DNA of 64,000 nt, taken from contig NZ_JACGXL010000001.1 in the NCBI RefSeq assembly GCF_014138265.1, positions 372,001-436,000 of the forward strand. Reading direction: 5' to 3'. The notes beneath the pieces were generated by a model. That model did no database searches. It had not been told where the DNA came from and saw only the letters and a list, made by a program, of their open reading frames with translations. Positions within the stretch are counted from its first letter, which is position 1; each line of letters starts with the position of its first letter. The position numbers and the translations under genes were made by a program. Shown here piece by piece: positions 1 through 64,000 of this stretch. The DNA is from Dokdonella fugitiva (GTDB taxonomy: Bacteria > Pseudomonadota > Gammaproteobacteria > Xanthomonadales > Rhodanobacteraceae).

Positions 1-1500
1 AGTGGCCTCAACAGCTTTGTGTCGAAGTTCTCGTCCGACGCGCACCAGTTGGACGTCAACTCGCAGGCGCTGGTGTCGGCGTTCGGACAAGCCAACCTCA
101 CGCTGCCGCAGACGCGCGAAGGCATGCTGGCGCTCATGCAGTCGCTCGACGCGACGACCGAGCAGGGCCGCGAGCAAATCGCGACTCTGTTGCGTCTGTC
201 CGACGTGGCCGACCAGTATTACAGCCAGCTCGATGCGTTCTCCAAGCAGCTCGGGCTATCGCAAAGCGGCGAACTCAAGCGGCAGTTGACGTCAATCCAT
301 GATTCCGCGGTGGCGCTCTCGCAGGCGCTGCAGCGCGCTGGCGCGTCCTCGGACCAGTTGCAGCGCATCGCGACCGCTGCGTTCGATCGCATGCGGGAGG
401 CGATCGAGGCCGTGCGCTCGGCGGCTCAGGAGAGCGCGTTCGAGTTGGGCCTGACCAATGCCGGCTCGCTGGATCAGGTCAATGCAGAGGTCGACCGGCT
501 CAAGGGCATCGCCGACGCGGCGAAGGGCTCGATGCATGGCTTCGGCTCGGCGATCGAGGACGCGGCCAATCGCGCGCGCGACGCGATCAATCTATTGCTC
601 GGCGACAAGAGCCCGCTGAACGACCAGCGCAAGCTCGAGGTCGCGCGGCAGGGACTCGTCGCCGGCACGGTGACGCAGGACCAGTTCTTGGAGATCGCGC
701 GCCGGCTGTACGCGACGACTTCGCAGTTCACGCGCGAGTTCGAGTTTGCGCAGCGCTACCCAGGCGCAGGACAGGCGCGATCGCCTGGCGGCGGTGGCGG
801 CGGCTCGCCGGGCCTGACGGGCGAGCAGCAGGCGCGTCTCACGGACCTGTTGAAGCAGCAGCAGGAACTGCAGGCGCAGTCCGACCTGGTGCGCTACCGC
901 GAACTCGCGCAGCAGTATGCGCAGCTCGCTGACGTGGACAAAAAGTCCTTCATCGACGAGTTGAAGGGCGCCGGCATCGACCTCACGAAGTTCGCGCAGG
1001 GCCTCGGGCTGCAGGGCGAGGAAGCGCTCAAGGCCTATGGCGACAACCTCAAGGCGCAGATCGAGGCGCAGGGCAATGGCGCGGCATCCATCGTGGACGC
1101 CATCCGCGAACTCGGCGATCGCATCACCGGCGTCGACACGACTCCGGTAAACGCAGGGTCGCCGATCGACAATCCCGGAACGCACGCTGGCGGGCACGAC
1201 CTGCCGATCGCGCAAGATCCGCGCGGGCATGGCGGTCGCGGATTGCCGACCGTGGACGAGGGGAGCTCGCCGGCCGCCGCCAACGGCGCAGCCCTCGCGA
1301 CCAAGGCTGCGAAGGCATCGCAGGACAGCGCGGACGAACTCAAGGCGATGCGCGCGCTCCTGCAGGCGTTGGTCGAGGAAGCGCGCAAGGGATCGCCTGA
1401 CGTCGTCGCGGCCGTCGCCGGAACGACGGACGAGGTTCGGCAGCTCGGCAGCGCTGCCGGCGGCCGTGCGCTCGAACAGCGCATCAAGGAGCGCCGCTGA
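1..1500 (+). CDS. Phage tail tape-measure protein, C-terminal part (5' end outside window)
   Basis: The reading frame is open from the first base, so the true start lies upstream; a GTG at 19 is the first possible start but is probably internal. The 499 visible residues are largely helical, rich in Ala, Gln, Arg and Asp. A Gly-rich linker sits near visible residue 260, a Gln-rich heptad-like stretch near 275-300, and an Ala/Lys-rich tail follows. Long alpha-helical proteins of this kind directly before tail-tip genes in siphoviruses are normally the tape measure, which sets tail length and is threaded through the tail tube. The call rests on composition and on position before three more tail-like genes; no catalytic motif is seen. 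The stop codon overlaps the next start by one base. Confidence 0.6.
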   Translation, partial: SGLNSFVSKFSSDAHQLDVNSQALVSAFGQANLTLPQTREGMLALMQSLDATTEQGREQIATLLRLSDVADQYYSQLDAFSKQLGLSQSGELKRQLTSIHDSAVALSQALQRAGASSDQLQRIATAAFDRMREAIEAVRSAAQESAFELGLTNAGSLDQVNAEVDRLKGIADAAKGSMHGFGSAIEDAANRARDAINLLLGDKSPLNDQRKLEVARQGLVAGTVTQDQFLEIARRLYATTSQFTREFEFAQRYPGAGQARSPGGGGGGSPGLTGEQQARLTDLLKQQQELQAQSDLVRYRELAQQYAQLADVDKKSFIDELKGAGIDLTKFAQGLGLQGEEALKAYGDNLKAQIEAQGNGAASIVDAIRELGDRITGVDTTPVNAGSPIDNPGTHAGGHDLPIAQDPRGHGGRGLPTVDEGSSPAAANGAALATKAAKASQDSADELKAMRALLQALVEEARKGSPDVVAAVAGTTDEVRQLGSAAGGRALEQRIKERR

Positions 1501-3314
1501 TGGGCCGCGCCGTTCTCATCGCGACGATCACGACGAACCCGCAGAGCGCGGACGCGCTCACCCTGCGACCGTCGTTCCCGACGCAGCCGGTCGCAGGCGT
1601 CGCGGCGACGAACTGTGCGATCGTCGCGTCGGGCGGCACTGGCGGCTACGTCTATGCGCTCGTCAATCACCCGCCGGCGTGGATCACTGTCGACTCGACC
1701 ACGGGCGCGCTGACGTTCACGGCGCCGGACACGGGCAAGTACACGATCGATGCCGAAGTTCAGGACTCGTCGTCGACGGTGGCGTACCTGCAGTTCTCGA
1801 TCGAGGCGACGTCGCCGGTCGTGTTCACGGGTGGCACGCCGCCTATTGGCGAGATCGGCATCGCGTACGAGTTCGCGCTGACCGCCAGTGGCGCGACGGG
1901 GACGATGTCCTGGGCGCACAGCGCGGGCACGCTGCCGGCTGGCCTCAGCATCGCTGGCTCGGACGTCACCGGCACGCCGACGGCGCCGTACGGCATCAGC
2001 TACGCGACGATCACTGGCACCGATTCTGGAACGGGTGCGACGTGCGTCGTGCAGCTCGCGTTCGACATCCGCGACGTGCTCGACGACACGCCGCCTTCTG
2101 ACCCGGTCGAGATATTCGTCAACACGCCAGTTTCAATCGACCTGTCGACGTACTGGTCCGCCGGCGTTCCTCCGTATCGGGTTGTGCCAGCAGGCACGTT
2201 TCCGACCGGGCTGCAGTTGGTGCGGAATAGGCTCGGATTCGGATGGTTGATCACGGGAACGACGCCGGCGAGCTTTTCCGGCGACGACACCGACTGGTCG
2301 ATGGGCGTGGAGGTCTACGACTCGCTCGGCGCGCACGTCACGGTCGCCTGGCTGTTGATCGCTCGCGAGAATCGCAATATCGGGTTCGCACAGCTCAACG
2401 GCGTCGACGTCGGTGCGTCAGGCGCCGTGCCGCGGTACGACTTCTCTGGGCTATGCGTCGGCTCAGTGACGCGCGCTTTCGACGGATCGAAGTTCACGAT
2501 CGACTTCACGCCGCAGCTCGCCGCATGCACCGTCATGGGCAACGCGACGGGATCGACCGCGGCAGCGACCGCGATCCAAGCGACGACGAACAATCGCGTG
2601 CTCGCCAGAACGAGTGGCGGCGTGCTGGCATGGACGCAGATCACGATGCCGATGATCTCGGCTTCCGGCACCGCGGGCTCAACGAACTTCCTGCGCGGCG
2701 ATGGCTCGTGGGCGAGCGTCACCATGGGCACGATCTCCGCAACTGGCACGCCAAGCAGCGCGACATTTCTTCGTGGCGATGGATCGTGGAGCACGCCGAC
2801 AATAAGCCTCAACGGAAACGCAGGCTCCTCCTTCACGCTCAACGGATCGTCGCAGATAACCGTTGCATTCTTCTCAGGGACATTCACGTTTTCGCACGCC
2901 ACGTCAGGCGTGTCGGCAGCAACGTACGACAACCTGACATTCAACGGCACCGGCCATTGCACTGCGGCTGCGGTCCAATATTCGACGGAGATCAGCATTG
3001 CAGTTACGAACGGCAGCAGTCTAACTAACACAGCATTTTCATCGGCCGCCGCAGGTACGGACGTCGTGCGCCTTACTGGATCCGGCGGCGGAACCGCCAA
3101 CATCCATGGGTTCATCAATGGCGCATCGAACGCGCGCAAAGTGATGCTTTTGAATCAGAGCAACACGACTGTGACTATCGTCAACAACTCCGGCACCGAG
3201 ACTACCGCCGCGAATCGATTTGCGCTCGACGCTAACTTTGTTGTCCCGGCGGAGCGATTTGCGTTGCTATGGAAAGACGGAACCATCGGACGATGGCGCG
3301 TGCAGGTGGGATGA
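1500..3314 (+). CDS. Phage tail protein with putative Ig-like domains and fibre repeats
   Basis: This is a 604-residue structural protein starting at the ATG that shares its A with the preceding TGA. Residues 20-250 hold at least two, probably three, Ig-like units of the He_PIG kind, each with the pattern LPAGLSI...TGTPT. Residues about 396 and 422 each begin a copy of the motif FLRGDGSW, a repeat common in caudovirus fibre and receptor-binding proteins. The C-terminal 150 residues are Ser/Thr/Gly/Asn-rich and likely beta-structured. The protein is therefore probably displayed at the tail tip and may bind the host surface; that role is inferred from domain type and position. The next gene starts 1 bp after this stop. 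Confidence 0.65.
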   Translation: MGRAVLIATITTNPQSADALTLRPSFPTQPVAGVAATNCAIVASGGTGGYVYALVNHPPAWITVDSTTGALTFTAPDTGKYTIDAEVQDSSSTVAYLQFSIEATSPVVFTGGTPPIGEIGIAYEFALTASGATGTMSWAHSAGTLPAGLSIAGSDVTGTPTAPYGISYATITGTDSGTGATCVVQLAFDIRDVLDDTPPSDPVEIFVNTPVSIDLSTYWSAGVPPYRVVPAGTFPTGLQLVRNRLGFGWLITGTTPASFSGDDTDWSMGVEVYDSLGAHVTVAWLLIARENRNIGFAQLNGVDVGASGAVPRYDFSGLCVGSVTRAFDGSKFTIDFTPQLAACTVMGNATGSTAAATAIQATTNNRVLARTSGGVLAWTQITMPMISASGTAGSTNFLRGDGSWASVTMGTISATGTPSSATFLRGDGSWSTPTISLNGNAGSSFTLNGSSQITVAFFSGTFTFSHATSGVSAATYDNLTFNGTGHCTAAAVQYSTEISIAVTNGSSLTNTAFSSAAAGTDVVRLTGSGGGTANIHGFINGASNARKVMLLNQSNTTVTIVNNSGTETTAANRFALDANFVVPAERFALLWKDGTIGRWRVQVG

Positions 3315-3315
3315 C

Positions 3316-6015
3316 GTGACCTCCCGCATCTACAGCTACCTCGATCGCAACCGCGTCGGCGAGTTCCTGCTGCTCGACGATGAGGATCTGAGTTTCACCA
3401 CGTCGGCGGACTGCGACTTCAACCGCAAGATCGTCGGCACGCTGCCTGCCATGTCGGGCGACTTCGCATACGAGGGCTACTTCTGGTCGACATCCCGCGA
3501 TCCGCTCGTCGACCTTACCTCGTTCGGGATCACGACCGACGACAGCGCGAACCTCGCGACCTACACCGGCGGCGACCTGCGCAGCTATGGGTTGGTGTGC
3601 GCAAATGGCGAAATCCACAACAACGGAGGCGCGATCGCCGCGTTGAGCGCGACGATCGACGAACGCATTCCGGTTGGACTGCATCTGCACCTCGAGCCGT
3701 CGCTGGCGTACGTCGAATGGCTGCGCAGCGGCAGCGTCATCGCGACAACGTCGTTGCCGGTCGGAAAGGCGTGGTACCCGAGTTTCAGCATCGGCAGCTC
3801 GGCGCCCGGCGATGTGTCAGGCAAGTTCAACTTCGGGCAGTGGCGCATGGACCGCGCGCGCCAATGGCGTAACGGATGGTCGCAGCAGACCGCTGGCTTC
3901 AACGTAATCCGCATCGCCATGGTGCAGGAGGCGTTTCACACGCTTCCGACCGATACGCCTGCGAGCACGCCGTACGGACCGTTCATGGTTGGCGCCGATA
4001 AGGTGCTCGTGAAAAAGGGGCCGCGGCCGTGGCACCTTCGCGACAGCGACGGCGATGGCTCGACGTCCCTGTCCGTGCTCGTGCTCGACAACTCGACCGG
4101 CGAATTCAACTCGCTTCTTTCGGCCGACGTGCGCGACTCGACGCTCGTGCTGCAGCGCGTGCGCTCGCCCGGCGGCGTCGCCGGCTCGCTCGCGGCCGCT
4201 GTGACGATCCTGACGGGCGTGGTCGAGTCGATATCGCTCGCGCGCGGACTGATTCAGGTCGTGCTTCGCGGCACGCTCGCGCGACTCGACCGTCCGATGA
4301 AGATGCGGCGCATCCCGCCGTTCTACGATGCCGCGTCGGCAGGCTCGGTCGTCCCGTTCGGGCGCGGCGCGCAGCGCAACGTCCGACCCAAGCTGCTCAG
4401 CGAGCCCGACCGCCTGTTCCTGCTCGCTGACGCGCCGCAGACCAACATCACGCTCGCGAGCGACAGCGGCGCGCCGCTCGACCCGAATGCGCTTCCGCCT
4501 CAGTACACGCCCGCGCTCGACCATGAGGGGATCCAGTTCGAGGTCATGCCGGAAGGTCGCATTGGCGTCGACTGCTCGAGCGTGGGCGAGCAATACGACA
4601 TTCCCGGAGCGTCCGACGTGCTCGCCAGCATTGGCGACTTCGCGACCTGGGCCGTCACCGCGAACACGCAGACTTCGACCCCGCCGAGCGGGTGGACGTT
4701 CTCGAACAACGCGAGCGCATGGATCATGCGCATTGCCGCCGGCGGCGGGAAGAACGTCTTGCGACTCAAGACGATCGTGCCGTGGTACCCGGAGCACCCG
4801 ACCACGCCGAAGTACGGCGACTGGATCAAGGTCACGACGCCGCCGCTGCTCGCTGGCCGATCCTACCGCCTGAAAATTGGGATTCTCACGGCGCAGTCCG
4901 ATCCTCCACTCGTCGGCAGCTCTCATCGCACCGGCGGCCTGATGTTGCGCACCGACCTGTCGAACGATCCGCTCGACGCGGTCAGCGCGCACGGCGTCGC
5001 CATTTCGACGAACGGGCAGGGGTCGAACGGATTCGGTTACTTCCAGACGTTCGACTTCACCGTACCAACCGGCGGCGGCTCCAAGTCGCTCTACATCATC
5101 GGCACTGCCAGCAGCGGCAGCACGGCCGGATCGGCGACTGGTATTGGCCTGATCGAGGTGCACGAAGTCAGCATCGAATTGCTCGGGCAGTTCCAGAGCC
5201 TGCCGCTCGCCGACATCCTGCCGAAGGACGCTGTGCACGACATCCTTGTCGAGATCGAGGGCGAGGATCCCGGCATCTACAGCGCGACCGACCTCGATGC
5301 ACTCGCCACCGAGACGGGGCAGGCCACGCACGGCGTGAGCTTGCGCTACGAGGACACGCCCAACGTGCGCGACGTGCTGCAGGACATTGTCGACCAGTAC
5401 GGCGCCATCATGTTCGAGGACGAGTTCGGGGTGATCCGCTTCAAACGGTGGCGCATGCCGGACTCGCCGCTGGCTCCGCCCCCGGTTGCGCGTTTCACGT
5501 ATGCGAATGTCAATGTCGACACGCTCGCAATTGATCCTGTCGCTGCAGATGGCTTCACGACTCAGTTCTGGAGCCGTCCGAACTGCGAGCCGTTCGCCGA
5601 CGGCGATTTCGTCAGCGACACAACACTCGTAACCGCGGCGATTCGCAATGCTTACACGGGCGAGGGGCAGTATCAGTTCTCGTCGACGCTCGCGCCCGCG
5701 CAGGAATACTTGAAGCGCAGCGGCAACGGCCGCCGCATGATCCGCGTCGACAACCTCGCCGCCGCTCGGCATGAGACCGACAACGTGTGCGGCCAAATGC
5801 AGGTCAAGCGCATGGCCGTGACCTTCGATGCGCTATATGACGGCGGCGGCGATTCCATCGGCGACGGCATCGCGGTCGCGCCACAGCAGCTCTACCCGGG
5901 CGACGTGGTGATCCTGCACCTGCCCGATCATGGGTTCGACGAGAAGGCCGTAACCGTCGGCGACACCGCGCTCTACGACGCCGACGGCAAGCTGCAGATC
6001 AAGGGGGTGTACTGA
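3316..6015 (+). CDS. Large phage tail-tip-like protein, unrecognised family
   Basis: The GTG at 3316 starts immediately after the previous stop and gives 899 residues; an in-frame start at 3220 would bury 32 codons inside the neighbouring gene and is less likely. The N-terminal 180 residues read like a beta-sandwich of the SPRY or lectin kind (a GLHLHLE strand followed by a solvent-exposed VEWLRSG turn). The middle, around residues 430-600, has the Ser/Thr/Gly pattern of carbohydrate-binding modules, and the C-terminal third (INF-like FEDEFGVIRFKRW segment) resembles tail hub proteins. I do not recognise a named family. Its order after the tape measure and Ig protein suggests a baseplate or tail-tip component. 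It overlaps the next gene by one base. Confidence 0.5.
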   Translation: MTSRIYSYLDRNRVGEFLLLDDEDLSFTTSADCDFNRKIVGTLPAMSGDFAYEGYFWSTSRDPLVDLTSFGITTDDSANLATYTGGDLRSYGLVCANGEIHNNGGAIAALSATIDERIPVGLHLHLEPSLAYVEWLRSGSVIATTSLPVGKAWYPSFSIGSSAPGDVSGKFNFGQWRMDRARQWRNGWSQQTAGFNVIRIAMVQEAFHTLPTDTPASTPYGPFMVGADKVLVKKGPRPWHLRDSDGDGSTSLSVLVLDNSTGEFNSLLSADVRDSTLVLQRVRSPGGVAGSLAAAVTILTGVVESISLARGLIQVVLRGTLARLDRPMKMRRIPPFYDAASAGSVVPFGRGAQRNVRPKLLSEPDRLFLLADAPQTNITLASDSGAPLDPNALPPQYTPALDHEGIQFEVMPEGRIGVDCSSVGEQYDIPGASDVLASIGDFATWAVTANTQTSTPPSGWTFSNNASAWIMRIAAGGGKNVLRLKTIVPWYPEHPTTPKYGDWIKVTTPPLLAGRSYRLKIGILTAQSDPPLVGSSHRTGGLMLRTDLSNDPLDAVSAHGVAISTNGQGSNGFGYFQTFDFTVPTGGGSKSLYIIGTASSGSTAGSATGIGLIEVHEVSIELLGQFQSLPLADILPKDAVHDILVEIEGEDPGIYSATDLDALATETGQATHGVSLRYEDTPNVRDVLQDIVDQYGAIMFEDEFGVIRFKRWRMPDSPLAPPPVARFTYANVNVDTLAIDPVAADGFTTQFWSRPNCEPFADGDFVSDTTLVTAAIRNAYTGEGQYQFSSTLAPAQEYLKRSGNGRRMIRVDNLAAARHETDNVCGQMQVKRMAVTFDALYDGGGDSIGDGIAVAPQQLYPGDVVILHLPDHGFDEKAVTVGDTALYDADGKLQIKGVY

Positions 6016-6905
6016 TGTTGCTCGGATACGGCAGGCCGCAGGGCGGCACCTGGAGCGTGAACACGGCGAACGGCGCTGCGATCGTGTCGGACACCGCGCA
6101 GCTCGGCGATGGCCGCCCCGACACGCTGACCTCGTTCACATGGATCACCGGCACGCAAAACACGTCGTCGATCTTCCGCCTGCGCTACGACTGGTCGACT
6201 GCGATTGTGCCGGGGCTCGTCGGACTCATGGGCATGTCGCTTCCCGCGGGGACGAAGGTCAGCGTAGCCTTTCGCCGGCCGTCCGATACGGCGGGCACCT
6301 ACCCGTATTCGCCGAGCATGGCAGCGGCGTCGCAGCGTGCGATTGCCGGCATCCACGGCGGACGCAACGCCTGGCTGCGCGTGAATACAGGCGCGTCGGC
6401 GGTGTCGGGTTGCGAGATTCAGATCTGGAACGACGTGAACGGCGTTGCGGCGATCGCGGCGGCCGCGCCCTTCACGACCGGCGAGGCCGTCATCGCGCAG
6501 GCGGCGGAAGTGCAGGTCGCGGCCGGATGGACGCTGACCTGGGGCGACCCTCCGCAGCCGAACATGAGCAGCAGCGGGCAGGGCTATTCGGCCTATGTGC
6601 CGCCGCCGCGGCGCACGTTCTCGTTTCGCTTCCCGGTCGACGATCAGAACGCCTACTTCGGCAACACGTCGGCGAGCGCGCTCGACTACGAGCAGGTGAT
6701 CGCGCTGATGGATCGCGCGCAGCCGTGCGTCTACGTGCCGCGCTACCTCGACGACAGCGGCGCATTCAGCGCGCAGCTCATGCACCGCACGGCGATCATT
6801 GGTGTCGCGACGAAGGTGCCGCAGCTCGGGCAGAAGTCGGGGCCATACTTCGACGGTGGCGGCGGAGTGGTGCTCGAGTATCCGGTACCGGCGCCGGCGG
6901 TTTAG
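6015..6905 (+). CDS. Phage tail protein, unrecognised
   Basis: The ATG overlaps the preceding TGA by one base and a GGGGGTGT stretch just upstream can serve as ribosome binding site, so translation is probably coupled. The 296 residues have no signal peptide or membrane segment and are rich in Gly, Ala, Ser and aromatic residues, with many short beta-type segments. The last 60 residues contain a YVPRYLDD stretch and end in an Ala/Pro-rich tail. It is the last plus-strand gene of the structural module and its 3' end overlaps a convergent minus-strand gene by 4 bp. A tail-tip role is inferred from order alone. Confidence 0.5.
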   Translation: MLLGYGRPQGGTWSVNTANGAAIVSDTAQLGDGRPDTLTSFTWITGTQNTSSIFRLRYDWSTAIVPGLVGLMGMSLPAGTKVSVAFRRPSDTAGTYPYSPSMAAASQRAIAGIHGGRNAWLRVNTGASAVSGCEIQIWNDVNGVAAIAAAAPFTTGEAVIAQAAEVQVAAGWTLTWGDPPQPNMSSSGQGYSAYVPPPRRTFSFRFPVDDQNAYFGNTSASALDYEQVIALMDRAQPCVYVPRYLDDSGAFSAQLMHRTAIIGVATKVPQLGQKSGPYFDGGGGVVLEYPVPAPAV

Positions 6906-7225
6906 GGCTTCGTCGGGCAGAAGGTGCTGTACATATGAACGATCATGTCGTCGCCTGGCGTGCCGTCGCCTTTGACGAGTGTGACGTCATCATCGACGAC
7001 GAAAAATGGCATGAAGCCAGTATATGCGCCGAACGAGTTTTTGGAGTTCGCCTCGCCGCATACAACCTTGTCGGTAGTGCCGAAGCGAATCTTGCGGAAC
7101 TGCACCGAGCTTGGGTCTTTCATCAGGTCCGCGACGGCCTTCTTGGCCGCCGCGATCCGCGGCTTGTCGGTCGCGTGTGCCGCAATCGGCGCGGCCAGTA
7201 GCAGGGCGAGGGCGAGGTAACGCAT
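6902..7225 (-). CDS. Small exported protein of the prophage
   Basis: This 107-residue protein has a clear Sec signal peptide (basic MRY start, hydrophobic run, cleavage probable after AHA at residue 18). The mature part begins with a charged helix, then has KDPSSVQFRKIRFG, a pattern I have seen in small exported proteins of proteobacterial prophages, and contains two cysteines (VVCGE and TFCPT) that could form a disulphide in the periplasm. It is the most distal gene of the minus-strand module. It may be a moron gene expressed from the lysogen, but no function can be read from the sequence. Confidence 0.6.
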   Translation of the reverse strand: MRYLALALLLAAPIAAHATDKPRIAAAKKAVADLMKDPSSVQFRKIRFGTTDKVVCGEANSKNSFGAYTGFMPFFVVDDDVTLVKGDGTPGDDMIVHMYSTFCPTKP

Positions 7226-7306
7226 GCGCGGCTCCGTTCGTCGAGGACGCCGCGGATTGTGCGACAGCGGGGCGCGCGTGCGCTATGGGCGATTTCCTAC
7301 GTGGGC

Positions 7307-7462
7307 CTACGCGTTCCGCTCGCTCGAGCGCCAGCCCGAGCTGCGCCCGCGCGCGTAGACATAGGACTCTGGGTACTGAGGCCAGCGCGGCGCCGGCCTC
7401 GCTTTGCGTTTGCCGCCCGGCGTCGCCGGGGCCTTCTTCGTGGTCGCCTTCGTCGTGTCCAT
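7307..7462 (-). CDS. Possible 51-residue basic protein
   Basis: A short frame starting at an ATG (7462) encodes a Lys/Arg/Pro/Thr-rich, strongly basic peptide with the N-terminal pattern MDTTKATTKKAPATPGGK. Composition is plausible for a small nucleic-acid-binding phage protein, and it fills the space between two same-strand genes. Against it, the start codon lies in one arm of a perfect 10-bp inverted repeat (7461-7485), and no good Shine-Dalgarno sequence is seen. Treat as tentative. Confidence 0.3.
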   Translation of the reverse strand: MDTTKATTKKAPATPGGKRKARPAPRWPQYPESYVYARGRSSGWRSSERNA

Positions 7463-7485
7463 GGGCCGCATTCTCTGCGGCCCAT
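7461..7485. repeat. Perfect 10-bp inverted repeat
   Basis: The arms ATGGGCCGCA and TGCGGCCCAT flank a 5-nt loop. It lies 18 bp past the stop of the minus-strand gene at 7503 and contains the only ATG of the putative downstream small gene. There is no T-tract, so it may be a Rho-dependent end, an RNA stability hairpin, or a structure that hides the start codon. Confidence 0.6.
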
Positions 7486-7502
7486 GTCGCACCGATCGAG
7501 AC

Positions 7503-7886
7503 TCAGACCTTGCCTTCCATCGTCGCCTCGATCTCGGTGAAGAACCCGACGATCTGGCCGCGCAGGAGCGGCGTGCGCTCGGCCGCGAACATTTCGAGCG
7601 CGATGCGTTGCAGCCATCCGCCGCAGTCGTCGATCGGGCTGCTCCGGCGCATGGCAGTGAGGTACTCGTGCGCCGCGGCCGCGCCCTGCTGGCAGCCGAT
7701 GTTGTAGAGCGCGTCGTCGCGCTCGAGCTTGTCGCCGTCGGGGCAGATGCGCTGCGCCTCGATGTAGCTCTCGGACGGCGCTGGAATGTTCCAGGTGCTC
7801 GCCGGTCGCTTGCCGCGCTTGACGCGGGTGATGAACGAAAGGCTCAGGAAGGCGGGAAGTGCGGAAACGGCAGCGGCTGCGGACAT
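7503..7886 (-). CDS. Hypothetical phage protein
   Basis: The start at 7886 is chosen because GAGG lies 8 nt upstream of the ATG; longer frames reach 8078 but cross the terminator of the upstream gene. The 127 residues begin with a hydrophobic Ala/Leu stretch (residues 2-19), which could be a membrane anchor or a weak signal, then a basic KRGKR turn. The rest is soluble, with three cysteines and a His. The gene sits behind an intrinsic terminator at 8063-8095 and so probably has its own promoter in 7887-8062. Function is not recognised. Confidence 0.5.
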   Translation of the reverse strand: MSAAAAVSALPAFLSLSFITRVKRGKRPASTWNIPAPSESYIEAQRICPDGDKLERDDALYNIGCQQGAAAAHEYLTAMRRSSPIDDCGGWLQRIALEMFAAERTPLLRGQIVGFFTEIEATMEGKV

Positions 7887-8062
7887 GGCTGGATCCTCAT
7901 GGGTCGAGAGAGTCCGCCACATCGCGACCAAGCGGGGTGACGGACGACGCAAGGTTGGTCGACCGGCATGAGGACCGGCAGGGCTTGCGCCCTCCCTGCG
8001 CCGCCCGCCGCAAAGCAGGTGCGCTGTGCGCATGACCCGCCGCAGCGATGGCGGCAGGCATG

Positions 8063-8095
8063 AAAAAAGCGCCGTCATCGGAGCGATGGGCGCTT
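8063..8095 (-). terminator. Intrinsic terminator after the zinc-ribbon gene
   Basis: Read on the minus strand, AAGCGCC pairs with GGCGCTT, an inner CATCG/CGATG stem closes the loop, and six T residues follow. It lies 85 bp downstream of the stop at 8180. Confidence 0.75.
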
Positions 8096-8179
8096 GCGCG
8101 CCTCATGGTTCGGGCGACCAAGCCCGACTCCCCCTTTTGTCGGGGAGCGGAATCAGCCTGCCACAAGGCGCTATAGAAA

Positions 8180-8500
8180 TCAAGTGGATGCGGGAAGGGC
8201 CTCCCGCGGCGCCCCGTTGGGGCGCAGGACCACACCGTGCCAGTTGCAGGCGGAGCAGCACGCACCGCGCCCGCTGCATGCTCGGCACCACTGCCAGCGA
8301 TCGGCGGGCAACCGCGCAACCACGCCGACGCCGCAACCACCGCACACGCGCCCAAGCTGGTGGCGCCCATGCACCGCGCCGCAGTGCGCGCATGCCGCGT
8401 CCGGCACGCGCGACTCACGCACCGGCTCGTCGACGCTGGCCGGTGGCGTATAGCGATCGATGATGCGCTGGCGCGCTCGTTCGCTCGGGTAGAGACTCAC
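8180..8500 (-). CDS. Small zinc-ribbon protein with four CxxC knuckles
   Basis: The GTG start at 8500 is preceded by GGAGGG five bases upstream and overlaps the previous stop by 4 bp, so it is translationally coupled. The 106 residues contain CAHC, CGGC, CRAC and CSAC, which is enough for two zinc sites of the DnaJ or ribbon kind. The C-terminus is GNWHGVV-like followed by a polar tail. Such proteins in phage early regions often bind nucleic acid or act as adaptor proteins. No specific family is recognised. It is the last gene before the terminator at 8063-8095. Confidence 0.6.
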   Translation of the reverse strand: MSLYPSERARQRIIDRYTPPASVDEPVRESRVPDAACAHCGAVHGRHQLGRVCGGCGVGVVARLPADRWQWCRACSGRGACCSACNWHGVVLRPNGAPREALPAST

Positions 8501-8769
8501 TTCACCCTCCGCAGCGGCACCACGCTTGCCGGCTCCGTGCGGCCGGCCTCGACCGCGGCATCGATCGCGAGCACCGCCGCGCCGTACTCGGCGGCGAGCC
8601 CGATCTCGGCGAGGTAGCTGTCGAACGCGGATTGCAGATCGCGCTTGCCGACGTTGCGCTCGCGCAGCCACCGATGGAAGTTCGGGCCGTCGATCTTGCA
8701 CACGATCGCGTCGAGGGCTCGCATCAGGGTCGATTCTGCGAGGGCCGGCGCGTCCATCTTCTTTTGCAT
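8497..8769 (-). CDS. Hypothetical phage early protein
   Basis: The ATG at 8769 has AAAGGGGA as ribosome binding site and gives 90 residues; upstream in-frame codons have no such site. The protein is helical, mixed-charge, with no cysteine cluster (one Cys in AIVCKIDG) and no membrane segment. It overlaps the zinc-ribbon gene by GTGA. Operon position suggests an early or accessory phage function; the family is not recognised. Confidence 0.55.
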   Translation of the reverse strand: MQKKMDAPALAESTLMRALDAIVCKIDGPNFHRWLRERNVGKRDLQSAFDSYLAEIGLAAEYGAAVLAIDAAVEAGRTEPASVVPLRRVK

Positions 8770-8798
8770 GGGGCATCCCCTTTCGTTGCGGGCGAGGG

Positions 8799-9002
8799 TC
8801 ACAACGCCGCCATCGCCGACGGCACTTCCTGAATGTGCGGGACGGCCATGTGCTGCATGCCGGCGCGCGATCTCAGGCGGCAGCTCGCAAGGCGGCGCGC
8901 ATGCCCGAGTTCCCGGCCCACGATCGCCCGACAGCAGTTCGACCCACTGCGGCAGGGCGGCTCGATGGCCGGGGAGGGGAGCGTGCGGGGATGGTTTCGC
9001 AT
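8799..9002 (-). CDS. Possible small phage protein
   Basis: A 67-codon frame starting at the ATG at 9002 fills the 270-bp gap between two clear genes, ending 30 bp before the next start. It contains three cysteines and a Met/His-rich C-terminus. There is no convincing Shine-Dalgarno sequence, so the gene is supported only by spacing and direction. Confidence 0.3.
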   Translation of the reverse strand: MRNHPRTLPSPAIEPPCRSGSNCCRAIVGRELGHARRLASCRLRSRAGMQHMAVPHIQEVPSAMAAL

Positions 9003-9041
9003 AGATTGAGACGAGCCGGCCGAGGCGGCCGACTCGCGCAC

Positions 9042-9443
9042 TCAGGTGCAGTCGAGCGTGAACGTCACGATCGCGCCGCCGGACGAGCCGGAGCCGGCCA
9101 CGCCCTGCACGAGGCAGCTGGTGAGCGCGATGGACGAGCCGTCGTTCATGGCGAACATGGCGTTGACCTGCGCGCCGCCGGTGCCCGCCTGGCTCGTAAT
9201 CGGGCCGGTCGTCGTGCACTTCGACCCCGAGAAGTTGCCCATCTGGTGGAAGTCGAACGTCTCGGACCACGTCTCGCACGTGACCGTTTCGACCCGCAGG
9301 TACTCGAGCACGGTGAACTCGATGATGCGCGCCGCCGGCGGCGACTTCTCGAAGCCGGAAGCGAAGATCGTGTCGCACGAGCCCGCCGCGGCGAACGTGC
9401 CGAACAGGAGCGACAGCATGAAGGGAAGGCGACTCTTGTTCAT
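9042..9443 (-). CDS. Exported prophage protein with IFASGFE motif
   Basis: The ATG at 9443 is chosen over a TTG 15 bp upstream because GAGG lies 8 nt before it. The 133 residues begin with a signal peptide (NKSRLPFMLSLLFGTFAAAG), followed directly by CDTIFASGFE. The 'IFASGFE' motif recurs in secreted proteins of Rhodanobacteraceae, which supports the host assignment. The mature part has three further cysteines and is Gly/Ser/Thr-rich, consistent with a small beta-structured periplasmic or surface protein. Its presence in a phage early-strand cluster marks it as a probable host-derived moron. Function unknown. Confidence 0.6.
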   Translation of the reverse strand: MNKSRLPFMLSLLFGTFAAAGSCDTIFASGFEKSPPAARIIEFTVLEYLRVETVTCETWSETFDFHQMGNFSGSKCTTTGPITSQAGTGGAQVNAMFAMNDGSSIALTSCLVQGVAGSGSSGGAIVTFTLDCT

Positions 9444-9479
9444 TCGATGATTCCTCAATTGGGAAAATGGAAAATCGAT

Positions 9480-9527
9480 GAGTTCGAGTTCGTGCTCTGG
9501 GTTCGTGTTCGAGTTGGAGTTCGTGTT
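9480..9527. repeat. Degenerate hexanucleotide tandem repeat
   Basis: About eight units of a 6-nt motif (GAGTTC, GTGTTC, GGGTTC and variants on the plus strand; GAACWC on the minus strand) lie exactly between the stop of the 9528 gene and the leader of the 9042 gene. One unit is 7 nt long. Confidence 0.7.
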
Positions 9528-10004
9528 CTACTTCGGCTTCGCGATCAAGCGCGAATGCTCGATCGCTCGCAATGCGTCGACGCGCTGCGCGATGCGCACC
9601 TGTGCGTCGGTGTTCTCTTTCTGCTGCGCCGGCGTGAGTCGGTCATACGCGACGTTGGAAATTCGATCGCGGTGCGCGCGCAGCGACCGCGTGAGTTCCT
9701 TGCGCAGTGTCCGCTCGGCAGCGCCGGTCTGCTCGGACGGAAGCAGGATGCGAATGCCGACGCCATTCTCGGTTTCGAGCATCATCGCGTGCTGTTTCAG
9801 CATGTGCTCGACGAGCGAAGCGCGCTCTTGCAGAACGGACAGCCGCCACGACTCCATTGCGTCGGCGCGATCGCTCAATTCCGGCTTGGGCATGCCGAGC
9901 ATCGCAAAAAGTTCGCCGTACGGGATGAGATCGCCGTACGTGTACGTGCCGCTAAGGATTGCGTCCTCGACGTTTCGCCATGCGGGAAGGCGCTGGATGC
10001 TCAT
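9528..10004 (-). CDS. Hypothetical phage protein, helical
   Basis: The ATG at 10004 overlaps the preceding stop in an ATGA junction, so this gene is coupled to the one before it; 158 residues result. The sequence is highly charged and helical, especially residues 55-150 (many Glu, Arg, Ala and Leu in heptad-like order), and could form a coiled coil. No transmembrane segment, cysteine or catalytic motif is visible. Coupling to the 10001-10585 gene suggests a shared role or complex. Family not recognised. Confidence 0.55.
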   Translation of the reverse strand: MSIQRLPAWRNVEDAILSGTYTYGDLIPYGELFAMLGMPKPELSDRADAMESWRLSVLQERASLVEHMLKQHAMMLETENGVGIRILLPSEQTGAAERTLRKELTRSLRAHRDRISNVAYDRLTPAQQKENTDAQVRIAQRVDALRAIEHSRLIAKPK

Positions 10005-10585
10005 TGGCGCGTCTCGACGATGTCGAAGCGACCGAAGCGCGGCCGGTAGTCGCCGATCCCGCAGAAGCGACCAGCGTCGGCGATGAATCCGATCAGCGTG
10101 TCGGCATCCTTGATGACAGCGGTGTCGAAGCTCACCGTGAATGTGGCTGCCCACTGCAGGAAGATCGGTCGGCAACGGATCACGCGCGATGCCTGGTTGC
10201 GAACGCCACGCGCATCGATGAAGCGGGAATCGCCGCCGTTGTAGAGCGCCTTGATGTCGCGCGGACCGTCGTAGTCCAGGCGCACGCGATCCTCGAGCAC
10301 GGACACGCCGCGCTTCACGTCGCGCCCGCCCTTCGAGAGCTTGGCGCCTTCGACAATGGCAGCCTCGATGTTCTCGGCGGGGAGGTAGGGGCCGAGCTCG
10401 TCGTCGTGGTAGAGCGCGCCGAGCCAGTCGATACGCTGGATTTCGACTTCGTCGGCATCGGTCTTTTTCTTGATTGACGTGTAGCGCGAACGCTCTTTCG
10501 TGAGCGGGTCCATCTTGTTCAAGAGCCGCAGCGAATGCATCAGCATCGGTCGCGTTCCCTTGATCATTACGGTCATCGTTGCCAT
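10001..10585 (-). CDS. Hypothetical phage early protein, possibly RAMP-like fold
   Basis: The ATG at 10585 follows AGGAG by 9 nt, a strong start. The 194 residues begin with a beta strand (TVMIKGTRPMLMHS), have a Lys-rich charged segment at 28-45, then GPYLPAENIEAAIVEGAKL at 66-84. A strand followed by 'PYLPxxxIxxAIxxxA' is the shape of the glycine-loop region of Cas7/RAMP-type RNA-binding folds ('P-G-S-S-hydrophobic-x-G'), but the glycines are missing here, so the resemblance is weak and the fold is only a guess. The sequence has no other recognisable motif. It heads a coupled gene pair downstream of a pentamer repeat array. Confidence 0.5.
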   Translation of the reverse strand: MATMTVMIKGTRPMLMHSLRLLNKMDPLTKERSRYTSIKKKTDADEVEIQRIDWLGALYHDDELGPYLPAENIEAAIVEGAKLSKGGRDVKRGVSVLEDRVRLDYDGPRDIKALYNGGDSRFIDARGVRNQASRVIRCRPIFLQWAATFTVSFDTAVIKDADTLIGFIADAGRFCGIGDYRPRFGRFDIVETRQ

Positions 10586-10616
10586 TGGAATTTCTCCTGT
10601 TTGAAGTGCCGTTGTC

Positions 10617-10682
10617 GGCCCATGCCTTGCCTCGCCATGCCTTGCCGGGCCGCGCCTAGCCCCGCCTCGCCTAGCCTCGCTG
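10617..10682. repeat. Pentanucleotide tandem array, copy A
   Basis: About 13 units of a 5-nt repeat of form NGCCN (TGCCT, CGCCA, TGCCG, AGCCC and so on; GGCNN on the other strand) in strict register. A 5-nt period cannot be coding. It lies in the leader of the 10585 gene. Confidence 0.8.
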
Positions 10683-10735
10683 GCGCTCTCGCACCCCACA
10701 ACGCGCCGTCACCGATGCGCTGTAGGCTGTTTTCA

Positions 10736-10793
10736 GCCCATGCCGTGCCTCGCCTGGCCATGCCATGCCCGGCCTTGCCACGCCCTGCCGCAA
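10736..10793. repeat. Pentanucleotide tandem array, copy B
   Basis: About 11 further NGCCN units in strict 5-nt register, separated from copy A by 53 bp that contains a GGCTG-AAAA-CAGCC hairpin. It begins right after the stop of the minus-strand gene at 10802 (read in transcription order). Confidence 0.8.
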
Positions 10794-10801
10794 AATCGAA
10801 A

Positions 10802-11218
10802 TCAGCCGCAAGCGACTCGATCGAACTCGATCATCGCCGCGTTGAAGTGGTCCGCGTCGCCGTCATCGAACGCCCACGCGCCGACGATGTCCGCGCCGTT
10901 GCCGGGGACGATGAAGATGCCGTGCGGGTTGCCGTGCTCGGCCTGCACCATGAGCGTGGATTGCTCGGCGGCCAAGAGCAGATCGATCGCGCGCGCGTTC
11001 GTCGTGAAGGGGACGACGTCGACGCCGTTGAAGATCGACAGCGGCGCGAAGCCGCGCGCGCTCAGATGTGCGAGCAGCGCGGTGAGTGCGATGTGCTCGA
11101 TGTCGACAGGCGTCGGTGCGTTGTTCGGTTTGACGATCGTGAGCTTCGCGCGCACCGTGCGCGGCCGCTGCTTCGTCGCCGGTTGCTTGCTGTCGAGTTC
11201 GCGAACTACCGCATGCAT
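10802..11218 (-). CDS. Hypothetical phage protein, first gene of the minus-strand module
   Basis: The ATG at 11218 has GGAG nine nt upstream. The 138 residues begin with a basic region (KQPATKQRPRTVRAKLTIVK), then a mixed alpha/beta domain of about 110 residues with FNGVDVVPFTTNARAIDLLLAAEQ and an acidic WAFDDGDADHF loop. Basic start and position closest to the operator-flanked promoter would suit an early regulatory or DNA-associated protein, but no helix-turn-helix is convincing. Family not recognised. Confidence 0.55.
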   Translation of the reverse strand: MHAVVRELDSKQPATKQRPRTVRAKLTIVKPNNAPTPVDIEHIALTALLAHLSARGFAPLSIFNGVDVVPFTTNARAIDLLLAAEQSTLMVQAEHGNPHGIFIVPGNGADIVGAWAFDDGDADHFNAAMIEFDRVACG

Positions 11219-11258
11219 GACTTGCTCTCCGTGCACCGCCTATCGGTGCGTGGAAAGC

Positions 11259-11305
11259 AATCTACTGTGCAAGGTAGATGTATGTCAACTACTCATGATA
11301 GGTAG
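11259..11305 (-). promoter_or_regulatory. Promoter with two dyad operators for the prophage minus-strand genes
   Basis: On the minus strand TTGACA (11283-11288) and TAGATT (11259-11264) are separated by 18 bp, a good sigma-70 promoter 41 bp before the 11218 start. Two matching dyads of form CTACT-N6/7-GGTAG lie at 11262-11277 (over the -10 side) and 11289-11305 (just upstream of -35). This is the arrangement expected for a repressor that shuts the early promoter of a lysogen. The repressor gene is not visible here. Confidence 0.6.
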
Positions 11306-11398
11306 TCAAGCGTACAGTGCGTCGCGGGTACAGGGCGGGGTAGGCGGCATCTATTCGGGCTCTTTCGCCTGCGAAATCAACAGGTTGCGCCTAGGTAA

Positions 11399-11488
11399 TG
11401 GCGGAGAGAGTGGGATTCGAACCCACGGTGGTATCGCTACCACGCCGGTTTTCAAGACCGGTGCCTTAAACCGCTCGGCCATCTCTCC
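11399..11488 (-). tRNA. tRNA-Ser (anticodon UGA), CCA encoded
   Basis: Read on the minus strand the acceptor stem GGAGAGA pairs with TCTCTCC, the D arm contains GGCCGAGCGGTTTAAGGC, the anticodon loop is CTTGAAA (anticodon TGA), a long variable arm (GTGGTA...TACCAC) follows as required for class II tRNA-Ser, and the T loop reads GGTTCGAATCC. The discriminator G is followed by an encoded CCA at 11399-11401. The prophage genes begin just past its 3' end, so this tRNA is the likely attachment site. Confidence 0.97.
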
Positions 11489-12090
11489 GCTGTTCGAAAC
11501 GTCGTTCGCTTCGTTGCTGCCGGCGACGCCGGTTTTACTCGGGACATCCTGTCCCGCGCCCTGCGGGCCAGCGGCTGCGCCGCTGTTGGCTCCGGCATCC
11601 TGCCTTCGCGCTCAAGACCGGTGCCTTAAACCGCTCGGCCATCTCTCCGCTGTTCGAAACGTCGTTCGCTTCGTTGCTGCCGGCGACGCCGGTTTTACTC
11701 GGGACATCCTGTCCCTCGCCCTGCGGGCCAGCGGCTGAGCCGCTGTTGGCTACGGCATCCTGCCTTCGCGCTCAAGACCGGTGCCTTAAACCGCTCGGCC
11801 ATCTCTCCGCTGCTCGAAACGTCGTTCGCTTCGTTGCTGCCGGCGACGCCGGTTTTACTCGGGACATCCTGTCCCTCGCCCTGCGGGCCAGCGGCTGAGC
11901 CGCTGTTGGCTCCGGCATCCTGCCTTCGCGCTCAAGACCGGTGCCTTAAACCGCTCGGCCATCTCTCCGCTGTTCGAAACGTCGTTCGCTTCGTTGCTGC
12001 CGGCGACGCCGGTTTTACTCGGGACATCCTGTCCCTCGCCCTGCGGGCCAGGCGCTGCGCCGCTGTTGGCTCGGCACCCTGCCGGCCTTC
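11451..12090 (-). repeat. Four-unit 160-bp tandem repeat containing tRNA-Ser 5' halves
   Basis: A 160-bp unit is repeated with exact 160-bp period (landmark positions 11452, 11612, 11772, 11932). Each unit holds the tRNA-Ser 5' half from its first base through the anticodon TGA (copies at 11612-11648, 11772-11808, 11932-11968), plus about 120 bp with several hairpins (GGGACA/TGTCCC, CCGGCG/CGCCGG, CAGCGGC/GCCGCTG). Units differ by a few substitutions; the outermost spacer is the most diverged. Only the first unit continues into an intact tRNA. Read on the minus strand, the half-tRNAs precede the complete tRNA. Confidence 0.95.
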
Positions 12091-12171
12091 GTTCCCGGAT
12101 GTAATCGTTTCCCTATCGCAACGCTGCAGGTATCGCAAATCTACTACAGCGCGCGTCGTGAAATTCGGCGC

Positions 12172-12177
12172 ATTATA
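12172..12177 (-). promoter_or_regulatory. Probable tRNA-Ser promoter (-10 box)
   Basis: The minus strand has a perfect TATAAT followed by the GC-rich discriminator GCGCC, typical of stable-RNA promoters. The -35 region (CGAGAT, 17 bp upstream) is poor. It lies outside the tandem repeat, about 680 bp before the intact tRNA, and no comparable -10 box was seen inside the repeat units, so the half-tRNA copies should be part of the precursor transcript. Confidence 0.5.
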
Positions 12178-12241
12178 TGCGGACGCGATGGCTCATCTCG
12201 GGTATCGTCGGAGCACGTCAGGGAGAGGCGATGGGGGTTGC

Positions 12242-12895
12242 ATGATCCGAGTGGTTCTGGTCGACGATCACGAGCTGGTGCGTACAGGCTTCCGCATGAT
12301 CCTCGCGCAGCAGGCAGGCATCGAGGTGATCGGTGAGGCGGCCGACGGCGAGCACGGGCTCGCGTTGATTCGCAGCGAAATGCCGGACGTCGCGCTCGTC
12401 GACGTCCACATGCCGCGCCTGAGTGGCATCGAACTCACCGATCGCGTGCGCAAGCACAAGCTGTCGACGCGCATCGTCATCCTCAGCGTCGTGAGCGAAG
12501 CGCCGTTCCCGCGTCGCCTCATCGAGGCGGGCGCGAGCGGTTACCTGACCAAGGGTTGCGCCGCGGACGAGCTCGTGCGCGCAGTGCGCCAGGTCGCCGA
12601 CGGTCGTCGTTATCTGTCGCCGGACATCGCCGAGGTGCTCGCGCTCGGTGCGCTCGACGGCGGGGAATCGCCGTTCGAGGTGCTGTCGGCGCGCGAACTC
12701 GATGTCGCGATGATGCTCGCGCGCGGACAGGACATGCAGCTCATCGCCGACAAGCTGAAGCTCAGTGCGAAGACGGTAGCGACCTACAAGTACCGCCTGT
12801 TCGACAAGCTCGGCGTCGACAATCCGGTCGCGCTCGCGCATCTCGCACACACTCACGGCCTGCTCGACGACCGCACGCGCGCGCTCAGCGACTGA
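12242..12895 (+). CDS. gacA: GacA/UvrY-type response regulator
   Basis: This 217-residue protein has a receiver domain (residues 1-120: acidic pair D8/D9, phosphorylation site D54 in LVDVHMP, K at about 104) and a LuxR-type helix-turn-helix (about 147-205). The AADGEHGL and MPRLSGIE segments and overall length match GacA/UvrY, the response regulator that with GacS/BarA activates small RNAs controlling CsrA/RsmA. The start at 12242 gives the standard MIRVVLVDDHELVR N-terminus. The cognate kinase is not adjacent, as is usual. Another NarL/FixJ family member is possible, but the start-to-end similarity pattern favours GacA. Confidence 0.8.
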   Translation: MIRVVLVDDHELVRTGFRMILAQQAGIEVIGEAADGEHGLALIRSEMPDVALVDVHMPRLSGIELTDRVRKHKLSTRIVILSVVSEAPFPRRLIEAGASGYLTKGCAADELVRAVRQVADGRRYLSPDIAEVLALGALDGGESPFEVLSARELDVAMMLARGQDMQLIADKLKLSAKTVATYKYRLFDKLGVDNPVALAHLAHTHGLLDDRTRALSD

Positions 12896-12955
12896 GGCTT
12901 CGCGCGCGCCACGTCGCACGCCCCGTTCGTTCTTCGATCGCTGAATTCCAAGCCG

Positions 12956-12984
12956 CGCGGCACGGGCATGGTGCCCGTGCCGCG
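12956..12984. terminator. Hairpin between convergent gacA and rne
   Basis: A 13-bp near-perfect stem (GGCACGGGCA / TGCCCGTGCC core, 3-nt loop) lies between the two convergent stop codons. It has no T-tract on either side, so it may act as an RNA end-stabiliser or a weak bidirectional terminator. Confidence 0.5.
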
Positions 12985-12991
12985 AACGGAC

Positions 12992-15900
12992 TCAGTCGGT
13001 CTTCGCGTCGTCGTTCGTGCGAGCCGGTTCGGTGCGTACGGGCTCGTCGGCCTGCGACGACGGCTTGCGCTCGTCGGCGGCCGGCGTCGACAAGGGCAGG
13101 TCGAGCGTCTGTCCGCGATCCGTCGACGCCGGCGCGGGACTGCTCGACGGAGCAACGCTCGCCGGAATCTCACGCGGCGGCGGCGCCGTCGAAGGAGCGC
13201 TCATCGTCGGAGCCGCCGTTGCTGACGGTCCCGCTGCCGGCGTGGATGCCGGCACCGGCGCAGGCTTCGGCGGCTCCGTCGGAGCGCGCAGGTCGACTGG
13301 CGTCGGACGCGGCATCGGCGGCGTCGCGGCTTCGACCGGCGCGAGCGTGTGCGTCGTGCCGAGCGCAGCGGCGACTTCGCGTTGCAGCGAACGTTCGTGC
13401 AGGCCGTGCGGCCCCGCCGGCACCACGGGCTTCGGCGCCACAGGTGTCGGCAGCGGCTGCGTCGCCGCAGCGGGCACGGGCGCAGCCGGCGCATCGGCGC
13501 GCGGTGCAGGTGCCGGTGTCGACGGGGCGGGCGTCGCGACCGGCGTTACCGCCGGTGTCACCGGTGCGGGTTCAACGGCCTGGGGCTTCGGCGAGCGGTC
13601 CTCGACCGGCGTCGGAGCGGGCGTGTGCGGTTGTACCGTCACGGCGGGCGACGTGTTCGGCATGGCCGAAGACGCTTCGGGCTTCGCGGCAACCGGTGCA
13701 GCGACGGGTGGCGTCGCCTTGCGCTGCTCGTCGCCACCGTCCTCGTCGTCGAAATCATGGTCGAGTTCCGCGTCCGCGTGCATCGCCGATCCGGTGTCGG
13801 TCGCGCCTTCCTTGCGACGGCGACGGCCACCGCGACGACCGCGGCGACGCGAGCGCATTTCGTCGCGCGACGCCTCGCCTTCGGCCTTCGGAGCATCGGC
13901 CGGCGCGCCGGGGGTGACGACGCGCTCGATGTTCTCGGCGGGCGCGGGGCCACCGATCAGCGGGGGTTGGATCGAGGGGTCGGCGGGTTTCGGCGTGGGC
14001 TGCTGCGGAGCGGGGCGCGCTTCATTCGCCGGCTTCACTTCGTTCGGCGCGCGCTGTTCGCGCTGCTGCGGACGTCCATCGCCGCCCGCGACCGGCTGCT
14101 CGCCGCTGCGGTTGCCGGGGCGTTCGTCGCGGCGATTGCCGCGCTGCTGTTGTTGTTGCTGCTTCTGGTTCGAGCTCTGACCGCGCTGCTCGTTGCCCGG
14201 CCGGCCGTCGCGACGGCCGTCACGTTGCTGCTGGCCCTGCTGCTGCTGCGCGCCACCCTGGCGCGGCTGTTGCTGCTGCGGCCGGTTGCCTTGCTGCGGC
14301 TGTGCAGCGGGACGCTGCTGCGCACGCGCGGACTGAGGACGCGCGCCGTTCTGCGCCGGGCGTGGCGTGCTCGTCGCCGGCGCCGCCGGCTCGCTGCCGC
14401 CACGGAACCAGCCGATGAAGCGTGCGATGAGGCCACCGCTCGGCATCGCCGGCGCTGGAGCCGGCGCGGGCACGGCGACGGGTGCAGCGGCGACCGGTGC
14501 GGCCGGTTCGGGGCGCTCCGGGGCCGGGGTCGCGCGTACGACGCCCGCGACGGCCGGCTGTTCCGGCTCTTCGCTCGGGCGAAGCATCTGGGGCAGCGGC
14601 GTCGTCGCGACCGGCGTGGTGCGCTGGTAGCTCGGCTTGATGTCCTCGCCGATGTCGGCGGCACGCAGGCGCTGGATCTCCAGGTGCGGCGTCTCGAGCT
14701 TTTCGTCGGCGACGACGATGACGTTGACGTCGTGGCGCGCCTCGATCTCGGTGAGCTGGCGGCGCTTTTCGTTGAGCAGGAAGTTCGCCACGCTCGGCGG
14801 CGCCTGCACGAGCACCTGGCCCGTGCTGTCCTTCATCGCATGCTCCTCGACCAGGCGCAGCGCGGACAGCGACAGCGATTCGACGCCGCGGATGCGACCG
14901 TGGCCTTCGCAGCGCGGACAGACGATCTGCGTCGCCTCGCCGAGGCTCGGACGCAGGCGCTGGCGCGACATCTCGAGCAGGCCGAAGCGCGAGATGCGGC
15001 CGACCTGCACGCGCGCGCGGTCGAGCTTGAGCGCGTCCTTGAGCTTCTCCTCGACGTCGCGCTGGTGGCGCGGCGAATCCATGTCGATGAAGTCGATGAC
15101 GATGAGGCCACCGGCGTCGCGGATGCGCAGCTGGCGCGCGATCTCGACCGCGGCCTCGCAGTTCGTGTTGAACGCGGTCTCCTCGATGTCGCCGCCCTTG
15201 GTCGCCTTCGCCGAGTTGATGTCGATCGCGGTGAGCGCTTCGGTCTGGTCGATCACGATCGAGCCGCCGGAAGGCAGACGCACGCTGCGCTCGAACGCGT
15301 TCTCGATCTGCGTCTCGATCTGGAAGCGCGAGAACAGCGGCGTGGTGTCCTGGTACAGCTTGAGCTTGCGCAGGTTGTTCGGCATCACCTGCTGCACGAA
15401 CTCGCGCGCGTCGGCGTAGAGTTCCTCGTTGTCGATGAGGATCTCGCCGATGTCGTTGCGCAGGTAGTCGCGCAGCGCGCGGATGATGAGCTTGGATTCC
15501 TGGTAGATCAGGAACGGCGCCGCGCGCGACTGGGCGGCATCGGAGATCGCCTTCCACAGCTGCAGCAGGTAGTCGAGGTCCCACTGCAGTTCTTCGGCGT
15601 CGCGGCCGAGGCCCGCGGTGCGCACGATCAGGCCCATCTCGTCCGGGACCTGCAGGCTGTCGAGGGCCTCCTTGATGTTCTGCCGGTCCTCGCCCTCGAT
15701 CCGGCGGGACACGCCGCCGGCCTTCGGGTTGTTCGGCATCAGCACCATGTAGCGGCCGGCGAGGCTGATGAACGTGGTCAGCGCCGCGCCCTTGTTGCCG
15801 CGCTCTTCCTTCTCGACCTGGACGACGATCTCCTGGCCTTCCTTGAGGAGTTCGCGGATGCCCGCCTTGTTCGGGTTGAGGCCCGGCGTGAAGTACAGGC

Positions 15901-16123
15901 TGGAGATTTCCTTGAGCGGCAGGAAACCGTGGCGGTCCGCGCCGTAGTCGACGAAGCAGGCTTCGAGGGACGGTTCGACGCGGGTGATGCGCGCCTTGTA
16001 GATGTTGGCCTTCTTCTGTTCCTTGGACGGGATCTCGATGTCGAGGTCGTAAAGGTTCTGGCCGTCCACGATCGCCACGCGCAACTCTTCCCGCTGAGTC
16101 GCGTTGATCAACATGCGTTTCAT
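12992..16123 (-). CDS. rne: Ribonuclease E
   Basis: RNase E initiates mRNA decay and processes rRNA, tRNA and small-RNA precursors at the inner membrane. The ATG at 16123 (AAGGA upstream) gives the canonical [10 protein letters not shown] start and 1043 residues. The catalytic half contains the S1 domain (about 38-120), the 5' sensor region, DNase I-like domain with AIDINS and VIDFID (metal-binding aspartates equivalent to E. coli D303 and D346), and the zinc-link CPRC near 405. The C-terminal half (from about 520) is low-complexity, Pro/Ala/Gln/Arg-rich, as expected for the degradosome scaffold, with an Arg-rich [13 protein letters not shown] block near 810. It is divergent from rluC with a long leader. 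Confidence 0.97.
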
Positions 16124-16497
16124 TGTCGTATTTCCTTCTCGGCGCTCGACTGCCGTCGGCGCTGCGCGATGTCGCGCTGCGCGATGCCCGCGTTTCACGG
16201 GCCGACGGCGGCAGGTGCGCCTCGTGTTTCCAACCAGCGCTTCCGCGCGCCGGCATCATTAGGGTTGCTGCGCATCCGCGAATCCCCGCCCTCGTTGCGA
16301 CGGCGAGCAATCCGCGACCCGAGCCATTACGATGGCCTCCCGCTCCTGCGCAGCGCTCCGATGGAGTGATCGAATGCGCAGGGCGCGAAAGGACGCGATG
16401 GACGGGGGCGTCATAGCTGTCCCGGACTCCCGCGGATGGGGCCCGGCACGGCGCGACACGCCGGTTCAGCATAGCAGTTTCCGGAAGATTTTTTCAA
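16124..16497 (-). promoter_or_regulatory. rne promoter and long 5' leader
   Basis: On the minus strand TTGAAA (16492-16497) and TATGCT (16468-16473) are 18 bp apart, predicting a start near 16461 and a leader of about 340 nt before the rne ATG. E. coli rne has a similarly long leader used for feedback control by RNase E. The -35 box overlaps the rluC ATG (16497). No other gene is seen in this 373-bp stretch; the rluC promoter must lie within it on the other strand. Confidence 0.55.
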
Positions 16498-17561
16498 TGA
16501 AGACACGCACTTCGGCGACAAATCGCGACGCCGACTCCAACCGTCGACGCGGCGCCGCAGAGCGCCCGCCGCGGCCTGCCGCCGCGCTGCCGGCGGCTCC
16601 CGTGGACGCCACGCCGCGGGTGCAGACCGTCCCCGTACCGGAGGACCGTGAAGGCCAGCGCCTCGACAATTTCCTCGCTGGCCGGCTCAAGGGCGCGCCC
16701 AAGAGCCTGATCTACCGCATCTGCCGCACCGGCGAGGTCCGCGTGAACGGCCGCCGCGCCAAGCCCGACCATCGGCTCGCGGCGGGCGACGAGGTGCGCA
16801 TCCCGCCGGTCCGCCTCGCCGAGAAGGGCGACGCTGGGCCCCCGCCGAGTGCCCAGCTGAACAGGATCGAGGCGGCGATCGTCTACGAGGACCGCGATTT
16901 CCTCGTCATCGACAAGCCGGCCGGCGTCGCCAGCCACGGCGGCAGCGGGGTCAGCTTCGGTGCGATCGAGCTGCTGCGCGCAGCGCGCCCGCGCGACACG
17001 CTCGAGCTCGCCCACCGGCTCGACCGCGACACCAGCGGCGTCCTCGTCCTCACGCGCAAGCGCTCGGCGCTCACCGCGCTGCAGGCGGCGATCCGCGAAG
17101 GCCACGTCGAGAAGCGCTATCTCGCGCTCGTCGAAGGCGCATTGCCGAAGACGCGCCTCACCGTCGACGCGCCGCTGCGCAAGTCGGTGCTGCAGGGCGG
17201 CGAGCGCATGGTGCGCGTCGATCCCGAAGGCAAGCCGTCTCGCTCGCACTTCAGCGAGGTCGAGCGTTACGCCGGCGCGAGTCTCGTCGAAGTCGCGCTC
17301 GAGACCGGCCGCACGCACCAGATCCGCGTGCACGCGCAGCACCTCGGCCACCCGCTCGCGGGCGACGAGAAGTACGGCGACCGGGAATTCAACAAGACGA
17401 TGCGCGAACAGGGCCTCAAGCGCCTGTTCCTGCACGCGGCGCGCTTCGAGTTCTCGCTCGGCGAGCGCAGCTACAGTTTCAGCGCGCCGCTCGCGCCCGA
17501 ACTCGCCGCGACGCTCGACGTGCTGCAGGGACGGCGCGCGGTGCGCTCAACCCCGCGCTGA
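16497..17561 (+). CDS. rluC: 23S rRNA pseudouridine synthase RluC
   Basis: RluC isomerises uridines 955, 2504 and 2580 of 23S rRNA (E. coli numbering). The 354-residue protein starts at the ATG at 16497 and has a basic, low-complexity N-terminal extension of about 40 residues, an S4 RNA-binding domain (about 50-110: RLDNFLAGRLKG...YRICRTGEVRVNGRR) and the RsuA/RluC catalytic domain with HRLDRDTSG holding the catalytic Asp near 176, plus the conserved TGRTHQIRVH segment. The divergent rne-rluC arrangement matches E. coli and xanthomonads. Its last 15 bp overlap the convergent EamA gene. Confidence 0.94.
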   Translation: MKTRTSATNRDADSNRRRGAAERPPRPAAALPAAPVDATPRVQTVPVPEDREGQRLDNFLAGRLKGAPKSLIYRICRTGEVRVNGRRAKPDHRLAAGDEVRIPPVRLAEKGDAGPPPSAQLNRIEAAIVYEDRDFLVIDKPAGVASHGGSGVSFGAIELLRAARPRDTLELAHRLDRDTSGVLVLTRKRSALTALQAAIREGHVEKRYLALVEGALPKTRLTVDAPLRKSVLQGGERMVRVDPEGKPSRSHFSEVERYAGASLVEVALETGRTHQIRVHAQHLGHPLAGDEKYGDREFNKTMREQGLKRLFLHAARFEFSLGERSYSFSAPLAPELAATLDVLQGRRAVRSTPR

Positions 17562-18452
17562 GACCGGCTGCGACCAGCGCCACTTGAGGTTCACGCCGAG
17601 CGTACCCAGCACGATCAGCGCGATGCCGGCGAGTTGCACCGGCTGCAGCGTGCGACCGTACAGCACGTAGTCGAGCAGCAGGGTGACGACGGGGTAGATG
17701 AATGCCATCACCGCGATCATCGTCACCGGCAGCCGCGGATAGGCGGAATAGAACAGCACGTAGCAGATGCCGCTGTGGACCAGCCCGAGCCCGGCCAGCC
17801 ACAGCCAGTGCGGGCCCACGTGTGCGACCGCGCCGACGTCGGCGAACGGGGCGAGCATCGCGGCGCCGGTGAGGCACTGCACGAGCACGACGAGGAACGG
17901 TCGCTCGCGGCTGATGCGTCGCGACAGCAGCAGCGAGGCGCCGCAGAGGATCGCCGCGACGAACGTGAGGGCGATGCCGAGCATGTAGGCAGGCCCGGCG
18001 CCGGCGAACAGTTTGAGCGGATCGGCCGCGAACGCGACACCGACGAACGCGAGCGCGGTCCAGGCGAGGTCGGCCGCATGCGCCCGCTCGCCGAAGAACA
18101 CGGCCGCGATCACGATCATCGCGAACGGGAAGAAGTGATAGACCAGCGTCGCCACGCCGATCGACGAACGCGCCATTCCGGCGAACAGCGCGACCCAGTT
18201 GAGCACGAGCAGCACGCCGCTGAGCACCGCGGCGCGCAGCAGCGCGCGATCGCCCAGGACGTCGCGAAGGTGGCCCCGCGCGACGCCCCACAGGACGAGG
18301 AACACGCTGCCGAACACGCAGCGGAAGAACACGGTCGTGATCGGATCCTGGCCGCCCTCGTGGGCGAACACGCCGACCGAGCCGATCAGGATCTCGGCGA
18401 CGAACAGTTGCAGCATCGCGCCGCGCGCGTCGTGCGGATTCGGGGAAGGCAT
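17547..18452 (-). CDS. EamA/DMT-family transporter
   Basis: A 301-residue integral membrane protein with about ten predicted transmembrane segments arranged as two EamA repeats (about 10-140 and 155-290), the second beginning near LTFVAAILCGASLLLSRR. This family exports metabolites such as amino acids or drugs; the substrate cannot be read. It is divergent from a MocR-type regulator 97 bp away with paired direct repeats between them, so it is very likely that regulator's target. MocR-EamA pairs are common and some are tied to pyridoxal or amino-acid export; that link is inference. Confidence 0.85.
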   Translation of the reverse strand: MPSPNPHDARGAMLQLFVAEILIGSVGVFAHEGGQDPITTVFFRCVFGSVFLVLWGVARGHLRDVLGDRALLRAAVLSGVLLVLNWVALFAGMARSSIGVATLVYHFFPFAMIVIAAVFFGERAHAADLAWTALAFVGVAFAADPLKLFAGAGPAYMLGIALTFVAAILCGASLLLSRRISRERPFLVVLVQCLTGAAMLAPFADVGAVAHVGPHWLWLAGLGLVHSGICYVLFYSAYPRLPVTMIAVMAFIYPVVTLLLDYVLYGRTLQPVQLAGIALIVLGTLGVNLKWRWSQPVSARG

Positions 18453-18502
18453 GCGGACGTCACCGGTCGGGAGAGGCGAACGCAGCGTAGGCGCGGCGGA
18501 GC

Positions 18503-18545
18503 GACCGGTACAGAATCAGATATCATCGAAATGGACCGGTACAGA
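18503..18545. promoter_or_regulatory. Direct-repeat operator between EamA and MocR genes
   Basis: The 12-mer GACCGGTACAGA occurs twice in the same orientation, at 18503-18514 and 18534-18545, with a 31-bp period (about three helical turns). A TATCAT -10-like box (18521-18526) lies between them. MocR/PdxR-type regulators bind widely spaced direct repeats, and GGTACAG-like half-sites fit what is known for this group. The downstream copy ends 4 bp before the MocR start codon. Confidence 0.6.
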
Positions 18546-18549
18546 TCGC

Positions 18550-19998
18550 ATGGCCTCGACCTTGCTCTACGAAGACCTCGCAGGACGCCTCGGCGCGCAG
18601 ATCCGCCGTGGCCTGCTGCGCCCCGGCGAGCGCCTGCCGTCGCTGCGGCGGCTCGGCCGGCAGGAGCGGGTGAGCATCGCGACAGCGGTCGAGGCGTACC
18701 TGCGGCTCGAGCGCGAAGGACTCGTCGAGGCGCGCGAGCGCTCCGGCTACTTCGTGCGCGCGCAACGCGTGGCGGTGCCGGCGGCGCGCTTGCCACGCGT
18801 GCAGGCGCGTGCGCCGCAGGCCTTGCGCAACCCGGCGCTGCTCGGCGTGCTCGACGTGCTGTCGCGCGAAGACCTGTTGCCGCTGCACGTGACCACGCCC
18901 GCGCCGGAGCTGCTGCCGGGCAGGGCGATCGCCGCGGCGACCACGCACGTGCTGCGACGCGACCCCGGCGTCGCGCTCGCCTACGGCGCGCCGCAGGGGC
19001 TGCCTGCGTTGCGCGAGCAGATCGCGCGGCGCTACCTGCGTTGCGGCGTCGAGGTCGATCCCGGCGAAATCGTCGTCACCGCGGGCGCGATGGAAGCGAT
19101 CACGCTCGCCCTGCGCAGCGTCACGCGCGCGGGCGACGTCGTCCTGCTCGAAACACCGACCTACTACGGCATCCTGCAGGCGATCTCCGCGCTCGGCCTG
19201 CGCGCGATCGAGGTGCCCAACCGCGTCGGCAGCGGCATCGATGCGGCGGCCTTGCGCGCGCTGCTCGCGCGCCACGCGGTGCGCGCGGCGGTGCTCGTGC
19301 CGAACTTCAACAACCCGACCGGCAGCCTCACCGGCGACGACGACAAGCGCGAGATCGTCGCCGCGTGCGGTGAGCACGGCGTGACGGTGATCGAAGACGA
19401 TCTCTACGGGGAGCTCGCGTACTCGGGTGAACGGCCGGCGCCGCTGCGCCGCTACGCAGGCCGGACGAGCGTGATTACCTGCAGCTCCTATTCGAAGACC
19501 CTCGCGCCCGGCCTGCGCATCGGCTGGGCGCTCGCCGGCACGCACGTCGACGACCTCGTGCGCGCGAAGTGCTTTTCGTCGGTCGCGACGGCGGGCCTGC
19601 CGCAGCGCGCGATCACCGAATACCTCGTGCGCCACGACTTCGATCGCGCGTTGCGCCGCCTGCGCCGCGAACTCGCGACGAACGCGCAGCGCTGGCGCGA
19701 CGCGATCCGCCGCGGCTGGCCCGAGGGCACGCGCGTGTCGGACCCGGCCGGCGGCACGACGCTGTGGCTCGAACTCGCCGGCGGCGTCGACGCGCAGGCC
19801 TTGTTCGAGGCTGCGGTCGCACGCGGCATCGGTTGCCTGCCGGGGCACCTGTTTTCGCTCCGCGGCGACTACCGCACGCACCTGCGCCTCGGCCTCGGGC
19901 TCGCGTGGAGTCCGCCGGTCGAAGCGGCATTGCGCGAACTCGGTCGCCTCGCTGGCAGGTTCGCGCGGCGACGCACCCCGAAGGAAGGACACGAATGA
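18550..19998 (+). CDS. MocR-family (GntR-HTH/aminotransferase) regulator
   Basis: The 482-residue protein has an N-terminal GntR winged helix-turn-helix (about 1-75, with LYEDLAGRLGAQIRRGLLRPGERLPSLRRL) fused to a fold-type I aminotransferase domain (about 105-475). The PLP-binding lysine is in SSYSKTLAPGLRIGW near residue 316, and NFNNPTG and EDDLYGEL are intact, so PLP binding is expected. These proteins sense amino-acid or vitamin B6 compounds bound to PLP. It is divergent from an EamA exporter and its stop overlaps the HAD gene start in ATGA. Confidence 0.88.
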   Translation: MASTLLYEDLAGRLGAQIRRGLLRPGERLPSLRRLGRQERVSIATAVEAYLRLEREGLVEARERSGYFVRAQRVAVPAARLPRVQARAPQALRNPALLGVLDVLSREDLLPLHVTTPAPELLPGRAIAAATTHVLRRDPGVALAYGAPQGLPALREQIARRYLRCGVEVDPGEIVVTAGAMEAITLALRSVTRAGDVVLLETPTYYGILQAISALGLRAIEVPNRVGSGIDAAALRALLARHAVRAAVLVPNFNNPTGSLTGDDDKREIVAACGEHGVTVIEDDLYGELAYSGERPAPLRRYAGRTSVITCSSYSKTLAPGLRIGWALAGTHVDDLVRAKCFSSVATAGLPQRAITEYLVRHDFDRALRRLRRELATNAQRWRDAIRRGWPEGTRVSDPAGGTTLWLELAGGVDAQALFEAAVARGIGCLPGHLFSLRGDYRTHLRLGLGLAWSPPVEAALRELGRLAGRFARRRTPKEGHE

Positions 19999-20711
19999 TC
20001 GAACTGGTCGGTTTCGACGGCGACGACACGCTCTGGCACAGCGAAGGCTACTACCAGCATGCGGGCGCCGAATTCGAGCGCATCGTCGGTGCCTACATCG
20101 ACGTCGCCGACGCATCCGTGCGCGGCCGGCTGCACGCGGTCGAACGGCGCAACCTCGCCTTGTTCGGCTACGGCGCGAAAGGCATGGCGCTGTCGATGGT
20201 CGAGGCCGCGATCGAACTCACCGACGACGCGATCAGCGCGCGCGACATCCATCGCATCGTCGAACTCGGTCGCGCGATCCTCGATCATCCAGTCGAACTG
20301 CTCGACGGCATCCGCGCCGCGGTAGAGGACGTCGCGTCGCGCCACCGCATCGTGCTGATCACCAAGGGCGACCTGTTCCACCAGGAGCGCAAGGTCGAGC
20401 AGAGCGGCCTCGCCGGGCTGTTCCACCGCATCGAGATCGTCTCCGAGAAGAACGAGCGCAGCTATGCGCGCGTGCTGGCCGAATGCGCGGTGGCCGCGCC
20501 GGCGTTCGCGATGGTCGGCAATTCGCTGCGTTCCGACATCGAGCCGGTCATCGGCCTCGGCGGCTGGGGCATCCACATGCCGTACCACGTGACCTGGGAA
20601 CACGAACTGCAGCACGGCGTCGAAAGCGGCCATCCGCGCGTCGCGACCGTCGACGGTCCCGCGGGCATCGCCTTGGCGCTCGCGCAGTTCGCGGAGGCGG
20701 GGCGTCGGTAG
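19995..20711 (+). CDS. HAD-superfamily hydrolase
   Basis: The 238-residue protein starts in an ATGA overlap with the MocR gene, so the two are coupled. It has HAD motif I FDGDDTLW (nucleophile D9, general acid D11), a helical C1 cap (about 25-110), motif II LITKGD near 118, and motif III/IV SEKN and VGNSLRSDIEP near 150-180. It is probably a small-molecule phosphatase in the cytosol; the substrate is unknown. Coupling to a PLP-sensing regulator suggests, but does not show, a link to vitamin B6 or amino-acid phosphate esters. Confidence 0.85.
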   Translation: MIELVGFDGDDTLWHSEGYYQHAGAEFERIVGAYIDVADASVRGRLHAVERRNLALFGYGAKGMALSMVEAAIELTDDAISARDIHRIVELGRAILDHPVELLDGIRAAVEDVASRHRIVLITKGDLFHQERKVEQSGLAGLFHRIEIVSEKNERSYARVLAECAVAAPAFAMVGNSLRSDIEPVIGLGGWGIHMPYHVTWEHELQHGVESGHPRVATVDGPAGIALALAQFAEAGRR

Positions 20712-20778
20712 CCGTGGCGTATCGTCCGGTCCCGGTCGTGCTCCGCTCCCACGCGCGAGGAGCGTGCACGCGTCGTGG

Positions 20779-21447
20779 CTACAAGCCGACCAGCGGCTGC
20801 AGCATGCGAGCGAACCAGCCGGGGAAGCGCAACGGTGCGTCCAGCGCCGCCACGCACACGCAAGGACCGCCTGCCGAAGTGACCGGTCGATGCAGTGTTT
20901 CGGGACCGAGATCGGCAGCGTCCCCCACACCGAAATGGCCAAGTTCGTCGTCATACGATCCCGCGAGCACCTGCGTGAGTTCGATCCCGCCATGGCTGTG
21001 GAGGGGCATGCTCATTCCTGGATCGATCCGCAACAGGATCAACGCATGGCCACTCGTTCGCAGCGCCCGAATCATGCGCACGCCCGGAGCGAGCCAGCGC
21101 CAGCGCAACGATCGCCACGACGTGCCGAAGTAGGGATGCAGTGCGCGCGGCAGGTTGTCGGGCCCGGCCGTCGCTTCCTCGCGGCGCGGCGGAACACGTC
21201 GGTTCGGATGGGCGTCCAGCGCGGCGAGCATATGCTCCCGGAGGTGCGGCATCCTCATCGCGTCGTCGGTGGATGGCTGCTGTTGTTCCAGCAGGGTTCC
21301 ACCGATACCTTCCGCGGTGGCGAGGCGCGAACGACAATGGCGACATACGTCGAGATGGGTGGCGGCGACCGCGGCCATTTCCGGCGACAGTGCGCCGGAC
21401 GCCCAGCCGAGCACGGTGGTCTCGTCGAGGTGGTGGCGCGGGCTCAT
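20779..21447 (-). CDS. chrR: ChrR-family zinc anti-sigma factor
   Basis: ChrR binds and inhibits its ECF sigma factor and releases it on singlet oxygen. The 222-residue protein has the N-terminal zinc anti-sigma domain with H6, H31, C35 and C38, the same ligand numbers reported for Rhodobacter sphaeroides ChrR. The C-terminal cupin keeps H150, H152, E156 and H186 in the spacing of that protein's second zinc site. Its start overlaps the sigma-factor stop by 4 bp, so the pair is co-translated. It is the last gene of the minus-strand block; no clear terminator is seen in the 67 bp after it. Confidence 0.95.
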   Translation of the reverse strand: MSPRHHLDETTVLGWASGALSPEMAAVAATHLDVCRHCRSRLATAEGIGGTLLEQQQPSTDDAMRMPHLREHMLAALDAHPNRRVPPRREEATAGPDNLPRALHPYFGTSWRSLRWRWLAPGVRMIRALRTSGHALILLRIDPGMSMPLHSHGGIELTQVLAGSYDDELGHFGVGDAADLGPETLHRPVTSAGGPCVCVAALDAPLRFPGWFARMLQPLVGL

Positions 21448-22010
21448 GGGAATTCCTTCAGGCCTGACTGCAGTTTGAGGAACGCGCGCCGCAAGTGCGA
21501 TTTCACGGTACCCAACGGCATGACCAGTTCATCGGCGATTTCCTGGTGCGATTTGGCCTCGAAGTACGACATGCGCAGCAATCGCGCCTGTACCGCCGGC
21601 AGCGTGTCGATGCGCGCGGCCAGATCCGTTTGTTCGACGTGTCGTTCCGTCGTGTTCGCCGGCGGAATGTCTTCATCGATCCATTCCTCGCCGATCGATT
21701 GCCACAACGGCTCGCGCCGAACACGATCGATGTGGAGATTGCGGGCGATGCGGAACAGCCAGGTCGACACGCTGCCGCGCATCGCGTCGAATCGATCGGC
21801 GCGTTGCCAAAGGCGCAACAGCGCCTCCTGCGCCAGTTCCTCGGCTTGCGACTCGGTCGAACCCAGGCCCCGGAGGTAAAGGCGCACGCGCGGTGCGAAG
21901 TGGTCGTAGATCCGCATGAAACTGTCACGGTCGCGCCGCTCGGACACGGCCGCCATCTGCCACGACCAGTAGCCAGCATCTTCCGTTGGATGGGCGCCGC
22001 TGCTGGACAT
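21444..22010 (-). CDS. ECF sigma factor of the ChrR-linked group (RpoE/SigE-like)
   Basis: This 188-residue sigma factor has region 2 (about 30-100: FAPRVRLYLRG, AQEALLRLWQRADRFD, STWLFRIARNLHIDRVRR) and region 4 (about 130-185: LPAVQARLLRMSYFEAKSHQEIADELVMPLGTVKSHLRRAFLKL), with nothing between beyond the usual linker. An in-frame ATG at 22064 exists, but a CGTATC element at 22033-22038, matching the -10 seen at its probable targets, would put transcription start near 22025 and leaves 22010 as the start. Directly followed by chrR. It should direct RNA polymerase to the photolyase/fatty-acid block upstream of it. Confidence 0.92.
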   Translation of the reverse strand: MSSSGAHPTEDAGYWSWQMAAVSERRDRDSFMRIYDHFAPRVRLYLRGLGSTESQAEELAQEALLRLWQRADRFDAMRGSVSTWLFRIARNLHIDRVRREPLWQSIGEEWIDEDIPPANTTERHVEQTDLAARIDTLPAVQARLLRMSYFEAKSHQEIADELVMPLGTVKSHLRRAFLKLQSGLKEFP

Positions 22011-22032
22011 CGCTCTGGTCTGGTCGAACGGC

Positions 22033-22060
22033 GATACGCCGATGGGCAAGGTTCGTATGT
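22033..22060 (-). promoter_or_regulatory. Candidate autoregulated ECF promoter before the sigma gene
   Basis: On the minus strand ACATAC (22055-22060) and CGTATC (22033-22038) are 16 bp apart. The -10 is identical to that before the exported-protein gene at 30,387; the -35 agrees at 4 of 6 positions with GCATCC. The match is weaker than the other three. Confidence 0.4.
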
Positions 22061-22199
22061 TCATGCGGGACCGACATGGGTTACAAGGTCCAATCCACGC
22101 CTCCGCGTACGGACGACGGCGCGACACGGATGCACGCCCGCGAAGCCTGCGTGGCGTGGCGCGCTCGATCGCTCGGCCGGACATGGACGGCGCGCCGGT

Positions 22200-22769
22200 T
22201 CAGCGAGCGGTGGACGACCGCTGGTCGTCGCGCGGTTCCGGCCACTGTTGCGGCACGCGGCGGACGCGCGACGGTGCGTAGCCGAGTCCCTCGAGGCGCG
22301 CCAGCAGGCGAGCGTAGTCCGCTTCCGGAATGGTCGGCGTGCGCGCCATGATCCACGCGTAATCACGCGCGCTGCGCGCGACGATCGTCTGCTGATAGTC
22401 GGGGTCGACATAAGCGATCACGTACTCGGCGCGGATCGGCCAGATGAACTGCATGCCCCATACCGCGTTGCCGCTGCCGGCGCGCACGAACCCGCGCGGC
22501 CGCATCGTCTTCACGGGCGCATCTACCGAGCCCTCCCGATAGCGGAACGTGGTCTCGATCGTCCCGTCTTCGGCCAGCCGATAGCCCTCGATCGCATTGA
22601 CCGCGCTTCGTTCCGGACGAGAAGGCACGTGGGCGATCACGTACCAGTCGCCCATGAATCGTTGCAGGTCGACGTGGTCGACCGGCGCGAGTTGCGCGTG
22701 ACCACGGCAGCCTGCGGCGGCCAGGGCCAGCGACGCCACGAGGGATCGGGCCAGGCGACGCGCGCTCAT
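22200..22769 (-). CDS. Lipocalin lipoprotein (Blc-like)
   Basis: The 189-residue protein has a lipoprotein signal with lipobox AAAGC (Cys21), placing it in the outer membrane by default sorting (Arg, not Asp, at +2). The lipocalin start GDWYVIAHVP (about 40-50) and the later DYAWIMARTP segment are the conserved structural regions of the bacterial Blc group, which binds lysophospholipids and fatty acids. The start overlaps the preceding methyltransferase stop in ATGA. The gene ends 190 bp before the sigma-factor start. Location after lipid-modifying enzymes fits a carrier for modified or damaged lipids. Confidence 0.9.
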   Translation of the reverse strand: MSARRLARSLVASLALAAAGCRGHAQLAPVDHVDLQRFMGDWYVIAHVPSRPERSAVNAIEGYRLAEDGTIETTFRYREGSVDAPVKTMRPRGFVRAGSGNAVWGMQFIWPIRAEYVIAYVDPDYQQTIVARSARDYAWIMARTPTIPEADYARLLARLEGLGYAPSRVRRVPQQWPEPRDDQRSSTAR

Positions 22770-23857
22770 GCCGGCTTGCCGAAGCGGTAGTGCGCGACCA
22801 TCCATTCGCTGCCACCGGCGTATCCGAACAGCTCCGCACACGCCATCCAGAACATGCGCCAGCGTTGCGTCCAGAGTGTCGCGGCGTCGCCGTACGCGGC
22901 GCGCATCACTGGAGCGAGCGCAGCGCGCGCGCGGTCCTGGTTGCGCAACCAGTGTTCGGCGGTGCGCTGGTAGTGGCGGCCGTCGACGAGCCAGCGGCGT
23001 TCGACGTTCAGGGAGCGCTGGAACCAGAGCAGGGTGTCCGCCGATGGCATGAGGCCGCCCGTGAAGAAATGCCGCCCCATCCAGTCGTGCTCGCCTTCGG
23101 TCTCGAACGGATACATCAATGTGCGATGACAGAAGATGTGCACGAACAGCTTGCCGCCCGAGCGCAGCCAGCCCGCGATCCGCGCGAGCAGCGCATCGTA
23201 GTTGCGCATGTGCTCGAACATTTCCACGGAGACGCACCGGTCGTAGCTCGACTCCGCGAGTTGCAGTCGATTGACGTCGCAGGTGACGACCTCGACGTTC
23301 ATGAACCCGCGCTCTCGGCAGCACGCCTCGATGAACGTGCGTTGCGAACGCGAGTTCGACACCGCTGTGATGCGCGCATCCGGATAGCGCTCGGCCATCC
23401 ACAACGTCAGCGAACCCCATCCGCAGCCGAGCTCGAGGATGTCCTGGCCGTCGGCGAGTTCGGCGCGCTCGGCGTAGCGTTCCAGCATCGAAGTTTCCGC
23501 CTGCGCGAGCGTTTCGTCGCCGTGCTCGAACCAGCAGGCCGAGTACTTCAGGCGCGGTCCCAGACAGTGGCGGAAGAACTCCGGCGGCAGTTCGTAGTGC
23601 TGCCGGTTCGCCGCATCGACGTCGATGGCGAGCGGGCTCTCCCGCAAGGAAGCGACCACCTGCTGGAACGCGAGCTCGGCAACCTCGATGCCGTTGGCGC
23701 GTCCTTCGCGCAGCCGCGACGCACACAACCGCCGGATGCCGACGCGGACGAGCGCGTCGGGTAGAAGGCGACGTTCCGCCAGGCCGAGCAGCCCGGAGGC
23801 TGGCCGCTCCGCCGGCAGCGGGACACGACCATCGTCGATCGCGGGCGTACTCATCAT
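22766..23857 (-). CDS. CFA-synthase-like SAM methyltransferase (second copy)
   Basis: The 363-residue protein carries the SAM motif ILELGCGWGSLTLWMAER near 148-165 and CDVNRL/VSVEMFEHM further on, as in cyclopropane fatty acid synthases, but lacks the long N-terminal lipid-binding domain pattern of Cfa and is shorter. ChrR regulons usually hold a divergent Cfa-type enzyme of this kind; in Rhodobacter sphaeroides ChrR-controlled relatives methylate phospholipid acyl chains on the way to furan fatty acids. The exact product here is inference. The ATG at 23857 follows GGAG and overlaps the DUF1295 stop by 4 bp. Confidence 0.85.
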   Translation of the reverse strand: MMSTPAIDDGRVPLPAERPASGLLGLAERRLLPDALVRVGIRRLCASRLREGRANGIEVAELAFQQVVASLRESPLAIDVDAANRQHYELPPEFFRHCLGPRLKYSACWFEHGDETLAQAETSMLERYAERAELADGQDILELGCGWGSLTLWMAERYPDARITAVSNSRSQRTFIEACCRERGFMNVEVVTCDVNRLQLAESSYDRCVSVEMFEHMRNYDALLARIAGWLRSGGKLFVHIFCHRTLMYPFETEGEHDWMGRHFFTGGLMPSADTLLWFQRSLNVERRWLVDGRHYQRTAEHWLRNQDRARAALAPVMRAAYGDAATLWTQRWRMFWMACAELFGYAGGSEWMVAHYRFGKPA

Positions 23858-24630
23858 TCGCTCCTCGGGAACCATGGAATCAGCATCGGGGTACTGCGCT
23901 GGTAGGCGCGATAGTCGTCACCGCGTGAACGCAACGCTTGCGCCTCGGTGAAGGGAATGCCGCTGATCCAGCGCAGGAACACGTACATCACCAGCGGGCC
24001 CGACCAGGCCATCCACGCGAGCGGCGAGCCGAGTGCCAGGAAGACGTAGGCGAACCAGTGCAACCATTCGAAGAAGTAGTTCGGATGACGCGAATAGCGC
24101 CACAGGCCAGCGCGGCATGTCCTGCCCCTGTTCGCCGGATCAGCGCGGAAGTTCGCGAGTTGCGCGTCGGCGGCGGATTCACCGGCGACCGCGAGCAGCC
24201 AGATCGCTGCCGCTGTCGCCAGCGCGGCGGCACGGACGTCGGGATTCGCCGCGACGGCGACGAACGGGACGGCGAACATGGCGACGAGCAGTGCCTGGAA
24301 CTGGAAGAACGCGAACCAGCGGTACGGATCGTTGCCCCAGCGACTGCGCAGGTGCGCGTAGCGACCGTCCTCGCCTTCAGCGCGCACGCGTCGCCATAGG
24401 TGCAGCGCGAGACGCAAGCCCCAGCTGCCACCGAGCATCGCGAGCGCCGCGCGTGGCCAACGCGCGCCGTCACCGATGGCGGCCAGCACGATGGCCGAAC
24501 CGCCCACGCCGGCGGCCCAGACGACGTCGACGATGCCGGCGTTGCGGTGGTGGCGTTGCCACGCCCAGGCGCAGCCCTGCGCCACCGCCGCGATGGACCA
24601 GACCAGGAGCAGGGAGCCGGCCGCATTCAC
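23854..24630 (-). CDS. DUF1295 membrane protein (steroid 5-alpha-reductase-like)
   Basis: A 258-residue integral membrane protein with about six to seven hydrophobic segments and the C-terminal signature GLWRYSRHPNYFFEWLHWFAY, shared by DUF1295, ICMT-like and steroid reductase families, where it forms the cofactor site. The GTG start at 24630 overlaps the DUF2878 stop by 4 bp. The family occurs repeatedly beside Cfa-type methyltransferases and DUF1365 in ChrR regulons, so it likely reduces or modifies acyl chains in the inner membrane using NADPH; the reaction is inferred. Confidence 0.88.
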   Translation of the reverse strand: MNAAGSLLLVWSIAAVAQGCAWAWQRHHRNAGIVDVVWAAGVGGSAIVLAAIGDGARWPRAALAMLGGSWGLRLALHLWRRVRAEGEDGRYAHLRSRWGNDPYRWFAFFQFQALLVAMFAVPFVAVAANPDVRAAALATAAAIWLLAVAGESAADAQLANFRADPANRGRTCRAGLWRYSRHPNYFFEWLHWFAYVFLALGSPLAWMAWSGPLVMYVFLRWISGIPFTEAQALRSRGDDYRAYQRSTPMLIPWFPRSE

Positions 24631-25139
24631 GCCGTCACCTCCACCGCATCGGCAGTGCGCGACCGCTCCGAGAGCAGAGGGAGAGCCACGGCCCACGTCA
24701 TTCCCACCGCGAGCAGCCCCGCGCCGTCCACGCGTATCGCGTCGACGCGCGCCGCGGCGAGATAGGCGAGGGGCGCGCCTGCCGCGCCGAGCGATGCGGC
24801 GAGCCAGGGGCGTCGCTGCAGGAATGCGAGCGAATGACCGAGGGTCAGGCCGAATGCAGACCAGATCGCGAGGATCCACAAGGGTGCGACGAGCGCGGGC
24901 AGCGGCGTCGCGTAGACGACGAGCCCGGTGTGCGCGAGCGCGCCGTCGACGACGATGCCGGCTGCGATCGATGCCGCCGCGGTCCGCAGGTCCGCGCGGC
25001 GTCGTCGCGAGAGCGACAGCTGCAGCGTGCCGAATCCGACCAGCGCCACCACTGCGGGCCACGACGATGCGCGCGCTGCACCGAACACGGCGATGAACCA
25101 GACGCATTGATAACCGACGATGTTCGCCAGCGCGCTCAT
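24627..25139 (-). CDS. DUF2878 integral membrane protein
   Basis: A 170-residue protein with five or six transmembrane segments separated by short basic loops (RRRRADLR near 48). It starts with MSALANIVGYQCVWF and contains the VYATPLPALVAPLWILAIWSAFGL segment typical of DUF2878. The ATG at 25139 directly follows the upstream Cfa stop. No enzyme motif is visible; the family is known mainly from this gene neighbourhood, which implies a membrane-lipid role. Confidence 0.85.
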   Translation of the reverse strand: MSALANIVGYQCVWFIAVFGAARASSWPAVVALVGFGTLQLSLSRRRRADLRTAAASIAAGIVVDGALAHTGLVVYATPLPALVAPLWILAIWSAFGLTLGHSLAFLQRRPWLAASLGAAGAPLAYLAAARVDAIRVDGAGLLAVGMTWAVALPLLSERSRTADAVEVTA

Positions 25140-26411
25140 TCAGGCCTCCACGCGCGAAAGACCGGCGAAGTAGCCGACTTCGCGTCGTTTCGGCTTGGCG
25201 AGCACGAGTTGCGCGACACCGATCGCGCGCTCGCGGAAGCCGCCTTCGCAGTAGGCCAGGTAGAATTCCCACATGCGGATGAAGTGCTCGTCGTAGCCGA
25301 GGTCGCGCACCTGCGGCAGGTGCGCAAGAAAGCGCTGTCGCCACGCCAGCAGCGTCGTCGCGTACGATTCGCCGAAGTCTTCCAGGTGCGTCAGCGCGAG
25401 ATCGCAGCTGCGCGCCTTGGCCGCGACGAGTGCGGCGATCGACGGGATGAAGGAACCCGGGAACACGTGACGCTTGATGAAGTCGACCGAGCGCAGCGCC
25501 CGCTGGTAGCGATGGTCCTCGATGGTGATCGCTTGCAGCACGGCGAGTCCGTCCGGCGCGAGCAGATTGCCGAGCGCGCGGAAATAGGTATCGAGCCAGC
25601 GCGCGCCGATCGCCTCGACCATCTCGATCGAGACGAGCCTGTCGTAACGCCCGCGCAGGTCGCGGTAGTCCTCGAACAGTACGTCGACACGATCCCGCAG
25701 CCCGGCACGGGCCACGCGCTCGCGCGTCAGGTCGTATTGCTCGCGCGATATGGTCGTCGTGGTGACGTGGCAGCCGTGGCGTGCGGCGGCGTGCAGCGCG
25801 AAGCCGCCCCAGCCCGCCCCGATCTCGAGCACGCGATCACCGGGGCGCAGGCGCAGCTTGTCGCAGATTCGTTCGAGCTTGCGCGTCGACGCATGCTCGA
25901 GCGGCTCGGAGTCGTCGGCGAACAGGGCCGACGAGTACATGAGATCGTTCGACAGGAACAGGCGGAAGAACGGATTGCCGAGGTCGTAGTGCGCCGCGAT
26001 GTTGCGCCTCGCGCCTCGGCGCGTGTTCCCGCGCATGCGATGCAATGCGCGCATCGCCCATCCGCCGATGCGCGCAGCGCCGCCCTCCATGCGGTCCAGT
26101 AGTTCGCGGTTTCGCAGCAGGAGGCGCACGAGGCCGACCAGGTCGTCGCAGCGCCAATGACCTTGCATGTACGCCTCGCCCGCACCGACGGTACCGTTGG
26201 CGGCGACCATGCGGTAGAACGCGGGATCGTCGACCGCCACGTCGACGCAGGGATGGCTCGGGTCGGCTGTGCCGAGCCGGATCTCACCGCCCGCGTCCCG
26301 CACGACCAGCGCGCCGTCCTGCAAGCCGCCGAGACGCTCGAGCAGGAACCGGCGCAGGCGGCGGTCGAACCAGCCCAGGCGAGCGGGCGCGTCGTCGATC
26401 AAAGCGTTCAT
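25140..26411 (-). CDS. cfa: Cyclopropane-fatty-acyl-phospholipid synthase
   Basis: The 423-residue enzyme has the length of full Cfa proteins: an N-terminal lipid-binding domain (about 1-120, with EAYMQGHWRCDDL) and a SAM-methyltransferase domain (about 150-415) containing NIAAHYDLGNPFFRLFL, VLEIGAGWGGFALHAA, ISREQYD, VSIEMVEAIG and FIKRHVFPGS, all conserved in Cfa. It transfers a methylene or methyl group from SAM to the double bond of phospholipid acyl chains at the inner membrane. The ATG overlaps the DUF1365 stop (ATGA). It is one of two such enzymes in this operon. Confidence 0.93.
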   Translation of the reverse strand: MNALIDDAPARLGWFDRRLRRFLLERLGGLQDGALVVRDAGGEIRLGTADPSHPCVDVAVDDPAFYRMVAANGTVGAGEAYMQGHWRCDDLVGLVRLLLRNRELLDRMEGGAARIGGWAMRALHRMRGNTRRGARRNIAAHYDLGNPFFRLFLSNDLMYSSALFADDSEPLEHASTRKLERICDKLRLRPGDRVLEIGAGWGGFALHAAARHGCHVTTTTISREQYDLTRERVARAGLRDRVDVLFEDYRDLRGRYDRLVSIEMVEAIGARWLDTYFRALGNLLAPDGLAVLQAITIEDHRYQRALRSVDFIKRHVFPGSFIPSIAALVAAKARSCDLALTHLEDFGESYATTLLAWRQRFLAHLPQVRDLGYDEHFIRMWEFYLAYCEGGFRERAIGVAQLVLAKPKRREVGYFAGLSRVEA

Positions 26412-27184
26412 GGGGTTCCCCGGAAATGGCGCGGATGGTCGTAGACGGGATTGCGCTTGAGCCACAGTCGCAGCGCCTGCCAGTGGATCGCCGCCAGCAC
26501 CTGCAGGGTCATGGCCGGATAGCGACCCAACACGTGGGCGAGCGAGCGACCGTCGATCGCTCGTCGCTGCATCACGAGGTCGGCGTCGAACTCGCGGTCA
26601 CCTGCGCGAAGCACGTTCATGCGCACGCGCAAGTCATCGGCGGGCGTCGTGAAAGACCAGCGGTAGCGACGCTCGATCGGCATGAAAGGTGATACATGGA
26701 AGCGCTTGTCGAAATCCCAGTGAAGGGCGCGCCCCCTGCGTTCGGCGGCACCGATGGGCAGGACGTAGGCGTGCCGTTCGCGCCATGGCGTGTTGGTGAT
26801 CTCTGCAAGCACGCACTGCAGCTCGCCGCCGGCATCGTGGCAGTAGTAGAAGCTGACCGGATTGAAGACGTGGCCGAAGTAGCGAAGATGCGTGAGCAGG
26901 CGGATCGGCCCCTCGGGCGGCTCGAAGCCCTGCGACGCAATGCGTCGCCTCACGGCTTCCGCGAGGGATACCTCCACCGGTCCGAGGTAGTCCGCGCGGC
27001 GAAACTCCGCGAGGTTCGGGCCGTGGGCCGACCACAGCCAGCGCTGAGCGAAGATCCGGTCGATTTCCTCGAGGTCGAGGTACAGCTGCGCCATGCGGTA
27101 CCGGAATGCGTGCGGTGCCGGCACGTGCCGCCGGTGCCGCACGACACCCTCGTAGATGCAACTGGCGAGCGGGGCGTCGTTCAC
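26408..27184 (-). CDS. DUF1365 protein
   Basis: A 258-residue protein beginning with a GTG that overlaps the flavoprotein stop by 4 bp. It has the family hallmarks SCIYEGVVRHRR near 8-19, RYFGHVFNPVSFYYCHD near 100-116 and FHVSPFMPIERRYRW near 165-180. DUF1365 genes are almost always between an FAD amine-oxidase-like gene and cfa, as here. The biochemical function is not established; a role in unsaturated or cyclopropane acyl-chain modification is inferred from this strict neighbourhood. Confidence 0.92.
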   Translation of the reverse strand: MNDAPLASCIYEGVVRHRRHVPAPHAFRYRMAQLYLDLEEIDRIFAQRWLWSAHGPNLAEFRRADYLGPVEVSLAEAVRRRIASQGFEPPEGPIRLLTHLRYFGHVFNPVSFYYCHDAGGELQCVLAEITNTPWRERHAYVLPIGAAERRGRALHWDFDKRFHVSPFMPIERRYRWSFTTPADDLRVRMNVLRAGDREFDADLVMQRRAIDGRSLAHVLGRYPAMTLQVLAAIHWQALRLWLKRNPVYDHPRHFRGTP

Positions 27185-28485
27185 GTGGGCGCCCACGCGA
27201 CGTCCCGGTTGCTGGCGTCGACATGCGCCGCGGCGGACGCGGGGCTCCAGTGTACCCCGAGCGCATCCGCGATCTCGACGGCACTGCGCATGCCGTCCTC
27301 GTGGAAGCCCCAGCCCCAGTAGGCACCGGCGAACCAGGTCCGCCGCTGCCCCTGGATTTCGGACTTGCGTCGCTGCGCCGCGACGGCCGCGTGCGTGAAC
27401 ACCGGATGGTGGTAGCGCATGCGACGCAGCACGCGTGCGGGATCGATGTCGGCCGTGCGGTTGAGGCTCACGACGAAGGGCACCGGTGCATCGAGCCCTT
27501 GCAGGAGATTCATGCAGTAGCTGACCGTGCACGAGCCCTCGCCTTCGCGCGGCACATGAGCGTTCCAGGCCGCCCAGGCCTTGCGGTGGCGCGGCAACAG
27601 ACGCGCGTCGGTGTGCAGTACGGCATCATTCGCCTGGTACCCGATCGCGCCCAGGACGTCCTGCTCGCGCTCGCTCGGGTCGCCGAGCAGCCCGATGGCC
27701 TGGTCGCTGTGGCAGGCGAGGACGACCTGGTCGTAGCGTTCGGTCGCGCCGTGCGCCTCCACGTCGACGCCGGCAGCGGTGCGAAGGACGCGATGCACGC
27801 GCGCGCCGATGCGCGCCTCCACGCGCCAACGCGATGCCATCGCGTCGACGTAGCTGCGCGAGCCGCCGCGAACGACGCGCCACTGCGGGCGGCGCGTGAT
27901 CCGCAGCATCGCGTGGTTGGCCATGAATTCCGCCAGGTGCCGTGCGGGGAATTGGAGTGCCTGCGAGGAAGGCGCGGACCAGAGCGCCGAGGTCATCGGT
28001 ACGAGGTGATCGTCGCGGAATGCGTCACCGAAACGATGCCGCAGCAGGAATTCCCCGAGCGTGGGGCCGTCCCCGGATTCGACGAGCAGCGAGGGCGCCA
28101 GGCGATAGAAGCGCGCGAGGTCGCGCAGCATGCCCAGGAACCTCGGCGACGCGAGGTTCCTGCGTTGGCAGAACAGGGTGTCGAGCGTCGCCGCGCTGTA
28201 TTCGAGGCCGGTGCGCTCGTTGCGCACCGAGAAGCTCATCGTCGTCGGCTGCGTGGCCACGCGGAGTTCGTCGAGCAGTCGCGTCAGCAACGGGTAGTTG
28301 GCGTGGTTGTGCACGATGAAGCCGCTGTCGATGCGATAGTCGCGACCTTCCCAATGGATGTCGTGCGTGTGCGTGTGCCCGCCCAGGCGCGTGTCCGCTT
28401 CGTACAGCACGACGTCGTTCTCGCGCGAGAGCAGCCAGGCCGAGGCGAGGCCCGAGATGCCGGAACCGACGACGGCGATGCGCAC
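27181..28485 (-). CDS. FAD-dependent amine-oxidase-like flavoprotein
   Basis: The GTG at 28485 follows AAAGGCGAGG and gives 434 residues opening with the dinucleotide-binding VRIAVVGSGISGLASAWLL and the acidic LYEAD that binds the ribose. The GGHTHTHDIHWEGRDYRIDSGFIVHN segment and the C-terminal WFAGAYWGWGFHEDGMRSA motif mark the group found with DUF1365 and cfa. It probably desaturates or oxidises an acyl substrate with FAD. The gene follows the desaturase without a gap. Relatives are called NAD/FAD-binding protein or protoporphyrinogen-oxidase-like; neither name should be taken literally. Confidence 0.92.
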   Translation of the reverse strand: MRIAVVGSGISGLASAWLLSRENDVVLYEADTRLGGHTHTHDIHWEGRDYRIDSGFIVHNHANYPLLTRLLDELRVATQPTTMSFSVRNERTGLEYSAATLDTLFCQRRNLASPRFLGMLRDLARFYRLAPSLLVESGDGPTLGEFLLRHRFGDAFRDDHLVPMTSALWSAPSSQALQFPARHLAEFMANHAMLRITRRPQWRVVRGGSRSYVDAMASRWRVEARIGARVHRVLRTAAGVDVEAHGATERYDQVVLACHSDQAIGLLGDPSEREQDVLGAIGYQANDAVLHTDARLLPRHRKAWAAWNAHVPREGEGSCTVSYCMNLLQGLDAPVPFVVSLNRTADIDPARVLRRMRYHHPVFTHAAVAAQRRKSEIQGQRRTWFAGAYWGWGFHEDGMRSAVEIADALGVHWSPASAAAHVDASNRDVAWAPT

Positions 28486-28486
28486 G

Positions 28487-29440
28487 TCAGGGCCTCGCCT
28501 TTGCAAGCACCCATCCGGGCACGGGTTTCAGACGGCGAACGAGACCCAGCGCCGCGAGCAGCCGCAGTCCGTACCAGGTCACGTCGACTTCCCACCAGCG
28601 GAAGCCCTGGCGTGCCGAGCCCGGGAAGAAGTGATGGTTGTTGTGCCAGCCTTCGCCGAACGTGAGCAGCGCGAGCCAGCCGTTGTTGCGGCTGTCGTCG
28701 CGCGTGGCATAGCGCCGCGTACCGAACCGGTGCGCGAGCGAGTTGATCGTCACGGTCGCGTGGAACAGCGCGGTGGTCGAGACGAAGAAGCCCCAGACGA
28801 GCATCTGTGCCCCCGTCGTGCCGAGCGCCGGGGCGAACGCGTCCAGGAGTACGCCGGCCAGGTAGAGCAGGAGCGCGAGCACGACAGGAGCGGCGACGTC
28901 GTAACGGTCGAGCCAGCGCAGTTCCGGGTAGCAGGCGAAGTCGTTCACGCGCTGCCAGTCCGTGCGGAAGGCGGACGGGGTGAGGAACCAGCCCATGTGG
29001 CTCCACAGGAAACCGCGCAAACCGGGAGAGTGGGGGTCGAGGGCAGTGTCCGCGTGTCGATGATGGTTCCGATGGTGAGCGGCCCACCACAGCGGCCCCC
29101 GTTGCGCGGCCGTGGCACCGATCAGTGCGAACACGAACTGCACCATGCGCGACGCTTCGAACGTCCGATGCGAAAAGTAGCGGTGGTAGAAGGCCGTGAT
29201 CGCGAACATGCGCGCCACGTACAGCCCGACGGCGGTCCAGACGGCGACGGCGGAGACGCCGACGAAGAAGACGCACGCGCATGCGAGGTGCATCGCCACG
29301 AACGGCGCGACGCGCAGCCAATCGATGCGCTGTGCCGCGTCACCGACTGGCTCGTGGCGAGCACTTGCATCGAACCAGGCGCGCAACGACCGCAAGCGGG
29401 CAGCAGCGGCGCTCCACCGACTTGCGTGCCCTGCCGTCAT
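28487..29440 (-). CDS. Acyl-lipid/acyl-CoA desaturase (delta-9 type)
   Basis: A membrane di-iron desaturase of 317 residues with the three histidine boxes HRYFSH (86-91), HHRNHH (122-127) and HNNHH near 260, and four hydrophobic segments. It would introduce a double bond into a membrane or CoA-bound acyl chain using O2. The start at 29440 is preferred over the ATG at 29467 because GGAAGAGGAG lies just upstream and because the predicted ECF transcription start (about 29464) leaves no leader for the longer form. A desaturase inside the ChrR block could supply substrate to the Cfa enzymes. Confidence 0.9.
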   Translation of the reverse strand: MTAGHASRWSAAAARLRSLRAWFDASARHEPVGDAAQRIDWLRVAPFVAMHLACACVFFVGVSAVAVWTAVGLYVARMFAITAFYHRYFSHRTFEASRMVQFVFALIGATAAQRGPLWWAAHHRNHHRHADTALDPHSPGLRGFLWSHMGWFLTPSAFRTDWQRVNDFACYPELRWLDRYDVAAPVVLALLLYLAGVLLDAFAPALGTTGAQMLVWGFFVSTTALFHATVTINSLAHRFGTRRYATRDDSRNNGWLALLTFGEGWHNNHHFFPGSARQGFRWWEVDVTWYGLRLLAALGLVRRLKPVPGWVLAKARP

Positions 29441-29471
29441 CGTCGGCTCCTCTTCCCGTTTCGACATAGGT

Positions 29472-29499
29472 CATACGGGCGAGGACGCGCGGCGGATGC
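29472..29499 (-). promoter_or_regulatory. ECF-type promoter before the desaturase gene
   Basis: Minus-strand GCATCC (29494-29499) and CGTATG (29472-29477) with a 16-bp spacer, the same element as before phrB and before the 30,387 gene. The predicted start is about 24 nt before the chosen ATG and leaves room for its Shine-Dalgarno sequence. Confidence 0.65.
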
Positions 29500-29550
29500 A
29501 GCGCCGAGCCGGGATGATTTCCGGACATGCCGGCGGCACGCCCGGGTCGA

Positions 29551-30387
29551 TCACGGCGCGCAGCGCCCAACCAGTTCCGTGCGCGCCGCGGCGACCCACG
29601 CGGTGTCGTCCGCTTCGGCGACGCGTTGGTCCCGCGGGAAGCGGATGACGACCTCCCGGTTGCGTCCATGATCGTCGCGGATCGTGCCGATGCCGCGGAA
29701 TTCACGCAGGCGGCGGTCTTCGTCGTACACGAGCCACATCGTCGGCAAGGCGAAGGCATACCAGGCATCGAGCCGCACCTTCATGCGGCGTAGACGTGCC
29801 GCGCGATCGGCTGCGGTGGTGCCGTCCTCGATGCGCACGTCCACCGTGGCGAATCGGCTCGGCAGCAGCAGGTGCGCGTTCAGCGGGACGCCGGCCCAGA
29901 GCGAATCCCCGTGCGAGCGGATGAAGGCATCGAAACCGGCATCGATGACCACATCCAGTCCCGGGTGGAGCAGCTGCGTCCTCAGCGGCGTGCCGCTGCG
30001 CTCCTGCCAGTAGACTTCGCGCCCACGCGGAGTGGGGCGCACGCCTTCGCGATGTCCGTCGCGACCATCGGTGAATTCGAAGTCGGGTCGACTGGCGCCA
30101 TCGACTTCGCGCAGGGTCTTGCGCGCGAATGCGCGACCGTCCGGGCAGCGATAGAGGACGAGCCGCGCCGGTACGCCGTCGTCACGATGGAGCCAATGCG
30201 TCTCGCGATACAGCAGGTTCGTGCCGTCGGCGCCATAGGCGTAACCTTCGTAGCGCAGGACGTCGCCGTTCGACCGTTCGGCCGGACGAACCTCGAAAGA
30301 CGCAACGATGAGCACCGCGAGGGCAACGCAAACGCTCGCGCGGCGCGTCGATGGCGCGATTCCCGAGTGGCCGGCAGGTGACGTCAT
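29551..30387 (-). CDS. Exported protein of the ChrR block, unrecognised
   Basis: The 278-residue protein has a probable signal peptide (basic residues then VCVALAVLIVASFEV at about 19-33). The mature part is beta-rich with RYEGYAYGADGTNLLYRETHW near 45-65 and no cysteine pairs or metal motif. It looks like the DUF6134 or periplasmic beta-barrel type seen beside lipid genes, but I cannot name the family. It lies between photolyase and desaturase, has its own copy of the ECF promoter element, and the predicted transcript begins almost at the ATG, so the message may be leaderless. A role in periplasmic lipid handling is inferred from neighbours. Confidence 0.75.
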   Translation of the reverse strand: MTSPAGHSGIAPSTRRASVCVALAVLIVASFEVRPAERSNGDVLRYEGYAYGADGTNLLYRETHWLHRDDGVPARLVLYRCPDGRAFARKTLREVDGASRPDFEFTDGRDGHREGVRPTPRGREVYWQERSGTPLRTQLLHPGLDVVIDAGFDAFIRSHGDSLWAGVPLNAHLLLPSRFATVDVRIEDGTTAADRAARLRRMKVRLDAWYAFALPTMWLVYDEDRRLREFRGIGTIRDDHGRNREVVIRFPRDQRVAEADDTAWVAAARTELVGRCAP

Positions 30388-30395
30388 GGCCCTTC

Positions 30396-30423
30396 GATAC
30401 GCAACGCAGAGCAATGCGGATGC
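30396..30423 (-). promoter_or_regulatory. ECF-type promoter before the exported-protein gene
   Basis: Minus-strand GCATCC (30418-30423) and CGTATC (30396-30401), 16-bp spacer. It overlaps the end of phrB (stop at 30435 is 12 bp upstream). The -10 ends only 8 bp before the ATG at 30387. Confidence 0.65.
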
Positions 30424-30434
30424 GTCGGCGACGT

Positions 30435-31841
30435 TCAGTCGTCGCCATTCTTGTGCCGCACGGCATCGTAACCCGCGAGCGCAGCGCCGCGACTGGCGGC
30501 GAGGTCGATCATCGGCATCGGATAGCCGCAGCGTCGCAGCGTCGCAGGGTCGGTCCAGGGCCGGTGGATCGAGCGAGCGTCGATCGCCGAAAGTTCCGGC
30601 ACCCAGCGGCGCACGTAGGCGCCGTCGGGATCGAAGCGCTCGCTTTGCGTGACCGGGTTGAAGATGCGGAAGTACGGCGCGGCGTCGGCGCCGGTGCCTG
30701 CCGTCCACTGCCAGCCCTGCGTGTTGTTGGCGAGGTCGGCGTCGACGAGCGTGTCCCAGAACCAGCGCGCACCCACGAGCCAGTGCTGGCGCAGGTTCTT
30801 GGTCAGGAACGAAGCGACGAGCATGCGCACGCGATTGTGCATCCAGCCCGTCGCCCAGAGTTCGCGCATGCCGGCGTCGACGATAGGGATGCCGGTGCGT
30901 CCCCGTTGCCAGCGCCGGACCTGCCGTGGTGCCGCGGGTGCCCACGGATAGGCGTCGAACGCGGGGTTGAGATTCCGTTCGGCGCTGTGCGGGAAATGGA
31001 ACAGCAGGTGGTGCGAGAACTCACGCCAGCCGAGCTCGCGCAGGAAACTTTCCTTGCCGCCGCAGCGCGCCTGCTCCAGCTCCCACGCGATGCGCATCGG
31101 CGCGATCTCGCCGAAATGCAGATGTGGCGAGAGACGCGACGTGCCAGCCAGCGACGGCACGTCGCGCGCGGACGCGTAGTCGCCGATCGCTTCGTCGAGA
31201 AAGCGCTGCAACGCCGCTTCTGCGCCCGCTTCGCCGGGTTGCCAGGCGGCGTCAAATCCTGCGTCCCAACGGATGCGCGGCAGCAAGCCGAGCGCATCGA
31301 TCGTCGACGTCGCCGCGCTCGCGGTCGGGATGCGCTTCGGTGCGGGCAGCGGCGGGTGCGGCTGCAGGCGCGCGCGCAGGTTGCGCCAGTACGGCGTGAA
31401 GACGCGATACGGGCCGTTCGATGCGGTCGCGATTTCCCAGGGTTCGCACAGCAGCGCGGCGTTGAAGCTCTTCGCGTCGATGCCAACGTCGCGCAATGCC
31501 TGCTTGATGTCGACGTCGCGGGCGATCGCCGCAGGCTCGTACACGCGGTTCCAGTAGACCGCGCGCGCGCCGGTCGCGACGACGAGGTCGCGCAGTTTCG
31601 CGAGGCTGTCGCCGTCCTGCACGTGCAGCGCCGAGCCGCGTGCACGCAGGTCGCGGTCGAGTGAGTTGAGCGAGTGATGCAGCCACCAGCGGCTTGCCCC
31701 GCCCGGCGACCAGGGGGCTTCCTCGTGCGGCGCATGCACGTAGACCGGCACGATGCACTCGTGCGCGGCGAGCGCCGCCGACAGCGCGGGGTTGTCGGCG
31801 AGGCGCAGGTCGCGGCGGAACCAGACCAGCGCGGTATTCAT
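30435..31841 (-). CDS. phrB: Deoxyribodipyrimidine photolyase
   Basis: A class I CPD photolyase of 468 residues, using FADH- and an antenna chromophore to split pyrimidine dimers with blue light. The N-terminal Rossmann domain (about 1-130) opens with TALVWFRRDLRLADNPAL; the C-terminal FAD domain has SRLSPHLHFGEI near 235, GWREFSHHLLFHFP near 265 and the strongly conserved WFWDTLVDADLANNTQGWQWTAG near 360-385. Photolyase is a standard member of ChrR/ECF regulons that respond to light-generated singlet oxygen. It is the first gene of the block and has the best copy of the shared promoter element. Confidence 0.95.
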   Translation of the reverse strand: MNTALVWFRRDLRLADNPALSAALAAHECIVPVYVHAPHEEAPWSPGGASRWWLHHSLNSLDRDLRARGSALHVQDGDSLAKLRDLVVATGARAVYWNRVYEPAAIARDVDIKQALRDVGIDAKSFNAALLCEPWEIATASNGPYRVFTPYWRNLRARLQPHPPLPAPKRIPTASAATSTIDALGLLPRIRWDAGFDAAWQPGEAGAEAALQRFLDEAIGDYASARDVPSLAGTSRLSPHLHFGEIAPMRIAWELEQARCGGKESFLRELGWREFSHHLLFHFPHSAERNLNPAFDAYPWAPAAPRQVRRWQRGRTGIPIVDAGMRELWATGWMHNRVRMLVASFLTKNLRQHWLVGARWFWDTLVDADLANNTQGWQWTAGTGADAAPYFRIFNPVTQSERFDPDGAYVRRWVPELSAIDARSIHRPWTDPATLRRCGYPMPMIDLAASRGAALAGYDAVRHKNGDD

Positions 31842-31909
31842 CCGGCAGACGGTCGGTTCGTGCAGACAGGTTCGGCGCGCATCGGCAGGAATCGCAGGAG
31901 ATGTACGAA

Positions 31910-31937
31910 CCTACGCAGCGGCGTGCGTTCCGGATGC
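31910..31937 (-). promoter_or_regulatory. ECF-type promoter before phrB
   Basis: Minus-strand GCATCC (31932-31937) and CGTAGG (31910-31915), 16-bp spacer, beginning 4 bp after the phhB stop. Predicted leader is about 60 nt. Confidence 0.65.
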
Positions 31938-31940
31938 AGG

Positions 31941-32288
31941 TCAGGACGCCTGCAGATCCTCCACGCGCGCGGCGCAGATGAGGTCGTTGAGCGAGAGTCC
32001 GCCGACGTCGTGCGTCGAGTAGTGCACGGCGCAACGGTTGTAGTGCACTTCGAGGTCGGGATGATGGTCTTCGCGATGCGCGATCGAGGCGACCGCGTTG
32101 ACGAACGCCATCGTCCGGAAGTAGTCGGGGAAGCGGAACTCCTTGCGGATGCCGCTGCCGTCCGGCGTACGTTGCCAGCCGGGCAGGGCGGCGAGACCGG
32201 CAGCGACGTCGGTGGCGGCGAGGGCGGCATCCTTGCCCTTGCGCGGCACGCAGTGCTGCGCGCGCAGTGATTCGATCGAATACGGCAT
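31941..32288 (-). CDS. phhB: 4a-hydroxytetrahydrobiopterin dehydratase
   Basis: This small enzyme dehydrates 4a-hydroxytetrahydrobiopterin, regenerating the pterin cofactor of phenylalanine hydroxylase. The 115-residue protein has the family core FVNAVASIAHREDHHPDLEVHYNRCAVHYSTHDVGGLSLNDL (about 62-104), including the catalytic His pair in EDHHPD. Length and motif are complete. It lies between the phrB promoter and nfuA (divergent), with no phenylalanine hydroxylase gene nearby, so it may also act in molybdopterin or general pterin recycling. Confidence 0.94.
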   Translation of the reverse strand: MPYSIESLRAQHCVPRKGKDAALAATDVAAGLAALPGWQRTPDGSGIRKEFRFPDYFRTMAFVNAVASIAHREDHHPDLEVHYNRCAVHYSTHDVGGLSLNDLICAARVEDLQAS

Positions 32289-32329
32289 GTCGGAATCCCG
32301 TTGCGGAGGCGATGCGCGAGTATAGGCGG

Positions 32330-32416
32330 ATGACGCGCGCCCAATTCAGGACTAAACTGGTGCTGTTTCTTTGCGGACGTCGTGTCCGCGAAGGAAAAGC
32401 GGCCATCCTTGGCCGC
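32330..32416 (+). promoter_or_regulatory. nfuA promoter with IscR-like site and leader hairpins
   Basis: ATGACG (32330-32335) and TAAACT (32353-32358) with 17 bp between form a moderate sigma-70 promoter. Over the -10, 32343-32365 resembles an IscR type 1 site (GACT-AAAC-TGGTG core), though the right half is imperfect. Two hairpins follow in the leader: GCGGAC/GTCCGC (32373-32389) and GCGGCCA/TGGCCGC (32399-32416). Confidence 0.4.
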
Positions 32417-32455
32417 ACTCTTCATCAAAAGCACAAGATCAAGGGCGTGGGCATC

Positions 32456-33052
32456 ATGATTTCGTTGTCGGCTTCCGCGCAGGAGCACTTCCGCAGACTC
32501 GTCGAGCAGCAGGCGTCACCCGGGCTCGGCATCCGTGTCGTCGCGGTCGACGCCGGTACGCCGAAGGGTGACTGCCAGCTCGAATTCAGCGAGCCGTCCG
32601 ATCGCGACGGCAGCGAGTGGGAAGTCGAGTGCGACGGCTTTTCGCTGTTCGTCGACGCGCACAGCGTGCCGTTCCTCGACGGTGCGACGATCGACTTCGC
32701 GCGCACCGCGACCGGCGGCGAACTCACGATCCGCGCGCCCGCCCTGCGCGGCAGCGTGCCGGGCGAGGACGCGAGCGTGGTCGAGCGCGTGCGCTACGTG
32801 ATCGAGAGCGAGATCAATCCGCAGCTGGCCTCGCACGGCGGCCGCGTGAGCCTGCGCGAAGTGACCGCCGACGGCGTCGTCGTGCTGCAGTTCGGCGGTG
32901 GTTGCCACGGTTGCGGCATGGTCGACAAGACCTTGCGCGGCGGCGTCGAGCAGACGCTCAAGACGCGCGTGCCCGAAGTGACGGGCGTCGCCGATGCGAC
33001 CGATCATGCGAGTGGAAGCACGCCTTACTACAAGCGCCAAGCCAACGCCTGA
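32456..33052 (+). CDS. nfuA: Fe-S biogenesis protein NfuA
   Basis: NfuA carries and delivers [4Fe-4S] clusters to target enzymes. The 198-residue protein has an N-terminal degenerate A-type (IscA-like) domain (about 1-95, lacking the A-type cysteines) and a C-terminal Nfu domain with the cluster-binding CHGC near 149-152 in GGGCHGCGMVDKTL. The two-domain order and length match gammaproteobacterial NfuA. The start ATG at 32456 has AAGGG upstream; a GTG 9 bp earlier is also possible. Preceded by a structured leader and a candidate IscR site. Confidence 0.94.
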   Translation: MISLSASAQEHFRRLVEQQASPGLGIRVVAVDAGTPKGDCQLEFSEPSDRDGSEWEVECDGFSLFVDAHSVPFLDGATIDFARTATGGELTIRAPALRGSVPGEDASVVERVRYVIESEINPQLASHGGRVSLREVTADGVVVLQFGGGCHGCGMVDKTLRGGVEQTLKTRVPEVTGVADATDHASGSTPYYKRQANA

Positions 33053-33121
33053 GCGGATCGAAGCGAGGGATCGGCGGGGTAGAGATCATCACGCCGCGCG
33101 GGGTTACCCGCGACGGCGCGA

Positions 33122-33146
33122 GGGGCGCGGCGTCGCGCCGCGCCTC
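33122..33146. terminator. Hairpin between convergent nfuA and cytochrome c
   Basis: A perfect 9-bp stem (GGCGCGGCG / CGCCGCGCC) with a TCG loop lies between the two stop codons, 6 bp from the cytochrome stop. There is no T-tract; it is probably a stabilising or Rho-assisted end for one or both messages. Confidence 0.5.
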
Positions 33147-33152
33147 GACGAA

Positions 33153-33503
33153 TCAGTCGCCCTGCACCTTGTCGTGCAGGTCGGTGAGCTTGGTGCCCGG
33201 CAGGCTGGCGAAGTATGCCGACACGTTGACGATGTCCTCTTCGGACAGCGTCGTCGCGAACCCGGCCATGATCGGGTTCTTGCGCTCGCCGGTCTTGTAC
33301 TCGCGCAGCGCGCGCTCGAGGTAGTCGTGGTATTGCCCGGCGAGGCGCGGGTACTGCGGGTCGGCGGCGTTGCCGTCGGCACCATGGCAGGCCTGGCACG
33401 GCACGGACTTGGCCTTGCCGGCTTCGATGTCGCCCTTGGCGAAGGCGGGCGTCGCGCAGGCGGCGAGCGTCGTGATCAACAGCGATGCGTGGAAACGCTT
33501 CAT
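33153..33503 (-). CDS. Monohaem cytochrome c
   Basis: A 116-residue exported protein with a signal peptide cleaved near AFA-KGD (residue 22), one haem site CQACH at about 35-39, and an axial methionine candidate in PIMAGFA near 77. The LAGQYHDYLERALREYKTGERKNPIMAG segment is typical of class I c4/c5-type single domains (often called c553). It likely shuttles electrons in the periplasm. It follows the paralogous gene at 33520 by 16 bp in the same direction, so the two form an operon. Confidence 0.93.
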   Translation of the reverse strand: MKRFHASLLITTLAACATPAFAKGDIEAGKAKSVPCQACHGADGNAADPQYPRLAGQYHDYLERALREYKTGERKNPIMAGFATTLSEEDIVNVSAYFASLPGTKLTDLHDKVQGD

Positions 33504-33519
33504 CTCGTGAAGTCCTGGC

Positions 33520-33840
33520 TCAGGGCGTGAGGCTGGAAAGGTAGGTGGCGATGTCGCGGATGTCCTGCTCGGACAGGCTCTCGCCCTGCGCGCGCATCGT
33601 CGGGTGGGAGCGCTCGCCCTTCTTGTATTCGTTCAGTGCGGTGACGAGGTAGTCGTAGTTCTGGCCACCGATCCGCGGCACGTGATAGTTCGGGTACGGG
33701 TTCTTCCAGCCCGGGATGCCGTGGCAGCCGGCACAGGTATAGACCTTGGTTTTGCCCGCGGCGGCGTCGCCTTTGTCGGCGGCGAAACAGGGCAGGGAAG
33801 TGATCAGCAGGGCAGCGGCAAAGAGAGGCGCTCGGGTCAT
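33520..33840 (-). CDS. Monohaem cytochrome c, paralogue of neighbour
   Basis: The 106-residue protein has a signal peptide (MTRAPLFAAALLITSLPCFA), one haem motif CAGCH near 36-40, and the axial Met in HPTMRAQG near 82. The GGQNYDYLVTALNEYKKGERSHPTM segment is the counterpart of the next gene's, so the pair arose by duplication or corresponds to a split dihaem c4. The ATG at 33840 is chosen because longer forms lose the signal peptide. The electron partner is unknown; no oxidase gene is adjacent. Confidence 0.92.
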   Translation of the reverse strand: MTRAPLFAAALLITSLPCFAADKGDAAAGKTKVYTCAGCHGIPGWKNPYPNYHVPRIGGQNYDYLVTALNEYKKGERSHPTMRAQGESLSEQDIRDIATYLSSLTP

Positions 33841-34097
33841 TTTCGTTCCGGTGCGACGTTGGTTGAACTTCTCGGGCGTCAAGCCTGTGGAGTATAGCGG
33901 CCAACCGCCGTCGCCGGCCACCGCTCGCATGCATGAAGCGCGCCTCGCGCAGGCAACGTACGCGACCGTGCGAGGCGTCGGCTCGCGCAACTCTTTTGCC
34001 TCCTCGTGCATCCAAGGCCGCACGCACGTCGCGGCGTGACTACCGGCTCACGACTTCGCGCCGTTTACGGCGCAGCATCGCTGCCAGGAATCGTTAC

Positions 34098-34195
34098 CCC
34101 CGCTGCAACGGCGGGGCAGCAAGGAAGCACGACCCAGGGGTCGAACTGCCGGGCTGCCCAGGCTATTGCACTAAGATAGTGATGTAGTCTACTAT
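34098..34195 (+). promoter_or_regulatory. RND operon promoter and upstream structured segment
   Basis: TTGCAC (34166-34171) and TACTAT (34190-34195) with an 18-bp spacer precede the fusion-protein gene by 34 bp. A short GTAG-T-CTAC palindrome lies over the -10 and could be a repressor site. Just upstream, CCCCGC/GCGGGG (34098-34116) and GGGCAGC/GCTGCCC (34114-34159, with an inner CGACC/GGTCG stem) share bases 34114-34116, so both cannot form at once. The rest of 33841-34097 shows no gene. Confidence 0.45.
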
Positions 34196-34229
34196 AACAC
34201 CAAGTCAACCCCTCCCCAGGCCGACTCCG

Positions 34230-35474
34230 ATGCTCCCGAACTTCGCCGTCACCCCGAATTACCGCGGTTTCCGTTTCCTGCGCACCTCCACCCTCGCGGC
34301 CGCGATCGCCCTGCTCGCCGCCTGCGGCGGCGGTGGCGACGGCATGGGCAAGGACGCCAATACCCAAGCCTCGATCCCCGTCGAAGTCGCGCCGGCGGCG
34401 CACCAGACGATCACAGCGAACTACTCCGGCACCGCCACGCTCGAGGCGGTCGGCGACGCGCAGGTCGTCGCCAAGACCACCGGCATCGTGCTGAAGCTGT
34501 TCGTCGAGGAAGGCACGCACGTGCAGAAGGGTCAACTGCTCGCCGAACTCGACAGCGACACGGCGCGCAACAAGCTCGCGCAGGCGTCGGCGACCTTGAA
34601 GAAGGCGCAGGCTGCCTACGACAAGGCCGACAAGGGCTTCGCGTTGAAGATCACGCCGAAGGCCGACTACGACAGCACCAAATACGACCTCGAGGCGCAG
34701 AAGGCGATCGTCGACGGCGCGCAGCTCGACCTGTCCTACACGCGCATCGTCGCGCCCATCTCCGGCGTGATCGCGAAGCGCTCGGTCAAGCTCGGCAACC
34801 TCGTGCAGCTCAACCAGGCGCTGTTCCAGATCGTCGACCTCGATCCGCTCGAGGCGGTGCTGAACGTGCCGGAGCGCGATCTCGACACGCTCAAGGCGGG
34901 CCAGCCCGTGCGCATGCGCGTCGACGCGCTCGGCGGCAAGCCGTTCGACGGCTCGATCGCGCGCATCGCGCCGGTCGTCGACGCGGCAAGCGGCACGTTC
35001 CGCGTCACCTGCACGTTTCGCGACACCACGTCGACGCTCAAGCCCGGCATGTTCGGCCGCGTCGAGGTCACCTACGACCAGCGCCACGACGCGCTCGTCG
35101 TGCCGCGCAATGCGATCGTCGAGGAAGACGGCGTGAGTTCGGTGTTCGTGATCGAACCGGCGCCGCCGAAGAAGGACGACAAGAACGACGGCAAGGATGC
35201 GAAGGGCGCGGTGAAGGGCAAGGCGGGCGAAGCGGTCGCGGCCGAATCGGCGAAACCGGCGCTGCCCGCGTTCGTCGCCAAGCGTCGCGTGGTCAAGACC
35301 GGCTACGCCGAAGGCGACCGCATCGAGATCCGTGACGGCCTCGCCGACGGCGAGCGCGTGATCACGATCGGCCGCAACGCCGTGCGCGAAGGCACCGAAG
35401 TGCAGGTGCTCGAGAACGCCACCAAGAGTCCCGACGCGATGGCGTCGGTCGCGTCGACGGAGAAGCATTCGTGA
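34230..35474 (+). CDS. RND efflux membrane-fusion lipoprotein
   Basis: The periplasmic adaptor of the tripartite pump encoded with the next two genes. The 414-residue protein has a lipoprotein signal with lipobox LAAC (Cys32), a biotinyl-lipoyl-like hairpin (about 70-110 and 165-195), a short coiled-coil hairpin (about 115-150) and beta-barrel domain. An unusual Lys/Asp/Ala-rich linker (PPKKDDKNDGKDAKGAVKGK) near 310-330 interrupts the C-terminal membrane-proximal domain. Its stop overlaps the first pump gene by 4 bp. Adaptors of this HlyD/AcrA type link the pump to an outer-membrane channel, which is not encoded here. Confidence 0.93.
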   Translation: MLPNFAVTPNYRGFRFLRTSTLAAAIALLAACGGGGDGMGKDANTQASIPVEVAPAAHQTITANYSGTATLEAVGDAQVVAKTTGIVLKLFVEEGTHVQKGQLLAELDSDTARNKLAQASATLKKAQAAYDKADKGFALKITPKADYDSTKYDLEAQKAIVDGAQLDLSYTRIVAPISGVIAKRSVKLGNLVQLNQALFQIVDLDPLEAVLNVPERDLDTLKAGQPVRMRVDALGGKPFDGSIARIAPVVDAASGTFRVTCTFRDTTSTLKPGMFGRVEVTYDQRHDALVVPRNAIVEEDGVSSVFVIEPAPPKKDDKNDGKDAKGAVKGKAGEAVAAESAKPALPAFVAKRRVVKTGYAEGDRIEIRDGLADGERVITIGRNAVREGTEVQVLENATKSPDAMASVASTEKHS

Positions 35475-38400
35475 ACCTGCCCGAGCTGGCGACCCGCCGG
35501 CGCGTCACGATCGGCATGCTGACCGTGACGCTGGTCCTGTTCGGCCTGATCGGCCTGACGGGCCTCAAGGTCAACCTGCTGCCGGACCTGTCGTATCCGA
35601 CCCTCACGGTGCGCACCGACTACGAAGGCGCGGCGCCGCTCGAGATCGAGAACCTCATCAGCCAGCCGATCGAGGAAGCGGTCGGCGTGGTGAAGAACGT
35701 GCGCAAGGTGCATTCGGTCTCGCGCACGAGCCAGTCCGACGTCGTGCTCGAGTTCGCCTGGGGCACCGACATGGACATGGCGAGCCTCGAGGTGCGCGAC
35801 AAGCTCGACACGGTGCAGTTGCCGCTCGAAGCGAAGAAGCCGCTGCTGCTGCGCTTCAACCCGTCGACCGACCCGATCATCCGGCTCGGCCTCACGGCGA
35901 AGGGCGAGACCGACGAGGCACGCCTCAAGCAGCTGCGCCGCTTCGCGGACGACGACCTCAAGAAGCACCTCGAGCCGGTCGCCGGCGTCGCCGCGGTCAA
36001 GGTCGGCGGCGGCCTCGAGGACGAGATCGAGGTGCTGATCGACCAGCAGAAGCTCGCACGCCTCGGCATCGACATCAACGACGTCAACACGCGCCTCAAG
36101 AACGAGAACGTGAACGCGTCGGGCGGCCGCATCGACGAGGGAAGCCAGCGCTTCCTCGTGCGCACGATCAACCAGTTCAAGACACTCGACGAGATGCGCG
36201 AGCTGCTCGTCAAGATCGACGGCAACGTGCCGATCCGCCTCAAGGACATCGCCGAGGTGCGCCAGGGCTTCAAGGAGCGCGAAGGCATCGTGCGCATCGA
36301 CGGCCACGAGGCGATCGAACTCGCGATCTACAAGGAAGGCGACGCCAACACGGTCAGTGTCGCCAACTCGGTCAAGGCCGAGATCGGGCGCCTGAAGAAG
36401 ACGCTGCCGTCCGACGCGAACCTCGCCATGATCGAAGACCAGTCGGTCTTCATCGAAGGCGCGCTCAGCGACGTCAAGAAGGACGCGCTGATCGGCGGCG
36501 TGCTCGCGATCCTCATCATCTTCTTCTTCCTGCGCGACTCGTGGAGCACGTTCATCATCTCCCTGTCGCTGCCGGTCTCGCTGATCGCGACGTTCTTCTT
36601 CATGGACCAGTTGCACCTGTCGCTCAACGTGATGTCGCTCGGTGGCCTCGCGCTGGCGACCGGCATGGTCGTCGACGACTCGATCGTCGTGCTCGAGAAC
36701 ATCGCTCGGCTGCGCGAGAAGGGCGCATCGATCCTCGAGGCGGCCGTGCGCGGCACCGCCGAAGTCGGCATGGCGGTGACGGCGTCGACCCTGACGACGG
36801 TCGCGGTGTTCTTCCCGCTCGTGTTCGTGCAGGGCGTCGCCGGCCAGCTGTTCCGTGACCAGGCGCTCACGATCACGTTCGCGATGCTGACCTCGCTCGT
36901 CGTCGCGATGACGCTGATCCCGATGCTCGCTTCGCTCAAGGGGCGCTCGCCGCTCGCTTACAAGGACGAGTCCGTCGATCCGGAATCGCTGTGGAACAAG
37001 GCGCGTCGCGGCGCGTGGGCGATCATCACGTGGCCGTGGCGGCGCGACTGGCCGCGTGCGCTGCGCATAGCTGCGCTGGTGGTTTCGTTGCCCATCAGCG
37101 TGGCCGTGGCGGCGATCTTCTTCATCGTGCTCGGCGTGATGATCGCCATTTCCGCGCTCATGCGCTACGCCACGCTGCTGGTGTTCTTCGCGTCCGGGCT
37201 GGCGCTGGGCAAGCTTCCGCTCTCGTTCGACTACGCGCGTTCGACGCTCGCCTGGGGCGCACGCAGGGCGGTCTGGCCGCTCGACGACGATTCGCCGAGG
37301 TTCCAACGGCTGCTGTGGTTCGTCGTCGCGTTGCCGGTGAAATTCGCGCTGCTCTTGCCGTATCTGGTTGCGCTCGTGCTGTCGGTCGTTTTGTTGGTAC
37401 TCGTTCCGCTGGGCTGGCTGTTCCGCTTCGTCATCAAATGGGTGGGCTGGCTCGTGCTGTGGCCATACGAGCGCGCGGCGAAGGCCTACCATGGCTTCCT
37501 GCCGAACGCGCTCGCGCGTCCGTGGCCGGTGCTCGGCTTCGCCGTCATCGCGCTTGGCGCGACGCTCGCACTCGTGCCGACGCTCGGCCTCGACCTCATC
37601 CCGCAGCTCGCGCAGGGTCGCTTCAACATGACGGTCACCCTGCCGCCGGGCACGCCGCTCGCGGAGACGGACAAGGTCGTCGACGAGATCTCGACGCGCC
37701 ACGCGAAGGATGCGGGCGTCGAATCGATCTACGGCGTCGCCGGTACCGGCACGCGCCTCGATGCGAACCCGACCGAATCCGGCGAGAACATCGCGCGCCT
37801 GTCGATCGCACTCAAGGACGGCGGCAGCAAGAAGATCGAGGCGGCCGAGATCGAGCGCCTGCGCGACGGCATGATGCGCGCCGACGCGAGCGTGAAGTTC
37901 GCGCGCCCCGAGCTATTCAGCTTCTCGGCACCGCTCGAGATCGAGATCCGCGGCTACGACCTCGACGCGCTCGCCAAGGGCGGCCAGCGCCTCGCCGAAC
38001 TCATGAAGGGCTCGCCGCGCTTCGCCGACGTCAAGTCGACGGTCGAGGGCGGCTATCCGGAAATCCAGGTGCATTTCGACCAGGATCGCGCGGCGGCGCT
38101 CGGCCTGACCACGCGCGAGATCGCCGACCGTGTCGTGCGCAAGGTCAAGGGCGAAGTCGCCACGCGCTACGACTTCCGCGATCGCAAGATCGACGTGCTC
38201 GTGCGCGCTCGCGCCGCCGACCGCACCGGCGTCGACGACGTGCGCAACCTCGTCGTCGGCTACATCTCCGCGAAGGGTGCGAACGGTTCGAGCAATGGCT
38301 CGACCAGCAGCGCCGCGGGCGCGATGGGTGCCAGCGGCGGCAATGCGAACGGCGGCAGCGGCAACGGCAGCGGCAGCACGCTCGCCGACGCGGCGCAGTC

Positions 38401-39232
38401 GAGCGCCGACACGCCCGTGCGCCTGTCCGCGGTCGCCGACGTGATCGCGACCGAAGGCCCGAGCGAGATCCATCGCGTGAGCCAGGAACGGGTCGCGATC
38501 GTGTCGGCGAACCTGCGCAACGGCGACCTCGCGAGCGCGGTCAAGGAAGTCGAAGGCCTCGTCGCGAACAACCCGCTCGCCGCGGGCGTGAAGGTGCGCA
38601 TCGGCGGCCAGAGCGAGGAACTCGATTCGTCGGTGCAGTCGCTGGTGTTCGCGCTCGGCCTGGCGATCTTCCTCGTCTATCTCGTGATGGCGTCGCAGTT
38701 CGAGTCGCTGCTGCACCCGTTCGTGATCATGTTCTCGATCCCGCTCGCCGCGGTCGGCGCGATCCTCGCGCTCAAGCTGTCCGGTTCGGCGATCTCGGTG
38801 GTCGTGTTCATCGGTCTCATCATGCTGGTCGGCATCGTCGTGAAGAACGCGATCGTGCTGATCGATCGCGTGAACCAACTGCGCGAAGCGGGCGTGCCCA
38901 AGCGCGCGGCGCTCGCGCAGGGCGCCGAATCGCGCCTGCGTCCGATCGTGATGACGACGTTGTGCACCCTGATCGGCTTCGCGCCGCTCGCGCTCGGCTG
39001 GGGCGAGGGCGCCGAGGTGCGCGCGCCGATGGCGCTCACCGTGATCGGCGGCCTCGCCGTGTCGACCCTGCTCACGCTGGTCGTGATCCCGATCGTGTAC
39101 GACCTGCTCGACCGTCGCGGCGACGAATGGTACGTCGCGCGCGGTGAACGCCATCGCGCCAAGGTCGAGAGCACGGGCGCCGACGAAGATCTGGCGATAG
39201 AAGGCCACGGACCGCAAGGACAACACGCATGA
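35471..39232 (+). CDS. RND multidrug-type pump subunit, enlarged (HAE1 family)
   Basis: The GTG start overlaps the adaptor stop. The protein has 1253 residues against the usual 1020-1060. It keeps RND hallmarks: N-terminal transmembrane segment, IENLISQPIEEAVGVVKNV porter start, GMVVDDSIVVLENI in TM4 (charged relay Asp pair), and LMVGIVVKNAIVLIDR near the end. Two insertions explain the length: about 190 residues at about 490-680 between TM6 and TM7 that add about four hydrophobic segments, and a Gly/Ser/Asn-rich stretch at about 935-975 in the second porter domain. Substrate unknown; drugs, fatty acids or lipids are all possible. Confidence 0.93.
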   Translation: MNLPELATRRRVTIGMLTVTLVLFGLIGLTGLKVNLLPDLSYPTLTVRTDYEGAAPLEIENLISQPIEEAVGVVKNVRKVHSVSRTSQSDVVLEFAWGTDMDMASLEVRDKLDTVQLPLEAKKPLLLRFNPSTDPIIRLGLTAKGETDEARLKQLRRFADDDLKKHLEPVAGVAAVKVGGGLEDEIEVLIDQQKLARLGIDINDVNTRLKNENVNASGGRIDEGSQRFLVRTINQFKTLDEMRELLVKIDGNVPIRLKDIAEVRQGFKEREGIVRIDGHEAIELAIYKEGDANTVSVANSVKAEIGRLKKTLPSDANLAMIEDQSVFIEGALSDVKKDALIGGVLAILIIFFFLRDSWSTFIISLSLPVSLIATFFFMDQLHLSLNVMSLGGLALATGMVVDDSIVVLENIARLREKGASILEAAVRGTAEVGMAVTASTLTTVAVFFPLVFVQGVAGQLFRDQALTITFAMLTSLVVAMTLIPMLASLKGRSPLAYKDESVDPESLWNKARRGAWAIITWPWRRDWPRALRIAALVVSLPISVAVAAIFFIVLGVMIAISALMRYATLLVFFASGLALGKLPLSFDYARSTLAWGARRAVWPLDDDSPRFQRLLWFVVALPVKFALLLPYLVALVLSVVLLVLVPLGWLFRFVIKWVGWLVLWPYERAAKAYHGFLPNALARPWPVLGFAVIALGATLALVPTLGLDLIPQLAQGRFNMTVTLPPGTPLAETDKVVDEISTRHAKDAGVESIYGVAGTGTRLDANPTESGENIARLSIALKDGGSKKIEAAEIERLRDGMMRADASVKFARPELFSFSAPLEIEIRGYDLDALAKGGQRLAELMKGSPRFADVKSTVEGGYPEIQVHFDQDRAAALGLTTREIADRVVRKVKGEVATRYDFRDRKIDVLVRARAADRTGVDDVRNLVVGYISAKGANGSSNGSTSSAAGAMGASGGNANGGSGNGSGSTLADAAQSSADTPVRLSAVADVIATEGPSEIHRVSQERVAIVSANLRNGDLASAVKEVEGLVANNPLAAGVKVRIGGQSEELDSSVQSLVFALGLAIFLVYLVMASQFESLLHPFVIMFSIPLAAVGAILALKLSGSAISVVVFIGLIMLVGIVVKNAIVLIDRVNQLREAGVPKRAALAQGAESRLRPIVMTTLCTLIGFAPLALGWGEGAEVRAPMALTVIGGLAVSTLLTLVVIPIVYDLLDRRGDEWYVARGERHRAKVESTGADEDLAIEGHGPQGQHA

Positions 39233-42200
39233 CACTCGCCGAGCTCAGCCTGAAGCGGCCCGTCACGGCGATCATGTTCTTCGTGACGATGGTGGTGATC
39301 GGACTGATCGCCGCCTTCAGGCTGCCGCTCGAACAGTTCCCGAGCATCGATGCGCCGTTCCTGTTCGTGCAGATCCCGTACCCGGGTTCGACGCCGGCGG
39401 AGATCGAGCGCACGATTACCCGCCCGGTCGAGGAAGCGCTCGCGACCTTGCCCGGCATCAAGCGCATGAACTCCACCTCGGACGCCGAGTCCGCGCAGAT
39501 CTTCATGGAGTTCAAGTGGGGCGAGAGCGTCGCGATCAAGGCGGTGCAGGCGCGCGAGAAGATCGACGCGATCCGCTCCGAGCTGCCGTCGGACATGCAG
39601 CGCTACTTCGTGCAGAAATTCTCGACCTCGGACGAGCCGGTGCTGCAGCTGCGCATCGCTTCCAACGGCGCCGACCTGTCGAACGCGTACGAGCTGATCG
39701 AGCGCGAGATCAAGCGCCCCCTCGAGCGCATCCCGGGCGTCGCCAACGTGGACATCTCCGGCATCGGCAAACCCGAGGTGCAGATCGAGCTGGCCTCGGA
39801 CCGCCTCAGCGCGCACAACATCAACCTCAACGACCTCTACACGAAGCTGTCGAACGCGAACTTCGCGATCTCGGCCGGGCAGGTCGATGCCGCTGGCACG
39901 CGTTTCCGCGTGCAGCCGCAGGGCCAGTGGCGCACGCTCGACGACATTCGCGCGGTGCCGCTCGACGCCAAGGGCCTCAAGCTCGGCGACATCGCGACCG
40001 TGACGTTGCGCCCCGCGCGCGTCGACTTCGCGCGCCGCCTCGACGGCAAGCCCGCGATCGGCGTCGACATCCGCCGCGAGCGCAACGCGAACCTCGTCGA
40101 CGTCGGCACCGCGGTGATGGCCGAGGTCAAGAAGATCCAGGCCTCGCCCGAACTCAAGGGCATGCAGGTCTACGCGATGGAGAGCCAGGCCGAGAGCGTG
40201 ACCGGCTCGCTGTCTCAGCTCGGCAAGGCGGGCCTCGAGGGCACGCTGCTGTCCGTGCTCGTGCTGTTCTTCTTCCTGCGCGACTGGCCCTCTACGCTGA
40301 TGGTGTCGCTGTCGATCCCGATCTGCTTCGTGATGACGCTCGGCTGCATGTACTTCTTCGGCATCAGCCTCAACGTGCTGTCGATGATGGGTCTGCTGCT
40401 CGCCGTCGGCATGCTCGTCGACAATGCGGTCGTCGTCGTCGAGAGCATCTACCAGTACCGCGAGAAGTACCCCGACAAGCCGTGGTACTGCGCGGTGCAG
40501 GGCACCCAGGTCGTCGGCGTGGCGATCGCCGCGGGTACGCTGTCGAGCGTCGTGGTGTTCCTGCCGAACATCTTCGGCGAGGCGAACAACATCTCGATCT
40601 TCCTCGCCCAGGTCGCGATCGCGATGTCGATCGCGCATCTCGCGTCGTGGCTCGTCGCCGTCAGCATCGTGCCGATGTTCGCTGCGCGCATGCCACCGCC
40701 GAAGTTCCTCGGCCACGAGAACGTGATCACGCGCCTGCGCGACCGTTACGGCCGCTTCGTCGCCTGGACGCTCGCGCACCGGCGCTGGACCATGCTCGGC
40801 GTGCTCGCGCTCGTGATCGCCAGCTTCGTGCCGATGACGCAGACGAAGATGGACTTCTTCGGCGGCGGCGAGGCGCGCAACCTGCGCATGTTTTACCAGC
40901 TCAACGCGAACTACCGCCTGCAGGACCTCAAGCCCGAGGTCATGAAGGTCGAGAAGTACCTCAACGAGAACCGCGAGAAATTCGAGATCACCTCGGTCTA
41001 CACCTGGTACTCGGAGCAGGGCCAGGCGATGACGCGCGTGCTGCTGCAGGACAAGAAGCCGGGCGTGGTCGAATGGGTGAAGGACCTGTTCGGCTACGGC
41101 AGCAACCGCGCGTCGTCGGCGATCAAGGAAGACATCCGCAAGGGCCTGCCGAAGCTCGCGACCGGCAAGGTCGGCTTCGACGGCAACGGCGACGGCGGGC
41201 TCGGCGGCGGCGTCGACATCTCGCTGATCGGCGACTCGATGGAGGAACTGCGCGACATCGCGCCGAACGTCATCAACGTGCTCTCGCACCTGCCGAGCCT
41301 GCGCGACGTGCGCGCCGAGAAGGGCAACGGCGACCGCGAGGTCGCGACCCAGGTCGACCGCATCCGTGCCAAGCAGTACGGCTTCGACGCGCAGACCGTC
41401 GCGAACTACATCCAGATCGCGCTGCGCGGCATGCCGCTCAAGGACTTCCACGCCGACGACCGCCAGTTGCCGGTATGGCTGCGCTTCCAGGGTGCCGACA
41501 CGCAGAGCCTGTCCGGCCTGTCCGACTTCAAGCTGCGCGCGCCCGACGGCACGCAGGTGCCGCTGCTGACAATGCTGCGCACCGACTCGCACGAGATCGC
41601 CTCGGCGATCCAGCGTGTCGATCGCCTGACCGCGCTGAAGATCACCGCGAACCTCGGCGAGAAGAAGACGATGCAGGACGCGCGCAAGGAGATCACCGAA
41701 GCGCTCGACACGTTCGCGTTCCCGCCCGGCTACCGCTGGAGCTTCGGCCAGGGCTTCGATCGCGAGGACCAGGCCGGCCAGCAGATGCTGTTCAACACCC
41801 TCATCGCGCTCGTGCTCGTCTACATCGTCATGTGCGCGATGTTCGAGTCGCTGATCTACCCGCTGGCGATCCTCACGACCTTCGTGTTCTCGGTGTTCGG
41901 CGTGTTCTGGTTGTTCTGGCTCAGCGGCACGACGTTCTCGATCATGGCCGCGATCGGCATCCTGATCCTGATGGGCGTCGTGGTGAACAACGGCATCGTG
42001 ATGATCGTGCACATCAACCAGCTGCGCCACCACGGCCATCTGCGCACGGAGGCGCTCGTGCTCGGCGCGATGGAACGCCTGCGCCCGGTGCTCATGACGA
42101 TGGCGACGGCGATCCTCGGCATGCTGCCGCTCGCGCTCGGCGGTGCCGAGGCGTGGAGCGACGGCCCGCCGTACTTCCCGATGGCGCGCGCGATCACCGG

Positions 42201-42345
42201 CGGCCTCACGTTCTCGACGATCGTGACCCTGCTCGCGTTGCCGTGCATCTACTCGCTGCTCGACGACTCGAGCCTGTGGATGCGGCGCGTGATCGCCGAC
42301 GCGAAGGGTCGCATGCGCGGGGCACCGGTCGCCGCCGCGGCCTGA
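39229..42345 (+). CDS. RND multidrug-type pump subunit (HAE1 family)
   Basis: A standard-length (1038-residue) RND pump starting in an ATGA overlap with the first. It contains the family start SLKRPVTAIMFFVTMVVIGL, VGMLVDNAVVVVESIYQY in TM4 (one Asp of the relay pair plus Asn), and GVVVNNGIVMIVHINQLR near the end, where the usual Asp/Lys positions are Asn. Two different RND subunits behind one adaptor recall MdtBC-type heteromeric pumps, so this subunit and the enlarged one may assemble together. No TolC-type gene follows; the operon ends at a REP hairpin. Confidence 0.93.
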   Translation: MTLAELSLKRPVTAIMFFVTMVVIGLIAAFRLPLEQFPSIDAPFLFVQIPYPGSTPAEIERTITRPVEEALATLPGIKRMNSTSDAESAQIFMEFKWGESVAIKAVQAREKIDAIRSELPSDMQRYFVQKFSTSDEPVLQLRIASNGADLSNAYELIEREIKRPLERIPGVANVDISGIGKPEVQIELASDRLSAHNINLNDLYTKLSNANFAISAGQVDAAGTRFRVQPQGQWRTLDDIRAVPLDAKGLKLGDIATVTLRPARVDFARRLDGKPAIGVDIRRERNANLVDVGTAVMAEVKKIQASPELKGMQVYAMESQAESVTGSLSQLGKAGLEGTLLSVLVLFFFLRDWPSTLMVSLSIPICFVMTLGCMYFFGISLNVLSMMGLLLAVGMLVDNAVVVVESIYQYREKYPDKPWYCAVQGTQVVGVAIAAGTLSSVVVFLPNIFGEANNISIFLAQVAIAMSIAHLASWLVAVSIVPMFAARMPPPKFLGHENVITRLRDRYGRFVAWTLAHRRWTMLGVLALVIASFVPMTQTKMDFFGGGEARNLRMFYQLNANYRLQDLKPEVMKVEKYLNENREKFEITSVYTWYSEQGQAMTRVLLQDKKPGVVEWVKDLFGYGSNRASSAIKEDIRKGLPKLATGKVGFDGNGDGGLGGGVDISLIGDSMEELRDIAPNVINVLSHLPSLRDVRAEKGNGDREVATQVDRIRAKQYGFDAQTVANYIQIALRGMPLKDFHADDRQLPVWLRFQGADTQSLSGLSDFKLRAPDGTQVPLLTMLRTDSHEIASAIQRVDRLTALKITANLGEKKTMQDARKEITEALDTFAFPPGYRWSFGQGFDREDQAGQQMLFNTLIALVLVYIVMCAMFESLIYPLAILTTFVFSVFGVFWLFWLSGTTFSIMAAIGILILMGVVVNNGIVMIVHINQLRHHGHLRTEALVLGAMERLRPVLMTMATAILGMLPLALGGAEAWSDGPPYFPMARAITGGLTFSTIVTLLALPCIYSLLDDSSLWMRRVIADAKGRMRGAPVAAAA

Positions 42346-42372
42346 CGCGGCGGCTGGCGCAAGCGATTTTCC

Positions 42373-42446
42373 TGTGGAGCGGCGGAAGCCGCGATGCTCT
42401 CCGGGCATATCGAAGAAGAAGCATCGCCGCTTCCGCCGCTCCCACA
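42373..42446. repeat. Inverted pair of REP elements (BIME/REPIN)
   Basis: Two near-identical copies of a REP of form TGTGGGAGCGGCGGAAGC face each other: left arm 42373-42398, right arm 42420-42446, 21 bp between. The left copy lacks one G. The sequence resembles REPs of pseudomonads and xanthomonads that are spread by RAYT transposases. It lies between the convergent RND operon and aldehyde dehydrogenase gene and would fold into a long hairpin in either transcript, protecting its 3' end. Confidence 0.8.
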
Positions 42447-42466
42447 AGAGGTGCTCCGCGACGCCG

Positions 42467-43870
42467 CTAGCCGCCGAGCAGCATGCGCAGCATGCGGCGA
42501 AACGTCGTCCGGTAGGGCGGGTTGAGCAGGCCGACGAGGTTCCAGCGCGCCTGGCGGAACACCGGCTTCATGCGCGAGAACGTACGGAAACCGTCCTCGC
42601 CGTGGTACGCGCCCATGCCGGACGCACCGACGCCGCCGAACGGCAGGTGATGCTGGGCGATGTGCAGGATCGTATCGTTGACGCTGACACCGCCCGCGAG
42701 CGTCGCGTCGAGCACGCGCTCGACTACCGCGCGACGATCGTCGAATACGTACAGCGCGAGCGGATGCGGATGCGCGTTGACGTAGGCGATCGCGTCGTCG
42801 ATCGAGTCGTACGGGACGAGCGGCAGCAGCGGCCCGAAGATCTCCTGTTGCATGACACCCATGCGATCGTCGACGCCGGTGAGCAGCGTCGGCGCGATGA
42901 CGCGGGCATTCGCCGGCACCTCGGCGAGCTCGTGCACGACCGCGCCCTGTTCGACCGCGGCGTCGCGCAGTTCGCACAACCGCGCGTGATGGCGTTCGCT
43001 CGCGATGCTGGTGTACTGCGCATTCGCGGCGAGCTGCGGATAGAGGCGCCCGACCGCCGCACGCGCGCCGTCGATGAACTCCTGCACGCGCGCGCGCGGC
43101 AGCAGCACGTAGTCGGGCGCGATGCAGGTCTGGCCGGCGTTGAGCAGCTTGCCGAGTACGATGCGTTCGATCGCGTGCGGCATGCGCGCGTTCGGGCCGA
43201 CGATCGCGGGTGACTTGCCGCCGAGTTCGAGCGTGACCGGCACGAGGTTCGCCGCCGCCGCGCGCATGACCTCGTGGCCGACCGCGGTCGAGCCGGTGAA
43301 GAGCAGGTGGTCGAACGGCAGCGCCGAGAACGCGCGCGCGACGTCGACATCGCCGTTGACGACGACGACCTCGTCCGGCAGGAAATGGCGCGCGACGAGT
43401 TCCGAGAGCAACGTCGCGAACGCGGGCGTGAGCTCGCTCGTCTTGAGCATGACGCGGTTGCCTGCGGCGAGCGCGTCGGTGAGCGGCCCGGCGGCGAGAT
43501 AGAGCGGATAGTTCCACGGCACGATGATGCCGACCACGCCGAGCGGCTGCGGGCGCAGTTCCGTGCGCGCCGGCAGGAACCAGAAACCCGCCCAGCGCCG
43601 CCGCGGGCGCATCCAGCGGCGCAGGTGCGAGAGCGCATGGCGGATGCCGGACAGGCTCGGGAACACCTCGAGCAGGTCGGTTTCCTCGACCGGGCGGCGG
43701 CCGAAATCGGCCGCGATCGCTTCGGCGATCTGTGCGCGATGATCGCGGATCAGCGCCTCGAGCGCGCGCAGGCGGCGCTTGCGCGTGGCGAGGTCGGGCG
43801 CGCCGCTGCGCGCCTGCGCGTCGCGCAGGCGGGTGTACTGGTCGCGCAGGAAGGGTCCGCCGTCCGTCAT
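42467..43870 (-). CDS. Aldehyde dehydrogenase (coniferyl-aldehyde type)
   Basis: A 467-residue NAD(P)-dependent aldehyde dehydrogenase of the short class-3 type used on aryl or long-chain aldehydes. It has the Rossmann GSTAVGHEVMRAA near 205, catalytic Glu in LELGGKSP near 226 and catalytic Cys in NAGQTCIAPDYVL near 260. The C-terminal segment is hydrophobic (NLVGLLNPPYRTTFRRMLRMLL), as in membrane-associated fatty aldehyde dehydrogenases. The start is 4 bp after the TonB receptor stop, so it is the last gene of that operon, probably oxidising an aldehyde derived from the imported compound. Confidence 0.92.
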   Translation of the reverse strand: MTDGGPFLRDQYTRLRDAQARSGAPDLATRKRRLRALEALIRDHRAQIAEAIAADFGRRPVEETDLLEVFPSLSGIRHALSHLRRWMRPRRRWAGFWFLPARTELRPQPLGVVGIIVPWNYPLYLAAGPLTDALAAGNRVMLKTSELTPAFATLLSELVARHFLPDEVVVVNGDVDVARAFSALPFDHLLFTGSTAVGHEVMRAAAANLVPVTLELGGKSPAIVGPNARMPHAIERIVLGKLLNAGQTCIAPDYVLLPRARVQEFIDGARAAVGRLYPQLAANAQYTSIASERHHARLCELRDAAVEQGAVVHELAEVPANARVIAPTLLTGVDDRMGVMQQEIFGPLLPLVPYDSIDDAIAYVNAHPHPLALYVFDDRRAVVERVLDATLAGGVSVNDTILHIAQHHLPFGGVGASGMGAYHGEDGFRTFSRMKPVFRQARWNLVGLLNPPYRTTFRRMLRMLLGG

Positions 43871-43874
43871 CGGC

Positions 43875-46319
43875 TCAGAATCTCACGAGTGCTTCGATGC
43901 CCCACATGCGCGGCGGCGTGATCAACGCGTACGGCGTACCGAAGACGGTCGCCGAAATGTTGCTGACGCCGGTCACGTAGCGCTTGTCGAACAGGTTGTT
44001 GACGAAGAATGCCACACCGAAGCGCGAATTGTCGGAGGTCCAGCCGATGCGCGCATCGGTGCGCTGCTGCGCGCTGCCGACGCTGAAGTTCGGGCTGATC
44101 TGGCAGGTACCCTGCAGCACGGAATCGGCGTTGCAGCGCGACTTGCCGCGCCAGGCGTGTGCGAGGTCGAACTCGACGTTGCCGCCGAGGATCGCATGCC
44201 AGGTGTAGGCGAAACCGGCCGACATCGACCAGCGCGGTTCGCCGGTCGGCTCGCCGCCAAGATCGACGCCGGAAGGCGCGATCGCGTGGCCGTAGGTCGA
44301 ATTGATGTACGCGCTCGTGAAGTTGAGGCGCAGGTCGTCGGTCGGCGCCCACTGCGCCTCGACCTCGAGGCCGTCGGCCTTCTGGTTGCTGCTGCTCACG
44401 AGGTAGCGGGGCACGCCGGAACCGGCGGTGTTCGGGTCGAGCGTGAGCGACTGGCGGTTGTCGTAGTCGTAGTGGTAGATCGACGCGTTGAGCAGCAGGC
44501 CGTATTCGGGGAACGTGCTCTTCACGCCCGCCTCGTAGTTCCAGACCTTCTCGGGCTCGAAGCGCGAGGCGACCTGCACGCTGTTGTAGCCGCCCGCCTT
44601 GTAGCCCTTCGTCGCCGAAACGTACGCCATCACGTCGGGCGTGAAGCGGTAGTCGAGCACGACGCGCGGACTGGTGTCGTTCCAGCTGTCCTTGAACGAG
44701 ACCGGTACGCCGACCGCGTCGGTGAACACGAGGTTCTGCTGGAACGTCTCGATCGGGATGCCGATGAGGTCGAGGATGCCCGCCGCCTGCAGCTGGGCGA
44801 GCGTCGCGTCGAGCCCGGGCGCCTGGCGCGGCGCGTTGAACCACGAGAACGTCTTCTCGTCGCGCGTGAAGCGCACGCCCGTCGTGAGGTTCCAGTTCGA
44901 GCCGAGGTGCCAGATCACGTCGCCGTAGGCGGCGAACGCCTTGAAGCGGCCGTTGTTGGAGATCTGCTCGCGCCACGGTTCGCCGAGCAGCGTGTTCGGA
45001 AAGCCGTTCAGCGCGAGCACCTGGCTCAGGTAGTTGTAGAGGGTGCCGTCCGGCGTCGGCGCGGGCGAGAGGTTCAGCGCGAGCGTGTCGATGCCGTCGG
45101 TGAAGATGTCGGTCTGGCTCGTCTGGCGCGCGTGCTCGTTGTAGTAGCTCGCGCCCGCGACCCAGTCCATCAGCGCGGTGTTGCCGGCGAACTTGAACTC
45201 TTGGTACCAGCTGCTGTTCGACTCGATGTTCGCGGTCGAGAGATAGCTCACGATGTGGTTGGTGCCGTCGTAGTCGCCGCGGTTGAGCGTGTCGAAATCA
45301 CGCCACGCGGTCGTCGAGGTGAAGCTCGCCCAGCCCAACTGGTGGTCGATCGACAAGGTCACGCCGTCGAAGCGGCGCGATTCGCGCGGATCGACGGTGT
45401 CGTTGTAGAGCGGCGCGTGCAGCGGATCGAGGAACGTCGACGGGTCGGGCGGGAACGGCGGGCGCTGGTACGTGTCGTTGGCGAGCGGGACCAGGCCGAT
45501 CGCGGCCTTCGGCAGCTGGTTCAACTTCTCGTGGTCCCACGACAGCAGCACGCGCGTGTCGTCGGTCGCGCTCCAGCGCCAGGCCGCGCGCGTGCCCCAG
45601 TCGTCGTCGCCGCCGTAGCGCGTCGCGTTCGCGGCGTCGCGGATCCAGCCTTCGCTCTGGTTGTCGACGACGCTGAAGCGGAACGCCATGTCGTCGCGCA
45701 CGGGCAGGTTGAGCAGGCCGTCGACGTACTTGCGCCCGTAGTTGCCGACGCGCACGCGTGCGCGGTCCTCGAACGTGTTCGACGGTTCGTTCGTGATGAT
45801 CGAGATCGCGCCGGCGGCGGCGTTGCGGCCGAACAGGGTGCCTTGCGGGCCCTTGAGTACCTCGATGCGCTTGACGTCGTTGAACGCGAGCAGCGCGCCG
45901 CCCGAGCGTGCCGCGTAGACGCCGTCGATGTAGACGCCGACCGCCGATTCGGTGCCGACGCCGAAGTCGTCGGTCGAGATCCCGCGGATCTGGTAGTTCG
46001 GCTGGGTCGGCTGCTCACCGCTGACGACCAGACCGGGCACGAACAGGCTCATGCGGCTGAGGTCGGTCGCCGCGAGCGTGTCGATCTGCTTCGCGGTGAC
46101 GATCTGCAGCGGGATCGGCACCTCCTGCATTTCCTGCGCGCGGCTCTGCGCGGTGACCGTGATCACGTCGAGGCGCGAGGTCTCGTCGGACGGCTTCGCT
46201 TCCGCGGCGGGGTCCTGCGCATCGTCGGCAGCAAGGACGGCGTTGCTCGCGGCGAGCGTGGCGACGCCCGACAGCGCACGGCCGAGGCATAGCGCGAGTG
46301 CGCGTTTGCGGATGATCAT
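43875..46319 (-). CDS. TonB-dependent outer membrane receptor
   Basis: The ATG at 46319 has GGGGAACGAG upstream and gives 814 residues. A signal peptide ends near VLA-ADD (residue 30), a TonB-box-like LDVITVTAQ follows at about 50, and the plug domain (about 55-165) has VPIPLQIVTAKQI, PNYQIRGIS and VLKGPQGTLFGRNAAAGAISI. The remaining 650 residues form the 22-stranded barrel and end in the expected aromatic residue (EALVRF). This subtype, in proteobacteria such as sphingomonads, imports lipophilic or glycan-like compounds rather than siderophores. The operon partners are surface lipoproteins, not iron genes. Confidence 0.94.
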   Translation of the reverse strand: MIIRKRALALCLGRALSGVATLAASNAVLAADDAQDPAAEAKPSDETSRLDVITVTAQSRAQEMQEVPIPLQIVTAKQIDTLAATDLSRMSLFVPGLVVSGEQPTQPNYQIRGISTDDFGVGTESAVGVYIDGVYAARSGGALLAFNDVKRIEVLKGPQGTLFGRNAAAGAISIITNEPSNTFEDRARVRVGNYGRKYVDGLLNLPVRDDMAFRFSVVDNQSEGWIRDAANATRYGGDDDWGTRAAWRWSATDDTRVLLSWDHEKLNQLPKAAIGLVPLANDTYQRPPFPPDPSTFLDPLHAPLYNDTVDPRESRRFDGVTLSIDHQLGWASFTSTTAWRDFDTLNRGDYDGTNHIVSYLSTANIESNSSWYQEFKFAGNTALMDWVAGASYYNEHARQTSQTDIFTDGIDTLALNLSPAPTPDGTLYNYLSQVLALNGFPNTLLGEPWREQISNNGRFKAFAAYGDVIWHLGSNWNLTTGVRFTRDEKTFSWFNAPRQAPGLDATLAQLQAAGILDLIGIPIETFQQNLVFTDAVGVPVSFKDSWNDTSPRVVLDYRFTPDVMAYVSATKGYKAGGYNSVQVASRFEPEKVWNYEAGVKSTFPEYGLLLNASIYHYDYDNRQSLTLDPNTAGSGVPRYLVSSSNQKADGLEVEAQWAPTDDLRLNFTSAYINSTYGHAIAPSGVDLGGEPTGEPRWSMSAGFAYTWHAILGGNVEFDLAHAWRGKSRCNADSVLQGTCQISPNFSVGSAQQRTDARIGWTSDNSRFGVAFFVNNLFDKRYVTGVSNISATVFGTPYALITPPRMWGIEALVRF

Positions 46320-46366
46320 CTCGTTCCCCTTTCTGTATGCGGGCTCTCGCCCGTCGAGTTCTTCGG

Positions 46367-47524
46367 TCAACCCGTGCCGCTGCAACTCCCCTGTTGCGCA
46401 GCGATCCAGGCGCGGATCAGTTCGAGTCCTTCGCGGTGCACCGTGCTCCGGCCGAGCTCGGGCATCATCACGCCCGGCTCGGCCGACTCCATGCGGAACG
46501 GCAGGATCGAGTCGCCCGGCTTGCCGGGCACGATGTCGAAGAAATGGTCACCGGTGCCGCGGCCAGCCGCGACCGGCGGCTTGCAGATGCCGAGATGGCG
46601 ATCTTCCGGCGTCGCGATGTCGAGCGTCAGGGCGGTCGTGTTCGCCGCGCCCTTCGCGTTGTGGCAGTGGCCGCAATTGATGTCGAGATAGGCGCGCGCG
46701 CGCGCGTCGAGCGGTTCCCTCGCGTCGTTCCACACGGCGTTGCGCGGCGCGTCCGCGGCAGCGGGGGTGCCGGCGAGGTAGCCGATGCGCGCGAGTTCGG
46801 CGAGCTGATTGCGCTCGCCGTCGGCGTAGCGGAAGTCGCGATTGAGATGACGCGCCTTCGGCCCGATCGGCGCGATCGCGCGCGTGACCCAGTCGCGCGC
46901 GTGGCAGCTCGCGCACTGACTCTCGTCGGGCACGACGTAGTTGAACGCGTCGCGCGCGCCGTCGGCGGCGACGAGCTGGAGCGGGATCACGTCGCCGGTG
47001 CGCGCGAGCACGGCGTCGGTTTGCGCCGCGTTCCACACGTAGGGGAACGCGGCCCAGCCGTCCGCACGGCGCACGAGCAGGCGCGTCTCGACGAGGCGCA
47101 CGTGGTCGAGGTCGATGCCGGACGGGCCGTAATCGTGCGCGACGTCGTAAGTGCGCGCGACCGCCGCCGGCGAGCGCGAGGCATGCTCGGGCAGCGGGTA
47201 ATAGAAGGTCTTGCTGATGATCGTGCCGACCGGGAAGTCGAACGTGTCGGTCGCCGAATAGCTGGCCGACACACCCTTCGGCATCCAGATCGTACGAAGC
47301 TTGTGCGCGTAGTCGGTGAACAGCGGCGTGTTGAGGTCGTAGGGCACGACGCCGTCGTTCGGAACGAGGCGCTTGCCGGCGACGTCGAGCACGTGCCAGT
47401 CGCTGAGCAGCGGCGGACGCCCGTCGGCGTGGAAGGTGACCGGCGGCGGCGCGTGACGGCACGCGCCGAGCGCGAGCAAGGCGGCCGCGACCGACAGCGC
47501 ACGCACGATCGACGACGTCGGCAT
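46367..47524 (-). CDS. Dihaem-type lipoprotein of the HNE_0200 family (TIGR03806-like)
   Basis: A 385-residue lipoprotein (lipobox LGAC, Cys22) with two c-type haem motifs: CASCH near 200 and CGHCH near 285 (NCGHCHN). Its LNTPLFTDYAHKLRTIWMPKG and FPVGTIISKTFYYP segments match the HNE_0200 family, which occurs in two-gene units with the beta-helix family encoded just upstream. The start shares one base with that gene's stop. The haems suggest a periplasmic or surface redox step on the substrate that the TonB receptor imports; this is inference, since the family's reaction is not established. Confidence 0.88.
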   Translation of the reverse strand: MPTSSIVRALSVAAALLALGACRHAPPPVTFHADGRPPLLSDWHVLDVAGKRLVPNDGVVPYDLNTPLFTDYAHKLRTIWMPKGVSASYSATDTFDFPVGTIISKTFYYPLPEHASRSPAAVARTYDVAHDYGPSGIDLDHVRLVETRLLVRRADGWAAFPYVWNAAQTDAVLARTGDVIPLQLVAADGARDAFNYVVPDESQCASCHARDWVTRAIAPIGPKARHLNRDFRYADGERNQLAELARIGYLAGTPAAADAPRNAVWNDAREPLDARARAYLDINCGHCHNAKGAANTTALTLDIATPEDRHLGICKPPVAAGRGTGDHFFDIVPGKPGDSILPFRMESAEPGVMMPELGRSTVHREGLELIRAWIAAQQGSCSGTG

Positions 47525-48774
47525 CACGCCTTGCCCGCGAGCACGACCGGCGGCAGCTTGTCGAGCGTGCACTGGTACGGCTTGGTGTCGGTGCTCGGGT
47601 TCTTGTAGCTGCCCGGACCGTCCGCGTTGAGCACGCCGACGTCGCCGTTCTGCACGCAGATGCGGTCCGTCGCCGGCGGCAGGCCGTCGACGAGCGACTT
47701 GGTGTCGACATAGCCGTCCCAGACGATGTCGGGGAAATGGCCGGTCACGCCGTAGACCGCGCTCTTGAGGATCTTCAGGTCCATGCCGTCCGGCGAATCG
47801 CCGCCGCCCTTGAAGCGGTTGTCGTAGATGAAGATGCCCTTCGGGTACGGGTTGTAGTTCGGGTCGACGCCGGTCTTGTTGTAGTAGTTGGTCGAGAAGT
47901 AGCTCGACACGATCACGTTCGCGGTGCGGTGGTCGGCGATGTCGTTGTCGAAGATCTCGACGCGGTCGTTCGAATTGACGATGACGCCCGAACCGGCCGG
48001 CACGCTCGCGACCGCCGCTCCCTTCGCGGCGAAGTTGCCCGTGTTGTTGTCGTGCACCTTGTTCTTGAACACGCGCGCGTTGCGCCCGGCCTGCGACAGG
48101 TTCGGCATGTTGAACACGAGGATGCCGCCCGTGTTCTCCGTCGCCGTGTTCTCGTAGACGTCGGCGTCGACCGAGTTCTCGATCTCGATGCCGGCGACGT
48201 TGCGCTCGGCGCGGTTGCGCCGCACGACGATCGTCTTCGACTGGCCGACGTAGATGCCGGCGTCGGACGCGCCGATCACCACCGAATCCTCGATCAGCAC
48301 GTTGCTCGTCTTGACCGGATAGAGGCCGTAGGCGCCGTTGGTCGTCTTCGGGCCGCCGGTCCATTCGACGCGCACGCCGCGGATCGTGATGTTCGAGCCT
48401 TCGTTGATCTTGAGCGCGTCGCCCTTGGTGTCCTCGAGCGCGAGGTTCTCGATCGTGAAGTCGCTCGCGTTGACGAGCAGTCCCTCGGGACCGACCACCT
48501 GGCCCTTGAACGACAGCACGGTCTTGTCCATGCCGGCACCGCGGATCGTCACGCCGTTGCTGCGCAGGGTGAGGCCGCGGTTGAGCGTGTAGTGCCCGGC
48601 CGGGATCTCGATCACGCTGCCGGATTTCGCATCGAGCAGCTGTTGCTGCAGGTTGCTCTGGAACGAAGCGTCGGCGCTGCTCTGCGCCGGCGGCGGGGCG
48701 GATTCACCGCAACCGGCGAGGGCGGCGGCGAGCACGATCGTGAGACAGGACAGGCGCATGGCATCGGTTCCCAT
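47524..48774 (-). CDS. Parallel beta-helix surface lipoprotein (TIGR03805-like)
   Basis: The ATG at 48774 follows GGGGGATCC and gives 416 residues with lipobox LAGC (Cys22). The body is a right-handed beta-helix: repeated turns such as NITIRGVRVEW, NVLIEDSVVIGASDAGIYVGQSKTIVVRRNRAERNVAGIEIENS. This family regularly pairs with the haem lipoprotein encoded next. Beta-helix proteins commonly bind or cleave carbohydrate, but no lyase site is evident. It is the first gene of the four-gene operon and lies 133 bp after the AraC gene. Confidence 0.9.
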   Translation of the reverse strand: MGTDAMRLSCLTIVLAAALAGCGESAPPPAQSSADASFQSNLQQQLLDAKSGSVIEIPAGHYTLNRGLTLRSNGVTIRGAGMDKTVLSFKGQVVGPEGLLVNASDFTIENLALEDTKGDALKINEGSNITIRGVRVEWTGGPKTTNGAYGLYPVKTSNVLIEDSVVIGASDAGIYVGQSKTIVVRRNRAERNVAGIEIENSVDADVYENTATENTGGILVFNMPNLSQAGRNARVFKNKVHDNNTGNFAAKGAAVASVPAGSGVIVNSNDRVEIFDNDIADHRTANVIVSSYFSTNYYNKTGVDPNYNPYPKGIFIYDNRFKGGGDSPDGMDLKILKSAVYGVTGHFPDIVWDGYVDTKSLVDGLPPATDRICVQNGDVGVLNADGPGSYKNPSTDTKPYQCTLDKLPPVVLAGKA

Positions 48775-48907
48775 TGGATCCCCCGGAGGTGCCGCGGCGA
48801 CTCGACCGTGCCGTGGCGTATTGCCGCACTCTCGATGAACTCGCCGCGATCGGGGAGGGGGGGAATTTCCGCCAATGGGGGGCGGATCGGCCAACCGGGC
48901 TCCGCGC

Positions 48908-49978
48908 CTACGCGACCGCGTGGCGGGCGGCCTGCGGCGGCATCCCGGTCCAGCGCTTGAACGCACGACGGAATTCGCGCGGATCACTGAAACCGAGCTC
49001 GCTGCCGATCTCGGCGACACTGAGCGGACCCCGCTGCAGCAGGTCGAGCGCACGCTCGGCGCGCACGCGGTCGTGGATCTCGCGGAACACGCAGCCGCGG
49101 TCGGCGAGGCGGCGGCGCAGCGAGCGTTCGCTGAGGTTGAGCGTGCGCGCGACGTCGGGCAGGCGCGGATGTTCGCGCAGCCGGTTGCGCAGCAGGTGTT
49201 CGACCGACGTCACGAGCTCGTCGCCGTGCGCACCCGCGTTCGCGAGCTGCTGCCGGCACAGGAGCAGCGCCTGCGTCGCGGTCAGCGGGTTGTGGCTCGC
49301 GAGCGGATGCGACAGCCAGCGCGTGTCGATGACCGCGCGGTTGTGGTCGGCGCCGAAGCGCAGCTCGCAACCGAAGAACGCCACGTAGTCGTCGTGGTAG
49401 GTCGGCGCGGCATAGGTGAGTTCGAGCCGCTGCACCGCGAACGACGGGCCGACCAGTCCGCGCGCGACCGCGAACGAACTCGCGAACAGTTCCTCGCACA
49501 GGAACGGCAGCAGATCCGGTTCGCGGAAGCGCGGCCAGGCGGCCAGCGCGACTTCGCGCTCGTCGATCGCCTCGAACGTGACGTCGAGCAGGCTTCCACA
49601 CACGCGGTGGTGCTCGATGCCGACGCGCATCGCGTCGCCGAACGTGCGCGAGGTCATCATCGCGAGGCCGAGCAGGCCGAAGCTGCCGACCGATTCGTTG
49701 CAGCCGACGTGAAGCCCGAGCGCGGGCTCGTCGAGTGCCTTGAGCGCGCGCCGGATCACCGTGCTCGCCTGGCGGTACGACACGCGCAACGCGGGATCGG
49801 TCAGTTGCGCGACGCCGAGACCGAGTCCGGCGAACCAGCGCTCGCTGGCGATGCCACGCGCTTTCGCGAGCTCGGTGAGATGGACGAGCACGTTCGGCGG
49901 AATATCCGCGAGCGTGTAGCGCGCGTCGGCGCTGCGTGCCGCATCCGCATTCGCGTCCGCTTCGGTCGGGTGGATCAT
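48908..49978 (-). CDS. AraC-family regulator with arabinose-binding-like N-terminus
   Basis: A 356-residue protein with an N-terminal ligand domain of the Arabinose_bd type (about 30-220, SVGSFGLLGLAMMTSRTFGDAM) and a C-terminal AraC double helix-turn-helix (about 250-350: LPDVARTLNLSERSLRRRLADRG and LSVAEIGSELGFSDPREFRRAFKRWTG). This OruR/ArgR-like subgroup usually senses lipophilic or amino-acid compounds. It lies directly upstream of, and in the same direction as, the beta-helix/TonB operon, so it is the probable activator. The operon's promoter should lie in the 133-bp gap. Confidence 0.93.
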   Translation of the reverse strand: MIHPTEADANADAARSADARYTLADIPPNVLVHLTELAKARGIASERWFAGLGLGVAQLTDPALRVSYRQASTVIRRALKALDEPALGLHVGCNESVGSFGLLGLAMMTSRTFGDAMRVGIEHHRVCGSLLDVTFEAIDEREVALAAWPRFREPDLLPFLCEELFASSFAVARGLVGPSFAVQRLELTYAAPTYHDDYVAFFGCELRFGADHNRAVIDTRWLSHPLASHNPLTATQALLLCRQQLANAGAHGDELVTSVEHLLRNRLREHPRLPDVARTLNLSERSLRRRLADRGCVFREIHDRVRAERALDLLQRGPLSVAEIGSELGFSDPREFRRAFKRWTGMPPQAARHAVA

Positions 49979-50064
49979 CGAAAGGAATCCGCGCGCTGTT
50001 CCAGCCCGCTATCTAGCACGCGCGGGGCCGTCGTTGTTCACGCAGCGCAGCATGCGTGGAGGCC

Positions 50065-52590
50065 TCAAGGCAACGTGTCCACCGCGGCCGCGAGCGCTCG
50101 CTCTAGGCGCGCATCGAGACCGGCATCGCACGGCGCGCCGAGCTCGCTCCAGCGCTGCAGCAGCGCGGCGAGTTCTTCAGCCGGGCCGATCGCCGCGCCG
50201 CCGCTCATGCGCGCGGACAGGCGTCCGATCTGCAGGCTGCGGCGCCGTTCGCGGTCGTCGGCCGGCGAGTCGATGCCGGCGAGCAGTTCGAGCTCGACGA
50301 GGACATCGCGCTGCGCATCGCCGAGGTCAGCCGCGGCCTGCGCCGGCGTACCCGCCTGCGCTGCGTCGAAGCGCGCCTGGAGTCCGGCAGCAGCGGCGTC
50401 GTCCGACGGCATCGCCAGCCAGCGCTCGCGCGCGGCGTCGACCGTCGTCGTTGCCGTTTCGAGTGCGCGGCACACGCGATAGCGCTCGAGCCAGGCGTGG
50501 TAGCGCGCATGTCGCCGCGCGCGATCCTGTCGCCGCGCGATGTCGCGCAGGCGCTCCTGCGCGTCGGCGTAGCGACGCGCGAGCGCGTCGTCGCGCAACC
50601 GCAGCGCGTCCCAGGCCGTCTGCAGGCGGCCGACCGCACCGCGCTCGGGCGGGGCGTCGCCGGCGGCGAGCGCCTCGAGCTCGGCGCAGATCGCTTCGGC
50701 CTGTTGCCGCGACTCGACGTCGCGCGCGCTGCGTTCGGCACGCTCCGCATCGAGCTTGCCGAACACGCGGTCGATCGCCGCGCGGAAGGTGGTCCACTGT
50801 GCCTGGTCGCGCGTGCGACGGCCGTTGCCGGCGCGCTGCCAACGTTGCTGCAGTTCGCGCGCGGCAGCGACGGCGCCACGCGGTAGCGCCTCGGCGAGCG
50901 CTTCCGCTTCGGCGATCAGCGCGGCTTTCGCGCGTTCGACGTCGGCGTCGCGGCGCTCGATGCGAGCATCGAGCGCCGTCAATCCGGTCTTCAGCGATTG
51001 CGCGAGCGCCTTGCGCTCGCGCGGCTCGACGCGGTCGAGCCCACGCAGCGCTTCGACGGTCTCCCGGCGCAGGTTCGCGATCGCGGTCCAGTCCTCGCTG
51101 TCCGCGGCGAGCGCGGCATGGCGGCCGAGCAGGTCGCGGATCCCTGCCGCCTGCGACTGGCGCAGTTCGTGGCGCTTCTTGAAATACCCTTGCGCGGGCG
51201 CGAGCGCGGCGCGGCAACCCGCGTGGAAGCGCCGGTTGAGATCGCCGGCGCGCGCACTGCCGCCTTCGAGTGCATCGAGCCGACTCCATGCGAGCTGCGC
51301 TTCGCGCACCTTGTTGGCGACCGCGTCCGGATGCAGGCCGCTGCCGGGCAGGGCTTCGATGTCCTCGCACAACTGCTGGCGGTGCTGGTTGTCGGCCCAG
51401 CGCTGCCAGCGGCTGAGTTCGGCGTAGCGCGCGTCGACGTCGGCGAGTAGCGCCGTCAGCGCCTTCGGCAGTGGCGCGTCGATGCGACGGCGCAATTCCT
51501 CGCTGCGCGCCTTGGCCGCATGCCCAGCCGCACTGTGGCCCGACTCGAGCGCCGCCGCGCATTCGCGCAGCGTCGCCTCGAGTTCGCCGAGCAGCGCGCG
51601 CTGGTGTTCGGCTTGCTGGCGACGCGCTGCCTGCGCTTCGTCGAGCGAAGCGGCGAAACGCGCCTGTGCGATCAGCGGCGCGACCACCGCATCGGCATCG
51701 GCGTCGGTCGCGGCAAGCGTGTTTTCCGATTCAGGCGTCCGTACATCCGTCGTCGACGGCGTGACCGCGGCGGCGGCTTCCTCCGCGACCGCGACGACGG
51801 CCATGCGTGGCGCGACCGGTTCGCGGCTCGTCGCGAGCAGCGTGCGCGCGGTCTGGAAACGCTGGCGCAGCATCGGCGTCGCGGCCGAGTCGACCGCGGC
51901 CCACTGCTCGACCAGCTCGCGCTCGGTATCGGCGTGGTCGGGCACGCGCAACAGCTGCTCCATGCGCTCGCACAGCTGGCGTGCGCGCTGTTCGAGCGTG
52001 GCGTCGTCGCCGCGACCCATGCGCAGCGCTTCGATGCGCTCGCGCGCGCGGCGGCTGACCTGCTTGTCGGACTTGCGCGCGCGTTCGGCGAGGCGGTCGA
52101 GCATCGCTTCGTCGGCGAGGCGGTCGACGAGGGCGAGGCGGATCGCGGCATCGCGGTCGGCGAGCGCGCGCTCGAACAGCAGCGCCGGACGCACGACCTG
52201 CTCGAGCGCGGCACGCCGGAGTTCGGGCTCCGGCGCGTGGCAGGCGATGCGCTCGGCGAGTTCCGCGTCCTCCTGCGCCTTCAGCAGGCGCAGGCGTTCC
52301 GCCAGGGGCGGCGCCGAGGCGTGCGTGCCGGAGAGCAGGTCGAGCCAAAGCGCACGCGCCTGTTCGCGCACGCCGGCATCGGCGTCGTGGCGCGACAGCG
52401 TCTGCGCGATGCCGGGATCGGCGAGCCGCTTCGCGGCGGCGATGCGCACGCCGGGATCGGCGTCCTCGCGCGCGAGGCGGCCGAGGTTGGCGACGAGTTC
52501 GGCGTCGTTGTCGTGCGCGATCGCGCTGCGCCGCTGCGCGGCGTCCTTCGACTGCCAGCGCGGCTTGCTGAGGAAAGCGGGCAATTTCAT
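50065..52590 (-). CDS. DUF349 protein
   Basis: An 841-residue soluble protein that is almost entirely helical and charged. Residues 1-190 read like HEAT-type repeats (LVANLGRLAREDADPGVRIAAAKRLADPGIAQTL), and from about 340 onward several DUF349 units follow, each about 70 residues with W-R and DAR-type patterns (DWTAIANLRRETVEALRGLD, RDQAQWTTFRAAIDRVFGKLDAERAERSARD). Proteins of this family occur widely in proteobacteria, some near cell-division or stress genes, with no established function. No signal peptide or membrane segment is seen. Confidence 0.85.
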   Translation of the reverse strand: MKLPAFLSKPRWQSKDAAQRRSAIAHDNDAELVANLGRLAREDADPGVRIAAAKRLADPGIAQTLSRHDADAGVREQARALWLDLLSGTHASAPPLAERLRLLKAQEDAELAERIACHAPEPELRRAALEQVVRPALLFERALADRDAAIRLALVDRLADEAMLDRLAERARKSDKQVSRRARERIEALRMGRGDDATLEQRARQLCERMEQLLRVPDHADTERELVEQWAAVDSAATPMLRQRFQTARTLLATSREPVAPRMAVVAVAEEAAAAVTPSTTDVRTPESENTLAATDADADAVVAPLIAQARFAASLDEAQAARRQQAEHQRALLGELEATLRECAAALESGHSAAGHAAKARSEELRRRIDAPLPKALTALLADVDARYAELSRWQRWADNQHRQQLCEDIEALPGSGLHPDAVANKVREAQLAWSRLDALEGGSARAGDLNRRFHAGCRAALAPAQGYFKKRHELRQSQAAGIRDLLGRHAALAADSEDWTAIANLRRETVEALRGLDRVEPRERKALAQSLKTGLTALDARIERRDADVERAKAALIAEAEALAEALPRGAVAAARELQQRWQRAGNGRRTRDQAQWTTFRAAIDRVFGKLDAERAERSARDVESRQQAEAICAELEALAAGDAPPERGAVGRLQTAWDALRLRDDALARRYADAQERLRDIARRQDRARRHARYHAWLERYRVCRALETATTTVDAARERWLAMPSDDAAAAGLQARFDAAQAGTPAQAAADLGDAQRDVLVELELLAGIDSPADDRERRRSLQIGRLSARMSGGAAIGPAEELAALLQRWSELGAPCDAGLDARLERALAAAVDTLP

Positions 52591-52600
52591 CGAGCGAGGG

Positions 52601-53815
52601 TCACAGGAGGTTCTTGATGATATGGAAACCGGCGACGTACTCGCCGACGATGGTGCCGAGCGTGACGAACATGAAGTTGAGCAGCGTGCGCGCGATGCGG
52701 TTCTTCCACCAGCCGGTCCAGTGAGCGACGTCGTCGCGCAGGCTGTCGAAGTCGGCGACGCGCGGCTTGCGCAGCCACGCCTCGACGCCGGCGCTGAACG
52801 CCGACGCGGGCACGCCGGGCCGGAACGGCTTCAGCGGCGCGGCGATGAACGCCGCGATCACGCTGAGCGGATGCGCCGCGGCGATGATCGCGCCGAGCGC
52901 GGCGCCACCGCCGGTGAACAGCGTCCACGCGAGCAGCGCGTCGGCGCCGGCGCGCGTGCCGCGCGTGAACGCGAAGCCGATCGCACCGGCGATGACGAGG
53001 AACACGCCGAACGCGAGCCACTTCGGCCAGCGCGACGCCGGCGGCACCTGCGACAGCTTCTCGACCAGCGGGCGCGGCATCTCGTTCTGGTTCGACAGCT
53101 CGCGCTGGATGCCGGCGAGGTGGCCTGCGCCGATGACGACGAGCACGCGGCGCGCTTCGCCCGCTGCGGCCTGTTCGCGCAGGCGCGCGGTCATGTAGCG
53201 GTCGCGCTCGCCGATCAGCGCGTCGTAGAGCGGCGGCGATTCGCGCGCGAACTCGCTGAACATGCTGCCGAGCAGGTCGCCGCGCTTGAGTTTCTCGATC
53301 TCGTCCTCGCTGACGTCCTCGCGCGTCAGCACGCTCGCACCGAGTCCGCCGACGATCGACAGGCGATCGAGGAAGCCGACGCTGTGGTAGGCGCGCTTGA
53401 GCGTGACGCCGATCTCGCGATCGACCAGCCAGACCGGCAGCCCGCGCTCGTCGGCGCCGTCGATCGCCGCCTTCATCTCCGCCCCCGGCTCGATGCCGAA
53501 CTGTTCGGCGAGGCGGCGCTGGAACGCCGACAGCGCGAGGTTCGCGGCGACGAGGCCGACCTTGCCCTGGCGGATCACCTGGAACAGGTCGAGGCGACGG
53601 AACGCCTCCGCGTCGCGGATCGACTGGTAGCGCGGTTCGCACAGCTCCACCGCGACCGCGTCGAACGCCTCGCGCTGCAGGATCGCGCGGACCGCGTCGG
53701 CGCTCACGCGCGACACGTGCGCGGTGCCGAGCAGCACGTATTCGACCTCGCCGCGCCGCACGCGGGCGATCGGTTGTCCGGCGAGCGCATCGGTCGGCGC
53801 GGGAGGCGTGTTCAT
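52601..53815 (-). CDS. TraB/PrgY-family membrane protein
   Basis: A 404-residue protein with the TraB domain (about 15-270): GTAHVS near 31, EL in AVELCEPRY and GAGH near 225, which are the conserved catalytic-like residues shared with the Tiki/EreA/PrgY fold. Three or four hydrophobic segments lie at the C-terminus (about 270-335 and 385-404), so it is an inner-membrane protein. PrgY in enterococci lowers peptide-pheromone activity; in other bacteria the role is unknown. It overlaps nothing and precedes DUF349 by 10 bp in the same direction. Confidence 0.9.
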   Translation of the reverse strand: MNTPPAPTDALAGQPIARVRRGEVEYVLLGTAHVSRVSADAVRAILQREAFDAVAVELCEPRYQSIRDAEAFRRLDLFQVIRQGKVGLVAANLALSAFQRRLAEQFGIEPGAEMKAAIDGADERGLPVWLVDREIGVTLKRAYHSVGFLDRLSIVGGLGASVLTREDVSEDEIEKLKRGDLLGSMFSEFARESPPLYDALIGERDRYMTARLREQAAAGEARRVLVVIGAGHLAGIQRELSNQNEMPRPLVEKLSQVPPASRWPKWLAFGVFLVIAGAIGFAFTRGTRAGADALLAWTLFTGGGAALGAIIAAAHPLSVIAAFIAAPLKPFRPGVPASAFSAGVEAWLRKPRVADFDSLRDDVAHWTGWWKNRIARTLLNFMFVTLGTIVGEYVAGFHIIKNLL

Positions 53816-53841
53816 CGGTTCGTGCGGCGCGGCGTCGGCGT

Positions 53842-54729
53842 TCAATCGCGGTACCGCCGTGTCAGGTCGGCGTAGGCGTCGATGCGCCGGTCGCGCAGGA
53901 ACGGCCAGATGCGCCGTACGTCCTCGCTTCGGCCGAGGTCGACGTCGGCGAACAGCAGCTCGCGGCCGTCGGTCTTCGCGCGCGCGAGGAATTCGCCCTG
54001 CGGCCCGGCGACGAAACTCGAACCCCAGAACTGGATGCCGCGCGCGCCGTCCGGCGCAGGCTCGAAACCGGTGCGATTGCAGGCGAGCAGGGGCAGACCG
54101 TTGGCGACCGCGTGGCCGCGCTGCACGGTGATCCACGCGTCGCGCTGGCGGTCCTTCTCGTCCTGTGCGTCGCCCGGATCCCAGCCGATCGCGGTCGGGT
54201 AGAGCAGGAGGTCGGCGCCGGCGAGCGCCATCAGGCGCGCGCCTTCGGGATACCACTGGTCCCAGCAGACGAGCACGCCGAGCCGGCCGACCGAAGTCGA
54301 TACCGGTTCGAACCCGAGATCGCCCGGCGTGAAGTAGAACTTCTCGTAGAATGCAGGGTCGTCCGGGACGTGCATCTTGCGGTACTTGCCGGCGATCGCG
54401 CGCGAACGGTCGAACACGACCGCCGTGTTGTGGTAGAGGCCGGCGGCACGGCGCTCGAACAGCGAGGCGACGACGACGAGGCCGAGTTCCTCGGCCAGCC
54501 GGCCGATGCGCTCGGTGCTCGGGCCGGGGATGGATTCGGCGCGGTCGAACTCGCCGACGTGTTCGTGCTGGCAGAAGTACGGCCCGTTGTGCAGCTCCTG
54601 CAGCAGCACGAGCCGGGCGCCCGCCGCGGCGGCTTCGCGCAGGCCGGCCTCGATCGCGTCGAGGTTCGCCTCGCTGCTGCCGCGGTCGGTCTCCTGCAGC
54701 AGGGCGACTTTCAGGGTTTTCGTGGGCAT
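53842..54729 (-). CDS. aguB: N-carbamoylputrescine amidase
   Basis: This nitrilase-superfamily enzyme converts N-carbamoylputrescine to putrescine, CO2 and ammonia. The 295-residue protein has the catalytic triad: Glu in LLQELHNGPYF near 45, Lys in KYRKMHVPD near 120 and Cys in LVCWDQWYPE near 156. The PYFCQHEHVGEFDRAE and WDPGDAQDEKDRQRDAW segments are characteristic of AguB rather than other carbon-nitrogen hydrolases. The start ATG (54729) gives the normal length. The partner aguA lies 2 kb away in the same direction, with a diguanylate cyclase gene inserted between them on the other strand. Confidence 0.95.
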   Translation of the reverse strand: MPTKTLKVALLQETDRGSSEANLDAIEAGLREAAAAGARLVLLQELHNGPYFCQHEHVGEFDRAESIPGPSTERIGRLAEELGLVVVASLFERRAAGLYHNTAVVFDRSRAIAGKYRKMHVPDDPAFYEKFYFTPGDLGFEPVSTSVGRLGVLVCWDQWYPEGARLMALAGADLLLYPTAIGWDPGDAQDEKDRQRDAWITVQRGHAVANGLPLLACNRTGFEPAPDGARGIQFWGSSFVAGPQGEFLARAKTDGRELLFADVDLGRSEDVRRIWPFLRDRRIDAYADLTRRYRD

Positions 54730-54843
54730 GGTGTCGGAGCGGGAATCCAAACCGGGGATGTTAGCGCGGATCGTGGACGGGGGAACGACCATGGGGGCGG
54801 GGCGCCAGTTGTGGAAGAGGCCGCGTCAGTGTAGGAAGGCGGC

Positions 54844-56883
54844 ATGACCGGAACAGGCAAGGCGAATGCCGCACTCGAGGTCCTCGTCGTCGTCGGCAGC
54901 GCCGACGAGGCGGGCCTGCGCGCGCTGCTCGCCGACGCCGCGGTCGTGATCACGAGTTGCCCGGGAACGCACGAGGCGGTCGCGCGCCTCGTGCACAAGG
55001 CGTTCGACGCGGTCATGCTCTACGTCGCCGGCGGACGCCAGCTCGAATCGGTCGCGAAGCTGCGCGCGCGCGCCACGGACGTCGCGTTGCTCGCCCTGGT
55101 CGGGCGGCAGGACCGGACGCTGTGCGAACTCGCGGTCGCCCGTGGCGCCAACGACGCCCTCGCGCTGCCGGGGCTGCAGCCGCTCGTGCTGCAGTACGCG
55201 CTGCGCCTCGCCGTGCAGGGCCTGCAGCGCGAACGCGAGCAACGCACGCAGAGCCTCGGCCTGCGCACCGTATTCGACCTCGACGCTCATCCGGTGTGGG
55301 TGTGCGATCCGAACACGCTGCGTTTCCTCAGCGCGAACCGCGCGGCGCTGGAGACCTACGGCTACACCGAAGCCGAGTTCGCCGAGTTGAGCGTGCCGGA
55401 CCTGCGACCACGTGGCGCCGCGGTCGGTCCCGACCTTCCTCCGCCAGGGCGCACCACGGTCGGCCGCCACCGCACCAAGGACGGGCGCGAAATCGAAGTG
55501 GAATCGTTCGCCGAGCGCACCGTGCTGTCGGGACGCGAGGTGTTGCTGCTGCGCGCGCGCGACGTCACCGCGGAGCGGCGTGCGATGCGCGCACTCGAAG
55601 CGAGCGAGCGGCGCTTCCGCGACTTCTTCGAACACAGTACGGGTTTCATCTGGATCCACGAGCTCGACGGCACCTTGCTCTCGATCAACCCGGCCGCGGC
55701 GAGCGCGCTCGGTCGCAGCGTCGCCGAGTTGCTCGGCACGTCGCTGCGCGACCTCGCGCCTCCGCATCTGCGCTTCCTCATCGACCAGTACCAGCAGCGC
55801 ATCGCGCGGGCGGGCGAGGACGCCGGCCTCCTGCGCGTGCAGAACCGCGACGGCGCCGAGCTCGTCTGGCAGTACCGCAACCGGCTCTATACCGACGCCG
55901 ACGGTTCGGCCTACGTGATGGGCTATGCGCAGGACATCACGGCGATGCGTGCGGTCGAGCAGGCGCTGCAGCTCAGCGAACAGCGCCTGCGCACGGTCGC
56001 CGACACCTTGCCGGTGAAGATCGCCTACGTCGACGCGCAGCTGCGCTTCGTGTTCGCCAACCAGGCGTTCCGCCGCGCCTACGCGGCGAACGCCGAGACG
56101 ATCGTCGGCGAGGACGTGCGCAGCGTGCTCGGCGAAGCACGCTACGCGCGGCGCGAACCGTACCTCGGGCGCGCGCTCGCCGGCGAGCGCGTGACGTTCG
56201 AGGACGAGGAAGGCGACGGCGACGAGTACCAGTGCGTCGAGATCACGTTCATCCCGGAAACGGCGGAGAAGGACGGCAGCGTGATCGGCGTGCACGCGAT
56301 GGTGCAGGACATCACCTCGAAGAAGCGCGAGGAGCGGCGCCTGATCCACCTCGCGCGCATCGATCCGCTCACCGGCCTGATGAATCGCGCCGCGTTCTAC
56401 GAGCGCCTCGACGCGGCGATCGCGCGCTCGCGCGAGAAGGAATGGCTGCTGTCGGTGTTCTACCTCGACGTCGACCGCTTCAAGCAGGTCAACGACACGC
56501 ACGGCCATGCGGTCGGCGACGCGCTGATCCGCGCGTTCGCGACGCGGCTCGGCGAGAACGTGCGCGCCTCCGACGCGGTCGCCCGCCTCGGTGGCGACGA
56601 GTTCATCGTCGTCATGGAGGGCATTCCGGACGTCAAGCGCGTGCGCACGATCGCGACCAAGCTCGTGATGGCGATGTCGCGCCCGTTCGACCTGCGCAGC
56701 GAGGGCCTGACCCTCGCGATCGGCGCGAGCATCGGCGTCGCTGCATGCCAGGCATGCCCGCTCGCCCCGGCGCAGCTCGTCGCGCGCGCCGACGCGATGC
56801 TCTACGAAGCGAAGCAGGCCGGGCGCGGCACCTACCGGCTCGAGCTCGTCGCGCCGATTTCGCCGGACCAGGCCAACGCCTGA
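54844..56883 (+). CDS. PAS-containing diguanylate cyclase
   Basis: A 679-residue cytosolic signalling protein with no transmembrane segment. An N-terminal receiver-like domain (about 10-125) lacks the phospho-Asp context; two clear PAS domains follow (about 255-375 and 385-505), with a probable third at about 140-250. The GGDEF domain (about 510-670) has an intact active site RLGGDEF near 582 and the I-site RASD five residues upstream, so it should make c-di-GMP and be product-inhibited. The ATG follows GGAAGGCGGC. It lies between aguB and aguA on the opposite strand; a functional link to polyamines is speculative. Confidence 0.93.
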   Translation: MTGTGKANAALEVLVVVGSADEAGLRALLADAAVVITSCPGTHEAVARLVHKAFDAVMLYVAGGRQLESVAKLRARATDVALLALVGRQDRTLCELAVARGANDALALPGLQPLVLQYALRLAVQGLQREREQRTQSLGLRTVFDLDAHPVWVCDPNTLRFLSANRAALETYGYTEAEFAELSVPDLRPRGAAVGPDLPPPGRTTVGRHRTKDGREIEVESFAERTVLSGREVLLLRARDVTAERRAMRALEASERRFRDFFEHSTGFIWIHELDGTLLSINPAAASALGRSVAELLGTSLRDLAPPHLRFLIDQYQQRIARAGEDAGLLRVQNRDGAELVWQYRNRLYTDADGSAYVMGYAQDITAMRAVEQALQLSEQRLRTVADTLPVKIAYVDAQLRFVFANQAFRRAYAANAETIVGEDVRSVLGEARYARREPYLGRALAGERVTFEDEEGDGDEYQCVEITFIPETAEKDGSVIGVHAMVQDITSKKREERRLIHLARIDPLTGLMNRAAFYERLDAAIARSREKEWLLSVFYLDVDRFKQVNDTHGHAVGDALIRAFATRLGENVRASDAVARLGGDEFIVVMEGIPDVKRVRTIATKLVMAMSRPFDLRSEGLTLAIGASIGVAACQACPLAPAQLVARADAMLYEAKQAGRGTYRLELVAPISPDQANA

Positions 56884-56887
56884 AGGC

Positions 56888-57922
56888 TCAGGCGGCGAGC
56901 GCGCCGGCCGGCAGCTGCATCGTGAGGCAGTGCACGCTGCCGTTCTGCCAGATCAGTTCACGCGCATCGACCGCGACAACGTCACGCCCCGGGTGCGCCG
57001 CCGCGATCACGCGCGCGGCGGCCGCATCGGACGGATCGCCGTAGGCGGGCATGACGACGCCGCCGTCGACGACCAGGTAGTTCGCGTAGGAGGCCGCGAG
57101 GCGGCGGCCGCCGTCGACGATCGCGCGCGCCCACGGCAGTTCGTGCAGGCGATAGGGGCGACCGTCCAGGGTGCGCAGCGCGGCGATTTCCTCGCGCATG
57201 CGCGCGAGTTCGGCATGGTGCGGATCGGCCGGGTCGTCGCAGGTCTGCAGCACGATCGCGTCGCCGGGCGCATAGCGCGCGAGCGTGTCGATGTGCGCGT
57301 CGGTGTCGTCGCCCTCGAGATAACCGTGTTCGAGCCAGAGCACGCGCTCGACCGCGAACGCGTCGCGCAGCAGCGCGTCCATCTCGGCGCGATCCATGTG
57401 CGGATGGCGCTGGTGCAGGCAACGCCAGGTCGTCAGCAGGCTACCCTTGCCGTCGACTTCGATCGCGCCGCCTTCGAGCGCCCAGTCGATGCGCCGGTGC
57501 GACGCGTCGCCGAACAAGCCGCGCGCGTGCAGCGTCTCGACGAGGCGATCGTCGCGACCGCCTTCGTACTTGCCGCCCCAGCCGGTGAAACGGAAGTCGA
57601 GCAGTTGGAAGCGCCCCGCGGCAGCGAGGGTGAGTGGTCCGGAATCACGCAGCCAGGTGTCGTCGTAGGCGATTTCGACGAAGCGCAGGCGCTCGTTCGC
57701 GACGCCCGCCTCGGCGAGCAGCGCGGTCGCGCGCGAGCGCACCGCCGTGTCGGCGACGCAGACCACCAGCGGTTCGAAGCGCGCGATCGCCGCGGCGAGG
57801 CCGACATAGGCACGCTCGATGCGCGCGAGGCGCGGGCCCCAGTCGGTGTCCGCATGCGGCCAGGCGATGATCACCCCTGCCTGCGGTTCCCACTCGGCAG
57901 GCAGGCGCAAGCTCGACGCCAT
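56888..57922 (-). CDS. aguA: Agmatine deiminase
   Basis: AguA converts agmatine to N-carbamoylputrescine, the step before AguB. The 344-residue protein has the peptidylarginine-deiminase fold signatures: TWLRDSGP near 90, the GGAIEVDGKG near 155, HGYLEGDDTDAHIDT near 205, and the catalytic Cys in WQNGSVHCLTMQLP near 335. Length is typical. It starts 3 bp after the stop of a small periplasmic protein gene on the same strand and its 3' end converges on the diguanylate cyclase gene with a 4-bp gap. Confidence 0.95.
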   Translation of the reverse strand: MASSLRLPAEWEPQAGVIIAWPHADTDWGPRLARIERAYVGLAAAIARFEPLVVCVADTAVRSRATALLAEAGVANERLRFVEIAYDDTWLRDSGPLTLAAAGRFQLLDFRFTGWGGKYEGGRDDRLVETLHARGLFGDASHRRIDWALEGGAIEVDGKGSLLTTWRCLHQRHPHMDRAEMDALLRDAFAVERVLWLEHGYLEGDDTDAHIDTLARYAPGDAIVLQTCDDPADPHHAELARMREEIAALRTLDGRPYRLHELPWARAIVDGGRRLAASYANYLVVDGGVVMPAYGDPSDAAAARVIAAAHPGRDVVAVDARELIWQNGSVHCLTMQLPAGALAA

Positions 57923-57925
57923 CGA

Positions 57926-58267
57926 TCAGGACTTCGGCGCCGGCGGCGCCTCGTCGACGACGTTGTGCAGCACGCGATTGCGTTCGAAATAGACCGTGTA
58001 GCCGTTGTAGCGCCAGCGGTTGATCGTCGGGTGGCGCGCCGTGTCGCCGCCCGCGGGCGCGAGCTTCTCCGCCGGTGCGCCGAAGCGCTGTTCGACCTGG
58101 GCCATCGTCATCCCGCGCGCGGGCAGGTTGGCGCCTTCGCTGGACGTGCCCCGGTGGTGGTGGCGTTTCGTGGCCTTCGTGTCGAGCGTGTCGGCATGTG
58201 CGGCCGGGGCGATCAGGACTGCCGCCGCGAGGCTGGTCGCCGTTGCGAGAACAAGCTTTACAAACAT
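57926..58267 (-). CDS. Small periplasmic protein with SmpA/BamE-like core
   Basis: A 113-residue exported protein (signal peptide to about AHA-DTL, residue 26). A His/Lys/Arg-rich segment (KATKRHHHRG) follows, then MTMAQVEQRFGAPAEKLAP and NRWRYNGYTVYFERNRVLHNVV, the pattern of the small SmpA/OmlA/BamE fold ('G-M-x-x-x-V-x-x-x-F-G-x-P'). There is no lipobox, so it is probably soluble. The ATG has AAGGA upstream. It is cotranscribed with aguA; the relation is unclear. Confidence 0.8.
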   Translation of the reverse strand: MFVKLVLATATSLAAAVLIAPAAHADTLDTKATKRHHHRGTSSEGANLPARGMTMAQVEQRFGAPAEKLAPAGGDTARHPTINRWRYNGYTVYFERNRVLHNVVDEAPPAPKS

Positions 58268-58394
58268 GGCTCAAATCCTTGTCGGGAAAGGAGGAACTGC
58301 CACTGATCCATACCAGCAGCCGCCTTTTTAGCAGAAGCCTGCTGGCGGTTCCATGACTGCGCCGACAGATGTGCGAGCGGGGCACGCGGCGCGC

Positions 58395-58425
58395 CAAAGA
58401 AAAAGGGCCGCAGAGCGGCCCTTTT
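58395..58425 (-). terminator. Intrinsic terminator of rpmJ
   Basis: On the minus strand GGGCCGC pairs with GCGGCCC around a TCT loop and is followed by TTTTTCTTT, 26 bp after the rpmJ stop. The A-rich opposite flank means it may also work for plus-strand transcripts. Confidence 0.9.
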
Positions 58426-58450
58426 CACGAATCCGGGAGCTGTGCCCCGC

Positions 58451-58576
58451 TCAGCGCTGACGCGCCTTGAAACGCGGGTTGCTCTTGCAGATCACGAACA
58501 CTTTGCCACGACGACGCACGACCTTGCAGTCGCGATGGCGCGTCTTGGCGGACTTGAGGGACGACAGCACTTTCAT
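58451..58576 (-). CDS. rpmJ: 50S ribosomal protein L36, zinc-free YkgO type
   Basis: A 41-residue ribosomal protein with the sequence pattern [17 protein letters not shown] and [16 protein letters not shown]. Only Cys17 and Cys30 remain of the C-C-C-H zinc set of the canonical L36, so this is the C-minus (YkgO) form, which in xanthomonads is the only or main L36. The start ATG (58576) follows GCGAGG and the gene has its own promoter and terminator. Confidence 0.97.
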
Positions 58577-58617
58577 GGAAACGCCTCGCAACGGTTTCTG
58601 AACGCGGAAAGCGTGGA

Positions 58618-58623
58618 ATTCTA
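58618..58623 (-). promoter_or_regulatory. rpmJ promoter (-10 box)
   Basis: Minus-strand TAGAAT, with a weak TTCCAA 17 bp upstream, lies 42 bp before the rpmJ ATG. The surrounding A/T-rich run stands out from the GC-rich context. Confidence 0.5.
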
Positions 58624-58722
58624 AAGGAATTTCCGCGGCATTGGAAGCGGGGGGCGAAACGGGGGTGAGGAACACGGCCACGCCGGGGGCCAGCGGCCCC
58701 GGCCGAGGCGACCGGACCACCT

Positions 58723-58747
58723 GGATCGCCGCCGGATGGGGCGATCC
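58723..58747 (-). terminator. Hairpin after the cupredoxin gene
   Basis: GGATCGCC pairs with GGCGATCC across a 9-nt loop, 17 bp past the cupredoxin stop. No T-tract follows, so Rho-independent function is uncertain. Confidence 0.4.
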
Positions 58748-58763
58748 GGGGGAAACCAGGGCC

Positions 58764-59168
58764 TCAGTCGATCGAGAACGACTGCAGGTCGACCGGGTTG
58801 GTCACGCTGATCGAACCGACCATGCCGGAGGCCTGGTGTGCTTCGCAGTGGAAGCCGATCGAGCCGTGCGCCGCGGCCTGGCTGATCGTGATCGTCGCGC
58901 TCCACGCGGCGTTGCTGATGTCGCCGTTGCCGCCATTGCCGTCGCACCCGTTGGCGCAGCGGAACGCGAGCGGCGCGCCCGCATCGGACGCGACGTTGTG
59001 GAAACCGCCGTCGTTGACGAAGGTGACGGTGTCGCCGACGAGCGCCTCGATGTTCGACGGCGTGAACACGAGGCCGGCGCCGCCGACGTGGATCGTGTGG
59101 TCGATCGCGCAGGCGGGGCCGGCGGCGGCGAGGAGGATCGCGGTGAGCAGGGAGGTGGACTTGCGCAT
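58764..59168 (-). CDS. Exported cupredoxin (plastocyanin-like)
   Basis: The 134-residue protein has a signal peptide (cleavage near ACA-IDH, residue 22) and a cupredoxin fold. Type 1 copper ligands are present: His in GGFHNVAS near 57, then Cys, His and Met in [12 protein letters not shown] near 105-116. An insertion with two more cysteines ([12 protein letters not shown], about 69-80) could form a disulphide. Blue copper proteins carry single electrons in the periplasm. Here it is the last gene after a decahaem cytochrome, porin and c4-type cytochrome, so it may pass electrons to or from that conduit. Confidence 0.93.
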
Positions 59169-59285
59169 GGTTTCGTACTCCTTCGGGTTGCGAGCGTGCC
59201 CTGTTCCGGGGCTCGTATCAGCGCGTCCCGTCCCGGGATCGCGTCGTTCGCCGCCGGCGCCCGCCGGCGGCTCGGGTTCGTTCGG

Positions 59286-59963
59286 CTACGGCGCGCCTGC
59301 CTCGAGCCAATGCGCGATGGCATCGACGCTCGCGGCATCGAGCGTGCGCGCGATCGGCGCCATCACATGGCTCGTGCTCGTGAACGGCGAGGCGTCGGCC
59401 GCCAGATCCTTGATCCGCTGCGCGATATAGGCCGCATGCTGGCCGCGCAGCATCGGATAGACGCGCAAGCGCGGATCACCATCGGCACCGGCGCGGCCGC
59501 GCGCGTCCGCACCATGGCAGCCCTGGCACGGCGGTACGCCGGCCGCAGGATCGCCGTCGCGGTAGATCGCCGCGCCGGGCATCGTGCCGGTGCCCGCGGT
59601 GCCTGCCGCCGGCGGCAGGCTCGCGAAATAGGCGGCGAGGTCGCGCATCGAGGCGTCGTCGAGGTTCGCCGCCTGCGCCGTCATCGGCGATTCGGGCTTG
59701 CCGGCCCGCTTGAACATGACGAGGCGCCAGTAGAGGTATTCGGCCTTCTGGCCTGCGAGGTTCGGGAACGTCGGCACGATCGCGATACCGAGCGGCCCGT
59801 GGCACGCGCTGCAGACGCTGGCCTTCGCCTTGCCCGCGGCGGCGTCACCGTGCACGGCGTCGATCGCGCGCAGGTCGACGGGGCCGTTGCCCGCGTGCGC
59901 GAGCGGGATGCCGGCGAGGGCGGTCGCGAAGAGGAAACGGCGCAGGCGTTCGATCGCGGTCAT
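59286..59963 (-). CDS. Dihaem cytochrome c4-like protein
   Basis: A 225-residue exported protein (signal peptide to about AHA-GNG, residue 25) with two class I haem domains: CSACH near 52-56 and CQGCH near 148-152, and axial methionines in PESPMTAQA and SHVMAPIA. This matches cytochrome c4, a periplasmic shuttle between membrane complexes and terminal oxidases. The ATG at 59963 is 12 bp after the porin stop. Its place between outer-membrane conduit and cupredoxin genes suggests it carries electrons across the periplasm for that conduit. Confidence 0.93.
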   Translation of the reverse strand: MTAIERLRRFLFATALAGIPLAHAGNGPVDLRAIDAVHGDAAAGKAKASVCSACHGPLGIAIVPTFPNLAGQKAEYLYWRLVMFKRAGKPESPMTAQAANLDDASMRDLAAYFASLPPAAGTAGTGTMPGAAIYRDGDPAAGVPPCQGCHGADARGRAGADGDPRLRVYPMLRGQHAAYIAQRIKDLAADASPFTSTSHVMAPIARTLDAASVDAIAHWLEAGAP

Positions 59964-59974
59964 GGCGGTTCCCG

Positions 59975-62533
59975 TCACAGGCGCACGTCGAGCAGCAGGC
60001 CGACGAGATTGGCGTCGTAGCTCTGCGGCCCGCCGTCGGTGTACACGCGGTGGTCGAACGCATGCGTCGCGTCGAAGCCGAGGTAGTGCCAATCGCTGAT
60101 GCGGCCGCGTTCATAGACGTCGAACACGCGCAGCGCGACGCGCTCGTGCAGCGGGATGCGCACGCCGATGCTGAGCGAGTCGATGCGGTAGGTCATCGGC
60201 GCGAACGTGCCGCCGCCGGGGCCGTCGCCGATCACGGTGTCGGCCCAGGCGAGCGCGAGCGGCGAGGCGAAGCGGTAGTCGGTCGTGCCGCGCGCATACA
60301 AGTAGTTCCAGCTCGCGTCGACGCGCACGCGGCCGAACGCGTGCGCGAAGACGACGCCCGCGTTGTGGTTGCGCTGCGTGTCGTCGGCCCACCAGCGGCC
60401 GATGTCGACGTAGGTGTTGCCGCCGATGCTCGGATTCGATCCGCTGTCGTTGATCTCGTTGATGTTGGCCATGCGCAGCTTCGAGCGGTCGTACGCGTAG
60501 TAGACGCTCGCGTTGCTGCCGGGCGCGGGCTGCCATTCCCACTGCACGGTCGCGCCGAGCGTGTCGTAGCCCTGGCGTCCGAGCTCGGCGTCGTAGTCGC
60601 TCCAGTCGCCGCGCAGCGAGGCGCTGACCGTCATGTCCTCGCGCGGCATGAACGTCGCCATGAAGTCGAGCTTGCGTTCGTTGCGGCTCGAGACGTCGTA
60701 CTTGCGCAACGCGTCGACCGTGTGCGCGGGCACGCCGGTCGGTGGCGCGACGAAGCCGGGCAGGTCGATCGAATAGGTGAAGTCGTACGGATCGTAGTCG
60801 TAGCGGTCGCCGTCCTGGTGCAGGAACGTGACGTTCGCGCGCAGCGTCAGCCAGTCGAGCGCGCGGTTCGTCCAGCTCAGCTTGAGGCTGCCGTCGTCGA
60901 CCGTGCTGCGCTCGCGATGGGTCGGCTCGTAGCGGCTGAACGCGAGTGTCGCGCCGAGCGTGTCGCGCGCGCCGAGTTTCCAGTCGGCACCGATGTTCGC
61001 TTCGGTCGTCTGCATGTCGAGCGGCAGGCTGCGCACGCGCGTGATCGCCGAAGGATCGCTCGGATCCCAGATGCCCGACTCGCCCGGCACGACGCTGCCT
61101 TGCGAGCCGTTCTCGCTGACGTAGCCGTACTGCCCGGTGAGCGGGTTGTAGGCGAGGTAGACGTTGCGATAGTCCTCGCGCTCGTAGCGCAGGCCGCCGC
61201 GCACGGTGAGGTCCGTGGCCGGCTGCAGCACGATGCGCGCGTCGAGCAGGCTGGTGTCGATGCGCATGTCGGCGGACTTGCGCGACAGCGCGGCCGGCGT
61301 GTTCCAGTTCGCGCAGTCGTACAGGTACGGATTCTGCGGCCCCGTCTGCAGGCTGCCGTCGAGGCCGATGCCGAAAACGCCTTGGCATGCGACCGGCGGG
61401 ATCAGCGTGTCGTCCTGGCTCATGCGGCCACCCGACGCGGTGATCGACAGCTCGCCGTTCATCGGCAGCTTGCGCGTGAACGCGGCCTTGAGGTTGTGGT
61501 AGTCGTTGTCGGGCTCGGTCGCGAACTGGCCGGTCGTCAGCGGCGCCGACACCGCATTGGGAACGAGCGGACTCAGCGCGAACGGCGTCTCGTAGGTGTA
61601 GCGCGTGTAACGGTCGCGGTAGAACGACCCGCTGTAGCCGAAGTCCATGCGCCAGACGCGGCCCGCGTAGCGGAAGCCACCCTCGAGGTTCACGGTCGAG
61701 TCGTCGATCGGCTTGACCGTCTCGAGCACGCCGCCGTTGTCGGGGAACGGGAAATTGAAGAAGAACGGGCCGCCGAAGGGCCGCGCGCCATGGCGCTGCT
61801 CGTCGGTCGCGTTCGCATACGCGGTCCATTGCGGCGTGAGGTAGACGCTGAAGCCGAGTCCCTGCTTCTCGCGCGTGACGCCGAGCGTGCGCTCGGGCGT
61901 AGCCGCCGACAGCGCGGCGATCGCGGCGGGCGAACTCGCGCCGGCCGCGTATCCCGCGGGCAGGGTCAGATGGTCGGTACCGACGCCGTTCCAGATCGGC
62001 TTCGCCGTGTTCGTGACGAGGTTCGGCATGTCGCGCAGGAACGCCTGCACCTTGTAGCTGCCGGCGCGACCGAACACCGCCTGATAGTACTCGTCGTCGT
62101 CGCTGACCCGGCTCGCGCGCACGCTCGCGTAGGTGCCGTCCGCGGCGCGTTCGGCGTCGAACGCGAGCAGGGCGAGCACGATGCCGCCGTCCCAGTCGAC
62201 GTAGCGGTTCCACAAGGCGTTGCCGTCGTCGCCACCGGTCGCGACGGCGCCGATGCTGAGCACGCCGGACGTGCGCCATTCGCCGTGCCCGGCCGTCACC
62301 GGCGGCGGCGGCGGACATGCGTACAGGTTGCCGGTCGGGCTCCGGTGCACGCCGGCTTCGAGCCAGCTCGTGCCGCGTTCGTCGCAGCCGTCGATCGTCG
62401 CGCCGCCGGTCGGGTCGAGCTTGTTCGCGCGCCAGGTGTCGACGCCGACGCCGCTGTCGGCGTGCGCGCGGGCGACGACCGTCGCGATCGCGACGGCGAG
62501 CGGCAGCGGGCGGAGCAGGCGAGGTGTGCGCAT
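59975..62533 (-). CDS. MtrB/PioB-family outer-membrane beta-barrel
   Basis: An 852-residue exported protein (signal peptide to about AHA-DSG, residue 26) whose body is alternating hydrophobic/polar strands ending in an aromatic-poor LLLDVRL strand; the FGYSGSFYRDRYTRYTYETPF, LPMNGELSITASGGRMSQDD and FMPREDMTVSASLRGDWSDYDAELG segments are typical of the MtrB/PioB decahaem-associated family. The barrel sheathes a decahaem cytochrome so electrons cross the outer membrane. Two cysteines near 49 and 73 flank the N-terminal region (the MtrB CXXC motif is not present). It starts 17 bp after the decahaem gene. Confidence 0.93.
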   Translation of the reverse strand: MRTPRLLRPLPLAVAIATVVARAHADSGVGVDTWRANKLDPTGGATIDGCDERGTSWLEAGVHRSPTGNLYACPPPPPVTAGHGEWRTSGVLSIGAVATGGDDGNALWNRYVDWDGGIVLALLAFDAERAADGTYASVRASRVSDDDEYYQAVFGRAGSYKVQAFLRDMPNLVTNTAKPIWNGVGTDHLTLPAGYAAGASSPAAIAALSAATPERTLGVTREKQGLGFSVYLTPQWTAYANATDEQRHGARPFGGPFFFNFPFPDNGGVLETVKPIDDSTVNLEGGFRYAGRVWRMDFGYSGSFYRDRYTRYTYETPFALSPLVPNAVSAPLTTGQFATEPDNDYHNLKAAFTRKLPMNGELSITASGGRMSQDDTLIPPVACQGVFGIGLDGSLQTGPQNPYLYDCANWNTPAALSRKSADMRIDTSLLDARIVLQPATDLTVRGGLRYEREDYRNVYLAYNPLTGQYGYVSENGSQGSVVPGESGIWDPSDPSAITRVRSLPLDMQTTEANIGADWKLGARDTLGATLAFSRYEPTHRERSTVDDGSLKLSWTNRALDWLTLRANVTFLHQDGDRYDYDPYDFTYSIDLPGFVAPPTGVPAHTVDALRKYDVSSRNERKLDFMATFMPREDMTVSASLRGDWSDYDAELGRQGYDTLGATVQWEWQPAPGSNASVYYAYDRSKLRMANINEINDSGSNPSIGGNTYVDIGRWWADDTQRNHNAGVVFAHAFGRVRVDASWNYLYARGTTDYRFASPLALAWADTVIGDGPGGGTFAPMTYRIDSLSIGVRIPLHERVALRVFDVYERGRISDWHYLGFDATHAFDHRVYTDGGPQSYDANLVGLLLDVRL

Positions 62534-62549
62534 CGATCCTCCCGCGGTG

Positions 62550-63608
62550 TCATTCGTGGAACTTCGGACCCGACGGCGCGTTCGAGCCGTGGATGTTCGC
62601 GTGGCAGGTCACGCAGGCGCGTCCCATGGCGCGCTCGTCCGGGTGCTGACCGTTGCCGAGCGAACCGGGCGTGTGCAGGTCGTTCGGATGGCGCAGGCCC
62701 GAATGACATTGCTGGCAGAGGAATGGCAACGGCGTCACGAGCAGCGTCTGCTGGTTGGAGCCGTGCGGCGTGTGGCAGTTGAGGCAACTCTCGCGTACCG
62801 GCGCGTGTTCGAACAGGAACGGCCCGCGCTTCTCCGCATGGCACTGGTAGCAGGTCTCGTTGACCGTGTTCGTCTTCAGCAGCGGGCTGGTGATCGAGCC
62901 GTGCGGGTTGTGGCAGTCGTCGCAGCTCATCTGGCCTTCCGGCAGCGGCATGTGCGAGCGCCGGTTGAACTGCAGGCGTACGTCGCGATGACACTGCGCG
63001 CAGGTGTCGTTGATCGAGGCCTTCGCCATCAGGCCTTCGGCCGAGAACTTCGCCATCGGGTTGTGGCAGTCGCTGCAGGAAAGGCCGTTGCGCTGGTGCA
63101 CGGAGCCGAGCCAGTGGTCGCGCGGGCCGCCTTCATGGCAGGTGAGGCAGGTCTTCGTCTGCGTCTCGATCGGCGTACCGGAATCCTTCGTGTAACCGAT
63201 GATGAGACCCTTCGCACCCGGGTCCTTCGCATGCGCCGATCCGGGGCCGTGGCAGGTCTCGCACACGGGGATCGACGCATCGGCCTTGTTCGCCGCGTGC
63301 AGTCCGAGTGCATGGAACGTGTGGGTGAAGTGTTCGCTCTCGAGCTGGTGGCAGGCGATACAGGTGCGCTCGCCGACCGCCGTCGCGTCCGGCGCGCCAG
63401 GGTTGTCGGCGACCTTCGCCTTGGCGAAACCCGGCGCCGGCGCGGCGTTCATCATCGACGCGCCGGCCTGCACGTCGCCGCCGGTCAGGTTCGTCGACGG
63501 CAACGACCGCGCGAGGTCGTCGCGGCTCTGCTGCGCCAGCGCCGGCACCAGCGTCGCGCATCCCAGCACGAGCGCCAGCAGGCGCCGGATCGCATCAGTG
63601 CTTCGCAT
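62550..63608 (-). CDS. Decahaem c-type cytochrome, DmsE/MtrA/PioA-like
   Basis: The 352-residue protein has a signal peptide (to about ALA-QQS, residue 26) and exactly ten CxxCH sites: CIACH, CETCH, CLTCH, CSDCH, CAQCH, CDDCH, CYQCH, CLNCH, CQQCH and CVTCH. This is the count and spacing of DmsE/MtrA cytochromes that sit inside an MtrB barrel. An N-terminal extension of about 55 residues precedes the first haem. The start at 63608 overlaps the upstream protease gene by 14 bp. No MtrC/OmcA-type surface cytochrome is adjacent, as in Fe(II)-oxidising Pio/Mto systems. Confidence 0.95.
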   Translation of the reverse strand: MRSTDAIRRLLALVLGCATLVPALAQQSRDDLARSLPSTNLTGGDVQAGASMMNAAPAPGFAKAKVADNPGAPDATAVGERTCIACHQLESEHFTHTFHALGLHAANKADASIPVCETCHGPGSAHAKDPGAKGLIIGYTKDSGTPIETQTKTCLTCHEGGPRDHWLGSVHQRNGLSCSDCHNPMAKFSAEGLMAKASINDTCAQCHRDVRLQFNRRSHMPLPEGQMSCDDCHNPHGSITSPLLKTNTVNETCYQCHAEKRGPFLFEHAPVRESCLNCHTPHGSNQQTLLVTPLPFLCQQCHSGLRHPNDLHTPGSLGNGQHPDERAMGRACVTCHANIHGSNAPSGPKFHE

Positions 63609-64000
63609 GGGCCAGTCCCGTTCCCGTGGTCGACGAATCACAGCCTTCGCTCTTGCGCGTGAGCGTGCGCACCGCCGCGCACGCGTCGATCGATGCATCC
63701 ACGCTGCGACTGGAGCCGTCGAGCAGAGCGAACAGCGCCTTCGCATCGAGGCGCGGATCGAGTTCGAGCAGCAGCGCGACCGCTCCGGTCACGTGCGCGG
63801 TCGCAAGCGAACTGCCGGACGCGTAATCGTAGTGGCCGCCGGGTTCGAGCGTGAGGATGTCGCGGCCGGGCGCAGCGAGGGCGGGGCGCGCCGCGGCCGG
63901 CGAGTCGCTGCTGCGCACGGCGATGACGCCGTCGACGTCGACCGGGAAACCGTCCATGCGCGCGTCGGGCGGCACCGCGCCGACGACGATGATGCCGCGT
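63595..64000 (-). CDS. Subtilase (S8 family) C-terminal part, 5' end outside window
   Basis: The frame is open to the window edge; 135 residues are visible. The catalytic-serine motif SGSSLATAHVTGAVALLL (G-S-S-x-A-x-x-H-V-x-G) and the preceding oxyanion region and GIIVVGAVP strand identify a subtilisin-like serine protease. A C-terminal tail of about 50 residues with two cysteines follows. Its stop overlaps the decahaem cytochrome gene by 14 bp, so the protease is cotranscribed with the electron conduit and may process a surface partner; this is inference. Asp and His of the triad lie outside the window. Confidence 0.9.
   Translation of the reverse strand, partial: RGIIVVGAVPPDARMDGFPVDVDGVIAVRSSDSPAAARPALAAPGRDILTLEPGGHYDYASGSSLATAHVTGAVALLLELDPRLDAKALFALLDGSSRSVDASIDACAAVRTLTRKSEGCDSSTTGTGLAHAKH

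Follow-up and report, generated by a model that had tools for sequence, protein, structure and literature searches.

Outer-membrane electron conduits that do without MtrC are an already known kind, with PioAB and MtoAB as examples. In the phototroph Rhodopseudomonas palustris TIE-1, the pio operon combines a decahaem cytochrome and an MtrB/PioB barrel, with no MtrC, and includes PioC, a soluble high-potential carrier that is a HiPIP; we know of no sigma factor/anti-sigma factor/subtilase triad for pio. Acidithiobacillus has Cyc2, Cyc1 (a c4-type dihaem cytochrome) and rusticyanin (a cupredoxin) in one pathway. Little is understood, to our knowledge, about how a bacterium controls the decision to assemble such a conduit. 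In the RseA/DegS system, a membrane anti-sigma factor is opened by a first protease. RsiV is described in the same way. Inward electron flow through PioABC is in print (PMC8805035 and PMC6831781). For MtoAB of Sideroxydans lithotrophicus ES-1, inward flow has been proposed and MtoD may feed a terminal oxidase, according to the available text of PMC13390432, which also describes an inner-membrane tetrahaem protein, ImoA.

In this study, we describe a locus of Dokdonella fugitiva in which the conduit is of this known kind and its control is new. As the original prediction had it, ORFs and protein families place a subtilase, a decahaem MtrA/DmsE-family cytochrome, an MtrB/PioB barrel, a dihaem c4-like cytochrome and a cupredoxin contiguously on the minus strand, with the subtilase and decahaem genes overlapping. 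The locus resembles PioABC in its decahaem protein, its barrel, the lack of MtrC and the presence in the operon of a soluble, presumably high-potential carrier; in place of the HiPIP, however, it has a dihaem c4 and a cupredoxin. It differs from ES-1 in that the c4 is dihaem, whereas MtoD is monohaem, in that no NapC/CymA-type match corresponds to ImoA, and in that the cupredoxin gene lies in the conduit operon, whereas the ES-1 cupredoxins expressed on magnetite have a cluster of their own (Slit_1812-1818; available part of PMC12016527). Homologues of MtrA and MtrB are common to this locus and Shewanella MtrCAB: the closest solved structure to the decahaem protein is 6r2q chain A (E = 6e-60), and the barrel matches chain B (E = 8e-20). 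We take this entry, whose molecule names are silent on the point, to be the Shewanella baltica MtrCAB complex. Unlike in Shewanella, MtrC and CymA were not found in the Dokdonella genome. The combination of an outer-membrane cytochrome-type part, a dihaem c4 and a cupredoxin recalls the Acidithiobacillus pathway, in which the outer-membrane part is Cyc2 rather than MtrAB; no Cyc2-type match was found in the genome itself (4 of 15 other genomes of the genus in the same search have one), but in relatives the corresponding slot holds a Cyc2-type protein. With RseA/DegS and RsiV, the locus shares an ECF sigma factor, a single-pass zinc-finger anti-sigma factor and an exported protease candidate; here, however, the protease is an apparently co-transcribed subtilase, and the C-terminal domain of the anti-sigma factor resembles the subtilase pro-domain. 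Literature searches found no paper on such a subtilase and anti-sigma pair. A sigma/anti-sigma/subtilase unit beside MtrAB or Cyc2 is undescribed in the open-access literature searched, a weak absence that extends to the available parts of PMC12016527, PMC10654088, PMC5566968, PMC8805035, PMC8406198, PMC10734462 and PMC13390432.

Coordinates (Table 1) follow the numbering of the window, the whole 64,000-nucleotide stretch of DNA that was analyzed, in which base n is base 372000+n of contig C1. Extension past base 64000, proposed as a way of finding more cytochrome genes, did add two operon genes, but these encode an ECF sigma factor and then an anti-sigma factor, with which the operon begins on the same strand. 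From the sigma factor to the cupredoxin, the junctions measure 2, 7, -14, 16, 11 and 117 nt on a single strand. The 14-nt overlap between the subtilase and decahaem genes (63595-63608) presupposes a cytochrome start at 63608; with the start of the longest ORF, 63746, it would be larger. Between 58300 and 67200, no sigma-70-type promoter and no terminator-like site was found (shuffle means, 0.5 and 4.1). The divergent TorF-type porin scored 46.1 bits, slightly below the family cut-off of 47.15. Our main reading, to which we give a probability of roughly 0.6, is that the seven genes constitute one operon for making and regulating an electron conduit through the outer membrane, by the mechanism proposed below.

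Table 1. Features of the D. fugitiva locus in window numbering
Feature	Coordinates	Strand	Remarks
ECF-type promoter motif	66243-66266		Beyond window end; upstream of ECF sigma factor gene
ECF sigma factor	65587-66240 (or 66204)	-	Beyond window end; Sigma70_r2 and r4_2; TIGR02937
Anti-sigma factor	64952-65584	-	Beyond window end; zf-HC2; pro-domain-like C terminus
Subtilase (S8)	63595-64944	-	3' part (63595..64000) in window, start outside; PF00082
Decahaem c-type cytochrome, MtrA/PioA/DmsE family	62550-63608	-	TIGR03508; 6r2q_A; 10 CXXCH
MtrB/PioB outer-membrane barrel	59975-62533	-	PF11854; 6r2q_B
Dihaem c4-like periplasmic cytochrome	59286-59963	-	PF00034 twice; 2 CXXCH
Plastocyanin-like cupredoxin	58764-59168	-	PF00127; ligand pattern read from sequence
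TorF-type porin	66369-67136	+	Beyond window end; divergent from operon; TIGR02001

The family assignments of the conduit proteins varied in depth. The decahaem protein exceeded the cut-off for DmsE-family decahaem cytochromes (253 bits against 192), and the barrel scored 305 bits against the Pfam family (gathering threshold, 23) and 214 bits against the narrower TIGR03509, below its cut-off of 240. Cytochrom_C matched the c4-like protein, which has two haem motifs, in two stretches, and a c4-like gene lies downstream of MtrB in 42 of the 43 named MtrAB loci. The cupredoxin matched Copper-bind with 38.5 bits and TIGR02656 with 43 bits, below the cut-off of 87.85; a His...Cys..His..Met ligand pattern and a two-cysteine insert were read by eye. 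These matches support a conduit of the MtrAB/PioAB/MtoAB type made of the MtrA-type decahaem protein and the adjoining barrel, which would transfer electrons across the outer membrane. The lack of MtrC- and CymA-type proteins, noted originally for the window, held in genome-wide searches with PF22113 (MtrC/MtrF) and PF03264 (NapC/CymA), which gave 0 matches each but were not fully sensitive: hmmscan gave the decahaem protein itself a weak match to each family, with 41 and 33.5 bits, and neither match was listed by these searches. A PF09699 (Paired_CXXCH) search of the genome found the decahaem protein as the sole member.

The conduit is exchanged for another in relatives, many of which have the sigma/anti-sigma/subtilase triad beside genes for cytochrome b561, a Cyc2-type monohaem porin-cytochrome and a c-type cytochrome. 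Among 40 fetched anti-sigma loci, which were hand-picked from the listed matches across scores and genera, 17 had a Cyc2-type gene (16 called by motif and L161 by similarity), 4 had MtrAB, 19 had neither and none had both. In the 16 called by motif, AxPxFAR[QK][TY] precedes one CXXCH, with F or Y allowed at the Phe position (F in 7), and PxL follows the CXXCH at a varying distance, as judged by eye; no fitting Pfam or NCBIfam match was obtained, and we know of no tested function for the Cyc2-type proteins of this clade. The rule, which also asks for more than 365 amino acids, comes from the available text of PMC8406198, and its exact spacings were not required here; that text calls the function of its Cyc2 cluster 3 the most uncertain. 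Cyc2 homologues in Rhodanobacteraceae have already been published (PMC10654088 and PMC5566968, in the parts available). In locus L195, the order is FdtA, a divergent motif pair, MtrA, MtrB, c4, TorF, sigma factor, anti-sigma factor and S8, and MtrA-MtrB-c4 occupies, with the same promoter pair, the interval that in relatives holds b561, the Cyc2-type gene and the cytochrome c gene.

The exchange of Cyc2-type and MtrAB-type genes at one locus argues that both conduits have one function in these bacteria, and it is the best evidence for inward flow, since tested Cyc2 proteins oxidize Fe(II) (PMC8406198, available text). The likeness of the c4 and cupredoxin to the Cyc1/rusticyanin pair points the same way. 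The inward direction favored by the original prediction thus gains indirect support, from the slot and from these partners, and we infer Fe(II)-type uptake as the predicted direction. The same conduit could run outward at low oxygen, with electrons leaving c4 through MtrA and MtrB for an acceptor outside the cell and the bc1 complex rather than CymA feeding c4. No RuBisCO was found in the genome, and its relatives are heterotrophs, both of which would suit such a route, as would the finding that MtrCAB was made to work both ways (PMC8805035, available passages). We nevertheless consider outward flow possible but unlikely, because the genome searches found no CymA/NapC, MtrC or further Paired_CXXCH protein, some cupredoxin genes share the promoter motif and the partner in the slot is of the Cyc2 type.

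The first two genes of the operon encode proteins of clear type: the sigma factor scored 77 bits against a cut-off of 42.9, and the adjoining anti-sigma factor scored 25.2 bits for the zinc finger against 22.2, with the H, C and C of HxxxCxxC invariant in 10 of 10 aligned sequences. The subtilase (Peptidase_S8, 110 bits, E = 1e-31) has a signal-like N terminus, a normal subtilase fold and D, H and S positions invariant in 7 of 7 aligned sequences. In all 7, AxPxD replaces AAGN, the canonical oxyanion motif of subtilases; its activity is therefore not certain, the oxyanion Asn being absent. The protease was originally taken for an odd member of a conduit transcript. Instead, it comes third in a conserved triad of genes that many genomes have with no MtrAB next to it: the anti-sigma profile matched 76 of 299 genomes of the order (68 of them with at least 80 bits), a subtilase gene followed the anti-sigma gene in 39 of the 40 fetched loci and MtrAB was absent from the fetched stretch in 36. 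Dyella subtropica has kept the sigma and anti-sigma factors and lacks the subtilase. In that species, the anti-sigma domain also lacks its conserved terminal EP, but this apparent correlated loss was rejected as support, because L167 and L168 also lack EP despite having the subtilase, and the residues vary in the distant loci L175-L180 and L184.

The periplasmic domain of the anti-sigma factor resembles the pro-domain of the subtilase. In hhalign, the two aligned with a probability of 74 (E = 2.8e-5; score, 32.3), a score reached by none of 200 column shuffles (best, 25.8) nor approached by seven catalytic-domain windows (9.9-15.4), and full-length against full-length alignment chose the same two segments (probability, 20; E = 0.001). 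When the domain was modeled with AF2 (pLDDT 76) and compared by VIA-align, the ten best rows were all subtilase pro-domains (Z = 7.2-7.9), although all Z values lie below 8, a range that the tool flags for common arrangements, and a ribosomal protein came next at 7.1. Foldseek gave no E value below 0.001 for this model, and hmmscan gave no Pfam I9 match in the anti-sigma factor. By profile similarity, the domain is like a subtilase pro-domain (I9-like). Because of this likeness, the subtilase is most likely part of the switch, and its target is likely to be the anti-sigma factor. A general role for the subtilase as a secreted protease, or a role in maturing the conduit, with an incidental place between regulator and cytochrome genes, would fit its signal-like N terminus and normal fold, as well as the MtrA gene directly after it in Tahibacter and Dokdonella; we judge this improbable, given how constantly it stays with the sigma and anti-sigma genes, mostly in the absence of MtrAB, and given the pro-domain-like domain in its neighbor.

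Sigma genes share a rare promoter motif with some of the cupredoxin genes and, in a few genomes, with MtrA. In five genomes chosen by hand, the exact motif occurred 10 times, and 8 of these sites lay 2 to 79 nt upstream of candidate regulon genes, namely sigma (3), MtrA far from sigma (2; G010 and G031) and cupredoxin genes (3); it did not pick up the sigma gene in two of these genomes, G007 and G305. Upstream regions of MtrA scored at least 15 in 7 of 74 rows (4 genomes, duplicates counted), most being without the motif, and it was found upstream of TorF in 0 of 19 rows. The background was a Markov model together with the window; P values against random stretches of the same loci were not used, as true sites occur in these loci. 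Linkage between triad and conduit is partial. MtrAB loci, unlike Cyc2 loci, were gathered by an MtrB search, and the triad lay within the examined flank in 9 of the 43 named MtrAB loci of the family, 5 more flanks being too short. Of 102 genomes over the MtrB cut-off, the linkage table covers 32 in which the match is strong, namely G260 and 31 of the same family; the other 70, from other families, include none of the 68 genomes with anti-sigma matches of at least 80 bits. In the 28 genomes with both MtrB and the anti-sigma factor, the two lay within 10 kb in 8 (expected, about 0.2) and not in 20, and the MtrB tree requires at least 7 label changes in triad linkage, gains and losses together. 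Of 52 distinct triad loci, 20 had no conduit in the fetched stretch; the switch therefore has other uses, or the conduit lies elsewhere. One could accordingly see the regulator and cupredoxin as a defense against copper or redox stress, with MtrAB-c4 a passenger of an envelope-stress operon. Locus L173 of the same genus, compared with L069 and the window, suits this, having the same flanks (TorF, sigma factor, anti-sigma factor, S8, cupredoxin, L36, HYP and agmatine deiminase) without MtrAB-c4, as do the triad loci with no conduit in view. Such a passenger role seems unlikely in view of the same motif before MtrA genes lying elsewhere and of the repeated changes in linkage.

In the mechanism that we propose, the sigma factor would be held by the membrane anti-sigma factor, whose periplasmic domain, by mimicking a pro-domain, would dock on the co-transcribed subtilase. 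An envelope signal would lead to a first cut by the subtilase and then to degradation of the anti-sigma factor, and the freed sigma factor would switch on its own operon, cupredoxins and the conduit. MtrA inside MtrB would carry electrons inward from an extracellular donor (Fe(II), a mineral or a reduced organic compound), and c4 and the cupredoxin would form the high-potential link to a terminal oxidase; this uptake would supplement heterotrophic growth rather than serve CO2 fixation by RuBisCO. The presence in relatives of an unrelated iron-oxidase-type conduit under the same switch suggests a dedicated control system for electron uptake. The broader picture, a protease-gated ECF switch with a pro-domain copy as bait, into whose one regulated slot unrelated conduits (MtrAB-c4 or b561-Cyc2-cytochrome c) are plugged and of whose regulon cupredoxins are frequent members, is tentative, and we put it at somewhat less than even odds. 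If it is correct, opening of an anti-sigma factor by a subtilase through a pro-domain copy would be a first-cut mechanism with no paper in the literature searched, and heterotrophic Rhodanobacteraceae would possess a means of electron uptake that is both regulated and exchangeable, under a switch undescribed in searchable papers. With a regulator, a candidate protease and a sharp promoter motif all identified, the regulon is directly testable and can be used to find other conduit genes, and the exchange of conduits makes it possible to ask by genetics whether they serve Fe(II) oxidation or electrode uptake.

A role of the decahaem protein and barrel in supplying a surface molybdo-reductase from another locus, of the DMSO type (the partner named originally as grounds for refutation) or otherwise, is very improbable: the decahaem protein does exceed the TIGR03508 cut-off, but that family name is broad and its closest structure is 6r2q_A, and of the four molybdopterin-family proteins in the genome (by curated cut-offs two formate dehydrogenases and one NuoG, with a fourth of unclear type on contig C7 below every one) none reached the dmsA_ynfE, DmsA or TorA cut-offs, nor is a DmsA/TorA-type gene among the operon genes. 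A universal role for the triad as regulator of MtrAB was rejected because so few of the named loci have it nearby. In L087 and L099, the neighbor of MtrA is instead a gene that was judged by eye to be of the LysR type.

The original prediction that genes for a decahaem cytochrome, an MtrB/PioB barrel, a dihaem c4-like cytochrome and a cupredoxin lie consecutively on one strand, with a subtilase gene overlapping the first of them, was confirmed, the overlap being 14 nt. Extension of the sequence past position 64,000 of the window, which lies in a 4.77-Mb genome, revealed genes for an anti-sigma factor and an ECF sigma factor upstream on the same strand. Read from the sigma gene to the cupredoxin gene, the junctions are 2, 7, -14, 16, 11 and 117 nt, and a scan found no sigma-70-type promoter or terminator-like site across the operon stretch. 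In Dokdonella fugitiva A3, MtrB is 90% identical and the queried genes have the same order. A ribosomal L36 ORF and a PAD_porph gene adjoin the operon, as they do in two other genomes (relatives' loci L069 and L173). The cupredoxin gene has DNA matches at three or more other places in the window's genome (C1:1268098, C2:308634 and C2:195050; C1 is the window's contig, where window position n is base 372000+n).

Features of the window and its continuation past position 64,000
Feature	Position	Strand	Remark
ECF sigma factor	65587-66240	-	past window end
Anti-sigma factor	64952-65584	-	past window end
Subtilase	63595-64944	-	crosses window end
Decahaem cytochrome	62550-63608	-	
MtrB/PioB barrel	59975-62533	-	
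Dihaem c4-like cytochrome	59286-59963	-	
Cupredoxin	58764-59168	-	
Ribosomal L36 ORF	58451-58720	-	
PAD_porph gene	56888-57922	-	agmatine deiminase-type
Two cytochrome P450-like ORFs, then a MATE-type transporter-like ORF	67467-72045	+	past window end; named by eye from translations
tRNA gene	11402-11488	-	Rfam tRNA, 63 bits
C4 antisense RNA (RF01695)	7933-8015	-	58 bits, over gathering score

The operon joins two modules. A search with MtrB returned 43 named loci; by tblastn, MtrA precedes MtrB in all 43, and a c4 gene follows in 42 (with a cupredoxin gene between in 5 of these), the sole exception being L103, where the contig ends. MtrA, MtrB and the c4-like gene therefore travel together as one module. 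The sigma factor, anti-sigma factor and subtilase form the second: the subtilase gene is next after the anti-sigma gene in 39 of 40 fetched loci, so that its earlier description as an unusual member of the transcript does not hold. In the order, 76 of 299 genomes have a match to the anti-sigma profile, and 68 of these score at least 80 bits. In L173, which has the window's genus code, the order TorF, sigma factor, anti-sigma factor, subtilase, cupredoxin, L36, hypothetical protein and agmatine deiminase equals the window's flanks minus MtrA-MtrB-c4, and the MtrAB genes of that genome sit on a different contig.

Linkage of the two modules has arisen or been lost repeatedly. An anti-sigma match (≥80 bits) and a strong MtrB match occur together in 28 genomes, within 10 kb in 8 and not in 20; about 0.2 such close pairs are expected by chance, and the binomial value for this linkage treats as independent genomes that are not so. 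Only 9 of the 43 named MtrB loci are linked, with 5 more too short to tell. The lineages with linked loci are Tahibacter, Dokdonella, Rhodanobacter-type and Dyella, and several gene orders occur among them. On a quickly built MtrB tree (56 rows, with long branches and with 11 forks left open), the state 'linked' requires no fewer than 7 changes, counting gains as well as losses. A second MtrA-MtrB-c4 set lies in tandem behind the first in L076 (12462-16716) and L079 (12610-17011), its MtrB copies on long branches. L102 and L199 (Dyella subtropica), whose MtrB is nested among Rhodanobacter rows, keep sigma and anti-sigma genes that are not followed by a subtilase gene; here MtrA-MtrB-c4 stands in reverse orientation, flanked by FdtA and sigma. 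Three more subtilase-like stretches follow the distant sigma, anti-sigma and subtilase triad of L176 (8272-12280), in one genome of the order.

Many relatives, in the same family and in another one of the order, share a locus that runs from an FdtA-like sugar isomerase through a divergent pair of promoter motifs to a cassette for cytochrome b561, a monohaem protein of 450 aa and a c-type cytochrome, followed by TorF porin and the triad. The monohaem protein had no fitting Pfam or NCBIfam match. It bears the signature AxPx[F/Y]ARQT...CXXCH...PxL in 16 of 40 loci, 7 with the Phe form; PMC8406198 calls AxPxFAR[Q/K][T/Y] unique to Cyc2. In L195, from a genome (G188) that shares its genus code with the Cyc2-carrying G141, G264 and G292, MtrA-MtrB-c4 occupies the exact place of the cassette, with its start 73 nt after one of the two divergent motifs. 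MtrA-MtrB-c4 also precedes TorF and sigma in L149 and L163, where the fetched stretch ends upstream of it, and in L196 and L102 it lies in the opposite orientation, with FdtA on one side and TorF or sigma on the other. Among 52 distinct triad loci, counted with rows of one locus merged and MtrAB loci sought on purpose, 18 have a Cyc2-type gene, 14 MtrAB, 20 neither and none both.

Carriers of the c4 and cupredoxin kinds are known from Fe(II) oxidation with Cyc2. Because a Cyc2-type gene set occupies the conduit's place in relatives, because such carriers accompany it, and because no quinol-side cytochrome was found, the conduit most likely carries electrons inward, as originally predicted. Searches of the window's genome gave no match to an MtrC/MtrF domain or to NapC/CymA, as had been proposed for the outer cytochrome and the quinol dehydrogenase, these searches being not fully sensitive, since they missed the decahaem protein's own weak hmmscan matches (41 and 33.5 bits). 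That genome likewise yielded no match to a Cyc2-type profile or RuBisCO, and no Paired_CXXCH protein besides the window's decahaem cytochrome. A dimethyl sulfoxide-type reductase partner was also sought: of four molybdopterin-family proteins, curated cut-offs assign two as formate dehydrogenases and one as NuoG, and the fourth reaches no cut-off. In lacking MtrC, the conduit resembles PioAB and MtoAB, MtrAB-type systems already described (PMC8805035).

Upstream regions of the sigma gene have in common CAACCTTT, 12-13 nt and CGG[T/C]AC, with a match at one fixed spacing in 31 of 40 loci. The window's genome has two copies of the exact pattern CAACCTTN13GGYAC: one precedes the sigma gene, and the other lies 10 nt ahead of the start of a cupredoxin-domain protein of 407 aa (C2:195050). 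Five scanned genomes gave 10 matches (3 sigma, 2 MtrA, 3 cupredoxin and 2 chance-like), the sigma genes of two of them (G007 and G305) being missed; the pattern read backwards gave 0, 0, 0, 4 and 5. Both MtrA genes, with the motif 28 nt (G010) and 38 nt (G031) in front of them, are far from sigma. With a weight matrix built from sigma sites, scores of at least 15 within 400 nt upstream were found in 7 of 74 MtrA rows, which come from 4 genomes and include repeat rows of the same genome, and in 5 of 23 cupredoxin rows, also from 4 genomes; that score was reached once among 4 million random positions and never in the window. Given these matches before MtrA, the sigma factor most likely acts in trans on MtrAB-c4 in some lineages, and not in most.

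In the anti-sigma factor, a zinc-finger domain is followed by a single hydrophobic helix and then by a C-terminal domain of roughly 85 residues. The last residues of this domain are in most cases VLLVEP or IRLAEP, and those of the subtilase pro-domain are VSLAEP or VRLAQP. Comparing profiles of these two domains gave a probability of 74 (E, 2.8e-5), and none of 200 column shuffles reached the alignment score; catalytic-domain windows do not match, and the full-length proteins align over the same segments with a probability of 20. The modeled C-terminal domain (pLDDT 76) has a beta-alpha-beta-beta-alpha-beta order. All top ten VIA-align rows for it are subtilase pro-domains, ribosomal and RNA-binding proteins rank just after them, and pro-domains rank high in Foldseek with E values that are not significant. 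We read the domain as a probable copy of the subtilase pro-domain; most simply, it would serve to dock to the subtilase encoded beside it, either as its substrate or as its inhibitor. Pro-subtilisin E is the nearest structure to the model of the subtilase (pLDDT 69). The enzyme keeps D, H and S; since the usual oxyanion Asn is absent, it may be slow and specific. A likely course of events is that, upon a signal arising at the envelope, the subtilase would be the first to cleave the anti-sigma factor, and that the freed sigma factor would switch on its own operon, the cupredoxins and the conduit, which would bring electrons inward.

C4 antisense RNA, which is present elsewhere in the window, belongs to immunity in phages P1 and P4, and a prophage or prophage remnant is therefore likely near this RNA. 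The tRNA gene a few kilobases away is a possible integration site.
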